Under the pieces are notes generated by a model. The model saw nothing but the letters and a program-made list of their open reading frames with translations. It was not told the origin of the DNA and did not search any database. The translations under genes and the position numbers were made by a program. A DNA stretch of 64,000 bases from Amyelois transitella (taxonomy: Eukaryota; Arthropoda; Insecta; Lepidoptera; Pyralidae): the NCBI RefSeq assembly GCF_032362555.1, contig NC_083523.1:2393501-2457500 (forward strand), written 5' to 3'. Shown here piece by piece: positions 1-64,000 of the stretch (the stretch's first letter is position 1; each line of letters begins with the position of its first letter).

Positions 1-150
1 CACAATCGGCCTTCGCGTTCGGCAGCGTACACCTCCTTCTCTATATACATACAAATCTATTAAACAAATGAAATTAAAATTTTGTTTTGAAAAATTTCAA
101 TTTCACCATTCCATTAGTATTTTCTTAAGACGTTGTCACGTTCAATTACA

Positions 151-3836
<3,686 letters not shown>

Positions 3837-6800
3837 TCACATGTTAGGTGACTATACGGTTTATGTCCCCCCCCCTCCCCCCACACACACACAAAGAAAT
3901 TTAATTTATGACCTTTTATCTTCTTAACCATTCTTGAAATTTTCCATACAGAGTACTGTATTTTCGAAAAAATATGCCGTGCGGTTCCCGGCACCAATAA
4001 AAAAAGAAGAGGATCAGGTTGCAAGCCTGTCGCCTAAAAGAAGAATCCCAAGTTTATAAGCTTATCCCTTAGTCACCTTTTACGGCAGCCATGGGAAAGA
4101 GATGGAGTGGTCCTATTCTTTTTCTATATATATATATATATACTTTTCTTATTTTCAACAGATAATGATTTTATACGTTTCTTTCAGGAAATATATGAAA
4201 ATGGTGATTGTTCCGTTACGGGCGCGTAATATTAGCTAACAAATGTATGTATAATTACTGTATGTACGGCGTAGACTAGTATTACAAATTACTCGCATAT
4301 GCTCGGACGACAAAGGTAACTTAGTCTGTGTAGAGAACTTAAGAATTTAATAAATAAAATTAAAACTGTCATAAATTCAAGTTTTGTAAAGTCCTACCTC
4401 AATAACTGGATTGAACTCGAAGTTTTATCTTACTTTCGATTAAATCTTAATTTAATTTGAAACGAACATTGATTGCAAATAAAATTTGAAAAAAAAAATA
4501 CAAACTAATATGTATACTTATTATCTTGACAATAACAATAATGAACACAAATAATGTGGTATAGGAAAAATCTTAATAATAAACAAGTCTCTGTGAAGTA
4601 GCATTTTTTGACAGCTGTCAAATAAATGATATGTGCTTATTCTATCTGAATCCAAATGTTTTTGATAAGAGTAAAAAATATTTTACTGAATTAACACACA
4701 AAAACACAAAATTCTTCTTTGTCGACGTTTTAAATTGTAGACATGTCGGTAAGTTTGAGTCTACACTGACTAAGTTATCTGTGCCCTTTAATTTCCTTTT
4801 AGTTAATTACATTTAAATTTAATTGCAGACATAACAAAAGTAGAATTGAATGAAGTTTGCGTTATATATTTTTTTTATTTTATTTAAAAAATTATTGATT
4901 GATAATATAATTCGGACCAAATGTTTGATCAAGTCATCACTATAATTTGGTAGCTAGTAATTTTAACTTGATAAGGCATATATTTGAATAGTGTCGTCAA
5001 TAGGCGTTTCAGAAATACGTGAAAACAATGTCTTCAGGATTAAAAAAATAATGGCTGAATGTCTCACAATTTCTTTTGCGCAGAATTCACGTGCAGGTTA
5101 TATGCTGTGATCATCTAAATATTTTTCTATGTTTTTTTTTTTCAAAGTGATAACCATCTAGTGATTTTTCATTTATGAATATGGAAATTGTATAAATATA
5201 ACATAAAACCTTGAGTTTTGGGAAAAAAATATCTGACATTTTTAATTTATTTCAATGCTAAACTATATCTTAATTATTTTTACACAAACTATTCTACTAA
5301 TTAGGAAAATTTATCAACAAGCATGTTATCAACTTCTAATCCTTTTATAATTATCTGAGAATTGCAGAGTATCTTATTTATTTAACTAATTTGTTGGTAA
5401 TATTATTCCTTGTTAGCCTATTCAATAAATAAATAATAAATTATCTTTACTAGATTTTTTCAAAGTTCTGGTCTAGCCTTTGGGTCGCGGAGATCAGACT
5501 AGTCGCTCTATGTGACCTAGCCTTGGTTAATCATCTAGGTTAGGATCCCAGGCTCTGAAATAACATTGCGGGGAAACTTGTATGATAGAATATCATTATA
5601 ATAAGGCCCAGTGAGGCTGAATGCACTTAAAATGCAGTTGTCAAAGCTGTCATGGATCACTATAGTAAATACCTATAGAAAGTACCTTCACTTAATTCTG
5701 AAATATTGAACAAATGTCCGATTACAAAAGAAAATGTGTAAAATTCTGAAATAACTAATTCAGAAGATTTAAATCTGATTTATGATTTGTTTACAAGACT
5801 ATTGTCTTTGTTAAATAAAATTATACAAAAAGTTACAGAAAAACTTGTGATGTTCACTATTTCTTTATTCGACTTGTAAAGTTAACAGAATATAGTACAA
5901 TTCTTCTAATTAACTGTCCGATTTTGTACAAGCATGGAGATACCAATAGTCATATAATTTAAAATGTTTGAGTTTAACGAGCAATTAGTTCAATAGGTTA
6001 TAGGCCACACCACGGTGTACGCCATCTTGTTTCGTTGCAACAAAATGGCCGACGCCTTGGTGTTGCCAGTCAGTGGTATAAATAATATGTTAATATGTAT
6101 AATCAATTGTGAGATGAATGTTATAAGTGTAAAGCGGTTTGTATGAAGGTATAATTAAAAATTAACACGTTTGTGACTTTTGTATATTGTTTTATATTTC
6201 TTCTTTATAAATAGTAAAGCTGAACGTATTTTTTTTTCGCAATCCAGTATGTAAATATGTTGTTACAAAGATTTCTAAACCAGTTGTATATATTTTCTAC
6301 TTATATATTGTTTCCTTTTGTTTTTTATTCCATTATTCTGTGATAGTGTATCGTTTTTAAGTTTGCAACTTCGTATTTGAATACTTTAACGATATTTTAA
6401 TAATAGATCCCGTACCAACTATGAGAAAAAGAAATTGATTTATTTTCAAAATAAGATACAAGTACTACTTAATGACTTCAAACACAACAAACAAGTACCG
6501 CTTCCAAAGCGCAAGTGTAGAAGAAGCGACGAAACAATCTACACTACATCATTCAATAGATTAATTTTGTGTATGGAACACCAAAATGGTATCATTGAAG
6601 ATATTTTAATAAATAAAAAGTATAGCCATACAGTGTTTATGACAATGTCAATATCAATTCGCTCTCTTTTTGTGGAGAAATAACTAATTATATTTTTAAA
6701 TGTGCCAGGTCAGAATCACATTTGACCTCAGCCAATCGGGCCTCTTTCTTTTTGTAAAATATTAAATTTTCTCAATGTTTATCTCTAATATCACATTCTT

Positions 6801-8950
6801 TTATTTTTTCCAAAGAAAATCAACAAAATGATATCATTTAGAAGGTGTTTAAAGAAATTTGAAAAAATTATATCATGGCTAGATGTGATTCCGCCCTTGC
6901 GAATAATCTTCATACAAACCGCATTCTGAGTGAAATCCATGTAAATAGTCTTAACATTTTTTGTTCAATGGTTATTTCCTGTTTATATGTATTATTTAAT
7001 TTTGGAGAGAAATATAATCACCATTGCATTTTATGTGTATTTTAATTATATCGTTGATCAGTCCATGTCCTTTCATATGTATGTAATCACGTCTATATCC
7101 CTTGCGGAATAGACAGAGCCAACAGTCTCGAAAAAAGTGAAAGGCTACACTTAGCTGTATGGCTTAATGCTAGGATTGAGAATAAATTAATTAATTTATA
7201 GCCATAAAAAGCAAAATGAAATAGAAGATATTGTAAGGAATTCATTATGACATGTATAATTTCATTTTGCTGTAAACCTGAACTTTATTTTCAGAAATGT
7301 TTCTTTTAAGATAATACATATCAAGATAGTTTACCATTTCAAAGGATTAAAGAGAATATAAATATAGCTAATGTTCTTTTTTATTCCAGCATGTTTAGGA
7401 ATCAAAAAATAAGATAGAAACACATGATTTACATTTTATTTAACATTCGAAACAGGCTTTAATATATTATTATACAAACTATGCGCAAAATAAGTACTGG
7501 CGTTAATACCGAAAATTGTTTAACATTTCTTATCGAAGATGCCTTGCGCATGCAAATATGAAAATCATTTTATGTCTTAAATTTTTTTACATTGACATAT
7601 AACGGATTAAAATTAATAAATAATTTACATCATAAATATCACAATATATTACTCTACATATTATGTTGACTTTATGAAAAAACTTTTAATATACAAGAGA
7701 AATGATAACTTAACATGAATAAAAGATACACCAAAGGAATGTGAATACGACTAGAAATCTATTGTGAATAGCACCTAGAAATTTTCTGTATAAAGACGCG
7801 AATACACATATGTATATATACTATTATTGTTCTGCAAATCAGTGCAAGAATTATTAATTTCTAATAATAAATGCTTTGAATTGAACACAAACCAATCCAT
7901 TCTACACATGGGATATACTCTAGCTATCTGAGAAAAAATGTAACCTATTTAAATTCTTGGTCAGTGGGGAGGATTACGATATTTTAATATTGGAAACTGC
8001 GTGGTTGCGCCCTATGTTAGAACATTTTTTATTTACTTTCTCACAGCTTAAATAAATTAGCTGATTTTCGAAAAAATTAAATTACTCTCGTATCGATTTT
8101 AACTCCGAATGGCTAGGAAAAAAGACCAGAGAAATGTGAATATAAATAAATAATATGAACAACATAAATCCTTCTTATCCTAAATAATATTTAAAATAAT
8201 AACAATTTTGTGACGATAAAATAAGTTGATAAAGGAAAATACATTAAGCGTAGATTTCAATAAACCCAAGCCGAACCCTGAACTTTAATACTTCTATTAA
8301 AACTATCGTAACAATACAAATAATAATTCGAAATGACAAGATCACACATTAAACTTTTACTGTAATTCTAACATCGTGAAAAAATACATAAGATTCGTGG
8401 TTTAATTTCATTGCGTACATGTTTATGGGAAAAAGTTCAGTATTTTTCATTGAATCTTCTTACAATATTTGTTTTTAATTTTTATAGATCGTAAATACTT
8501 TCAACGCTTCATAAATTCTTATTTGTGTGATGAATTATTGGACGCCGCAATAAGAATAAGAGCGGCCTTTGCGACTATTCTAACAATAAAAATAAAAAAA
8601 ACAATACTAAACGGCTAACAGTTTGCAACATTCGTGGTTTTTCCAAATTAAATCAACAAGCGCGCACACACACACACACATACACCAAAAACTACAAATA
8701 TTTCACTAAAACTTACAAATTAATAAAAACGGCGTCGGGCATGCCATGCTAAGGTGGCGGAATTGGCTTATTCAGGTTTATACACGAAGCAACCTTTGCA
8801 AGGGTATCTTACCCTTAATGGATCGCGGTACAAGCTTCACTAGACGAATCTGCCTATTATGTAAGACAACTTTTATTTCCATAATAAATTTGGACATGAA
8901 TTTACAATGGGTATTCAATTACCTATAAAAATATATATGTTCATATTAAT
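3837..8950. other. Tail-to-tail intergenic region and 3' UTRs of PI4K2A and FHIP2A
   Basis: The region is AT-rich without a supported gene. It holds family A fragments (4010-4125, 7077-7190), a TA run (4126-4142), a C1 fragment (6477-6565), a CA run (8662-8682) and a GC-rich imperfect inverted repeat at 6007-6065. Candidate poly(A) signals lie near 4349 (+) and 7436 (-). Confidence 0.6.
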
Positions 8951-11900
8951 TTATCTGTGCATTTGTATGTAGTGCTGATGTTTAACGAAGGCTATAGCTG
9001 CTAATTCCTTACAGAACTCTTCAAGGACTATCAGGCTTTCCACCAGTTGGTTGTGTTCACCGCTGAAAGTAAAAAAGTGAGATCAGAGACAAAATCTATT
9101 CTAAAGGTTTTTTTTTACCATGTGGAGTTTTTAAAAAGGAGAAAACCAAAAAGAGAGGTGGATTGGTAGCGTTAGAGACTATAAGAAGGAAAGGCGTAGG
9201 AGTAATCTATTTTCCTCACCAGCTCCATTCAGTTGTCCCATGGTAGGACAACTCAAAAGAACTAGCAGGATGGTCTATGAAATGGCAAATGAAACCAAGA
9301 CCCAAGTGTGAACATCTCAAATACATATTATTATTGTTTGGATAAAGAATTAGATTTCCTGGCTTTAATATTTTCAATCATTAAAAAAAGTATTTTACCT
9401 CTCGTCATAGCTGGGATCTTCACTCATCAGTTGCAACCTCGTATTCTCTATCACCTTCTTGTAATTCCTTATTCTAGGTATCTCCATAGTCAACCTCCTT
9501 GCCAATTCTTGTAGCGTCTTGAACAAAGTCTGGGTTTTTTTCGCAGTTGGCAACGTCGGGTTCAACAAGTACTCGTGCAGATTCGGATGCGGCAAGAGTG
9601 CCAACTTTGAGATAATAGACGTCAAATGCAAATTAACCTCGTAAGGTTGGCATGGCATATTCGCGAGTAATTTGAACAGCATTTTGAAGAACGGACCCTC
9701 GTCGAATTCTTCATCTGGAGTAGAATTGGGCGCAGTGTCTTTTCTGAGAATCAATTTCTGTGTAAATTTACTTTCTGTACAATGTTCAGTGTCGTGACTA
9801 GATTCCCTTTTCATAAGCATTTTTTGCGTTAAAGTATTATCGTGGTAGTGATCAATATCATCGCTAAGTTTCACATGTTCCTGTGAAAATTGATTATCTG
9901 TGCTGGTGTAGTGTTGTTCCGTATTGATGCTAGTGCTGGGGCAATCGGTTTTTGCCGATTCGAACGCCTCGTCTAGGTGTATGTCTGCCTCCGGGCGGCT
10001 ATCGTAGCTGTGGGTTGAGCTTGCCGTGTTGTCGGTCCAGTGTTCGCTTGGCCAGTTGAATGTGGAAGTTGTATCCAACCAGAACTGTAATAAAAATTTA
10101 TCGGTCTTCAATTTTATGCCTCACATTATTGGAAACTAGTTTAAAGTAAGAGTAAGAAATAAGAGTTTAATAAATACTTAACCAATGTGGCTTAATAAGA
10201 AACGTGAAGAACAGCTTACAGCGTGTAACTATGTAGCACGATTCTTTAATGAAGTATAAAAGAAAAGATGTCGACTGACTGTTTGACAAATCAACGCCAG
10301 TTCAAGCCGCTTTGTCTAGAGATTTCAAATGTGACATATTATGGGTTCCTCCTTCTAAGAATATGTACTAAAAGAGGATTACCTTTAATTTCCGCGTTAG
10401 TATTCGCTCCACTATTTTATTTAGGCGACAAATTTGTTTCAAGTCAAAACTACGAAAGGAACTAACTGAAATTGAAACATAAGATACACACGGACCTAGT
10501 ACACCTGTCCAGAGAGTTGTGGACGTAACCGGACTAACGCCAGAAGAATTGAGGTTCCCCTGCAAAGGTTGCGGAGGTCAACCGGTTCGTGTAAAAACCT
10601 GACATATCCCATCAAAAATCCATGGTCGAAGGCATACCCCGGGCTCCTCTCCAGAATGGTGAGGACGCAACCGGAACTAACGTCAGGAGGAAGAAGTATG
10701 TATGCTTATTTTATGTATACTTTTCCTCCATTTTTATAATTATGTATGTACGAATATGCTTTTCATAAATTATTTTAATCCGATAGCGTCGCGTGATTGT
10801 TTGTTGTAACTTTTGGCGTACAGATGTCGCCACAAATACATACACATAATCACGTCTATATCCCTCGCGGGGCAGACAGAACTAACAGTCTTCAAGAACA
10901 AGACTGACGGGCCACATTCAAGTGAATTGAGATTAAAATAATGACAGGTAGTATGCTCAACCATTGTCTAAAAGAAAAAATCCCAAATTTATAAACCTAT
11001 CCCTTAGTCGCTATTTACTACATTTGGATATTTCCTACATACCTATTTGTGTGTTACATACATATATACATATATAAGGTACCTGGTAATGCCTATGCGC
11101 GTCGTGTATGTAGTGTTCGTAGTCCGACCCCACGGGGTCCGACAAAATGGCGCGCGGCAGCAGGAGCAGGAAACTGGGACAATGAAACGAACAGCACATG
11201 TATTTGAAACGTTTAATTGTATCATTGATATGTTGTATACTTATGTACATTTATCCTGGAATTTGACCAGGTTTTGTTGACCACGATCCAGCTGTGAGAT
11301 AATAGACATGTGTAAAAAAAGTACTGAATGTGTGATTTGACCAAAAAGCATTTTTTTTATATGAGTACGTATACGACCTAATTTTGTCTGATGGCGTTTG
11401 AGGTCATACGTACTCTTTTGCCTTTTTTTACTACTTTTTTTTGTAGGAATTCCAAGATTTACATTTTTGTAAGTTATATACATTTTGCTATATATGTATT
11501 TTGGTACATTATTACAAATTGGTATAGAACCCAATACCAAATGTTATAATACAGTACTGAGTACAGCCCTATCGACAAACTATTGCAAATTTATTATGTT
11601 CAGAATTTACGCCCAGGTAATAAACTAAGGGTGACTGCCGTCTCACCTCTTGAGATCCTATTCTGTGTTAACAGATTTATCTGACGCAAGTTGGATCGCG
11701 GTCACATGTATACATGACACATTGTAAAAACATTCACGTGGGAAGCTATAGACATTGGGGCAACAAAAAATAAACCAACAGCAATACTTCACTAAATCAA
11801 ATGCATCAGTGTTGCAAAAAAAAACATTCCTCGGTTGAACCGTTAAAAATAAATTTAATTCAACACGTTTATATGTTTCCACGCAAATGGTATAAAATCA

Positions 11901-14900
11901 CAGATCCTTATAATAATCTCTTTTATTTTTAAGGCTAAACTATATATCATCCTTTTATCTTTAAATTATTAACTTCGCAATAAAAAAGTAATTGATGGCT
12001 ATAAAATGGCTTACGTTTAGGAACTATTCAATTTAAGTTTTGTTAGTATAAAATTTAGTTTTGAATGCAAACCAAAATACTGGACTTATTAATAAATTAA
12101 AATTAAACAATAACTTTTCATTAAGAAATTAATTATCTTAAATTGTAATAAACTTATCAGCAAAACAAGGTCGTAAATAATAATAAAAAATATAACAATT
12201 ATTTTATGTCAATTTTGTATATACCTATTTGTAATTATTTTTTTAATACTCTGTAACTTTTTTTTTGTATCAAAACTTTATACAGATGGAAGGCGTGACT
12301 TCCGTGCAAGTCTACCGCTCTTAAAAGATGCGGTATTAAATATAGGCGGGTATTATAAACGGATCAGAATGGCACAATGTAAATAAAATTGTATGTAAAT
12401 ATTATTAATACTTTTCGTACATTTATAAAATTATCTCCTAGCCTTAATTCAGTTACGGAGTCCCTTAAAAATATCCCAGAAGCCAGGTAATCACACAAAG
12501 CGACTATTGTCGGCCTTTTATTGGATTATAGTTACCCAACCCCGAAAAGAGAAAGTGCCGCCACCCTTACTTGTTAAAGTGTTGTTTTTTTATATCTAAT
12601 TGAAATATATTTACACTTTAATTATAATATTAATATGATTAATTGTAATTTAAGGCAAAGTATTATATAATTAGCACGCATTATTGCACATTTTCTTCGT
12701 TGTGAGTGGAAAGCGCATTTTCCTCTGCCATGATTTCTTCTAAGCGACTTTTGAGCTCCAATAGACGGCTAAAATAATGATATGTAATAAATTATATATT
12801 AATTGATAGTGTTAGTTTCAGATTTTATGTTAGTATTAGCTTTTTTTTAAATAATTCATATGGTTAATTAAGCATTTTAGGCTTTTGTAGCGTACAGGTA
12901 GCTTTACAACTTCTTTTTTTTCTTGTCCAATTAATGTGAATTAAATTAAGAAAAATTTAATCCAGTTGCACTATCTTGATAGATAACGCGTGTTTACTAA
13001 ATTAACACTAAGTCGGCATGAATGATAAAATATATCACATATTTTATAGTAAAGATGGATACATTCTGATAACAACTGATATCGAATGAAATAGTTTCGA
13101 GAAGGGATGCATTGGACATGACTTTGCAAAGCGAGGTATATTACACTCGCAAGGTCATAATTAGAACTGTGTCTATATATCTCTTGTAGGTAAACGTTCG
13201 TGATTTTGTGCGTCACCTACATTCCGTTAAACAGATGACAGCATAATAGATCCACATCTATGGAGTGTTATATGGAAATTACGGTAATCATACTGTTGCG
13301 TTTGCGAAAGCACAGCTGTAAAATTAACTCCCCGAAAGCGTGTAAGAAGCAAAGTTGTTCTATAAATATAAGAAAAAATTGATCGAAGAGCAAATCTTGT
13401 AATTTGTACCACCGTCTACATAACATTGTATTTGAATCTACACGAAGCGCGGCGGTTAAGAAATAATCTACCACCTGTTGTTCTGATTGATCTGCAGTGT
13501 AGTTTGTTCCGCCGCTTATTCTACACGTGCGCTTTGGAAGCGGTAGTAGTTATAATTAGATTTAAGTGATGTGACGTCAATAAGTCATAAATATTAATTA
13601 ATTTTTCTCGTGTAAATGACGTCATGTCTTTTTGAGAAATAAAGTTCTATAAACCGATATATATGACTTTAAAAACTTGCAAATAAAAGTCACAGGTAGG
13701 AAAACGTAAACTTTGTGAATTTTGGCCTCGCGTAATTGCCCTAAAGTCACACATTAGAGATCAAATCTCGTGTCTCACCTGTTAACAGTTTTGTGCAAAT
13801 CGTGGGTCTGCGCCCACGGCTGGGACTCATCCAGGCCCTCGTGGGACATGATGTGGGCTATCTGTTCGGTAACATGATCCTCGTGTTGCAACTGTTGCAT
13901 CGCTTCCCTGGGAACAAACGATTGGAATTAATAATATAATTAGTTACATTACTGGAAAAATACTTTTTTGTTCAATAAAAAAGACAATCTTTTAATGATT
14001 TGTTCATGTGAAGAGGGATATGAAGCAAGTTGACTAAACAAATATACAAATCGAGTATGAATGGGTCCGCCGGGAGGGAAAATTAATGCCTTTACGAACG
14101 TACCTCGATCATATTAAGGACGTTTTGGTGAAAACTCAGGCCAGGACGACTCTTTACCGTTATGCTTGCGTTAAACTCATATGTACATATGTATATTCGT
14201 ATAATCACGTCTATATCTCTTGCGGGGCAGACAAATCAGCTGTTTGACTTAATGATAGAATTGAGATTCAAATAGTCGCTTGCGTTATAGACTGATGAAG
14301 GTAAAAGAAGTATGTGTGGACTGCAGAAAGTGGGCAGATATAGTCTCTGCCTATCCTTTCGGGATCGAGGCGTGATTTTTATTTACGTCTGTTAACAGAA
14401 GTGTTTCAAGTATGACAAAAAGGCACCATTTACTCACGCGAGAAAAAGGCGTGAACATAATTTATGAAGGTACCTAAGTATGTAGTTAGATATAAATTTT
14501 GCCGTGTGGTTCCCGGCACCAATACAAAAAAGAATAGGACCACTCCATCTCTTTCCCATGAATGTTGTAAAAGGCGACTAAGGGATACCTAGACTTACAA
14601 ACTTGGGATTCTTTTTTAGGCGTTGGGCTATCAACCTGTCACTATTTGAATCTCAATTCTATCATTAAGCCAAATAGCTGAACGTGGCCATTCGGTCTTT
14701 TCAAGACTGTTGTCCCTGTCCACCCCGCAAGGGATATAGACGTGACCACATGTATGTATGTATGTCACCTGTTCCTCTCGCGCTCCCGCCAGAGCGGCAG
14801 GTCGTTGAGGCGGTCGCGCTCGTCGCGGTCGTGCGCGGGCGCCGCCGCGTACGCGCGCGCGCACACGCGGCACAGCACCAGGCGGTGCATGCTGTGCGGC

Positions 14901-17900
14901 GTGCCCTTCTCTATTATAGTCTGGACGGACAATAAATACTATACAATAAAATAAATAAATAAATATATACGGGACAAATTACACAGATTGAATTAGCCTC
15001 GAAGTAAGATCGAGACTTGTGTTTCGAGAACTTAACGATACTATATTTTATAATATTGTACTTACATAGATAAACATCCAATACCCAGGCCAATCAGAAA
15101 AAGTTCTTTTCTCATCGTGCCCTGACCAGGATTCGAACCCGGGACCTCCGGTGTCACAGACAAGCGAACTACCGCTGCGCCACAGAGGCCGTCAAATTTT
15201 TTTTTTCTTTAGTTTCAAATTAACATTAATTTTATTCGTCTAATCTAAATTGTTTATACATAAAAAGTGTAAAAAATAAGAAATTAAGCAATTAAATTAA
15301 TAATTATTATTATATTAATTCCATAACAGAAAAGGTAAAAATAAAAATTTTAATTTGTTTTTAGTTCTGACACCTCACCTCCGTCATTCTGACACCTACC
15401 CATGGCCATTCTGACACCCGGCCCACGTCATTCTGACAATGACAATAACATCAGCTCACCTCAAAGAACCTCAGAGTCTGTAACGTGGTCTCGTGGTGTT
15501 CCGTCAGGCAATTGTTGATCAGGGTGTGTAACAGCGGCCATTCTGACACCTCGCCCTCGCCCACCAACCAGTTCGAGAACTCTGGAAATAAAATAATTAG
15601 AATGTGAACTTAGCAGGAGAAAGAGTAGGCCTTCGCACAGTAGGTCAAAAAATCGAGTTAAATACATTCGGGTTAAATACAATCAGGTTAAAAAGGGTAC
15701 CGCTAACTTTGATAGCTTTGATAGTATCAAACCACTTATCTTTGATTAATAAGACATAAGGCACATCACCACAAACAAGCCGGAGTGTAATATGTATATG
15801 TAGTTATTCTGACAAGACAATGGCGAGTCAATTAACCTTGAGCTACAGGCCACAGGCATTAAGCCACAAAGCTTTTAAATTTAACGTTGGAATTGAGGAT
15901 CTGTTAGTTCACCCTTGATGACCAGAACTGTGGTCGCAGACCATGGTCATATGAACTCGATTTGAAACCTTGATGGCTTATGGACTCACCATTGATGAGA
16001 TGAGATGAGTCGACGACCTAGAGACACTTGAACACAACAGTGGCCGTAGATAGTCTATGAAATGGTCACATGAAATTTGAAACCGTGACGGCTTAATGAT
16101 GAAACTGAGAATCTAAAGAAAATGCTGCAGTGCAGATTGTTACCGCTTCTTCTTCACTGACGCCTTGGAGGCGGAAGTAAACTTATAAGTAATTTATATG
16201 ACGTCAACCAGTGTTGTGAAACCAAAGGATTTGATAATTATTAAGCAATATGAATACCTTATAATAATGAATAAAAAATTTGAATTTGAATACACTGACC
16301 ATTGATGAGATGCGGCGAGTCCACGACCTTGAGGCACTTGGACAGAACTGTGGCTGCAGGCCTCACCATTGATGAGATGCGGCGAGTCCACGACCTTGAG
16401 GCACTTGGACAGAACTGTGGCTGCAGGCCTCACCATTGATGAGATGCGGCGAGTCCACGACCTTGAGGCACTTGGACAGAACTGTGGCTGCAGGCCTCAC
16501 CATTGATGAGATGCGGCGAGTCCACGACCTTGAGGCACTTGGACAGAACTGTGGCTGCAGGCCTCACCATTGATGAGATGCGGCGAGTCCACGACCTTGA
16601 GGCACTTGGACAGAACTGTGGCTGCAGGCCTCACCATTGATGAGATGCGGCGAGTCCACGACCTTGAGGCACTTGGACAGAACTGTGGCTGCAGGCCTCA
16701 CCATTGATGAGATGCGGCGAGTCCACGACCTTGAGGCACTTGGACAGAACTGTGGCTGCAGGCCTCACCATTGATGAGATGCGGCGAGTCCACGACCTTG
16801 AGGCACTTGGACAGAACTGTGGCTGCAGGCCTCACCATTGATGAGATGCGGCGAGTCCACGACCTTGAGGCACTTGGACAGAACTGTGGCTGCAGGCCTC
16901 ACCATTGATGAGATGCGGCGAGTCCACGACCTTGAGGCACTTGGACAGAACTGTGGCTGCAGGCCTCACCATTGATGAGATGCGGCGAGTCCACGACCTT
17001 GAGGCACTTGGACAGAACTGTGGCTGCAGGCCTCACCATTGATGAGATGCGGCGAGTCCACGACCTTGAGGCACTTGGCGAGCAGCGCGGCCACCAGCGC
17101 GCAGTGGTGCAGGTCGCGCAGCCCCGCCTCGGCCGCCGGCTCCAGGAAGCTCTGCCGGAACGTGCGCGACAGGTGGCTGGCTATGCTCGGGTGGCATTCC
17201 TGTTCATGGCAAGAGTGGATTTATTACAGCAACTCGACCTACACAAGCTATTATTAAACACATGACAAGAAAAATAAATAATAAAATTTCGGTTTGAAGT
17301 ACTGCTTTTTCTGAAGAAAGAGTTGAGGTCGGTTACATGAGAAAAATTAATTGATTAATGTAAAACAAAAAGTGAATGGTTGCCTCAACATGAGCTTATG
17401 CAATCGAAGTGCACTTTAGTTTTTCCGCACTCAGATGAACGTTAGTAACGACAAAATAACTTAAGATGTGCGGCGTATGCTTTGGTTCTGTGAGAAATCC
17501 GCAACTGTCTTTTTGCGTGACATTCAGACCTTTTGTCTATTGTAGCAATACAATATTTATGTACCACCAGCCCCTTTATCCATGAACCTACTACTACACA
17601 ACTATATCTTTAAAAGTTAAACAGCCAAGGTGACGCAACACATCCCAACACCATTCTTATAATTATTTCACTGCTCTTATTGCGATTTAGTACTCTATTA
17701 TTGATACTGATTCCGATATTTTAATAAAGCTCGCTGATTTAAAGTCTACATGCATGAAAAATTTCAGTTCTTTGTTTCAGTTTTCACAAATTAATGTTTT
17801 TTATAGCACTTAACTATGAATTCGACCCGTTAACTGTACATGGTTTTGAATTGAGTTAAAAAAATATTGGTACTCCATGACTAAAATCGGCTTAATTACC

Positions 17901-20900
17901 TTCATGAGTGTATCACAGTAGTCGAGCCACGAGAAGAAACTGGTGAGTTCCCGGTAACCGTGGAACTTGTTAAGGTGTTTGTCCCCGAAATCGTGCGCCA
18001 CATACCTACAATAGGATATAATTTTATTAGAAAAACAATATTAAGCTTCTTACTTTCTTACTATACCAATACCATCTATGGTTCTAACAACCTTCAGATT
18101 GTACAAACCAAAACCTGTTACTATTCAAATCTCAATGTGGCCTTTCAGTATTTTCAAGAGTGTTAGCTCTGTCTACCGCGTAATTACGAGTATATGTAAT
18201 AATATTATGTTTCTTTGTATTTGGAGCCTGGTTACGACCAACTTGGAGAACCACGATCCAAGAGTAGGAGATTTTTTCTTCCTACTGGCTTTAGTTCCGA
18301 TTGCATCCTCACCTCTCTAGAGAACCCGGGGTATGCCTTTGACCATGGATCCTAGATTGAGTGAGTCAAGTCTTAACGCGAAGCGACTACCATCCTAACC
18401 CGTATTGGATCCATGGTTACACATCCAGTTGTTTGTGCAAGTTTCCTCACGATGTTTTCCCTCACCATAAGTTCGGTTAGTATTGAAAGTGTACATAACT
18501 TTGAAAGTAGTCATTGGTACATGGCCGAGTCGGATTTAAATCTGTGCCTTTATGTGCTTCACGCATTTTAACCGGGCATCTTACCGATTCGACCACTGAT
18601 GCGCATAAAACTAACGAAAAAAAAACACTATAAACTCACGCCCAAGTAATGTTAAGATGCTCTACATCAGCTGGGTCGGTGTTGGCCGGTATACTTCTGT
18701 ACTTTTCGGCCAACTTGTCCACTATAGTCTCGCAGGCAGGGCTGCAACTGGTCACCAGATTGGCTATGTCGTCTTCAGGCAGCGAGGACACAATCATGAT
18801 GCCTTCACAAGCTCGGAGTACAACTTGGTTATCCTGTGGAAGAATAACAAAAATAACTAGTAAATTTGATGCTTATTTAAAGGCAAAACCTCGTAACCTC
18901 GTTACTCTGCACATTCAGGTACTTAATTAGTTGACAGACAGACAAAAATCATAGATTTGGCTTCTGTTGGTTTTTTAAAAATTTCCCATATAAAATTTTA
19001 TGGAAATATATTTCAAGCACAAATATCCGTCAGTTACTATTTTATTATATTATGTATGTTTGGATGGATATGAATTTAGTCATTAACATACCGCACTGTT
19101 CAAGTAAGATAGCAGCAGATCAATCAACAAGAACTTATCGTTGTCCTCGTAAACTGTCTTGTGGCTTTTACATGAAGCATCATCAGAACTGCTCGAACCT
19201 TCATTACTATTTGTTCTAATGATTGACACATTCTTTAATGGGTTCGGCGGTAACTCCACTTCAAATAAAGGGTTCTTCTTTGGTGTTTGTACTTTGCTTT
19301 TAATTGGTATAAGCTTTTGAATATCTTCTGGTATACTGAGTAAACTTGTTTTGTCTTCAACAAATGGAGTAGTGAAGATGTTGGCCATTCCGGGCTCTTT
19401 GCGAACCAGTCCACAGAGTGTTAATAGGAGTTCCACTTCTTCTTTCTCTGTGGGTGATGCGGGGTTTTCGTTGCATTGGATCAACATTCTCTATTAAAAG
19501 AAAATTGTTCTGGGTAAATTTGTCAACTCAAACTAAATTACTGTTTTTAAATTTTATTATAATATTGCCTGGATTGACATGGCTTCAAACAGTTATCTTG
19601 TAATATGAAATACTTATTCAATGATTACAAGATACTTCAGTCTTTTGGAGGACTTTTGGCTCAGTCTACACGCATATATATCCCGGGTTATAGATGTAAT
19701 TAAATGTATGTAACAAAAAAAAAAACTGGTCAATCAGAATAGGTTCAATGTTCTATATTGAACTGGCTAAGAATAAAATCCAAATCTTTATCCATATAAG
19801 TTATACCTACTTGGTACATCAGAAACTCAAGCCATGTGAAAAAAGAAACTTACTTGCAGAGGTCTGTAAACATGAGCACTATTAACACATGGCTGCCTGG
19901 TCCTCCGCAGAAGTGCAGTCCCCGTTGTCAGAGCCAGAGCTCTCGCGCCCGGAGGCCTATCGGCTGCGGCTAATGCTGTTAGCGCATCCAATATGCATAT
20001 GGAACGCTGGACTATTGCTTCGAGACAGGGACCCACCGTGCCTCCATGTTGTTCCTTCTCTTCTTCCACTATCAGCTGGAATGATGAATGCATACCTATA
20101 ATCATGTCTATAGCCCTTGCAGGTTAGACAGTGCCCAGAGTCATGAAGAGACTGAAAGGACACATTCAGCTTTATGATGGAATTAAGATTAAGAAATAAT
20201 GACAGGTTGCTAGCCCATTACCCACAAGAGGAATTCCAAGTTTATTAGCCTATCCCATAGTCACACTTACAACATCCATGAGTTAAATATGAGGAGTGGT
20301 TCTATTTCAAAGTGCTGATAACCACATGGCACAATTGTGATAATGCATAAATACTCTCTCAGCATAGCATGGGTCTGATGTTAAAATGATACTTAGTAAT
20401 TTAAAATAATTTTTAAGTTTTCTGCCTGCTTCACACAAAATCCTTTTTTATATCAATCTATTAAAAAGTAAGTTGTTTTTAAGATTAAAAATTATTAATT
20501 AGAGAGGTAGAATATCCCAGTTTTATTTATTCTTGGTAGCAGACCCTAGATTTTAGGAATCAAACTTAGTATATAGATTATGTAGACCATTACAAGGAAA
20601 TCTTTTTCTGCCACCTGGCTTTGTTATTCAGACAGACAATCTGTGTGGTCATATTATTAACGCTTGGAACTTATTCTTCGGCAATATGGATACTTTTAAG
20701 ACAAGAAAACTAAAAATTTACTCAACCAGACAAATGATTTAAAATTTACCTGCAACATCTGATGTAGGTGATGAGGTATCCGTGTATCCTCAACGTGCAC
20801 CTTACTATTATCATCATAGTTTTGATAGAAATTCAAAATCATCTTCCAATGATATTCGAAGTCTTCCAGCCGTGTTGCCGGCGGAGCCAACTGGAAATTG

Positions 20901-21033
20901 AAGTCAAGGTCAAACGTAAACGGATTCAATAATAAATGCTGATGAAACTAAGAACAAATTCTAAATATCAATTGATTCTATCACTTACAACGTCGGCGGC
21001 TGTTTGTAAAACATCGGAAAATCTGCTCAACAT
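8951..21033 (-). CDS. FHIP2A: FHIP2A / FAM160B1 orthologue (FHF complex subunit, Hook-interacting protein), complete, 13 exons
   Basis: FHIP proteins join FTS and Hook in the FHF complex that links cargo to dynein. Coding exons in transcription order: 21033-20989, 20890-20750, 20075-19854, 19490-19092, 18833-18640, 18005-17900, 17199-17037, 15581-15460, 14920-14769, 13907-13779, 11173-11083, 10084-9399 and 9062-8951. They sum to 2562 nt, 853 codons plus stop, and every junction is in phase. Diagnostic segments are MLSRFSDVLQTAADV (N-terminus), LAPPATRLEDFEYHWK, SFFSWLDYCDTLMK, VNSFLLLLPRAI with YEHYIHDAHRHYQ, PYEVNLHLTSIISKLALLPH, and LEEFCKELAAIAFVKH in the last exon. These match human FHIP2A along its whole length from memory. 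Exon 10084-9399 opens with an acidic, low-complexity linker not found in the vertebrate protein. The intron after exon 17199-17037 holds a minisatellite copied from that exon's end. The start shares a divergent promoter with TFIP11. A candidate poly(A) signal on the minus strand is near 7436. Confidence 0.9.
10838..11030 (-). mobile_element. Family A element lacking its hairpin end, FHIP2A intron
   Basis: The sequence runs from the tail CATAATCACGTCTATATCCC to the CCTATCCCTTAGTCGC segment and stops. Its right end lies about 50 nt downstream of the donor of exon 11173-11083. Confidence 0.75.
12681..12768 (-). CDS. Possible alternative last exon of FHIP2A
   Basis: An AG acceptor (TTATTTTAG) is followed by an 88-nt open stretch ending in TAA at 12683-12681. 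Joined to the donor at 13779 it is in phase and would give KTVN-SRLLELKSRLEEIMAEE and then ALSTHNEENVQ, a short helical, coiled-coil-like tail. The regular continuation is exon 11173-11083 (SFLLLLPRA), which matches the FHIP family. Using this exon would therefore truncate the protein before the conserved C-terminal third. An ATTAAA element follows about 60-70 nt downstream. It could also be the last exon of an unseen nested gene or a chance match; the phase fit and codon-like sequence are the only support. Confidence 0.4.
14085..14375 (+). mobile_element. Diverged family B copy split by a family A insertion with a 10-bp target duplication
   Basis: The B sequence (CGTACCTCGATCATATTAAG at the left, TCTCTGCCTATCCTTTCGGG at the right) is interrupted at 14174-14277 by the 3' part of an A element in reverse orientation. 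GCTTGCGTTA occurs on both sides of the insert (14164-14173 and 14278-14287). This is a target-site duplication and shows that family A moves by LINE-type retroposition. Confidence 0.85.
14501..14767 (+). mobile_element. Family A element abutting the FHIP2A exon 9 splice donor
   Basis: The element begins GCCGTGTGGTTCCCGGCACC and ends (TATG)n at about 14765. The minus-strand FHIP2A donor GT occupies 14768-14767, so only the donor separates the SINE tail from coding sequence. Confidence 0.9.
14955..15193 (-). mobile_element. tRNA-derived SINE (family T), near full length, FHIP2A intron 8
   Basis: The head has pol III boxes: A-box-like TGGCGCAGCGGTAGTTCG and B box GGTTCGAATCC. It continues CTGGTCAGGGC, GATGTTTATCTATGTAAG and CAATCTGTGTAATTTGTCCC, and ends in (ATTT)n. 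It is not a functional tRNA gene, because no full cloverleaf or anticodon arm is preserved. Confidence 0.9.
16299..17035. repeat. 67-bp minisatellite, 11 tandem units, derived from the FHIP2A exon 7 / intron 7 junction
   Basis: The unit boundary CCATTGATGAGATGCGGCG recurs at 16299, 16366, 16433 and every 67 bp to 16969, with the twelfth occurrence at 17036 being the true exon end. The units look nearly identical, so expansion or homogenisation is recent. Each unit carries on the minus strand the last part of exon 7 (encoding KCLKVVDSPHLIN) and its 5' splice site AATG|GTGAGG. A more diverged relative lies at about 15986-16057, separated by a C2 LINE fragment (16110-16291), so the duplication is older than the present array. 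Confidence 0.95.
18222..18605 (+). mobile_element. Family D SINE-like element, longest copy, FHIP2A intron 5
   Basis: Conserved blocks are TTAGTTCCGATTGCATCCTC, CCGGGGTATGCCTTTGACCA, AACCCGTATTGGATCC, TGTTTTCCCTCACCATAAG and CCGGGCATCTTACCG. Other copies or pieces: 10495-10700 (-), 26085-26170 (+), 31832-31945 (+), 38560-38650 (+) and 42850-42960 with 43234-43290 (+). Confidence 0.7.
20092..20334 (-). mobile_element. Family A element, diverged, FHIP2A intron 2
   Basis: The body motifs are recognisable but changed (AGCCCTTGCAGGTTAGACAG at the tail side). The tail lies about 17 nt from the start of exon 20075-19854. Confidence 0.75.
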
Positions 21034-21756
21034 TTTTCTTGTCTAATCCATCGGGTCATCGAGTGTAGTTATTAAACACGATTAAAATTGCAAATGTTAG
21101 CCTAGAAAATCATTTAACTGTACATTGATTATTCAGCGACATACATTCAAAATAATTTGGGAAAGAACGCATGCATATTATAGTATTTTATTTTGTTAGA
21201 GCAAAATTGAGAAAACTTCTTCACTGTGTACTGTGAAAATGACATTTGTTTTGATCACAGATATATACTTATTTTGATAACGAAAAATGTCATCGACTAA
21301 AACTAAAAGCAAATGACGCATTACATCGCGTTTCAAATCGATTCAGAAGAGAGAAGCGATTCGAAATATTTTAAACCGAAAAAAATTGTTAATGCCAATA
21401 ACTACCGAGTTTGCATGAAAACAGTTATGAATGTGGATGAAGCGAAGGAAGTACCTATGCACAGATCGTAGCAAGTGGTAGTCTCTGCCTACCCCTCCGG
21501 GAAAGAGGCGTGATTTTATGACTGTATGTATGGGCCGAAACTACAAAAGAAAAAGAATGTTAACCTCAAATGAAATAACTGTCAAAGTCAAAATATTGCA
21601 AAAGAAAGTTTATTGTTTTCATTTCATTTCAATAAATTCATATCATTTATTATGAATTGAATAAAATATAGGAGTTTATCAAAAGTATTAATGAAAACTG
21701 TTAACTGAATAGTGCACTAAGTTCCCAGATATTTTGTGAATACTGAAAATCCCACA
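21034..21756. promoter_or_regulatory. Divergent intergenic region between FHIP2A and TFIP11
   Basis: Only about 720 bp separate the two opposed start codons (21033 on the minus strand, 21757 on the plus strand), so both promoters and 5' UTRs must lie here. No clear TATA box is seen, as usual for housekeeping genes. A family B LINE fragment occupies about 21395-21535 in plus orientation, ending in the GAAAGAGGCGTGATTTTATG tail. It narrows the space left for host regulatory sequence to roughly 360 bp on the FHIP2A side and 220 bp on the TFIP11 side. Confidence 0.6.
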
Positions 21757-24700
21757 ATGTCCGATGACGAAGTCATACGGTTCGAAATCACCGATTATGA
21801 TTTGGACAACGAGTTCAATCCCAATAGAAGCCGAAGAGCTAAGAAAGAACAGCAAATTTATGGTGTGTTTACGATATTTTTTTTAATCTCTTAACTAGAG
21901 ACTGCATAGCAGCAAGCAGACAACCGCTCTTCAATGTTTTCTTATAAACTACTCGCTTTACATTATTCTAAATCTCAACTGGTCGAAGTAAAGAGAAAAA
22001 TGCTGGGCGCAGACCTGATTCCCCGGATCGCATGGGGCTTCGGGTTCAATCAATCAAGCAGACTCTAGCTTTAAGGCTTCGATTGTGTTAACAATATCCA
22101 AAGAACTGTTACGTGTTGCAGTTGGTTGGTTGTCTTATACTACCTTAACTTACCTAAAATACTAACCTTAATAACATTTCAGGAGTATGGGCTAAGGATA
22201 GTGATGAAGATGACAATGAGGACAATATTAGACAAAGGACTCGAAAGCCCAAGGACTTCTCAGCGCCAATCGGATTTGTTGCTGGCGGAGTTCAGCAGGC
22301 AGGAAAAAAGAAGGAAGAGAAAAAAGGTAGTTTGTAATTTTATAATTACCATATATTATCTACCTATTCAGACCAAGATTCAGACTAATTAATTTCTTCT
22401 GTACCAATTGCATTCTGAATTATTGGCTGTATTTATTATATTAAGACAGTAACTGACTGTATTTTTATGTTTAATATTTTGGACAGTCTCATGTGGTACA
22501 TGTTGACTTGAATCAATGTGGATGATTTAAGAGGCAACTAAGTGAATAACCACTTGCCCATTTTGTAACCATGATCTTAGCTGATACAGAATTGATACAG
22601 ATACATATACAGAATTGATACAGAACTGATACAGAACATTTATAAATCTCTTTTTCTTTGTTAATAGTGCAGAAGATCAACATTCAAGTGGCGCTTCTTA
22701 ATTTTATTTACTACTATTTACATTTCTAGAACTGCAACCGTCTGAAGCCTCCACATCCAGACCGGCCTTAGCTGCTGACAGCTCTGATGAAGACGAGAAA
22801 CCGACCAACCCTGCGGAGAGCGAGACAGCAGGGATCCGGAGAGTGGGTCAGGGCATGAGGCCGGCAAACTTTGGAGGGAACATGGGCAATTGGGAAAAAC
22901 ATACTAAGGGTATTGGAGCCAAGTTGCTGCTACAGGTAAAGTATTTTTTTTCTTTTCTTCATTTTGGAAATCAGACTTTTTCATGAGCTTATTGCCAGTG
23001 TCAGTTTAAACAGTTCTAGTTATACATACTACTCTGTCAAGAAAGTATCGGGAATGGATTATTTATTTATGGTTCCAAATTCAAATCTTTGTTTTTTTTG
23101 TTGTTGTTAGATTGGCACAACTGTTTTCCATTTTGGCGCGGAGTTTGAGTTGCATCTGTTGTTTACATTAAATACAGTGCTATTTTTAGTTATATCATAT
23201 CTAGTGTGTATTGCTAATTTCATAATGGATAAAAACATCGAACAAAGAGTTTGTCTTAAATTTTGCATTGCCAATGGAATATCGTGTTCGGAGTCACTGA
23301 AAATGTTACAGAAGGCTTACGGTGAATCGACTTTATCAAAAACTCGTGCTTATGAGTGGTACAAAGCGTTCAAAAGCGGTCGAGATGTGATGGAAGATTT
23401 GCCTCGCTCTGGTAGGCCATCAACGTCTGCAACTGAAGTTAACATCGCAAAAGTGAAGGAAATAGTGACTGAAAATCCTCATTCAACTTTGAGAGAGATA
23501 GCCACCGAACTTTCTGTATCTCACGAGTCGATCCGTACCATTTTAACTAATAATTTGGGTATGAAACATGTTGCCGCTCGGCTAGTCCCAAAAGACCTGA
23601 ATTTTTTTCAAAAACTCAATCGCATGAGAGTCGCTGAGGACATGCTAGAACGAGTCAATTCCGACCCAACATTCATGAAACGCATTGTTACTGGTGACGA
23701 GACGTGGGTTTACGAGTTTGACATGCAAACTAGTCAACAAGCTTCGGAGTGGCGCCTTCCAACTGAACCGAAACCGAAAAAACCACGCCAAAGTCGTTCA
23801 AAAGTCAAAGTCATGTTGACTGTTTTCTTTGACTATCGCGGTGTTGTGCACTCGGAATTCTTGCCGGAAGGTCACACGGTAAATAAGGAATATTACTTGA
23901 GTGTTATGCGGCGTTTAAGAGAGCAAATCCGACGAAAAAGGCCAGATTTGTGGAAAGAAAATTCTTGGATTTTGCACCATGATAATGCACCTTCGCACAA
24001 GGCCATCATTGTGAACGAATTTTTAACCAAACACTCAACAAATACCATCGAGCAACCACCATATTCACCAGATATGGCTCCAGCCGACTTTTTTCTTTTT
24101 CCTAAACTCAAATTACCACTTCGTGGCACCCGTTTTCAATCGGTAGAAGACATAAAAGAGAATTCGCGGCGAGAACTGACCTCAATTCCGGAAACAGCGT
24201 TTAAAAAATGTTTTGATGATTGGATTATTCGTTGGCGTAAGTGTATCGTTTCTAAAGGAGCATATTTTGAAGGTGATAAAATAAATTTGGATGAATAACA
24301 AACAGTTTGTGTATTATTGATCTTTTCCTGCTACTTTCTTGACAGAGTAGTATAATAATTTATATTTTGTATTGTTTAAGTAATAGCTGTGGGTGCTTTA
24401 TTTTTCCCTTTCTCTGGATTTTTTGGGACAACATCTAAAGTCATTAATTCCGATGTTATAACACTCTCCAACAGTCATGCTTCTCCAGGTACACTTAATA
24501 TTGAATACTCCACTCTTAAAAATTATATTAATACCCTATAGTCCATTAAACAAACACTTTGAAAAAATATTGCAGCACAAACAATAAAACGTTTGATTTC
24601 CCACCAAAAAGTACTTCAGGTTAAATTCTATCTAGTTCCTTCAATGGGACGACACTTATTAATATAATCCAAGAGACAAAGGTCAGAAAGTGTCAGCATT

Positions 24701-27700
24701 AGTAATGAATATATTTTTTCAGATGGGTTACCAACCAGGCAAGGGTCTCGGCAAAGACCTCCAAGGTATATCGGCACCAGTAGAAGCTACTCTCAGAAAG
24801 GGGAGAGGAGCTATCGGTGCTTATGGACCAGAAAAATCTACAGTGAGTAAACATCTTTAATTATTTCTCATGATAGTAGTTTGCACCTACGTTATGCCCG
24901 CGTAAATAAAAAATGCCGTATATCGTCGTTCGGGAATTTTGGGTAATGCTAAATACGCTAATGGCAATGCTAAATAAGTTGATATGTAAGTTAATCCATC
25001 ATAGGAAGAGAGAATTCATCAGAAAGAGATTCACTTGATTATTCACTACAGACCCGCCCGGGCTTCGCACGAGTAGCATTTATCATAAAACCTTCCTCTT
25101 GAATCATCTATCTATTAAAATAACTGCATCAAAATCCGTCGTATAGTTTTAAAGATACACTCATACCGAGGGACAGACGAGGGAAACGTCTTTGCTTTAT
25201 ACTATGTAGTGATGAAGATTTATCCACTTACTCTATAGTACTTTACCCTAATTTTCCTGCAGTCTCTATTAAAAGAGGCTCTCATATTTAGACTATAAGT
25301 TAAAACGAAACTTCTCTTACAGCAAAAGGCGAAGAAAGAACAAGAGAAACGTTTAAAAGAGAAGGAGGAACAAGAGAAGGGCATGTCAGAGAAGTCATAC
25401 AACTGGAAGAAGTCGCACAAAGGCCGGTACTTCTACAGGGACGCTGCTGACGTCATACAAGAAGGGAAGCCTTCTATGCATACGGTTACTACGTAAGTTT
25501 GTTTGTTTGTTTGTAATATCTTTTTTGCATACAAATTTACACAGTAACAAGAAAATAGTACATAGTTATAAAAGAAACAAATCACTTATAATGCCGGAGT
25601 TATCCCAAGTAAGTTAGGTAAGTATAAGTTAGTCAGGCCTAAACCTATGAGCTTGCGTGCAAAGATTGATGAATGTTGATGAAGCAAAAGAAGCATGCAG
25701 GGATTGCAGCAAGTGAAAATATGTGCCGGCCTACCCCTTTGAGAAAGGGGAGTAGTGTGTAGTGCATGTGTAATGTTAATTAAAGTGACAAATGAGAGGT
25801 GTGTACATACATACATATAATCACGTCTATGTCCCGTGCAGGTTAGGCAGAGCCAACAGTCTCGAATAGACCAATAGACCACCGTAAGCGGTTTGGCTTA
25901 ACGATAGAATTGAGATTCCAATAGTGATAGGTTGCTAGCCCATCTTCTAAAAGAAGAATCCCAAGTTTATAAGCCCTATCCCTTAGTAGCCTTTTACGAC
26001 ATTCATGGAAAAGAGATGGAGAGGTGTATGGTATAATGAACAAACAATTCATGTTTTCACACGTACGAGGCTTGTCATCTTTATGCTGGTGTAGGTCACG
26101 ATTATATCCTCACCTTTCTAGAGACGAGTATGCGGTATACCTTCTAACCATGATCCTGGATCGAGTGTGTAAAGTAAATGTTAAGAAGACCCAAGTGCTT
26201 ATCAAAATAATTTATTATTCTATTTATTAGTGCCGTGTGGTTCCCGGCACCAATAGAAAAAGAATAGGACCACTCCATTGCCATCGACTGAGAGGTAGGC
26301 TTATAAACTTGGGATGTTTTTTGAGGCGATGGGCTAGCAACCTGTCACTATTTGAATCTCAATTCTATCTTAAAGCCAAACAGCTGAACGTTGCCATTCA
26401 GGTTTTTCAAGACTGTTGGCTCTGTCTACCCCGCAAGGGGTATAGACGTGATTATATATATGTATGTATGTATTCTGTGATTTGTTTGTTTATACACTAA
26501 CCACAAGATTTTAGAGATAATAAAGAAATTTTTGATTTTTTTTTTTTTTTTGATTCTATGACAGAAATGAACTGTCCCGCGTGCCCGTGATAGACATGAC
26601 GGGCAAGGAGAAGCGCGTGCTGAGCGGCTATCACGCGCTGCGCGCCGCCGCGCCGCGCTTCGAGCACGAGCCGCGCCGCCACTGCCGCCACTTCACTGCG
26701 CCGGCGCTCGTTCACAACTTGCAGGTGGTCGTCGATTCTTGTGAACAGGTAGGTTGCTTTTTTTTTTTAATTTTGTTAGGTCCTTTATTAAGGTGAGATT
26801 GGTAACTGGCGAATTCACTTATTCAGTGATTGTGGTATTTTTTTAACTTTGTTAGGTCCTTTTATTGAGGTAAAATCACTGGCGAATTCACTGATTGAGA
26901 GGCCCTTTCGACAAAGCCATTAAATATTTATTATAGTATAATTGAGAATTGGTTGAAATAATAGTTTAATTAACTTGTGCCGTGTGGTTCCCGGCACCGA
27001 TACAAAAAAGAATAGGACCACTCCATCTCTTTCCCATGGAAGTCGTAAAAGGCGACTAAGGGGATAGGCCTACAAACTTGGGATTCTTTTTTTAGGCGAT
27101 GAGCTAGCAACCTGTCACTATTTGAATCTCAATTCTATCATTAAGCCAAATAGCTGAACGTGGCCATTCAGTCTTCAAGACTGTTGGCTCTGTCTATCCG
27201 CAAGGGATATGGACGTGACCATATGTATGTATGTATTTAACTTGATAATAAATACATATATAATTTTCAGGACATAATCCAAAACGCCAGGGAACTTCAA
27301 ACGGCAGAAGACGAAATCGTTGTATTGGAAAGAGATTTGGAAGAGTTCAATGTGAAATTGAAGGAGCATGATGACGTCATAGAGAAAGTGCAGTCAATAT
27401 TGCAAAGAGTCGAGGCGCTTGATAAGCCTGATCTATCTTTAGAGGACGCATATGAAGTATTGGCTGAATTGAAGGTAATTTTTTTTGTTAGGATAAATTA
27501 TGCTTTTGTACGAGAGTTGGACCATATTTGGTAGCACTGAATCGTACAATGCTATAAGTTTTTATTGTTACATACATACATACATATGGTCACGTCTTTA
27601 TCCCTTGCGGGGTAGACAGAGCCAACAGTCTTGAAGAGACTGATAGGCCGAATTGAGCTATTTGGCTTGATGATTAAATTAAGATTCAAATAGAGACAGG

Positions 27701-30700
27701 TCGCTAGCCCGTCGCCTAGAAGAAGAATCCCAAGTTTATAAGCCTATTCCTAAGTCGCCTTTTACGACATCCATGGGAACGAGATGGAGTGGTCCTTTTT
27801 TTTATTGGTGCTGGGAACCATACGGCACTTTTCTTTTTATTGTTTGAAGCGTTATATTGCAAAAACCAGAAGAAAAGAGCTTTGTTAATACTCTGCAACT
27901 TGTAACAAGAACTGTGTAAGTGTTTATACGTATTGTTTCAATTTGTTTCCTTCACTTCAAATCATTTCCTTAATCTACTAACTTCTTTTAGGAATTATAC
28001 CCCCTCGAATATGAAATGTTTGGTCTGGGCACTATAGCGGGTACAATAGTCAGTCCACTGCTGAGCGCATTACTTGCCCCGTGGGACCCGCTCACCGCGC
28101 CCGACGACCCAGTGCCAGTGTTTAGTAAATGGCGCAAGTTGCTGACAGAAGAAGCGTATAACAGTTTGCTGTGGCAACATTTAGTGCCTCATCTTAATAC
28201 AGCCGTAGAGTAAGTATTTTTTTTTTTAAATTTAACTTTAGCATTTGATTGAGTATAACTTTAGTTTTCGCGTGGTAGGTTTGCGTTTATACTTTGTTTT
28301 TTAAGTTTTTATGTCTTAAACATCAGGTTTGACGTGAATATCTAAAGTTAAATTCATTTTGAAACGACGTTTAATGAAAGATTAGAATATTGATATTGGT
28401 GTTCCCCAGGGTGGTAAATTAAGTCTTGGTATAGAATGTTGACTGGTAGTGTTACTGTTATGATAGGACGCTACTTGACGCGATCAAGTTATTTTTTATA
28501 CCCATAATTTTGGCAAGCCATTATCTGCTTACTAATTATTACTTGTCGTGTTGTTTTGGCACTTGATTGAAGGACCACTCCATCTTTTCTTCATGAATGT
28601 CGTAAAAGGCGACTAAGGGATAGGCTTACAAACTTGGGATTCTTTTTTAGGCGATGGGCAAGGCAACCTGTTACTATTTGAATTTCAATTCTATCATTTA
28701 GCCAAACAGCTGAACGTGGCCCATCAGTGTTTTCAATACCTACTATTGGCCGGAACCACGAACCTACCCCGCAAGGGATATAGATGTGATTGTATGTTAT
28801 TAGGATTAGGCTTTTAATATTAATATACTGTAAGATTTCTTCAAGAAACTTTTATTTAATAAGTACCACCCAACCAATCACTCAATATCGCGTTCTCTAG
28901 TAACAAAAAAAAAAACGTCGGTGGCCAACTTAGGAACTAAAACTTTCGTTCAAAAACTAGTAACTAAACTTTAATTTAATATATTAAATTTTAGTTACTG
29001 TATGTTCAATACTGTTGGCTCCGTGTACCCCGCAAGGGATATAGACCTGACCGTATGTACCCACGCAGAGCGTGGAACCCCCGCTCGCCGGCGCCGCTGC
29101 TGCGCGCGCTGTCGCGCTGGGCGGGCGCGGCGCCGCGCTGGCTGCTGGCGGCGTGGAGCGCCCGCCACGTCACGCCGCGCCTGCTGGCCGCCGTGCGCGC
29201 CTGGGACCCCACCCGCGACACCGTGCCGCTGCACACGTGGCTGCTGCCGTGGCATCCGCACAATGGTAATGATATTATGGGGCATTCCATAGTGACTGAT
29301 GGGACAGTTTACTCCAGAATTCCTAATATTTAGAACTGTAACTTTAAATTTTGATCTTATATAAATGATCAAATAGATATTTTATAAATATGATGAACTA
29401 ACTCATGAAGCTAATACCGAAAAATAGAACTTATGTGCATATTTGGTTGATATTTTAGCGGTTAAAGGAGTGTGACTGGTGGGACAGTCAAAAAAACGTC
29501 ACCTCCGCCTTTTGCACTGTCAATCAAGATTTTAGCCCAAATACTATATAAAGCAAGATGTCTTTGGCTATGCTATAGAATGATTAAATTTACTACAACA
29601 TGAAAAAAAATAATTTTCCTATTTCCCATGGAATGCCCCTTATGTTGTTTGAATCGTTTCTTTTGTAGGCAATTGGTATACGCTATAGCAACGGTTGTGC
29701 CATTATGCTGTTTGTGAGAGATATGTCAAAAATAATTTTTATTTTATTTATTTATTTATTTAGACTTCATGCACGTAAAATGTACAACAGGTGGACTTAA
29801 TGCCACAAGGCTTTTTTTCCAGTCGAACCTTTGGACCAAACTGAGATTGATGTACGGGTAGTACGATAACTGTAAAATAGAAAATTATATAAATATGAAT
29901 AATAATAGGTTACTTAAAACACTTGCATATAATATATTACAAATTACAAACATAAGTATGACTATATATATATTTATTGTTAGATGTTCTTAAGATGTAC
30001 GTTGAATAATATAGATATTTAAAACTGATTTTTTTTCTCATCTTTTCTCCCTCTATCTTGTGTAGGAATAAATAACTTTTATAACTATACTTCCTACACT
30101 TTTCTTTTTCTTTACAGATTTTTTTCAAATATCATGTAAAACTAAAGTTCGAATAAAGGTTATTGCCGTGTGGTTCCCGGCACCAATACAAAAAAGAATA
30201 GGACTACTCCCATCTCTTTCCCATGGATGTCGTAAAACGCGATTAAGGCACTACAAAGAAACCCAAGTTCTTTCTTAGGCGATGGGCTAGCAACCTGTCA
30301 CTATTTGAATCTCAATTCTATCATTGAGCCAAATAGCTGACCGTGGCCATTCAGTGTTTTCAAGACTATTGGCTCTGTCTACCCCGCAAGGGATATAGAC
30401 GTGACCATATGTAAAGGTTATTATTTTTATCATCCCCCAGGTGAATCCCTGGCCCGGAGCGTGTACCCTGCGGTTCGAAGCCGCCTCGCCACTGCTCTGT
30501 CCGCGTGGCACCCCGCCGACGGCTCCGCTAGGCCTTTGCTGGCGGCCTGGAAGGAGGCCTGGGGCTCCACACTGACGGCCTTGCTGCACCAGCATATAGT
30601 GCCCAAACTGGAGCATTGTTTGCAAATGGCGCCTTTGGAGCTGGTGGGAAGGGAAAATGGTAAGTTTTTCATCGATAAATTTCAGTGTTTTTCAAGCCTT

Positions 30701-33700
30701 ATAGCCCGGTAACTTTATCGATAAATTTCAGTGTTTTTCAAGCCTTATAGCCCGGTAACTTTATCGATAAATTTCAGTGTTTTTCAAGCCTTATAGCCCG
30801 GTAACTTTATCGATAAATTTCAGTGTTTTTCAAGCCTTATAGCCCGGTAACTTTATCGATAAATTTCAGTGTTTTTCAAGCCTTATAGCCCGGTAACTTT
30901 ATCGATAAATTTCAGTGTTTTTCAAGCCTTATAGCCCGGTAACTTTATCGATAAATTTCAGTGTTTTTATAGCCTAGTTAGTCCGGTAACGGTAAACGTA
31001 AAGGTAAGAAAAAAGTAAGGGAAAACGGTGTGTTTGCTATGAACATGTTTCAGGATTTCTTCAGCCTTACATAAATAAAATCACGCCTCATTCCCGGAGG
31101 GGTAGGCGGAGACTACCTCTTTCCACTTGCCACGATCTCTGCATACTTCCTTCGCTTCATCCACATTCATAATTCTTTTCATGCAAGCTCGGCGGTTTCG
31201 GCGGCGGTACTTTTGACCTGACCCTTTACTAGTGACCCTTCAGCCTTATACGCGTTACATAGGTCTCGGTTTGGATAGGTCGGTAGGATAAGCCTACAGG
31301 TGTTAAAAAAAATTCAAAATTTTTATTCATTATTATAGGATACTTCATATCGCTTATTAATTGTCAAAACGTATAACCATACGTTTTGACAATTAATAAG
31401 CGATATGTTGTTAAACCTAACAACATTGGTTGACGTCAAATAAATTACTTAAAACTAAGTTTACTGCCGCTTTCAAGGCGTCAGTGCAGAAGAAGCGGTA
31501 ACAAACTGCATTGCAGCATTATCTTCTTAGTTAGTCTCGGTTATTCACCTCACCGATTTGGAAAGAAGCCCGTTTGCATTTTGACCATAATCCTGGATTG
31601 GTTAAGTCAGGTTATGAACCTAAACGAACGTATCTTGATCAAATTAAGGACGTCCTGGTAAAGGGTCAGGTCAAAAGTACCCGAAACCGCCGAGCTTGCA
31701 TGAAGAGAGTTATGAATGTGGATGAAGCGAAGGAAATATGCAGAGATCGTGGCAAGTGGAAAGAGGTAGTCTCTGCCTACCCCTCCGGGAAAGAGGCGTG
31801 ATTTTATGTATGTATGTATGTATGAACCTAAATCCGTATTGGATCATGGTGACACATCCAGTTGCCTGAATGTACTGCTACAGAGGTTTTCTCACGATGT
31901 TCTCATTCACTATAAGAGCATCGGTTATTATCAGAGATCGGAATAGGTAGATTGATTTATGTACTTGCATCATGAATTACCATAGAAAGCATAACATGGA
32001 TAAGTCTCTTTTCCGGGATTCCATTTTAGTACTTACACTTACAGTAAACTACATTGTCCGCGGGTAACATAGGACTACAATTTACGTGAACGAAGTCGGG
32101 GAAAACAGCTACCACTAATATATTCTTCATCCCACTTGTAAAAATTCCGAAAAAATCAGAATAATTTACAAATCCCGCAATCCCGGAGGCATGTCCATAT
32201 TAATATATATATGTTTCAGTTCATTGACCCCAATTAAATCTACCTATTCCGATCTCTGGTTATTATTCAAACGTACATAAGTAGGGAGAGTTTTCTGAGC
32301 TACGTATCATGAAAATCGGTACAGTATGTCGAATTAAATAACTTTTTGGCCAGACTCTCAAAACATACTCGCAATATTTATTTAGGCTTGAGTGGAATAA
32401 TACTATGACAAACTTAAGTTTAGCATTGTTTATTATTTTTTTTAAATTTTCTTTGTCACCATTAGTTTAATTAAAAATATACATATGGTCACGTCTACAT
32501 CCCTTGCGGGGTAGACAGAGCCCAAGAATCCCAAGTTTGTAAGCCTATCCTGTATTCGCCATTTACGACATCCATGGGAAAGAGATGGAGTGGTCCTATT
32601 CTTTTTTTGTATTGGTGCCGGGAACCACACGGCACAAATCGCAGAAATCGAATTTCAGTCGTATGGCGGTATAATATGTAAGTCTTTGTACAATGATTTC
32701 CTTTACTTGTTTTTGTTTTTCCCTGTATGTACATAAATAAACAAACAATTTAATTGTCAGCTGGTCGTATGGCGGTATATTGAATGAATGAATGAATGAT
32801 TTTTTTTATTAAATAAGTAACAAAAGACTAATTATACATATGTTAGTAGTGCTTATTACTATGTTAGTTCAAAAATATTATTTGAGTCTTTGTACAAAGA
32901 TTTTTTGTAATTCTGTTTTGTTTTTCCTTGTAAAATAAAATAAAATAAAATATTCTTTATTGCAGTAAATCTTGGTTACAATAATTATGCAAGGTCTTAC
33001 CAGTAAGTAATCGAATGATACCTGTGTTGTACCTTGTATGTATGTACATAAAAAAAAAATATATAAACAATTAATTTGTGACGTCAATAAGTGATACCTA
33101 CCTTGTATCCAATTTTGAAAATAAATCTATTCTATTCTATTCGTCAGCCGCGTGGCTGTGGTGCGTGGACTGGCTGGAGCTGCTGGGCGCGCCCACGGTG
33201 GCGGCCATAGCTGCGCGCGCGCTGCTGCCCAGGTGGCTGGCGGCGCTGGCCGCGTGGCTCAACACCAATCCCACGCACGCGACTGTGCTCAACTCCTATA
33301 CGGACTTTAAGGTCAGTACACAATGCGAGCACGTCATCATTCAAAAAAAATTCAAAATTCAAAATACAATATTCAAAAAATTTATTCATTATTAAAGGAT
33401 ACTTCATATCGCTTAATAATTGTCAAAACGTACGGTTTAACAACATTGGTTGACGTCAAATAAATTACTTAAAACTAAGTTTACTGCCGCTTCCAAGGCG
33501 TCAGTGCAGAAGAAGCGGTAACAAACTGCACTGCAGCATTTTCTTCAACAACGTCAACTTCACAATTATCCAAACTTAGAATAGATTGACGAAAATATTC
33601 TGACGTTAGAACTGATTTTAAAACTATTTAAATTGTGCGTTTTTTTTTTAATCGGCCATCTTAACCTGACGGCCTCTGTGACGCAGCGGTAATACACTTG

Positions 33701-36221
33701 ACTGTGACACCGGAGGTCCCGGGTTCGAATCCTGGTCAGGGCATGATGAGAAACGAACTTTCTCTGATCGGTCTGGGTCGTGGATGTTTATCTATATAAG
33801 TATTTATTATAAAATATAGTATCGTTAAGTTAGTATGTCGTAACACAAGTTCGAACTAACTTCGAGGCTAACTCAATCTGTGTAATTTGTCCCGTATATA
33901 TTTATTTATTTATTTAACCATTCGACCACCGTTCTTTTCAGTTTACATAGGTATACATTGTACATAGATTATGTATGGATTACATCTTTCATCTACCCAT
34001 GATTCCTGAAAAGATGCATGAAAGTATCTCTTGTTTCATCCGTATTATAAACTAGCTGTGCCCGCGACTACGTCCGCGTAGACTAGTTATTTTGGGCATC
34101 ATTGAAGCCCTCAAGGCTGCATAATTTTCCCCGTTATTTTTACATTTTCCATTATTTCTTCGCTACTAAAAGTTGCAGCGTGATGTTATATACCCTAATG
34201 CCTTCCTCGATAAATGGTCTATTCGACACGGTAAGAATTTTTCAATTCGAACCAGTAGTTAGTCCTGAGATTAGCGCGTTCAAACAAACAAACTCTTCAG
34301 CTTTATAATATTATTATATGTAGATTAATTGAATTACTGTTGGGATGACTTAACACATTTCATTGTTATTTCTCTAGTAGTCAATCATCTAGATCTCATT
34401 CGCAGCACGTATTCCATATCTTTACTATTTACATAGATTATGAGTTTATTATCAAAGTGACATATAATGTAAATTACAAAAATGTTTAGTGATAAAATTT
34501 CGCACTTAGATGCCTACAGTGATTACACGCACTTGCGACACGACACGACGCGTCCAACTATTTTTTTTGTTCAATTCAGCTTTCTTGCCTGTGACACCGG
34601 AGGTCCCGGGTTCGAATCCCGGCCAGGGCATGATGAGATACGAATTTTTCCCGTATATATTTATTTATTATTTTTTACTTGTGTATGTAATTATGTTTTC
34701 CATAGTAAATCATACATACATAGGTATAGTCACGTCTATATCCCTTGCGGGGTAGACGGGGCCAAGAGTCTTGAGAATACTGAAAGGCCATCAGTTCAGC
34801 TGTATGGCTAAATGATGAAATTGAGATTCAAATAGTGACAGGTTGCTAGCCCATCTCCTACGAGAAGAATCTTAAGTAAATTAGTCTTTCTTTTAGTATT
34901 TATTAACGCAAAACCCAAAATACTGGACCGATCGAGCTGAAATTTGGCATGCATATAATTGCATCCGTTAGGAAAGGATTTTGGAAATTCCCGCGGGAAC
35001 ACGAGATAACGGGATTGTTCCTGTTACGCGGGCTGCGGGCGCTTTCTAGTGTGCAAAAATCACTCCTTTTTTTCGGAAATAGGCTTTTTATGAGAGCAAG
35101 TCAGTTTAGGGGTACTAAGTTAGGTGTTGTATCAATTCAAGATGGCAGCCTCCCCAAGTAACGGGCGACAATTTTGAACCACCTCGACATGGGAAGTTAA
35201 GTGAAAAGGATTGGCGAGTAGAATACAATATAGTATTATGACTATATTGTACCTACTTGAAAATGAAACGCAAAGCTACTTACTGCTATCGCGGTTGCAT
35301 CGTGTCGCAAGTGCGGACGGATCACAATTTATGATGGCCGACGTAAACAGTACGCATAAAATATTTACATACGTATTACTTACTTACGGGGTACACAAAG
35401 CTTTGGAAAGTCTGAAAGGCCACGTTCAGCTGTATATTTATTTACATAAATTGAATTATGCGTGCCGTGTTCTTCCCGGCACCAATAGATAAAAGAAAAG
35501 GATCACTCGATCTCTTTCCCATGTATGTCGTAGAGGGCGAATAGGGACTTATAAACTTGGGATTCTTATTTTAGGCGAAATACTAGCAACCTAACACTAT
35601 TCGAATCTCAATTCTATCATTAAGCTTAACAGCTGAACGTGGCCTGTCCAGTCTTTCAAGACTGCCGGCTCTATCTACGACAAGACAATGGGGGATCCCG
35701 CAGGGGATATAGACGTGATTGTGTGTATGTATAATTAAATAAAATATTATAACCCCTTTACCCCTTATATAAACGTAAATATTCGAATGAATTAATGAAT
35801 GAAAAATCTATTTTTTTTTTCACAGAAAATGTTCCCGGAAGAAGTGCTAAAAGAGCCGGCGGTTCGGGACGCGTTCAGGAAAGCCCTAGACATGATGAAC
35901 AGGAGCACAGACATCGAGACAGTAGAACCGCCGCCTCCGCCGCGATTCACCGTCACGGAGACTAAAGAAACATCTAGAATCGCGGATGTACTAGCTTCTA
36001 CGACGTCACAGAAGAGTTTCTCAGAACTGTTGGAGTCTAGATGTGTTGAAAAGGGGATAACGTTTGTCCCGATAGCGGGCAAGAACAGGGAAGGCAGGCC
36101 GTTGTACAAAATTGGTGATATGCAGTGTTACGTTATAAGGAATGTGATTATGTATTCCGAAGACGGTAGGACTTTTAGCCCGATCAGTATTGAGAGGTTG
36201 TTGAACATGGTCGAAGATTGA
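21757..36221 (+). CDS. TFIP11: Tuftelin-interacting protein 11 / septin-interacting protein 1 (TFIP11/Sip1), complete, 12 exons
   Basis: TFIP11 is a nuclear G-patch protein that works with DHX15/Prp43 in intron-lariat spliceosome disassembly. Exons: 21757-21862, 22183-22326, 22730-22935, 24723-24842, 25323-25492, 26565-26748, 27271-27474, 27992-28209, 29069-29265, 30441-30659, 33148-33311 and 35826-36221. They sum to 2328 nt, 775 codons plus stop, and all phases agree. The N-terminal TIP domain starts [20 protein letters not shown]. The G-patch spans about residues 138-185 (IGAKLLLQ then [15 protein letters not shown]). A Lys/Glu-rich helix follows, and from about residue 310 the GCFC region, with [20 protein letters not shown] and repeated Trp-rich helices ([16 protein letters not shown]). 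The last exon encodes the C-terminus with [20 protein letters not shown]. Length is near the 830-840 residues usual for the family. Exons 9-11 are GC-rich against very AT-rich introns. Intron 3 holds a mariner, and several acceptors sit directly behind repeat tails. Confidence 0.93.
23029..24350 (+). mobile_element. Mariner DNA transposon, apparently full length, inside TFIP11 intron 3
   Basis: The element is 1322 bp. Its ends are inverted repeats that agree for 19 bp (CTACTCTGTCAAGAAAGTA) and then mostly for about 8 more. TA dinucleotides flank it at 23027-23028 and 24351-24352, as expected of a mariner target duplication. It carries one open transposase gene. Host intron sequence continues on both sides, so it is spliced out with intron 3 and has the same orientation as the host gene. 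Near-identical ends and an open frame suggest a young insertion. Confidence 0.95.
23225..24298 (+). CDS. Mariner transposase (DD34D), open over its full length
   Basis: The frame runs from ATG at 23225 to TAA at 24298, 357 residues, close to the 345-355 usual for mariner transposases. The open frame extends upstream without an ATG, so 23225 is the chosen start. The N-terminal third has two helix-turn-helix regions, with [19 protein letters not shown] between them and the second in [20 protein letters not shown]. The catalytic triad is present: Asp in [11 protein letters not shown], Asp in [10 protein letters not shown], and Asp in [17 protein letters not shown], with exactly 34 residues between the second and third. 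The region linking binding and catalytic domains reads [16 protein letters not shown]. No stop or frameshift interrupts it, so it may be active or recently so. The subfamily is not settled by eye. Confidence 0.95.
   Translation: MDKNIEQRVCLKFCIANGISCSESLKMLQKAYGESTLSKTRAYEWYKAFKSGRDVMEDLPRSGRPSTSATEVNIAKVKEIVTENPHSTLREIATELSVSHESIRTILTNNLGMKHVAARLVPKDLNFFQKLNRMRVAEDMLERVNSDPTFMKRIVTGDETWVYEFDMQTSQQASEWRLPTEPKPKKPRQSRSKVKVMLTVFFDYRGVVHSEFLPEGHTVNKEYYLSVMRRLREQIRRKRPDLWKENSWILHHDNAPSHKAIIVNEFLTKHSTNTIEQPPYSPDMAPADFFLFPKLKLPLRGTRFQSVEDIKENSRRELTSIPETAFKKCFDDWIIRWRKCIVSKGAYFEGDKINLDE
25050..25212 (-). mobile_element. Helitron-type remnant, second family, TFIP11 intron 4
   Basis: The plus strand shows CAGACCCGCCCGGGCTTCGC at the left, the complement of a GC-rich Helitron 3' hairpin, and TTTATACTATGTAGTGA at the right. 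Confidence 0.6.
25806..26020 (-). mobile_element. Family A element, truncated at the hairpin end, TFIP11 intron 5
   Basis: The tail (CATA)n TAATCACGTC starts at about 25806. The sequence breaks off after CATTCATGGAAAAGAGATGG, and a family D fragment follows at about 26085-26170. Confidence 0.8.
26230..26474 (+). mobile_element. Family A element, TFIP11 intron 5
   Basis: The hairpin start and (TATG)n end are both present, with a short internal deletion after CACTCCATTG. The tail ends 90 nt upstream of the exon 6 acceptor. Confidence 0.85.
26977..27238 (+). mobile_element. Family A element, full length, ending about 32 nt before TFIP11 exon 7
   Basis: The copy is complete from GTGCCGTGTGG to (TATG)n. 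Its tail is followed by a short AT-rich stretch and the acceptor TTTTCAG at 27264-27270. Confidence 0.9.
27571..27828 (-). mobile_element. Family A element, full length, TFIP11 intron 7
   Basis: The (CATA)n tail is at the left and the hairpin ends in TACGGCAC at the right. Confidence 0.85.
28565..28797 (+). mobile_element. Family A element without its hairpin start, TFIP11 intron 8
   Basis: It starts within the AGGACCACTCC segment and runs to GGGATATAGATGTGATTGTATG. Confidence 0.8.
29000..29066 (+). mobile_element. Family A tail fragment forming the 3' end of TFIP11 intron 8
   Basis: Only the last 60 bp of the element are present (ACTGTTGGCTCCGTGTACCC then GCAAGGGATATAGACCTGAC and GTATGTACC). 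The acceptor AG at 29067-29068 follows at once, so the splice-site region of exon 9 is made largely of repeat sequence. Confidence 0.85.
30164..30415 (+). mobile_element. Family A element ending about 25 nt before TFIP11 exon 10
   Basis: It runs from the hairpin start to GACGTGACCATATGTA. A pyrimidine-rich stretch (TTATTTTTATCATCCCCCAG) with the acceptor follows. Confidence 0.9.
30675..30975. repeat. 46-bp minisatellite, about 6.4 units, just inside TFIP11 intron 10
   Basis: Units begin with ATAAATTTCAGTG at 30675, 30721, 30767, 30813, 30859, 30905 and 30951 and are almost identical; the last is truncated and diverged. The array starts within 16 nt of the exon 10 donor at 30660. Each unit contains an ATCGAT palindrome across its boundary and a TTTCAG|TG sequence resembling a 3' splice site. 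Confidence 0.95.
31070..31245 (-). mobile_element. Family B (LINE 3' end) fragment, inverted relative to the copy at 31560
   Basis: It carries the tail ATCACGCCTCATTCCCGGAG on the plus strand and the antisense of the RACMKR-type coding segment. It lies in TFIP11 intron 10 right after the minisatellite, about 300 bp from a plus-oriented copy, with a C2 fragment between them. Confidence 0.8.
31346..31407. repeat. Perfect 28-bp inverted repeat with a 6-nt loop
   Basis: The arm CATATCGCTTATTAATTGTC + AAAACGTA at 31346-31373 is followed by TAACCA and then its exact complement (31380-31407). It lies in a C2 fragment; the C2 copy near 33400 has only a single arm, so this is a local inverted duplication. 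It would form a strong hairpin in the TFIP11 pre-mRNA. Confidence 0.9.
31560..31830 (+). mobile_element. Family B: longest copy of a LINE-like 3' end with residual coding capacity
   Basis: A frame ending at 31801 encodes [20 protein letters not shown] then [38 protein letters not shown] and stop. This resembles the C-terminus of a LINE ORF2. The stop is followed by GTGATTT and (TATG)n, a microsatellite tail like those of RTE-type LINEs; the clade is inferred. Other copies: 2222-2432 (-), 14085-14173 with 14278-14375 (+), 21395-21535 (+), 25640-25760 (+, diverged), 39490-39580 (+), 39845-39955 (-), 40115-40235 (+), 41708-41845 (+) and 62640-62755 (+). All stop at about the same 3' end and are 5'-truncated, as expected of target-primed retroposition. 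Confidence 0.8.
32481..32636 (-). mobile_element. Family A element with a central deletion, TFIP11 intron 10
   Basis: Both ends are intact, but about 100 bp between GACAGAGCC and AAGAATCCCAAG are missing. Confidence 0.85.
33669..33918 (+). mobile_element. tRNA-derived SINE (family T), full length, TFIP11 intron 11
   Basis: It starts GGCCTCTGTGACGCAGCGG, has the B box GGTTCGAATCC and ends in GTATATATTTATTTATTTA. Headless or deleted relatives lie at 1385-1547, 2130-2215 and 34588-34680 (+). Confidence 0.9.
34052..34320 (-). mobile_element. Helitron-type non-autonomous element, full length, TFIP11 intron 11
   Basis: On the minus strand it runs from TACTAATATTATAAAGC-like sequence to CGCGGGCACAGCTAGT. 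The CTAG end and hairpin are intact. A 5' fragment of the same family is at 1207-1305 (+). Confidence 0.8.
34712..34880 (-). mobile_element. Family A element, 5'-truncated, TFIP11 intron 11
   Basis: It runs from tail CATACATACATAGGTATAGTC to the GCCCATCTCCTACGAGAAG segment. Confidence 0.8.
35461..35737 (+). mobile_element. Family A element, near full length, TFIP11 intron 11
   Basis: It starts CGTGCCGTGTTCTTCCCGGC and ends GATATAGACGTGATTGTGTG. A short insertion of about 15 bp lies near the tail (TACGACAAGACAATGGG). It ends about 90 nt before the last exon. Confidence 0.85.
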
Positions 36222-37357
36222 GTTGACTCGGAGATGTTTTTCTTTATGTATAAGTTGTTAGTGTGTTTGTTCCTTAGTCAACTGTTTTATATGTATAGGT
36301 ACAGGAAGAGAAAGAGTGGTTTTATTCGATTGTCGGAAATACAGGAGTTTGGAGAAAGATTAAATGTTAACGACTTATTTATTGGTTTTATTTAATATGG
36401 TTAAAATTGTTAATTTTTTGTAAATGATTGTCTGTTTCATTTTATACGGTATTATAGTAAATGATAAAATGTATTAAGACTTTTACGGACGTACTATTCA
36501 AAATAATTTAACTTATTCTATTATTACAGCCGATAAACATACCTATATATATATATATATACATAAATAAATATGAAGAAAAGTATTTCAAATACTGGTT
36601 GGCGACAAAAGAAAAAAAATGAGTGACATAGAAGATAGGTTCGCTTCAAATGTCATGAGTCGTGATGGGCGCTACTTTGTTCTGTGGAGGAAATAAAATA
36701 ATCCAAAACCTGGCTGGTGGATGACAAAAAAAAATATACTTTGGAATTGGGTTAGTTTAAAATCGTTTGATTATACACCTTGATGCGCACCGTCACAACA
36801 TAACAAATGATTATGATTACATTACCGGACAAAGACGACAGACAATGATTTGTTTGCTATCCAAATTGTTTGGGATTCGCGAATCAATACTGTGTAAGAC
36901 ATCATTGTCTTTGTTATTACTGGTAAACACATGAGAACTACTTTTCATACCACTCATATGAATTTGGTACCACAGATTCGAACGTTAGGTTAACTCAGTT
37001 AGGTCAGTGGTAACTATAGTGAGTTCAGAATAAAATTTAGTGGTTGTGGCGTTTTATTTATCTGCCTAATATTTATCATATTATGACACATAAGTACAGA
37101 GATTTTTAAACAAAATAGTTAACACGCCAATATGTAATACCTACCTACGTCGTATCCAATGTTGAAAACTAAAGAAATTATATTTGCAAGATTTACCTAA
37201 TTTGATTCCATTATAGAATAAAAGCAGGTAATTTAGAGTACAAATATCAGTCTTAACGAGACGTGAATACCAGCAATAATGACTTAAAAGTACTCAGATG
37301 AAGGAATCGGCTTACGATTAGATATCGAATGGAGATTCTGCAATTGATTTGTCCGTT
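36222..37357. other. Region between TFIP11 and the Ig-like gene
   Basis: It contains the TFIP11 3' UTR, a TA run (36545-36560) and a decayed C1 piece near 37125-37190. I see no further gene. Confidence 0.6.
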
Positions 37358-37414
37358 GGTATATAAACAGACGGGTGTATGTAGTGACAGTCGTGCATAC
37401 ACAGTGACACAGCT
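37358..37414 (+). promoter_or_regulatory. TATA-type core promoter of the Ig-like membrane protein gene
   Basis: A TATATAAA box lies at 37360-37367. About 25-30 nt downstream is an initiator-like ACAGTCGTG near 37387, and the start codon follows at 37415, giving a 5' UTR of about 25 nt. The spacing is what insect TATA promoters show. A TATA promoter suggests regulated or tissue-restricted expression, unlike the housekeeping neighbours. Confidence 0.6.
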
Positions 37415-40400
37415 ATGGCGTCGACGAAGGCGTTGTATATGCTGATCCTTGCAGGTGATATATTATTTAAGACTAGTTTTTGGAATTTTTAGACAAAAAC
37501 CCTGTGTTGCTCTTAAAGGTTTTGTTGCCTCGGTGCCATGTTTTGTCACAATCGGGCCAGCAGGTTTTGAGTTTATTCGATACAAGAAAAAAAACTTATT
37601 AGCGGCAGCAATGTGGCGGAAGATGCAACTGGGAACACGCAAAGATACTCGTAAGAGAACAATCAAAACAAAAATAAACTGACCAACATTGTCATTTTGT
37701 CTCTATTGGCTCTCAAATTCAAATAATAATTTTAAAATTGGAATTTATTCTATTTTCGATATACCTAATTCCGTACCCAGGTGTCGGGGAGGTCGTGACC
37801 AGAACGAACGGGATATGATAGCTTGAATCTGAAATTTGGATCCTCATTTGACCGGTGTTGGAATCAAACACGGTATTTCATTAACTGACTCACCATCTTT
37901 TGGCGATTGAGGGTACAGTCTCGGGGATGGACTTTCACACGAGGCGTCATCTGCATATCCCTAAGAGATAAATACGTGCTAAGAGTATAAATCTTATTTG
38001 TTATTTTGAATTTTACAGGCGCAGTTACCGCCTTCCCTGCCGATGAACCATCAAGTGGGAACACCCTAGCAGCTGAAGGTAGGTAACGAGTTTCTATCTA
38101 CTTCGTAAAAGCAAGCACAGTGTAGGAAAACCGCCCACTAAGTACCACTAGTACCTCTCCGGAAAAAGGCGTGGTTACACGTATCTATGACCCGTTTCAA
38201 TAAAGAAACTAATAAAAAACTACTTATAACTCACGTGCACATTATTGGCGTCTTTACCCACACACAAACGGCGGTACAGCATGCAAAAGATAACAGCTGT
38301 TGTTTGTTTTGTAAAATTTTTGTTTCGCGTGGTTTTTTTTTTCATAAATTAATTTTTCCTTGTTTTACACTAAAGATGCGAAGGGTTTGTTTTCGTGTCG
38401 CGAGTCGACTCAGCGGGCTTTGGGGCCGGCGAGCGTTCTCAGCGATGTTGAGAAAACAAACCTAATTGTCAGAGTCGGGTGATCATAGTAAAAGCACAGT
38501 ATAAGAAACCCACCGATTGGCACTATGTTCAGATATAATTAATATGTTACATACGAGTACTCATCTCTCTGGAAAAGCACCCGTGGTGCGCCTTTGGATT
38601 GAGTATGTCAGGTTTTTACACAAAACGACTCTGGCCTTCTGGCCTGTCTGGCCTTCGCAACGGACCTTACTTTTATTGGATCATGTTAAAACCTGCACTA
38701 GATGAAAGGGCCTATTCCTTTAAACCTTGTTACATTCATTGGAAAGAGATGAGTGGCCCTGTTTTTAAGTGCCGGAGATCACACGGCAGAATTCATTAGG
38801 TACTATTTATTTGGACATGTAGCGTGCAAAAATTTCAGTTTCAAACGCCGGAAAGTTTTAACTTTATGTGTTGTTCAGTCAGCCAGGGGCCCAAATACTA
38901 TTTTAAACTAACCACTTCAACTAGAAGTATTCTGTATGTATTCTAGAGAAACTTCTACAGAATACGGAAAGCATTTTGTGCAATTTTTAACAATAATAAA
39001 GACACAACCAGCAGAACCACTTCGGGTGCCCAAAAAAATTATTTATCCCTTTTAACTATCTACTTAGGTAGGTAAATGGAAAGCTCCGTGGATAGAAATT
39101 TGAATTAAAGAAATTTTAATCAGATATTTACAGTTTTTAGTCCTAGGAAAAAAATCCATAGTTTTTCATGAGAAAACTCCGCTGAAACTGTCTTTTTTTA
39201 GATAACAAAGGACGAAGGAAACTACTAGCGCCATCTTTGCGATTGTAATCCTGAGATTAGTACGAATTAATTGGTTTACGATTATGTTATTGTACGCGTA
39301 TCGGGTCACGTCTAAGATAACGTATTCTAGAGATAATTTGTTAATTTATCATGTCATAGATTATCTGTTTGTAGATATCAATATTAATTGCTGTCGATAA
39401 TATCAGTTGGTCCTTCAGGTCAGAGTGTCCTTAAGCAATGACTCATATTTACACTTAGTAAATACCATGATACATATTACATACACGCAGTGGAAGCGAA
39501 AGATGTATGTAGAGATCGTGTCAAGTGGAAAGATGTAGTCTCTGCCTACCCCTCCGGGGAAAAGGCGTGATTTTACGTATGTATATAGGTATCATATAAT
39601 CACGTCTATATCCCTTGTCCTCGGAGTAAATAAAGCCAACAGTCTTATAAAGACTGAAAGGCCACGTTCAGCTGTTAGGCTGAAGATGGAATTAAAATAA
39701 AAGGAGATAAAATACCATGATCAGAATACAAAGGTATCGCTTGGATCAAGGTTTATCTTGATTTCACCTTGAGTTTATCTTGGTTTACCACGATTTGGAT
39801 ACAAAGACTTTCTCAACTCGAAATTACTGGTACTTCGACGAAATTACATACATACATAAAATTATGTCTCTTTCTCGGAGGGGTAGGCAGAGACTACCTC
39901 TTTCCACTTGCCACGATCTCTTCATGCAAGCTCGGCTATTTCGGCTACTCTCGGTTTTGATGCAGCTGCACGTTACCTAGGACTTAGATGACTTAATCCA
40001 ACAGTGACCATCTTGCTTACTGAGATAGCCAATAACGTATCTTTTAAGGCTTATTTCAAAAGAAATCTCTTCAAATAAACTCATTATGTTGAAATATTAT
40101 AGAAAACGCATATATTGCATGAAGAGAGTTATGAATGTGGATGAAGCGAATGAAGTATGCAGAGATCGTGGCAAGTGGAAAGAGGTAGTCTCTGCCTACC
40201 CCTCCGGGAAAGGGGCGTGATGTTATGTATGTATGTAACAAGTGTGTGCATAAAGTACTTGCCCTTTATAATTAAGTATAACTTACTCCTTGTTCCAGAT
40301 CTGTGGAAAACTGGGCAAGACACGACAGTTTTGACTCGAGGTAAGCTGATGTAAAAAGATGCACATACATATGTACCTACTGCATTAACATACATATAGT

Positions 40401-43400
40401 CACGTCTATATTCCTTGCGGGGCAGACAGAGCCAACAGTCTTGTTAAGACTGAAAGGCCACGTTAAGCTTGGTTTTATGTTGAAATTGAGATTTATATAG
40501 TGACGGGTTGCTAACCCATCGCCTATAAGAGGTATCCAAGCTTTATAAATAAACCTATCCCTTAGTCGTCTTGTACAACAACCATGGGAAAGATATGTAG
40601 TGCTTCTATTCTAAAGTGCCGGACACCACACGGCACACGGCTGCATTAACATACCTAAATATTTTTAAGTTCTCCAGAACCTACAGTTTTCATATCGATT
40701 TGCAATAACCACAGCAACCAAGCCGGAGGTCACGACCTACGTGGCCAAGGAGCAACCGGAGGTGACCTTGAAGTGTTCCCTGCCTTCGTCGTACGTCGTC
40801 ACGTCCTGCGTCTTCCAAGATCCATCTGGACGCGCGATCGCAGCTGACGGGGGATCGGAGAATCGTTATATCGCCTTTGGTGCTGGAGCTGCGTATGTTG
40901 TTATTACATACATACATATACAAATGGTCACGGCTATATCCCTTGTGGGGTAGACAGAGCCAACAGTCTTGAAAATACTGATAGGCCACGTTCAGCAGTT
41001 TGGCTTTATGATGGAATTGAGATTCAAATAGTGACAGGTTGCTAGACCATCGCCTAAAAAAAGAATCCCAAGTTTGTAAGCCTATCCCTTAGTCGCCTTT
41101 TACGACATCCATGGGAAAGAGATGGTGTGATCCTATTCTTTTTTGTATTGGTGCCGGGAACCACACGGCACGGCACTATTTTGTTATTATAACTTTTAAT
41201 TCTTCTTTAAAGCGATTCGATAGCAGTGTATCACTAGCTGCTTTTTGTACATTTACACACAGAAGAAGATAGTGGTAATGGACTCCATCACAGGACAACG
41301 AGATGCAGACGGAAATTTCACCCTTTTGTCTATTATTAATTAATTTAACGCTTCGATAACTCCTATTAAAAATGCGAAAGTTTGTGAGTATGTATGTATG
41401 GATGTTTCAGTACAAATGGCGAGGTTGCTTCAAACGAATGCGGCCTCCGTATCACAGAACCCGTTACTTCTGACCTCGGTTTATGGCGTTGCGCTGTACA
41501 AACAGACCAAGATGTCTCCTACGGCTTCTTGACTGTGCTGTGCCCGTGGGCCATGCAAGACCCTAACGTCGCTGCCTCTGTTGTCTCGGGTAAATTATAC
41601 AGGGTGACATTTAAAACAACTGCATCCTTTTAAACATAGACTATACCCATGCTTCTGAGCCGTTTGAGCTTATTTTTATTTAAATTAAACGTCATCATTT
41701 TCAAAGTACCCAAAATCGCCGAGCTTGCATGAAGAGAGTTATGAATGTGGATGAAGCGAAGGAAATATGCAGAGATCGTGGCAAGTGGAAAGAGGAAGTC
41801 TCTGCCTACCCCTCCAGGAAAGAGGAGTGATTTTATGTATGTATATATATCATCATTTTCACATTTAAAAAACCCTCAAAAACTACGTCACACGCTTTAT
41901 TAAAGACCAATACTACAAAAAGAAATTAAAACAAAGCATGTAAATAAATGTCTGAAAAATAAATTATTTTTCTAGTGTCTAGATCAACTAAAGTACAGAG
42001 TTGTCGAGATCGCTCAGCTGAATGCTAAATCTTACGCGTCGCTTTTCCGCCGGCCGGGGTGATATGACGTATTTAGGATCGTGGATCTGGAAACTTTAAT
42101 TTTTTTTCGTACTTTCTGAAATATGAACCGATATTTTTCTTTAAATATCCTTTAGATGAGTACACTTAACAGTAAAATTTATGCAGTTGAATTAAAAGTC
42201 ACCCTGTATTTATCGTATGACATGTCTCATGATTTGAAATAGCTACTAAGTTTAAGTAAGAATCCACATATCCAGTCCAAAGTATGACTTGATAATATTT
42301 TGGTGGAATTTAGCACACGATATTTAAGATAACTTCGGATCTGCTTAAAAAGATTTCTTTTTCGAATCTCACAATTTTTTTTAAATCTTTTGAAAAGAAT
42401 CTTTATTGCCAAATTTAATTAAAATCGGTTTAGTACTATGTAGTTTTAAAGTTTATTCGATATAAAATCCGTAAGACTACCGTACTAAGACTGGTATTAC
42501 TTACTGATTGATAAATTGGCTTAAAATAAAGTGTTATAAGTATTAATACTAGCAGTTACCCATGACGTAATTCTAAAAATAACATTTATTGATTCTAATT
42601 GTTTCATATCCCATATCGATTTTTTGCCAATATCTTTCAAGCAAGTACCTACAGATATCGGTCAGTAACTATTTTATTACACCTATGTATTTCAGAGCCA
42701 ACCCTGACAGCCCACCAGAACGCAATCTCCCACATGGAAGGCGACAGTCTGACCATGTCCTGCTCCATCCAGGCCGCAGTCAGGTACTGCTACTTCAGGA
42801 GACCCAATGGAATGACCCACAGCGTTGCCCCTGGTGAGTTCACCTGTAAATTGTTCATCTTCCTATTTCTACTGGCCTTTGTCTATCTAATTACAACCGC
42901 ACTTCTCTGGAGAGGAGCCATTAGTGCGCCGGTGATCATAATTCTGGATCGGGTGAGTCATCTATACTAATATTATAAAGCTGAAGAGTTGGTTTGTTTG
43001 AACGCGCTAATCTCAGAAACTACTGGTTCAAATTGAAAAATTCTTTTTGTGTTGAATTGACTAAGTATTTATCGAGGAAGGCTTTAGGCTATATTACATT
43101 ACGCTGCAACTATAAGGAGCGAAGAAATAATGGAAAATGTGAAAAACACGGGGAAAATTATTAATCCTTGAGGGCTTCAATGATGCCTAAAATAACTATT
43201 CCACGCGGACGAAGTCGCGGGCACAGCCAGAGTTTTTAAACGAAGCGACTTCCGTCTGAACATAACCCATATTGGATCATGGTTACATACATACTTACCT
43301 TTGTCCAAATTTGTTGATTTAATAAATATGTTTTCCCCAGGCGTTACCTCCGACGAGTTCGAGTACGTAGGCCTCGGCCTGGACGCCGGGGAGTGCGGCA

Positions 43401-46226
43401 TCAGGTTCCCCCGGCTGCAGGCCCCCGAGGCGGGGCACTGGCCGGAGGGCCGCTGGAGCTGCCACGTGGGGCTGCTGGACGAGGCGCAGCCCGAGCAGAG
43501 GGCCAACATGCAGGTGGACATCAACCGTGAGTTTGGTTGCCATTCTTGAAGTAATACATTCGGAAGTTCCGCGCACAAGATGGCGGAAAATTAAAATGAT
43601 AGGTGGTTTTTGGCACGCAAGATGGCCGCCAAACAAGAATACCTGTAACTTGATGAGAGCAAAATCAAACAACTAATTTGCAGATTCAGATCAATCGTAA
43701 CTTTAATTTGTCGAACAAAGTTATTTTCTTACAAAATGGCGGCACATTAAAATAAAAGATTGTTTGAGACACAAGATGGCCGCCAAAATGGACACCTATT
43801 ACGTGGGTTGTTAAGAGATTAGCCCAAACAGAGGTAATCTGTAGGTTTACATCATACGAGTTATACCCGATTTTTACACAATAAGGTAGAAAGTAGAATA
43901 GAATTTTAGCAAACAAAATGGCGGCTGAAAATGAAAACTTGTCCCTACTTACCTTACCAAGCGCTACATTAGTCCCGATTGGTCCGATTTTGATGCAGCG
44001 TGTAAACATCTATCATTCAATTTACAGCTCCGATTGAAGTGAGCCAGTACGTCAACGACAGAGGCCTGACCGTGGAAGCCGATGTGTTCCAGAATCAAGC
44101 CGTGGAGTATTGCAGATATGTTCGTATTGACGGGCAAGGTGAGACTCTTTTTTTGTACTTTCTAAAATGATTTAGGTAATATAAAAAAAACTATGAATCG
44201 CATAAAAAATGCATTTAACGTTGTCGGCCTAAATGCCTTATTCACGAATATTAATAGGTACCTGTCTTATCTACCCTCTCTTTCAAGTTATTTCGAATAA
44301 CATAGATAGATAGTGTTAAAAAGAGATAAAAAGTAAGACATAAATATGACTTGTCAATGTTCATGATTATGAAGGCTGATGAAAACACAGCAATTTCATC
44401 AGTAAGCCATACATCTGATCGTGGCCTTTCAGTCTTTTCAAGACTGTTGGCTCTGTCTACTCCGCAAGTGATATAGATATTACCTATATAGATTACTAAC
44501 TAGGATTAACCATTTACCGTGCCGTGTGGTTCCCGGCACCAATACGAAAAAGACCACACCATCTCTTTCCCATAGATGTCATAAAAGGCGACTAAGGAAT
44601 AGGAATAGGCTGAATGGGAATCTTAAATAGGCGATGGTCTAGCAACCTGTCGCTATTTGAATCTCAATTCTATCATTAAGCCTGAGCAAGAGCTGAACGT
44701 GTCCATTCAGTCTTTTCAAGACTATTGGCTCTGTCTACCCCGCAAGGGATATAGACGTGACCATATGTATGTATGTATGTATTAACCATTAATTAAAAAT
44801 AAATTACATAATATTTAAGACCTTGTTGTACTCATATTATGCAAATAAAAGTTTGAATTTGAATTTATTATCCAGGATTCACATCAGCCAACCTGCCCGA
44901 CTCCCGTTACTCCTCCCACGAGCAGAGAAGCCGCGGCCACTGCAGCATCAGCGTCCAGAGCCCCACGATCCTGGAGCACCACCCGTGGACCGTCGCCGCC
45001 AAGGTCGTGGGCAGGGACGGGGAGGTGCTGGCCGTCACCTCGCACACTATCAGCGGGCCGGCGCCTGATGCTGATGATGGATCTTCAAGTATGTTGTATA
45101 CCTACATATATACTAACACGTCTGTATCCCTTTTGGGGTCGACAGAGACATCAGTTTTGGAAAGACTGAAAGATCACGTCCAGCTGTGTGACAGGTTGCA
45201 GCCCATCACCTACAAGAATCCCAAGTTAATTAGCCCTTAGTCGCCGTTTACGACATCCGTTGCAAAAATATGGAATGGAATACTTTAGTAGAATAGAATA
45301 GATTTATTTTCAAAATTGGATACAAGGTATTATTATTATTACTTATTGACGTCACATCACTTAAATCTAATTATAACTACTACCGCTTCCAAAGCGCATG
45401 TGTAGAAGAAGCGGCGGAACAAACTACACTGCAGCATTTTCATCGGACGTCAATTTACAAATATAGATCTCTTAAATCTAAATACTGGACGAATGCACAT
45501 TGTCTACATTAAAAAACATGAATGAATGTAGAACTGATTATGTCAATACGATATAGTACCGGGTAACCAAATGGCAAACTACTAGTAAGTTGTATAATCA
45601 CCTTAAATTATCATTAATGACTGATCACTGACGCACAGACCAAACCAAAACTAGATACCTCTCGTACTTATATGAAATTTAGCATCATTTTATGCGGGTA
45701 CGTACGCCAAACGTACTCTAGTATACCATAGACATAGGAAAAAAACCGTAGAAATGCTTTTATGTATCTACTTGAAACTATAGGTATGCGATTCATTCGT
45801 GTTGCTAATGGAACTAGTAATGCAATCGACATTTTCTGTACAGTACGCGAAACATGTCACAAAATTACGTTTTTGTGAACTACTGTTCGATTGAAGCGTT
45901 CAATTGTTTGGTACCATTATTTCTTTTGTTTATAAATTCCTTTAATTGTTAAATGAAATAAATAAATAAATAATTCTAGGACTTATTTAAATTTTTTTAA
46001 ACTTTCAGACAACTATATCTGGCTCTGGTGCACCGGCATCTTAGGAGGTGTGCTTCTCATCTGCGCCGGTATCCTCTTCATCCCGGCCAAGAACAGGAGG
46101 AACACCATAGCCAGAGCCAACTCCTGGAAGAACAGCTTCAGGAGCAGCATCCAGAAAACGCCATTGCCTGATGATAGTGGTGCCAACAACGTCGCTAGGA
46201 CCACTCCGCCTGCGCAAACCGCTTAG
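37415..46226 (+). CDS. Single-pass membrane protein with three Ig-like cysteine modules, 10 exons, function unknown
   Basis: Exons: 37415-37454, 38019-38078, 40299-40340, 40715-40892, 41411-41589, 42696-42833, 43341-43526, 44028-44138, 44876-45088 and 46009-46226. They sum to 1365 nt, 454 codons plus stop, all in phase. A signal peptide (MASTKALYMLILAGAVTAF) is split over exons 1-2. Three extracellular modules follow, each coded by two exons. Module 1 has TLKCSLPSSYVVTSCVF, then NECGLRI and LWRCAV. Module 2 has MSCSIQAAVRYCYF, GECGIRF and RWSCHV. Module 3 keeps only YCRYV and GHCSISV, so the outer Cys pair is lost. The four-Cys pattern with a final G-x-W-x-C resembles an Ig fold with an extra disulfide. 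Exon 10 encodes a membrane helix (WCTGILGGVLLICAGILFI), a basic stop-transfer AKNRR and a tail of about 45 residues. I do not recognise a named orthologue; a cell-surface recognition or adhesion role is only an inference. Confidence 0.8.
40388..40637 (-). mobile_element. Family A element, full length, in the Ig-like gene intron 3
   Basis: Tail CATACATATAGTCACGTC is at the left; the right end keeps a changed hairpin (GTGCCGGACACCACACGGCAC). Confidence 0.85.
40903..41172 (-). mobile_element. Family A element, full length, directly behind the exon 4 donor of the Ig-like gene
   Basis: The exon 4 donor is at 40893, and the (CATA)n tail of the element starts about 10 nt later. The hairpin end is intact. 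Confidence 0.9.
42961..43233 (+). mobile_element. Helitron-type non-autonomous element inserted in a family D copy
   Basis: It starts TCTATACTAATATTATAAAG and ends near ACGAAGTCGCGGGCACAGCC. A CGCG..CGCG hairpin lies just before the 3' end, and there is no target duplication. Family D sequence is continuous across it (GGGTGAGTCA before, TTTTTAAACGAAGCG after). These are Helitron traits; the usual CTAG end is changed here. Confidence 0.75.
44516..44785 (+). mobile_element. Family A element, near full length, in the Ig-like gene intron 8
   Basis: It runs from GTGCCGTGTGGTTCCCGGCAC to (TATG)n at about 44783. An older, diverged A tail precedes it at about 44390-44480. Confidence 0.9.
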
Positions 46227-46292
46227 AAACATTAAGACATTATATATTTTGTGATACCTACTGCATACTGGCATTAAAGTGCATTTATAAAA

Positions 46293-46460
46293 TACTAGCT
46301 TTAACCCGAGTCTCCGTCCGCGTGTAAAAAGTACCCTAAATCCTTATCCGTACACTATATTTTATGCAAAATTTTCATGCAGTTCGGTCCAATGGTTTAA
46401 CTGTAAAGATTTAAAGAAGAACAAACAAACTAACTTGCACTTTTAAAATATTAGTATGAT
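46293..46460 (-). mobile_element. Helitron-type remnant just downstream of the Ig-like gene
   Basis: It opens with ATACTAGCTTTAACCCGAGT and closes with AACTTGCACTTTTAAAATAT and TTAGTAT, a layout common to lepidopteran Helitron ends. Confidence 0.6.
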
Positions 46461-46734
46461 TATTGCTTTTTATGTATACCTAAAATTCGTGATATAGTTT
46501 AAGAGAGTTAAAAAACAGCGAGCACCGCTCGGTCACCCAGGTTCTTGGTTCTTATGTTTAAAAGTCGTGGCGAAATTATAGAAATAAAATTACTTAATCC
46601 TCATCAAATATCGTAGGAAGCAAATAAGAAACATGATTTTTATTTTTGGAAACAGTTGCTCAGACGCATGGACTCGTAACCCATGTTCTTAAAAAAATCC
46701 TTTGGCTCTTCATCTGACATGATGATAGTGATAT

Positions 46735-46930
46735 TCTTAATCCTGGCCTAAAACGTGAGGAACATCGCCAGAGCCAAGTCCTGGAAGAACGGCTTTAGAA
46801 GCAGCATCCAGAAAACGCCATTGCCTGATGGTTATGTTGCCAGAAACACATCGCCCGCGCAAGCCCCTTACATAGTTTAAGAGTACCTATATACCTAATG
46901 TATATTGATATTAAAGTGCATTTATAATCA
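46735..46930 (+). pseudogene. Decayed duplicate of the last exon of the Ig-like membrane protein gene
   Basis: About 510 bp beyond the real stop codon, sequence matching exon 10 and its 3' UTR recurs. It can be read as IARAKSWKNGFRSSIQKTPL then PDGYVARNTSPAQ, against IARANSWKNSFRSSIQKTPL in the real exon. The match runs on into the 3' UTR (ATTAAAGTGCATTTATAA in both). The membrane-helix part is mostly lost, and a TAA interrupts the frame just before the conserved stretch (GCC TAA AAC GTG AGG), so it probably no longer works as an alternative last exon. Confidence 0.8.
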
Positions 46931-48413
46931 GAGTTTTCTTATTTGTTTAAGCTTAACGTGGTTAATTGTTTGTGTACTCTATTCTCTAAGTTAGGGATAA
47001 AGACGTTGACACCTATATGCCTTTTCCTGTTTTTAAATTCCTAAGGATACGCCGAGAAAAATCTGAAGATAGAAATCGAACAGGAGTTTTTTCTACCTCT
47101 TCACTACATAGTGTAAAGCAAAGTATCTTCCCACGTCTGTATGTATCTTTAAAACTACAGGATTTTGATGCGGTTTTTTTAATAGATAGAGTGATTCATG
47201 AGGTAGGTTTCTATGTACAAATTCAACCCGTGCGAAACCGGAGCCGGTCGCTAGTATGGATATAAACATAACGTGGAAAGGGTAATAAACTTGGAACTTT
47301 TAGGCGATAGGTAAGCTAGCAGCCTGTCTGAATTTCAATTCCATTACTAAGCCATCTAGCTGAATGTGGTCTGTCAGTCTTTTCGAGACTGTTCTGTATA
47401 CTCGTAAGGCACTCATAAGGCATACGGACGTGGTTTAAATAGGAGATATTACTCTCACGTAATCTAACTTTCAATAAATTTATCATTTTGTTTTCATCTG
47501 CCATCAATGTGCCAGTGAAACCCTTCAGCCTGGATTTTCAGGAACTCCTCCGTTTATTGGAAAAAAAAACCAGATTTAAAACAACATTTTATTAACAACA
47601 AATAATATTAGATTAGAACATTTGTATAAAATCCATATCGTATAGACTGTTATTGTCTAAGTGGAATGATTTAATAAATTCGAAGAGTAAATTTTAAATT
47701 AAACATGGCAAGAACAATAAACAAATTTCATAAAATATACTTAAAATTAAATTAAATGTCAAACAATAATGGCACTAATCAAATCACTACCTAAATATTG
47801 TAGGTATTAGTGGAGTAAGTATAGATTATCAATATAATAATTTGTGTCCCTATAAGTTTCGTTTGGTAGCTTTCGAGTCTAGCAACTTTTGGCTATTTCT
47901 ACCCCGCAAGCAAAGACGTGATATTTGTGTTTGCTTAAATATTATTAATCAGTAGATTAAGAATCGGTGTAATGTCAATAAAATATTTATAGTAGGTAGG
48001 AAATTAAGACTTTTAGGTACGTAGATACGTACTTAATCTTCACATTTTTTAATTTATTTATAAGTATTTGTATTTAATACAGCACTTTGCTTATACTTAG
48101 GTAGATATCTTTTAAATCTAAAAAATACCGTTTACTGGTTTACTGTTTTACTGGTAACATTCTGTTTCACTTTAGTTTTCAGTTTTTTGTTTTCTTTTAA
48201 AATATCTTACTGTAAATTGTGACTTTTTTTTATAAAAATGGCATGTAACTTTTATTTTACTCTTTTTTTCAATAGATAATCTACTCGTATCTGGTTATAA
48301 GGAAGGGTTGGTTTGAGACCTGTGACTTTTGGCTCTGTCTACGGTTAGGGATATAGCGTAATGTGTATGTGTTGGTTTTCTTCCCAGCCTTTCATTGACA
48401 AGCCAAATGAGTT
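46931..48413. other. Region between the Ig-like gene and the second MPC2-type exon
   Basis: Apart from the Helitron remnant and an A fragment at about 47280-47430, this is AT-rich sequence without a recognisable gene. Confidence 0.6.
47085..47260 (+). mobile_element. Helitron-type remnant, intergenic
   Basis: It reads CACTACATAGTGTAAAGCAA at the left and ends CCGGAGCCGGTCGCTAGTA with a CTAG end. Confidence 0.6.
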
Positions 48414-48632
48414 TCATTGCAATTTTCTCTGATAATTTACAGCCCTGAAGCACTGCACGCCGTTAGCGACTCCCAATGAGAAATTACACAAAGACAGGGC
48501 ATAATTAATGGGCCTGATGACCAGGCAGTACCGGGTCCAGATGAGGCCGGTGGCGGCGAGGGTGGCTGCCTGGGTCGGAGACACCTTGTCCAGGGGGCGT
48601 CGGTACTCGTCCAGGGAAACTAGCACTAGGGC
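48414..48632 (-). CDS. Second MPC2-type last exon (alternative exon or partial paralogue)
   Basis: After an ATTCCAG acceptor, a 219-nt frame encodes ALVLVSLDEYRRPLDKVSP, TQAATLAATGLIWTRYCLVI and RPINYALSLCNF, and ends in a stop at 48414. It lines up with MPC2 exon 3 from its first residue and has the same intron phase (0). No matching copies of MPC2 exons 1-2 are seen between 48,640 and 51,530. It may be a mutually exclusive last exon of the MPC2 gene, about 2.9 kb beyond the first one, or what is left of a tandem paralogue. The usual Pro-Lys-Asn of the second helix is Pro-Ile-Asn here. The frame is open and looks constrained rather than decayed. Confidence 0.7.
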   Translation of the reverse strand, partial: ALVLVSLDEYRRPLDKVSPTQAATLAATGLIWTRYCLVIRPINYALSLCNFSLGVANGVQCFRAVNYQRKLQ

Positions 48633-48711
48633 CTGGAATCAGTTTTGAAATGACCATGCATACTTAGGTATACTAATAAGGTACAGAGTGACGTAATTCG
48701 GCCTCTAACGT

Positions 48712-49168
48712 TGGCCTCTGTGGCGCAGCGGTAGTGCGCTTGTCTGTAATTTAAGATTCTATTCTAAGTATAATTTAATATTGTGAAGTTGACGTTGTTG
48801 AAGAAAATGCTGCAGTGCAGTTTGTTACCGCTTCTTCTGCACTGACGCCTTGGAAGCGGCAGTAAACTTAGTTTTTAAGTAATTTATTTGACGTTAACCA
48901 ATGTTGTTAAACCATACGACAATTATTTAGCGATATATAGTATCCTATAATAATGAATAAAAATTTTGAATTTGAATTTGTAACACCGGAGGTCCCGGGT
49001 TCGAATCCCGGTCAGGGCATGATGAGAAAAGAACTTTTTCTGATTGGCTTGGGTCTTGGATGTTTATCTATATAAGTATTTAATATAAAATATAGTATCG
49101 TTGAGTTAGTATCTCGTAACACAAGTCTCGAAGGCTAGCTCAATCTGGGTCAGTCTGAGTAATTTGAA
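48712..49168 (+). mobile_element. tRNA-derived SINE (family T) interrupted by a C2 insertion
   Basis: The A-box half is at 48712-48756, and the B-box half and body are at 48980-49168 (GGTCCCGGGTTCGAATCCCG). The insert between them shows that C2 jumped after this SINE had settled. Confidence 0.85.
48801..48980 (+). mobile_element. Family C2 LINE-like 3' end inside a tRNA-derived SINE
   Basis: C2 is a relative of C1 (AAAATGCTGCAGTGCAGTTT, TGACGCCTTGGAAGCGGCAG) but ends in AATAAAAA and (GAATTT)n. The surrounding SINE is split between GCTTGTCTGTAA and TTTGTAACACCGG, with TGTAA on both sides as a short target duplication. Other C2 copies: 16110-16291 (+), 31308-31530 (-) and 33345-33548 (-). Confidence 0.75.
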
Positions 49169-49169
49169 A

Positions 49170-51531
49170 AAAAAAAATAAAAAAAAATTTGCCGGATTTA
49201 ATGCGTAAAGGCACATGTTTTAATCCCAGCTCGACCATTTTTTTTCTGTTAAATCTAAGTGGATAATTAGAATTTACACCTCTGAATAACAGATCATGCT
49301 AGCTGAGCATAGCTACAAATTATATTTTCGGGTTTCGGCATTAAGATAGGTCTCTATTTCACTATTAGGTATACAAAGTACTCTTTGGTATAAACATCTT
49401 GTTTTCTTGAGCAGCTAAACATCAGGGTGGTAGTTTTAGTTACATTCGACTTACCTCTGCATTTTGAATGAAAATGTCTCACATTCCAATCCCCAAGTCA
49501 AGGCAATATTAGTATGTTTTCTTAAATAAATTTCGATGGACTTGCTTTGTAAATAAATAATTACCCAGTGGTTTCAATCCGATTAAGGGTGAACCTGTTA
49601 TGGATTTTCTTGCATGCGTTGAAACATTCACTGTTAAGTTTAAGCTTTGAAATTACTGGGATTTACATACTCACGAAATGCTTTTCTTTAGTCCCCGTAA
49701 CCAATGAAATATCTGTGATGGAATGATTAAGATATGGGTGGGCTACAAATTAATAGGGATGCTATTCTTAAATTCGGTGACTCACAGATAGGAAGTCGAT
49801 AAATTTTCTTTCAACGTCGTTTCATCTTGTGTGTACGATTTTAATAAACATATAGATACAACGTTTTTAAAAATACGTGTTGTAATTAAAACCTAAATTT
49901 GTATCCCAACCCAATACACAGAAAGAAGGCCAATAAATAATAGAGGATCTGAAATAACAAACGTATATTCATCACAAGTAAAAGGTATACAAAAATAAAC
50001 AGTATTAATACATGATTTGATGACATCTTCGATTACATTTCCAGACCCGAAACTATCACATTTTAGTATTTCGCACACTAATAAATAACAATGTACAGAA
50101 GATTAGGTACTTAACGTCACATAGAGAATACTTTTGTTAGTTGAAATATATAACTTATATTCGTACTTTCATCATCATCGTTTTTATCCCTTACGGGGTA
50201 AACAGAGCCAAGAGTCTAAAAAGATTGAAACGCTCTTTACTTTCAGCTCTATGGCTTAATTTTTATTAAACAATTTAAGCAATTAGGAGAATTACGGTTT
50301 TCAAAAACGTTCGAAAGATTTTCGCTCGATATCCAACGGAATCATTCGTTTCACCGATTTAAGTAAGTAGTAATAAATTAAGGAATAACCCCCTGAATTC
50401 CGTTAAGTTATAATATATCAACTAACAAAGCTTGTGAAAAATATTTTTAGAGAACAATATCACAAGTTGAGAAGACATTTTTAGAGAACAATATCACAAG
50501 TTGTGAAGACCCACAACCAAATAGTCGAAAACAAAAAATAATTAACAACAATTTGTGGTAATAAATAAGGGAACACCATCATTTTCAATTTTCCTTCACT
50601 CTGTTCGGATAATGTGATATTTATCTAGGTATTTAAAGATTTAAGGGCACTAAGTAAGGGCATTGCCACACTGGCAGATTGCGAGCGTTTTTAAAGCGGA
50701 GCGTCCACGCAGCGTACGAGTCCCGGATGTGTGAGCAAGTGGCGATACCGCAACGTCTTTACCGCGCGGCCGCTCCGCTTGGAAAACGCTTGCAATCCTC
50801 CAGTGTGGCAGCACCCTAAATGATTTTCCCATTGTTTCGCTTAATTAGGAAGAGACATCGTTATTCATATTTGCACTGTCATGGTAGTCTGTTTCAATGC
50901 TAACTAGGCTAAATAAATAATATAAAAATAAATAATAACTACAAAAAAGTTGTAGGTATATACTATTTTGTAAAATATACTCGTTTGTACTATGTGTACA
51001 AATGGTATAACTGGAAATATTTCACTATTTCGTCATTAATTAAGGACCGAATATTTTTTGCTCAACTTGCTTCACATTTGAGCCAATACTTTAAACAGTT
51101 AACTCCTGATAAACTTTAATTCCTAAAAGGTCTACTTAGAACTATATCCCACTACTTGCGACCTCGTATTTATTTCTATTAAATAATGCATAATTCTCAC
51201 ACCCACTGAGATTGATATAATCAAATTATACTAAATTAGGGTTGACCATAATAGCACTGAAATAATATAGAAACAGTTACAACCGATTATCAATTACCGA
51301 AATCGCATTGGAAGCTGTTAACTTTGATTTTATCACGTGATTAAATGTTTTATTTCTTGAAATTAACTTCATAAAAAAAGTTGTACGAAATTAAAAAAAA
51401 TATTGTAACTGCATTTTTAAAACCTATATTAACCTATTTGGCATCTATATCAAGTACTTCAATATCTTAACTACAATACCTCATGTGCCAATGGCAACCC
51501 TAATTAAAACCCGTAACAACCCGTATTTAAC
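49170..51531. other. AT-rich stretch between the two MPC2-type last exons
   Basis: No exon-like sequence was found. It holds an A fragment (50170-50265), a two-copy 36-bp tandem repeat (about 50446-50513, TTTTTAGAGAACAATATCAC) and the MITE at 50658. It may be intron of MPC2 if the exon at 48414 is used. Confidence 0.55.
50658..50816. mobile_element. 159-bp MITE with long imperfect inverted ends, possibly PIF/Harbinger type
   Basis: The ends GGGCATTGCCACACTGGCAG and GGGTGCTGCCACACTGGAGG (reversed) are complementary over about 45 bp with a few differences. TAA flanks both sides (50655-50657 and 50817-50819), the 3-bp target typical of PIF/Harbinger. There is no coding capacity. It is strikingly GC-rich for its surroundings. 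Confidence 0.8.
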
Positions 51532-53672
51532 TTATTTCTCCTGTTTCTTCGACTGCTGATACTTTATCGCTCGTCCTATTTGATACAAACTGGTCATTGC
51601 AACAAAGACGTTTACAGCGAATAGACTGTAATTCTTTGGAATTATAACTAGGGAGTAACGGGACCAGACAATGCCTGTGGCCGCGAGGGATATGGACTGG
51701 GGGATGGAAAGAGACTCCACTGGCCGATTCAAGTCACCCAAACCCGCTAACACCAAACTCTGAAAGTGTTAACATGATATGATGAGTTTAACTGAACAGG
51801 TATCACTTTCACTGAATGATATTTCTACTATTTGTTTTACACAAACTTAGTTTTGATATAAAAGTCAAGTAACAAACATATGTATCAGTTATTTTGTAGT
51901 AATCATACATACATATATATCAAGTCTTTATCCTTTGCGGGGTAGACAGGGCCAACAGTCTTGAAATACGACAGACCATGTTCAGAAAGGCCAACAATAG
52001 AATTGAGAAAAGAAGAATCCCAAGTTCATAAGCCCATGGATGCTTAAAAGGCGACTAAGGGATAGCCCTTAGTTGCCTTTTACGACACCCATGGGCAAGA
52101 AATGGAGTGGTTCTATTCTTTTTTCTATTGGTGCCACATGGCACTGTAAGAAATAAGGATTTTAACAAAATAAGGGTTTTGTTTTTCTCACAGATATCCC
52201 ATGGGAACGGTCCTTTATCATGATAAAAAAATTATTTGTATAATCCATCCTTTTAAACTGAAACAACATTTACAACATTCCGGCTGTCACAGTCCAAAGC
52301 TATTTTATATGTATAAATTCTTAGCAATTTGCTATAATAGTAGAAATATCATTTGACATGAACATACACAGATTTCCCCATAAACAATACTTATTTACAC
52401 AAGTATTGTACAGAACTTGAAATTGAGATGTAAATCACTTACAATGTATGCAGTTTGTTACATTATTGAAACATTATCCTCTTGCCAGAGGTAAAGATGT
52501 TTTTTTTATAATAAACAAGGTATAGGTTAGGTATAAGGTCATCAATAACCTATGTATGAATTCTACATACATACATATAGTCACGTCTATATCCCTAAGA
52601 GGTAGACAGAGGCCACATTCAGCTTTTTGGCTTGATGATAGAATTGAGTCTGAATTGATAGTATTGAATCTGAATAATGTAGGTAAACAAGCCTTTACAA
52701 ATAAAAATGATAAAAACATCTTGGTTCATAAAACAAGTGTGTGTAAAAGAATCTTTTCTTTTTCTTGTTCTCTATAAATAAATAATTTTAAGTAAATAGT
52801 TTTCTTCATATAACTTCCAACTCAATTTTAAGTTCAGTTTCATTATTTCTGTGAATTCAAATATGCATGCATCAGGGTATTTCAAAGAGTGATTAATTGC
52901 AACCTATTTTAAAAAAATATATTCTGATTTTAAAGTCCCAAACATGCATATTTTAACCACCATATACCTACAATGAAATTTGTAAGATCTAAACATATGG
53001 AAAGAGATTTCAAAGAATTAAAAAATGGATTTAAACTTTATGTCACTTATAAATTTCAAGAGTCAAATAGGTCAAAGTCTTGTAACTTTTTTATTGGGAT
53101 TAGTGTGGGTTTGACCTCAATCTATGTGATGGTAAACACAATGGGGGTCTATAATTTTGATAGGTAATTTAAAATTAAAGTTTTGCTAGTTATTTATGTT
53201 AAAATTAAATTCATAATTATAACACAATATCTGTTATCTTATCCATATGTTAAGAAATTACACGCAACATATTATCTGAAGTCAGTGTACATCTTGAGAG
53301 ATAAACCTTATCACCAGTTAACTTTTTAACATTCATATGGTACATGATACGGAAATTATGAACGTAAATGCAAATACATGTCTTGCCCTTATACAAGGTC
53401 CCAGGGTAAAAATAGAGCAACCTTGATTTTGAATTTTTTGCACATCCGCATATTACTTACCCATTTGAACGCAGGTGCCCAGAAAAATATGGTTTTAGGA
53501 CCTGAAATAAATTGCAAAATAGGTTATTTACACATTAAACATACGTAATAGACAGTGACCGTTAATTAAAATGCGTAATAATCTTACCAGCTTCATGCTC
53601 CCATAGCGGACGAAGTTTTGAAGGGACGAATCTGTCTGCAGCAGTAACGAGTGTTTTATAAACTTTCGACAT
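51532..53672 (-). CDS. MPC2: Mitochondrial pyruvate carrier 2, complete, 3 exons
   Basis: MPC2 pairs with MPC1 in the inner mitochondrial membrane to import pyruvate. Exons in transcription order: 53672-53588, 53501-53461 and 51759-51532, giving 354 nt, 117 codons plus stop, in phase. Exon 1 starts MSKVYKTLVTAADRFVPSKL and ends in PLWEHEA. The next junction makes GPKTIFFWAPAFKW, the family signature. Exon 3 has LSIPQSISLAATGIVWSRYS and LVIIPKNYSLFAVN, with the conserved Trp and the Lys-Asn pair of the second helix. The length is slightly below the 127-154 residues common in the family. The start faces the plus-strand gene at 54287 across about 615 bp. Confidence 0.92.
51904..52146 (-). mobile_element. 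Rearranged family A element with an internal snapback, MPC2 intron 2
   Basis: In the middle the sequence AAAAGGCGACTAAGGG (about 52036-52051) is followed after a few bases by its near-complement CCCTTAGTTGCCTTTT. The body has therefore been partly duplicated in inverse orientation. Confidence 0.8.
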
Positions 53673-54286
53673 TTTCTTATATTATTTTTCTAATTATTTG
53701 TAGGGAGCGGAAGGGAGGTGCTATGTATGAAGCGGTCTATTATTTTCAATTACTACAGTAGAGAATTCACATCTCCACTGCATTCAATTCAAATTGGCTG
53801 GCTCGTCCTTGACTTGATAAAATCTGACACATGCAATCACATTGACATTGATATAAAAAAGTAATTTATATATGACAGTGATAAGTGTCATAAGCGTTTT
53901 ATTTATTCCAAAAACTAAAATATATATAAGGCACAAGACGCTTGATTTGAGTTCGTGTAGACGTGTGTAAAAAAAATTGGTACACCAATAACGTGCATCT
54001 ATAAAATTGGTATTTTAAAGTTCATAATTTTTTATATTATTTATATATATATACCTATTAATAAAATCATGTCAAAACTAAAAAGTTAAATTTCATTGCA
54101 GGAACCTGTGGCAGGAACGCGTTCTTATCATGGATGGGTGCGGAGCGTTGTGTTGTGTGTGTGTGTGTCATGTCAAGGCATTTAAATAGGTATTTTAGTT
54201 TCCTTTGTTTATTTTAATATTCAGTGATTTCTTGTGTTTGGTTTTCGATAACAAATGTTGTTTTCGTATTTTATCAAAAGTTGAAT
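53673..54286. promoter_or_regulatory. Divergent intergenic region between MPC2 and the Stepping stone-like gene
   Basis: About 615 bp lie between the start codons at 53672 (minus) and 54287 (plus). The only repeat seen is a short GT run near 54150-54167 (GTTGTGTGTGTGTGTGTC); no interspersed element was recognised. An open frame upstream of 54287 begins only at a GTG and has no ATG, so it is treated as 5' UTR. Confidence 0.5.
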
Positions 54287-55960
54287 ATGGGTACTAGCAC
54301 CATGGGTAGTGATTTGCATTCAGACAAACAAGACAAACTTTTGAAGCTTCAAGCTCGGAAGAAGGAATTGGAGCAAATGCTCGCTGCCAAAAACGAGGAA
54401 CTTTACAAATTGTGCGTGCAAGAAGTTCAGTTAACTGGTATTGTACCTCCAGAAGCTCCTTTGAGCCCTGAAGTTCCGCAACGAGAAAGATTAGGCAGTG
54501 TAAAAAGTACTGAAAGATCAACTGATGGTAACGATGTTCAAGATGGTTCCGATAATTCATCAAGGCGTCTTAGACTTTGCTCAGATCGTCTTCTCGATGC
54601 TGATCAAATTTCACGCAAAAATCATTCTCATAGGCTGTCAACTCCGTCTATATCAGGTATGTCAACGAAGAGCGCTCACCCACGACACATACGTCGTCCG
54701 GAGACGAGTTGTTCTAATTTTTTTCCTTCACCACCACAAGAGAGAAACCCAGAGACATTTTCTATACATACATCTCATACATACCCTGCATTAGCTGGTC
54801 GGCAAGAGCCTGTTTTAGACATGCACAATGATCACCAAGCACCCATGTACAGGCACCATACTTTAACAACTGAGTACATGAATAAAATATATTACACCCA
54901 TGCCCCTGAGGCTCATAATGTGTCCCGGATGCGAGAAACTCACTTTAGTTCCAGCCACCCAGATATCACTACTCATTATACGCATGGAAACATTGCACCG
55001 CATCCTGTTCAAAATGGTGCCCGTAACACTCCATTACTTTACCAATATGCTTCTCATTTGAAAGCCCAAAGCCAACATTTAGGTGCATTGCATCACCATC
55101 AAATACAAGGTCAGTCTAAGAGGAGACCAGAAGGTGCTAGAAGAAATACATTACAGCGAACTCAAACATATCATTTGACATCACACAGTGATTATAACCA
55201 GCATTTGGAAAATATGGACAACTTTCGCCACAGATCTCAGCCTGATATTCAAGAGCATTGTGAACGAATGCCCCCTCCAGTAGAGAGAGTAGCAGCAGTT
55301 CCTAACTCGTTGCCTTTACGTGAACGAAACACATTGAGACAGCCTATGCACATGCAACTGAAAGTGTCCACAGATGATTACGGGCGAGAGGATCACAGGA
55401 CCTATCCAGATGCGTTAAGCCCAGTCAGTCAAATTTCTGGATACTCTAATTTTGATTCTGTGAGCATGAATAAATTTTCGCCTTTGTCACAAACTGACAT
55501 GAGACTAAAAGAAAAACAGTGGTATGAGACATCACTTGACTCACCAACAAAAGCGGATATTCCATTGCTTAAGAAAAGTAATAGTTTAAAGCGAACATCA
55601 AGCATAGGTAATTCACAAGCATATGAAGTTATGATCTCATCAGGTCGTCATTCTGCCCTGCAGAGTCCTAACCAAGTGCCTCTTAGTCCTCCGGTGCTTT
55701 CTCCCAGTGCGGTGTCCCTCGAGTCACCTAAGAATTTAACTGTGATTGAACAGGGGAAGTGCATACCATACAGAGAAGAGACTAAGCCTTTCGAAATGTC
55801 TGATTTTTACAAATATTCTACTAAGTTTAGGCAAAACAATGTGCCGAAGCCAGCTGCCAATGCCGTGCCAAATGTAGCTCACGTTAACTCGATGTATAAC
55901 AAATTGCCAATGGAATTGCCACAATATCAACAAGAACACTGGCATAGCCACGGCAACTAG
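54287..55960 (+). CDS. sstn: Cytohesin-adaptor protein resembling Stepping stone / FRMD4-CCDC120 (CUPID region), intronless coding region
   Basis: The frame from ATG 54287 (context GAATATGG) to TAG 55960 encodes 557 residues. Residues about 10-45 form a charged coiled coil (LLKLQARKKELEQMLAAKNE) followed by LYKLCVQEVQLTGIVPPEAP. This resembles the cytohesin-binding CUPID segment of INAVA, FRMD4A/B and CCDC120 and of Drosophila Stepping stone, which recruits the Arf-GEF Steppke. The rest is low complexity, rich in Ser, His, Pro and Gln. It includes basic-Ser motifs (KKSNSLKRTSS) and Pro-directed sites (LSPPVLSPSAVSLESP) that suggest phosphorylation and 14-3-3-type binding; that is inference. 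No FERM domain precedes it. The whole coding region is one exon, unlike its neighbours. A poly(A) signal AATAAA lies near 56093. The family call rests on the N-terminal segment only. Confidence 0.7.
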   Translation: MGTSTMGSDLHSDKQDKLLKLQARKKELEQMLAAKNEELYKLCVQEVQLTGIVPPEAPLSPEVPQRERLGSVKSTERSTDGNDVQDGSDNSSRRLRLCSDRLLDADQISRKNHSHRLSTPSISGMSTKSAHPRHIRRPETSCSNFFPSPPQERNPETFSIHTSHTYPALAGRQEPVLDMHNDHQAPMYRHHTLTTEYMNKIYYTHAPEAHNVSRMRETHFSSSHPDITTHYTHGNIAPHPVQNGARNTPLLYQYASHLKAQSQHLGALHHHQIQGQSKRRPEGARRNTLQRTQTYHLTSHSDYNQHLENMDNFRHRSQPDIQEHCERMPPPVERVAAVPNSLPLRERNTLRQPMHMQLKVSTDDYGREDHRTYPDALSPVSQISGYSNFDSVSMNKFSPLSQTDMRLKEKQWYETSLDSPTKADIPLLKKSNSLKRTSSIGNSQAYEVMISSGRHSALQSPNQVPLSPPVLSPSAVSLESPKNLTVIEQGKCIPYREETKPFEMSDFYKYSTKFRQNNVPKPAANAVPNVAHVNSMYNKLPMELPQYQQEHWHSHGN

Positions 55961-57359
55961 GATAGTGTATTTTGTAATTACGAGATATATTTATTGTAAA
56001 TGGATTTGATAATAATTGGTTAAATTGATGTATGCAATGCATATTAAGTTGTACCTAGATTGATATTTTATATTTCCCATATTTTAATGTACAATAAAAT
56101 GTTAGATAAGATTCGATCTCTCTATGAGCATTCTCTATCTTTATACTGGCTCTCATTTTTTTATAATGCTGCCATTTATAAACCTTAAAGTATCTGTGAT
56201 TTAACAAGCAAGAGTAATCAGTGTTGTAGTGTTTAAAAATAATAAAACTATATGTCTATAAAAACATGAAATCATAAAAGCGTGTAATAGTGTCATTTTT
56301 TTCTTTTGAATTCTAACAGCTGATATTTTCGACTATATCTACATGTACTTTAAATACATTTTCACTATCTACCTAATTTTATGTCAGAGCTAGTTTTCCA
56401 AGAGGCAGATAAAAGATACTTGATAGATCAATTGATATATAGCCGAAAACAAAAGTGAGCAGCAGCCATTTTCGCGCTATCACACTACAGTAAATTTATT
56501 TTTGCCTTTATTGCAAATCTTTCAGATAACTTTTATCCCCCTGTTAAAAAAATACTAGCTATTGTTTATGATATGTATATGCCTTAAAGTATAATTGTGT
56601 CAAAAAGACCTGAAACTGATAAGTAGTGTAATATTTTCAAAACATATGTTTCATAAGGCCTTATTGATTAATGATGTTTCACAATAGTTTGTAAACTGTA
56701 TAACCCTAACCACGATGCCATAATGTAATTGATAAATTTTTAAAAACATTTTTCCCGTTTAATGAATAAAACTTAGGTTTAAATCTGTGATAGTTTGTGC
56801 AAATCATAATGGTTTATAAGACAATAATTTGGATTAGAAGATATTAGCCTATAATTGCCCGTATTATTTGGTAGAATAATGCTGATATGTTAAAAAATAT
56901 TATATATTTTAGCTTTTTGTGCGACGTTAGTGAAAACGGGAATACAATTATTATTTCGAAACAGCCTGTCAGCTAATTCATGAGTGTTGACAAGGCATAC
57001 CACTATGCTTAACTAAGGGAACATGTGATGAATGCTTTATCAACATTTGGAATAAGTTATATTCCCTTTCCTTTTGTGTGAGAACAAATATGAGGCCACC
57101 ATTTTTTATCGTTTGCGTAATATTATGTATTGTAATGTTTTGTCACAATATCCTCAGTACGAGTGACCACAACCACAAATCAAGGGCATTACATACAATT
57201 ATATGCCAATTTGCTTGTAAGAATGAATTGTAATTAAATCGTAGAAGATGGAGTACAAATACTTTGATACAAATACCATAATGAAATAAGGCACCTACTT
57301 TCATATTCGGCACGAGTTTATACCTACATGGAATTTTATAATAAGGACCGTTGCTAATG

Positions 57360-57650
57360 AACATACATACATATAGTCACGTCTATTTTGCTTGCGGGGT
57401 GGACAGAGCAAACAGTCTTGAAGAGACTGATAGATCACGTTCAGCTATTTGGGTTTATGATAGAATTAAGATTAAAGTAGTTATAGGTTTCTGGCTCATC
57501 GCCTAAAAGTATAGGAAGATAGACAGATAAAACTGGGAAACAGAAGTATCCCAAGTTTATTAGCCTATCCCTGAGTTGCCATTAACGACATTCATGGTAA
57601 AGACATGGAGGCCCTATTCTTTTTTTCGTCTGGTGCCGGGAACCATAAGG
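57360..57650 (-). mobile_element. Family A element with a short insertion, intergenic
   Basis: The tail is at the left and the changed hairpin (GGTGCCGGGAACCATAAGG) at the right. About 35 unrelated bases (AGGAAGATAGACAGATAAAA region) lie inside the body. Confidence 0.8.
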
Positions 57651-57959
57651 AATTAAAAGATGAAAATTTAAATATTATCACATTTACAAAATAAATTGTC
57701 TATTGCGTTTCGTAATCTATAATAATAAAATCTTTTAAAAGAAGTATAATTAAACATCGAAAATGGCGCTTAATAAATTAGCCTATAAAAGGTGACTAAG
57801 TAGTTAGTTAACTGAAAAATCTTAAGAATTATAAAAACACACCTGCCACCAATAATTACCATTTTAAATAACAAACACTCGAATTTTACATTTGAAATGT
57901 GTGGAAAATATTTTTCCATTGAAAAATAAATAGCTACTTTTTACTTATATGGAAAACGT

Positions 57960-58110
57960 CTTGATTTGTGGTTGACCGTCATATCCACCCACCGCTTTAA
58001 AATAAATAATGCTTATTAGCGCATAATAACGTGTTTAGTACCTAGTTATTTATTTGTATGTGAAAATAATTTTGTGTATTTTATAGTTAGTATATTTTAT
58101 GTATTAAGTT
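57960..58110. repeat. Block shared with an intron of the repeat-peptide gene (61030-61180)
   Basis: Both copies read TTGATTTGTGGTTGACCGTC, ATATCCACCCAC and, further on, GAAAATAATTTTGTGTATTT and GTATTAAGTTAA, in the same orientation. The first is about 1.45 kb beyond the stop codon of the peptide gene, the second in its intron 3. Confidence 0.8.
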
Positions 58111-59104
58111 AATATTTCTGTCCGTTTTTTAGCCTTAAATTAATCTTCACGTCAAAAGCATTTATGAGTAGGTATCTACTTAAATAATCTTTGTGTTGTC
58201 CTTACAATATCTAGCCTGATCTTGGCCAAATAATAATATAGCCTTTTTACTGCCTTATACATATTACTAGTTTTATGAACTAAAAATAACAAACGAAAAA
58301 TGGCGATTAATTTTGTAACTTTATATTAAATGACAATTTTAATTGTAGGGTTAGCAAATTTGATACAACAGTCACAGTGATCAGACGATAGTTTTAAAAT
58401 AACTTCTTCAGGTAGAAGACGCAAATGGGAAAAGCCATTGAGCATTCAATAAAATAAGAGGGAATAAATAGTCTCGCAGAAATAAGTAAGCTTAATTCGG
58501 TTCCCCAAGTATATCTCCAACTATATATTTTCAGTGGATTTTTCGTTGTCTTTCACCTTGTTGAAGATTTGGGCCGTAGTAGGGCTTCCCCATCGTAAGC
58601 AAAAATTGCCAACTTGAAAGACGATATGTGCAAAGCCATTTCGCTGTTCCTTCTATACCATAAAAGGTAGCGACCATATAAAATCCTTTTGACTTACTTA
58701 GCTTTATGATTTGTGTTTATATTTTTAGTATTAATAATATTTTAATCTACTTAATTTTATTTTATTCAAATCGTGTAATGTATGAATCTTAAGATTTAAG
58801 TTATTTGCGCCTGTGCATCAATGAAAAGACTTTGTAAATAACTTGCCAAACTTTGAGCCTTTTACAATATTTGCCTTAATTCGTTCATTAACGAATACTT
58901 AGATAGTTAATTCGTGTTTTTAAGGTACAAAATTGGAAAAAATTAAATGAAAGTGTTATGTAATTAATTATGTAGCAATGAAATTGCAAGGTGATGCTGC
59001 AAACAAAAATGTAATATTTTTATATAATGTTTATATGTGCTTAAGGCACTGGTTATGTCAATAATAAAGTTTTTGAATAATTATTAAATGAATTCTTTAT
59101 TTAA

Positions 59105-59250
59105 GACTAGACCTGTCCCGGCTACGCACAAACCTTCCTAAAACTCTTTCCAACATTTCAAACAGGAACAAAATCCGTCCACAATTTTCCAAGATAGCGC
59201 ATACATACAGACAGAAAATAGGAGACTATTATTTATGTGGTCGTCGAGAG
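59105..59250 (-). mobile_element. Helitron-type remnant downstream of the repeat-peptide gene
   Basis: The plus strand starts ACTAGACCTGTCCCGGCTAC, followed by AAAATCCGTCCACAATTTTC and a short CATACAGACAG segment. Confidence 0.55.
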
Positions 59251-59560
59251 TGCATTGATTGTATCTATTATTTTTGTTGTACTTTGATGTAGGAGAGAAA
59301 TAATGTATATTATCTATCAAATAAATTTTCTTCTCCTTTACATAATAAGAAACATTTTAATTCAATTCTTTTTTTTTATTTTCCACAAAACGAACAACTT
59401 AAACAAAAACGAATGAACGAATATTTTCAAATGTCACTGTCCTAACAGATCATAAAATGAGAAACATTTTGAATTAAATTAATAGGTAAGTATTATTTTA
59501 TTTGCCACAAAAGGAACAACCTTAAATTTAAAAAAAATAAGCATTAGAAAGAGTAGGTAG

Positions 59561-62166
59561 TTAGTGCTTGGGATGTTTTCGTAATTTTAACATTAGCTCG
59601 TGGAGCGACCGTTTTCCCGGATTGAAGCCTCCGTTCAGGTAATCGTTGTCGCCGCCTGAAAAGAATATTGTTGTTAGCGTTTCCTTCCTTGCCTAAATCG
59701 CCTTTTACGACATCCGCGGGAAAGAAATAAAGTGGTCCTTTTCTAAAAGTGTACGGAGCCATACGCACAACAGTAGGTACCTACATAGGTAATACTAACT
59801 ATTGCCCGCCACTTTCTTCACTGACAATTAAATACAAAAAAGCTGATCCCCTGTTTTGCCCCCAAAGGAATTGGTGGAGAAGTGTATACCGGTTTTTAAG
59901 TTGGAACAAATCTGAGAAAACCGCATTAAAATCAGATCAATAAAAAGAAGATTTCTCTTACCAGCACCCTCGAGTTGTCCATTGATGCAGCCGTCGTCCC
60001 ACATATTGACACACCGCTTGCCCGGGTTGAAACCTCCGTTCAGGTAATTGTCATCACCACCTTGTAACAAATAAATACGGTCGAATTGAGAACCTCCTTT
60101 TTTTAAGTTGGTTAAAAAAGGTTATAATCTATGGGTATATTTTTTTCTTTCGGACATGTTTTAAGGCGATTTGCTTGTATTATAAATATTTTTAGATACA
60201 TATATCGCTTGTGATGTGGGAAACAAGCTCATATTCGGCAGTTCGCCCTCGTAGAAATCTTTAATAAGTAGGTACCTTATACTAGTAGTTACTTTCAGGA
60301 AAAAAAATTGTAACGCTGTCATAGCCTTTTCAGCAGACTGTTGGTATGTCTACCCCGTAAGCGATATAGACATATTTACATCTATCTATGTATGTTCGAG
60401 GTCGGATAGACAATAAACTTTACTCATACATAAAATTTCATCACAATCGGTGCCGCATTTTATTAGACATGAAAGCGTAAGATTTTACTTCTTGGAAAAT
60501 ATTTAATTAATTTCGAAACAAAAAATTAAAAAAACATTCTGACCAGCTCCATTGAGTTGTCCGTTAATACAGCCTTCGTCCCACATGTTGACGCACCGCT
60601 TTCCCGGGTTGAAACCTCCGTTCAGGTAATTGTCATCGCCACCTGTAGATAATTATTAAAAAAATACTTCCATGATTTAATCATCCTTACTTAATATACA
60701 AATGCGTTTATTTACCGAACTATTTACATACTCACGCTTTATATTTGACCAAATTTTATAAAATTTCATACAAATAAATAAAATACAGTACCCACTGAAA
60801 AGGACAAATGGTACCTACGTTTCGTAATTGCCGAAGCCTTTAACACCCAGCATCGTGTCCAAGTAATTACGAAATATGGTAAACAGTTCTCATAAGTAAT
60901 TTATCTATCTGTCTTTAATTTAATATTTGTATTTTAGCTCATTAAAATTTATTTTTTAAGACAAAAGATTGTAGACTGAAATATTTGTAACCTAAATTCA
61001 TGTTGAAGTTACTTTAATGAAAAATAAAAATTGATTTGTGGTTGACCGTCATATCCACCCACTGCATTAAATGATTTTTTTTTATTAGTTAACATATTAT
61101 ATTTACGTGTGTAATTATTTTCTATATGAAAATAATTTTGTGTATTTTATAGTAAGTATATTTTGTGTATTAAGTTAAAAGTTTTTTAATGATTACCAAA
61201 TTAGTGTCCACCAAATAATTTAATTGACTAACTTACCAGCTCCGTTGAGCTGGCCGTTGATGCAACCTTCATCCCACATGTTGACGCACCGCTTGCCCGG
61301 GTTGAAACCTCCATTTAGGTAATTATCATCACCACCTACAGAATCAATCAATCAATCATCATTAATAATAAATTCTTGGATAAGTACTGACTAATGAAAA
61401 CATACAGCCAAAAATACCGGGTAGGTAGATAAGGTTAAATTGGTCATATTATGAGTATTCTTCTTCGATTACTTGTTTTTAGAGAGAATTTTCCGAATTT
61501 CCTGTGGAATACGGACAAACGTCAACGCTGCTCCTCGATTTTAAACTAGCCAGTAGGAAAATTTTAAAAAAGAATCCTTATAAAATAATAAATACAAAAA
61601 TAAATAATCTGTGACTAGAAAATGGCGGAGAATATGAAAAGTTAAACACAAAAAGTGATTAAACATTGCCAGTGTTTCATATCTTTTATTATAACTAGAT
61701 ATGTGCTATTTCTTATAACTTTGTAAATTTTTGTGCAATAAAGATATTACAAACAGACAAAATTTAATATAACTTACCAGCGCCATTAAGTTGACCGTTG
61801 ATGCATCCTTCATCCCACATGTTAACACATCTCCCTGTGACATAATCATCATCACTACGATATACCTTTATAGGGTTAGTAAAAAACAAAGTCGCCCTTC
61901 GCTTTTGATGCAATAATTATTAATTAGGCAATATATACTTGATAGAAAACATTCTTCAAGGGAAATCGTGAAAAGGAAGCATTATTTTTTTTTTATGACA
62001 AACACTCAACGGACTTAAGAAAATAATTATCATTTTCTGAAATTGATTGAAAGAAAATTTATGACTTCATCTAAATAAAAACTCACTCACCATGTCCCCG
62101 GGATGATCCCAAGGATTTAGAATAAACGATGCTTATCAGGCCACAGAAAAAGATAAAATGTTTCAT
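59561..62166 (-). CDS. Secreted multi-repeat precursor of disulfide-loop peptides, 6 exons, unrecognised family
   Basis: Exons in transcription order: 62166-62087, 61854-61778, 61335-61237, 60642-60544, 60060-59962 and 59655-59561. They sum to 549 nt, 182 codons plus stop, in phase. Exon 1 encodes a signal peptide (MKHFIFFCGLISIVYS). Its donor is the second of two overlapping GTGAGT sites (62086), because only that one keeps the frame. Exons 3-5 are 99 nt each, bounded by phase-1 introns, and encode near-identical modules GGDDNYLNGGFNPGKR + CVNMWDEGCINGQLNGA. Exon 2 encodes an acidic variant (GDDDDYVTGR) before the same Cys loop. Exon 6 ends with GKRSLHELMLKLRKHPKH. Each Gly-Lys-Arg is a standard dibasic cleavage and amidation site. 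Processing would release four peptides whose N-terminal Cys pair encloses seven residues (VNMWDEG); three would end in Pro-amide. A TATA box lies upstream. A role as hormone, defence peptide or toxin is undecided. Confidence 0.85.
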
Positions 62167-62224
62167 TTTGGAATTAAAACAATTGGGCCGAATGATGTAC
62201 ATATATAAACTAAGAAGAATAATA

Positions 62225-62262
62225 ATGAATAAATGTTCGCAATGTATCTGTGCTTTATATAG
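62225..62262 (-). promoter_or_regulatory. TATA box and presumed start region of the repeat-peptide gene
   Basis: On the minus strand CTATATAAAGCAC occupies about 62262-62250. Transcription would begin near 62225, leaving a 5' UTR of about 60 nt before the ATG at 62166. Like the Ig-like gene, this suggests tightly regulated expression. Confidence 0.55.
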
Positions 62263-62992
62263 TAGGCTAATGTAATAATATTGATACAAATTTAATCTGA
62301 AGTCCTCAACACTTGAGATTGTTCCTTCATTATTTGATTCGGCTTTATTAAATTAGATACCTACTTACTTAATTTAATTAATAGATATAAAAACGAATAT
62401 TTTCATTTGCGTATGTATGTAAGTAGATTGTGGCGTTTCGTTACTCGTTTAATCAGTAGTTAGGAAATGTGACAACAATAACCATATATATTTTCGCATC
62501 ATTCAAACAGTTGCAGTGAGAGCACGGGTACTTAAACAGATATTCCCTATGGACCCACCTATGGGTGAAGCTGGTGGGTAAACGGGACGCGGCTGCATTT
62601 TATAAGGTGCTTTGGAATATTTTATTAATTGTTACTGGCAAAAGGTCAGGTCAAGAGTACCCAAAACCGACGAGCTTGCATGAAGAGAATTATCAATGTG
62701 GATGAAGCGAAAGAAGTATGCAGGGATCGTGGCAGGTGGAAAGATGTAGTCTCTGATGTAGATGTTGTTTATGTATGTGTGTATCTTAGGTATGTGTGTA
62801 TGTTACTGTTCAGGAGAGTTGTTCATGATAATTATGTACTATGAAGTACCCACTAGAGGTAGTACCTATCAGATATTTTTTTAAATTAGCATACACAAGT
62901 AAATCAAATTAAAAATAAACTACAAACCATAGGAATTTTTTTATTACTTTCACTTATTCACATTAAAGCTTAGCGATATTAGTTAACATGAC

Positions 62993-63893
62993 CTAATTCT
63001 TCTTCACTTTCTTATCAACCTTTTTCCTAGAACAGCATAATTTCACTATAATCTTCTTCAGAACGTACAAAACTGCCAATACTAAAGCGAGGAGGTCTAA
63101 GTATAGCTTCTGATAAAGGGGCACGTCCAGGGCTGGAGAGCGGAGGTGCGGCGCACCTCGTGTCTTCACCACGTGCTCTACCCAGTGCACCAGCTCCTTC
63201 CTAGGGTGCACCGGCCTGTCGTGGTAGATTAACGATAGCTCCTTCGCCGTCTCCGTGAACCTGCAAAGCATCAGAGATATTGATGTCAACGAACGATCTC
63301 TGTGTTTAATATAAAATCATTAGAATACTTACAATGATTATATTTTTATGAGTTAAAATGTATATAATATAATTAACTAACGCCACCCCAGACTGATCCC
63401 CGATCAAATGCACCTACTAGCGCATTCTGATATAAGTATCCTTAAGTTTTGCGCTAGGCTAGGTTTTGCTAGTTAGATTAAAAAAATCTTTTTTTTTTTC
63501 AAAAAGTTTAAGCTTATTCCAATAGCAGTCCACAGCTGTAAGTGCAATGAACTGATGCTTTCAGAAAAGTATAAGAGACTAGAAGGTAAAATTATAGTGA
63601 AAGTTACCTTTTATCATGTAGAAGTACATCAATGGCATCTCTTAAATGCTCCTTCATATCGTATGCCAGATCAACTCTCAAAGCAAAGCCTTTCTTAACA
63701 GCTCTATCGATGTTGTTGAATTGGTCTCCAAAAACAGGGATTCCAATGATAGGTTTGCCGAAATGGACAGCTTCGGTGGTAGATAAGAGCCCGCCATGAG
63801 TGATGAAAATAATGCAGTTGGGATGGGCTGCAAAATATTTGTATGTAAGTAAATTGAATGATCCATTTGTTAAAATTTCTATTTCTTGATCCA
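62993..63893 (-). CDS. UDP-glycosyltransferase (UGT), last two exons; the rest lies beyond the window edge
   Basis: UGTs move a sugar from a UDP-sugar to small lipophilic compounds in the ER lumen. Exons 63893-63609 and 63260-62993 join in phase (KRFTETAKELS). The first carries the UGT signature region FITHGGLLSTTEAVHFGKPI followed by GIPVFGDQFNNIDRAVKKGF, the UDP-sugar binding site. The last has HPRKELVHWVEHVVKTRGAP and LRSPALDVPLYQKLYLDL, then a membrane helix (LLALVLAVLYVLKKIIVKLC) and a short Lys-rich tail (KKVDKKVKKN) of the ER-retention type. The exon beginning at 63893 is entered in phase 1. Sequence from 63894 to 64000 looks like intron; upstream exons with the signal peptide and acceptor-binding domain are outside. 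Which insect UGT family it belongs to cannot be told from this part. Confidence 0.92.
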
Positions 63894-64000
63894 CTGTATG
63901 ATTATAAACCTTTTGTTTACAGTCATTAGATTTGTTGCAATAAACTTAAATAAAAAAAGAATCTTCATCAGAAACAAATTGCTTAAAAAGAAGCCACGGC

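What the first reader, a model, noticed from the sequence alone, without database searches (positions are those of the whole stretch)
59561..62166. A tandem-exon precursor for an apparently undescribed disulfide-loop peptide family
Seen: signal peptide, then modules of 33 residues, each on its own 99-nt exon between phase-1 introns. Each full module has GGFNPGKR followed by CVNMWDEGC. Known: Gly-Lys-Arg is a prohormone cleavage and amidation signal. Inferred: four peptides start with a nine-residue Cys loop containing Trp, and three of them end about 30 residues later in Pro-amide. I cannot place this in any insect neuropeptide, defensin or toxin family I know.
Basis: partly seen in the sequence, partly recalled or inferred. 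Interest (0 to 1): 0.92.

Follow-up and report, generated by a model that had tools for sequence, protein, structure and literature searches.

The report
Moth calcitonin B peptide-hormone gene
This is the moth version of a known insect gut peptide-hormone gene called calcitonin B, which encodes four copies of one small ring-containing hormone; the gene is real and well conserved but its family was already described in 2014.

Summary
On the minus strand, six exons (62166 to 59561) splice at GT/AG sites into a 549-nt frame for a 182-residue precursor with a signal-like leader. Exons 3-5 differ almost only at synonymous sites. Relatives occur in many Lepidoptera, and in a flea, beetles, a mayfly, a locust and a stomatopod.

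All four Cys-loop peptides, not three, end in Pro-Gly-Lys-Arg, because each GKR lies on the next exon. The precursor would yield three copies of CVNMWDEGCINGQLNGAGGDDNYLNGGFNP-NH2 and one variant, each 30 residues.

The claim that the family is undescribed fails. It is insect calcitonin B (Veenstra 2014, PMC4237046), reported there from Lepidoptera and Coleoptera with an N-terminal disulfide, a C-terminal Pro-amide, multiple copies and the Pro-Gly-Lys-Arg-Cys site in Bombyx and Tribolium. No sequence labelled calcitonin B could be aligned, because figures and supplements were not readable; the name rests on several matching descriptions.

Open points: PMC6585902 (2019) calls the receptor not formally deorphanized, no expression data could be examined, and I found no sequence link to vertebrate calcitonin (a weak test).

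The parts
62087..62166 (-). Exon 1: ATG, signal-like leader (MKHFIFFCGLISIVYS...) and start of the propeptide; donor GTGAGT, phase 2
   Evidence: hydrophobic N-terminus read by eye, no predictor run; similar N-termini in P0001 and P0005
61778..61854 (-). Exon 2: short propeptide (DDDDYVTGR), then the N-terminal half of peptide copy 1 (CVNMWDEGCINGQLNGA)
61237..61335 (-). Exon 3 (99 nt, phase 1/1): C-terminal half of copy 1 (GGDDNYLNGGFNP-GKR) plus N-terminal half of copy 2
60544..60642 (-). Exon 4 (99 nt, phase 1/1): C-terminal half of copy 2 plus N-terminal half of copy 3; donor GTCAGA, weaker by eye than the others
59962..60060 (-). Exon 5 (99 nt, phase 1/1): C-terminal half of copy 3 plus N-terminal half of copy 4 (variant CVNMWDDGCINGQLEGA)
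59561..59655 (-). Exon 6: C-terminal half of copy 4 (GGDNDYLNGGFNP-GKR), then tail SLHELMLKLRKHPKH and stop
   Evidence: similar tails beginning SL or SV in many lepidopteran relatives (list)
59497..59502 (-). Candidate polyadenylation signal AATAAA, about 60 nt after the stop
   Evidence: motif only

Best explanation
This is a lepidopteran calcitonin B gene, the only such locus detected in this genome. It encodes a prohormone that is secreted (inferred from the leader). [quoted passage not shown] By analogy with published expression in other insects, it is probably made largely in the midgut and acts as a gut or neuroendocrine hormone through a class B GPCR of the Bombyx BNGR-B3 group. Shown here: gene structure, coding selection, relatives, and conservation of the cleavage and amidation sites. 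Inferred: actual splicing, processing, disulfide, tissue and receptor.
For: Gene structure. Purifying selection between copies. Family hits: 33 at E<=1, 68 at E<=0.01, 34 at E<=0.01; the rows used to build the two profiles are among the latter hits by construction. Of 180 pattern-selected units in 76 of 79 proteins, 175 have seven residues in the loop, 167 have Pro before the amidation Gly, and 115 are exactly 30 residues. PMC4237046 describes the same traits, naming Lepidoptera, Bombyx and Tribolium and the PGKRC site. Concordant details: two distinct Tribolium proteins with two units each (P0047, P0053) against two genes giving four peptides (PMC7058690); a locust relative (P0070); an Anoplophora precursor with Cys-lacking stretches (P0039), as PMC6585902 reports for that genus; S. 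frugiperda 'Calcitonin-B/DH30' (PMC11766081), where 30 agrees with the length found here, though its sequence was not compared. DH31 is a separate gene on contig C7. Units from Schistocerca (two), Tribolium (two), the stomatopod and the flea score above every one of 5000 anchored shuffles (6 of 6 tested).
Against: None of the names shown for the hits (some cut short) is calcitonin; they read uncharacterized, hypothetical, unnamed, 'Secreted protein' or 'Temptin'. The published alignments are in figures and supplements that I could not read, so the name rests on matching descriptions. Similarity to the one published sequence I had, a locust calcitonin-A-like peptide, is marginal once Cys and PGKR are held fixed: 88 of 5000 shuffles reach it for the window unit, and 761 to 1647 of 5000 for the other four units tried; with free shuffling 0 of 5000 do for the window unit and 0 to 37 for the others. 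The beetle MS study did not detect calcitonins 1 and 2 in nervous tissue (PMC9552230). In the passages I saw of two lepidopteran surveys, Manduca midgut (PMC11121805) and Chilo (PMC4926255), only DH31/calcitonin-like is listed. In one search the stomatopod protein P0033 is only at E 0.75, and its later scores are circular because it was a profile row.
Confidence: 0.93

Rival explanations
1. A new, undescribed peptide family.
For: No Pfam family passes its cut-off. No PDB sequence match. No paper in the library holds any of four peptide strings searched. None of the names shown for the hits is calcitonin.
Against: PMC4237046 describes the same gene from Lepidoptera and Coleoptera, down to the unusual PGKRC site in Bombyx and Tribolium.
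Confidence: 0.04
2. A secreted repeat protein that is not cleaved (structural or antimicrobial), in which GKR is only part of the repeat.
For: Highly regular tandem repeats; no peptide mass data available here.
Against: In 24 of 94 adjacent unit pairs among the relatives a spacer separates the copies (some are one or two residues long or look like gene-model artefacts). In clearer cases, for example P0070, P0038, P0069, P0071 and P0076, the spacer sequence differs while Cys...Gly-basic is kept. Pro stands before the Gly in 167 of 180 units.
Confidence: 0.03
3. A DH31 (calcitonin-like diuretic hormone) gene.
For: Shares a Pro-amide end (PMC4237046) and a length near 31 residues.
Against: DH31 is found elsewhere in this genome (contig C7, 89% identity, E 1.6e-13). 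DH31 lacks the N-terminal disulfide (PMC5627052).
Confidence: 0.005

Closest known systems
Insect calcitonin B (Veenstra 2014, PMC4237046; Coleoptera, PMC6585902; decapods, PMC4888303)
   Same: N-terminal predicted disulfide, C-terminal Pro-amide, several copies per precursor, single Lys-Arg between copies, the Pro-Gly-Lys-Arg-Cys junction, presence in Lepidoptera and Coleoptera
   Different: Nothing of substance seen. Four copies here; copy number is reported as variable (one to seven in beetles)
Arthropod calcitonin A
   Same: Same overall layout: Cys loop plus Pro-amide
   Different: One peptide per precursor; reported never found in Holometabola; marginal anchored similarity to the locust A-like peptide
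DH31, calcitonin-like diuretic hormone
   Same: Pro-amide, about 31 residues
   Different: No disulfide (PMC5627052); different gene in this genome
Vertebrate calcitonin
   Same: N-terminal disulfide and 32 residues (PMC5627052 passages); Pro-amide (recalled)
   Different: Loop of five residues in vertebrates (recalled) against seven in 175 of 180 units; no calcitonin chain found by profile in the PDB at E<=10

Membership tests
Insect calcitonin B | Two Cys at the peptide N-terminus (predicted disulfide) | tested here: met
   CVNMWDEGC in copies 1-3 and CVNMWDDGC in copy 4. The bond itself is not testable here
Insect calcitonin B | C-terminal Pro-amide (Pro-Gly-Lys-Arg) | tested here: met
   4 of 4 copies; Pro before Gly in 167 of 180 units in the family
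Insect calcitonin B | Multiple paracopies separated by a single Lys-Arg, with PGKRC reported for Bombyx and Tribolium | tested here: met
   Bombyx P0008, Tribolium P0047
Insect calcitonin B | Taxonomic range: Lepidoptera, Coleoptera, locust and other basal insects, sand flies, decapods; absent from Drosophila, mosquitoes, Hymenoptera, aphids | tested here: met
   Among the 78 proteins kept over, no named hit is a fly, mosquito, hymenopteran or aphid; Lepidoptera, beetles, flea, mayfly, locust and stomatopod are present.
Insect calcitonin B | Tribolium: two genes, four peptides | tested here: met
   Two distinct T. castaneum proteins, P0047 and P0053, two units each; statement in PMC7058690. 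That they are two loci was not checked on a genome
Insect calcitonin B | Direct alignment to a sequence labelled calcitonin B | not testable with these tools
Insect calcitonin B | Cognate class B receptor (BNGR-B3 / cluster A) present | tested here: inconclusive
   11 HRM-domain (PF02793) matches in the own genome, 6 over the cut-off; not assigned to receptor groups, as no reference sequence was at hand
Insect calcitonin B | Midgut expression | not testable with these tools
   No RNA data; literature only
DH31 | DH31 peptide sequence | tested here: not met
   DH31 maps to contig C7, not to this locus
Vertebrate calcitonin by descent | Detectable sequence homology | tested here: inconclusive
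   The profile search of PDB sequences gave one unrelated hit at E 1.9 and no calcitonin; a weak test for such short peptides, and that the PDB holds calcitonin chains is recalled

The most novel reading that the evidence does not exclude
Arthropod 'calcitonin B' may not be a calcitonin by descent. It would be a protostome hormone that converged on the Cys-loop plus Pro-amide layout, with a seven-residue loop, and that acts on the orphan, protostome-only cluster A receptor (BNGR-B3, reported as highly expressed in Bombyx corpora cardiaca-corpora allata). It would then be a candidate gut-to-gland signal controlling juvenile hormone.
Probability: 0.2. Interest if true: 0.5.

Novelty: already known. 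Interest (0 to 1): 0.2.

Why it matters
The gene gives a clean, complete lepidopteran calcitonin B precursor with exact peptide sequences, while none of the database names I saw for its relatives says calcitonin. [quoted passage not shown] The peptides defined here could be tested on BNGR-B3, whose ligand was unknown in 2008 (PMC2516173). The junction Pro-Gly-Lys-Arg-Cys is also a puzzle for convertase specificity, already noted in 2014.

Tried and rejected
Pfam gave three families below cut-off; the best, an orthopoxvirus F6 model, scored 21.5 bits against a cut-off of 27 and I take it as chance. PDB by sequence gave nothing, and by mature-peptide profile one unrelated weak hit. A literature search for four peptide strings found 0 papers. 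One search was badly framed: 'calcitonin b' matched inside 'procalcitonin b...', only 30 of 773 papers were listed, and it shows nothing about the other strings. A search for four gene accession names found 0 papers. One search listed 15 of 6,960 papers, none relevant. In the passages seen, M. rosenbergii (PMC4449106) reports calcitonin-like diuretic hormone rather than calcitonin B; Phauda (PMC9198061) does not contain the word calcitonin. Sorting the 11 HRM matches into receptor groups was not pursued, because no reference sequence was at hand. A search for diverged second copies in the own genome with P0070 and P0002 did not complete.

Full report
What is there. The minus strand of the window carries a six-exon gene from 62166 down to 59561. 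All five introns are GT..AG (232, 442, 594, 483 and 306 nt) and the spliced frame is 549 nt, 182 residues, with no internal stop. Exon 1 gives a hydrophobic leader (read by eye; no signal-peptide predictor was run). Exons 3, 4 and 5 are each 99 nt in phase 1/1. The first intron is best read in phase 2, which restores an acidic stretch (DDDDY) like that of the other modules. That choice is mine; a downstream AG in exon 2 that would skip the stretch in phase 1 also exists (sequence). An AATAAA lies about 60 nt beyond the stop.

It is coding and under selection. Between exons 3 and 4, 12 codons differ and all 12 changes are synonymous. Over the three pairs of exons 3-5, dN is 0 to 0.04 and dS 0.59 to 1.26. 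The own-genome search with one module found four places at E<=0.001, all within this gene (five candidates scored).

Peptides. Each of exons 3 to 5 carries the C-terminal half of one peptide and the N-terminal half of the next. Spliced, the precursor holds four complete units: three of CVNMWDEGCINGQLNGAGGDDNYLNGGFNP-GKR and one CVNMWDDGCINGQLEGAGGDNDYLNGGFNP-GKR, followed by a 15-residue tail. Copy 1 is preceded by Gly-Arg, the other three by Lys-Arg.

Relatives. A single-sequence search gave 33 proteins at E<=1, and two profile searches gave 68 and 34 at E<=0.01. The profiles were built from 9 of the 33 hits plus the window protein and from 12 retrieved proteins, and those rows match by construction. 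One search scored only the 7988 candidates sharing most words. In all, 78 distinct proteins were kept: many Lepidoptera, a flea (P0026), beetles (e.g. P0029, P0030, P0047, P0053), a mayfly (P0068, E 2.3e-4), a locust (P0070, E 7.9e-35) and a stomatopod (P0033, E 0.75 before it became a profile row). In the 78 plus the window protein, a pattern search found 180 units in 76 of 79 proteins. Of the 180, 175 have seven residues between the cysteines and 167 have Pro before the Gly; 115 units are 30 residues long. The pattern itself demands two Cys and a Gly-basic end, and some units are spurious (one in P0015 begins in the leader). In 24 of 94 adjacent pairs a spacer lies between units; some are one or two residues long or look like gene-model artefacts. 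In clear cases such as P0070 and P0038 the spacer differs and the unit is kept, which marks Cys to Gly-basic as the functional unit. Units from Schistocerca (two), Tribolium (two), the stomatopod and the flea each scored above all 5000 shuffles with Cys and the last Pro held fixed.

Identification. Veenstra 2014 (PMC4237046; I read the section on calcitonin whole and further passages) reports a calcitonin gene distinct from DH31. It has two peptide classes; class B has an N-terminal predicted disulfide, a C-terminal Pro-amide and several copies. The gene is present in Lepidoptera and Coleoptera, with only the B transcript in Holometabola. The paper notes that in Tribolium and Bombyx cleavage appears to occur at Pro-Gly-Lys-Arg-Cys. 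The gene here has these sequence traits. Further matches: two Tribolium genes giving four peptides (PMC7058690 passages; P0047 and P0053); Anoplophora copies lacking the Cys bridge (PMC6585902 passages; Cys-lacking stretches in P0039); a decapod class B form with two bridges (PMC4888303 passages), compatible with the four Cys of stomatopod P0033; and 'Calcitonin-B/DH30' in Spodoptera frugiperda (PMC11766081 passages), the number agreeing with the 30-residue peptide, though that sequence was not compared. DH31 itself lies on another contig of this genome.

Weak points. None of the names shown for hits or 38 is calcitonin. The published alignments were not readable. The only sequence from a calcitonin paper that I could compare directly was the locust A-like peptide. 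With Cys and PGKR held fixed, 88 of 5000 shuffles match its score against the window unit, and 761 to 1647 of 5000 for the other four units tried, so class A similarity is marginal. A profile of 16 peptides (15 chosen by hand from a non-redundant set of 64 of 133, plus the locust A-like peptide) finds no calcitonin in the PDB at E<=10. Homology to vertebrate calcitonin is therefore not shown here, though the test is weak. Calcitonins 1 and 2 were not detected by mass spectrometry in beetle nervous tissue (PMC9552230 passages), and in the passages I saw of two lepidopteran surveys only DH31/calcitonin-like is listed (PMC11121805; PMC4926255). A cockroach study does list calcitonin B, as a partial precursor (PMC12604039 passages).

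Mechanism. Most likely the precursor enters the secretory route, is cut at Lys-Arg, trimmed and amidated, and the peptides act as hormones. Reported expression of calcitonin B is in insect midgut (PMC4237046), and in gut plus Malpighian tubules in a weevil (PMC7058690). Proposed receptors belong to the BNGR-B3 / cluster A group, reported only from species with a calcitonin gene. Cluster A is described as apparently protostome-only and as the most divergent of the groups compared (PMC3961327 passages). BNGR-B3 was among six receptors highly expressed in Bombyx corpora cardiaca-corpora allata, with no known ligand in 2008 (PMC2516173 passages). This genome has 11 hormone-receptor-domain matches, 6 over the cut-off, which I could not sort into receptor groups.

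Verdict. Interest is low as a discovery and moderate as a defined ligand for a receptor group that PMC6585902 (2019) still called not formally deorphanized.

Noticed in passing
window 23111-24295 (+): 395-residue open frame with mariner/Mos1-like transposase domains (PF01359, PF17906).
   Followed up: no
window 62996-63945 (-): UDP-glycosyltransferase exon (PF00201, 63607-63945) just upstream of the peptide gene, with a possible C-terminal exon at 62996-63316 (my reading, not searched); the gene probably runs past the window end.
   Followed up: no
window 54218-55957 (+): 580-residue open frame with a CUPID domain (PF11819), the nearest frame of 90 or more residues on the low-coordinate side of the gene.
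   Followed up: no
window 9398-10120 (-) and 19086-19490 (-): DUF5917 and RAI16-like domains on the same strand, perhaps exons of one gene.
   Followed up: no
window 60538-60543 (-): The exon 4 donor is GTCAGA, weaker by eye than the other donors; with 99-nt symmetrical exons, skipping would drop one peptide copy in frame. Bombyx isoforms X1 and X2 (P0008, P0015) differ by one Cys-half.
   Followed up: partly
P0008, P0015, P0023: UniRef calls several of these precursors 'Temptin', probably a transferred misannotation.
   Followed up: no
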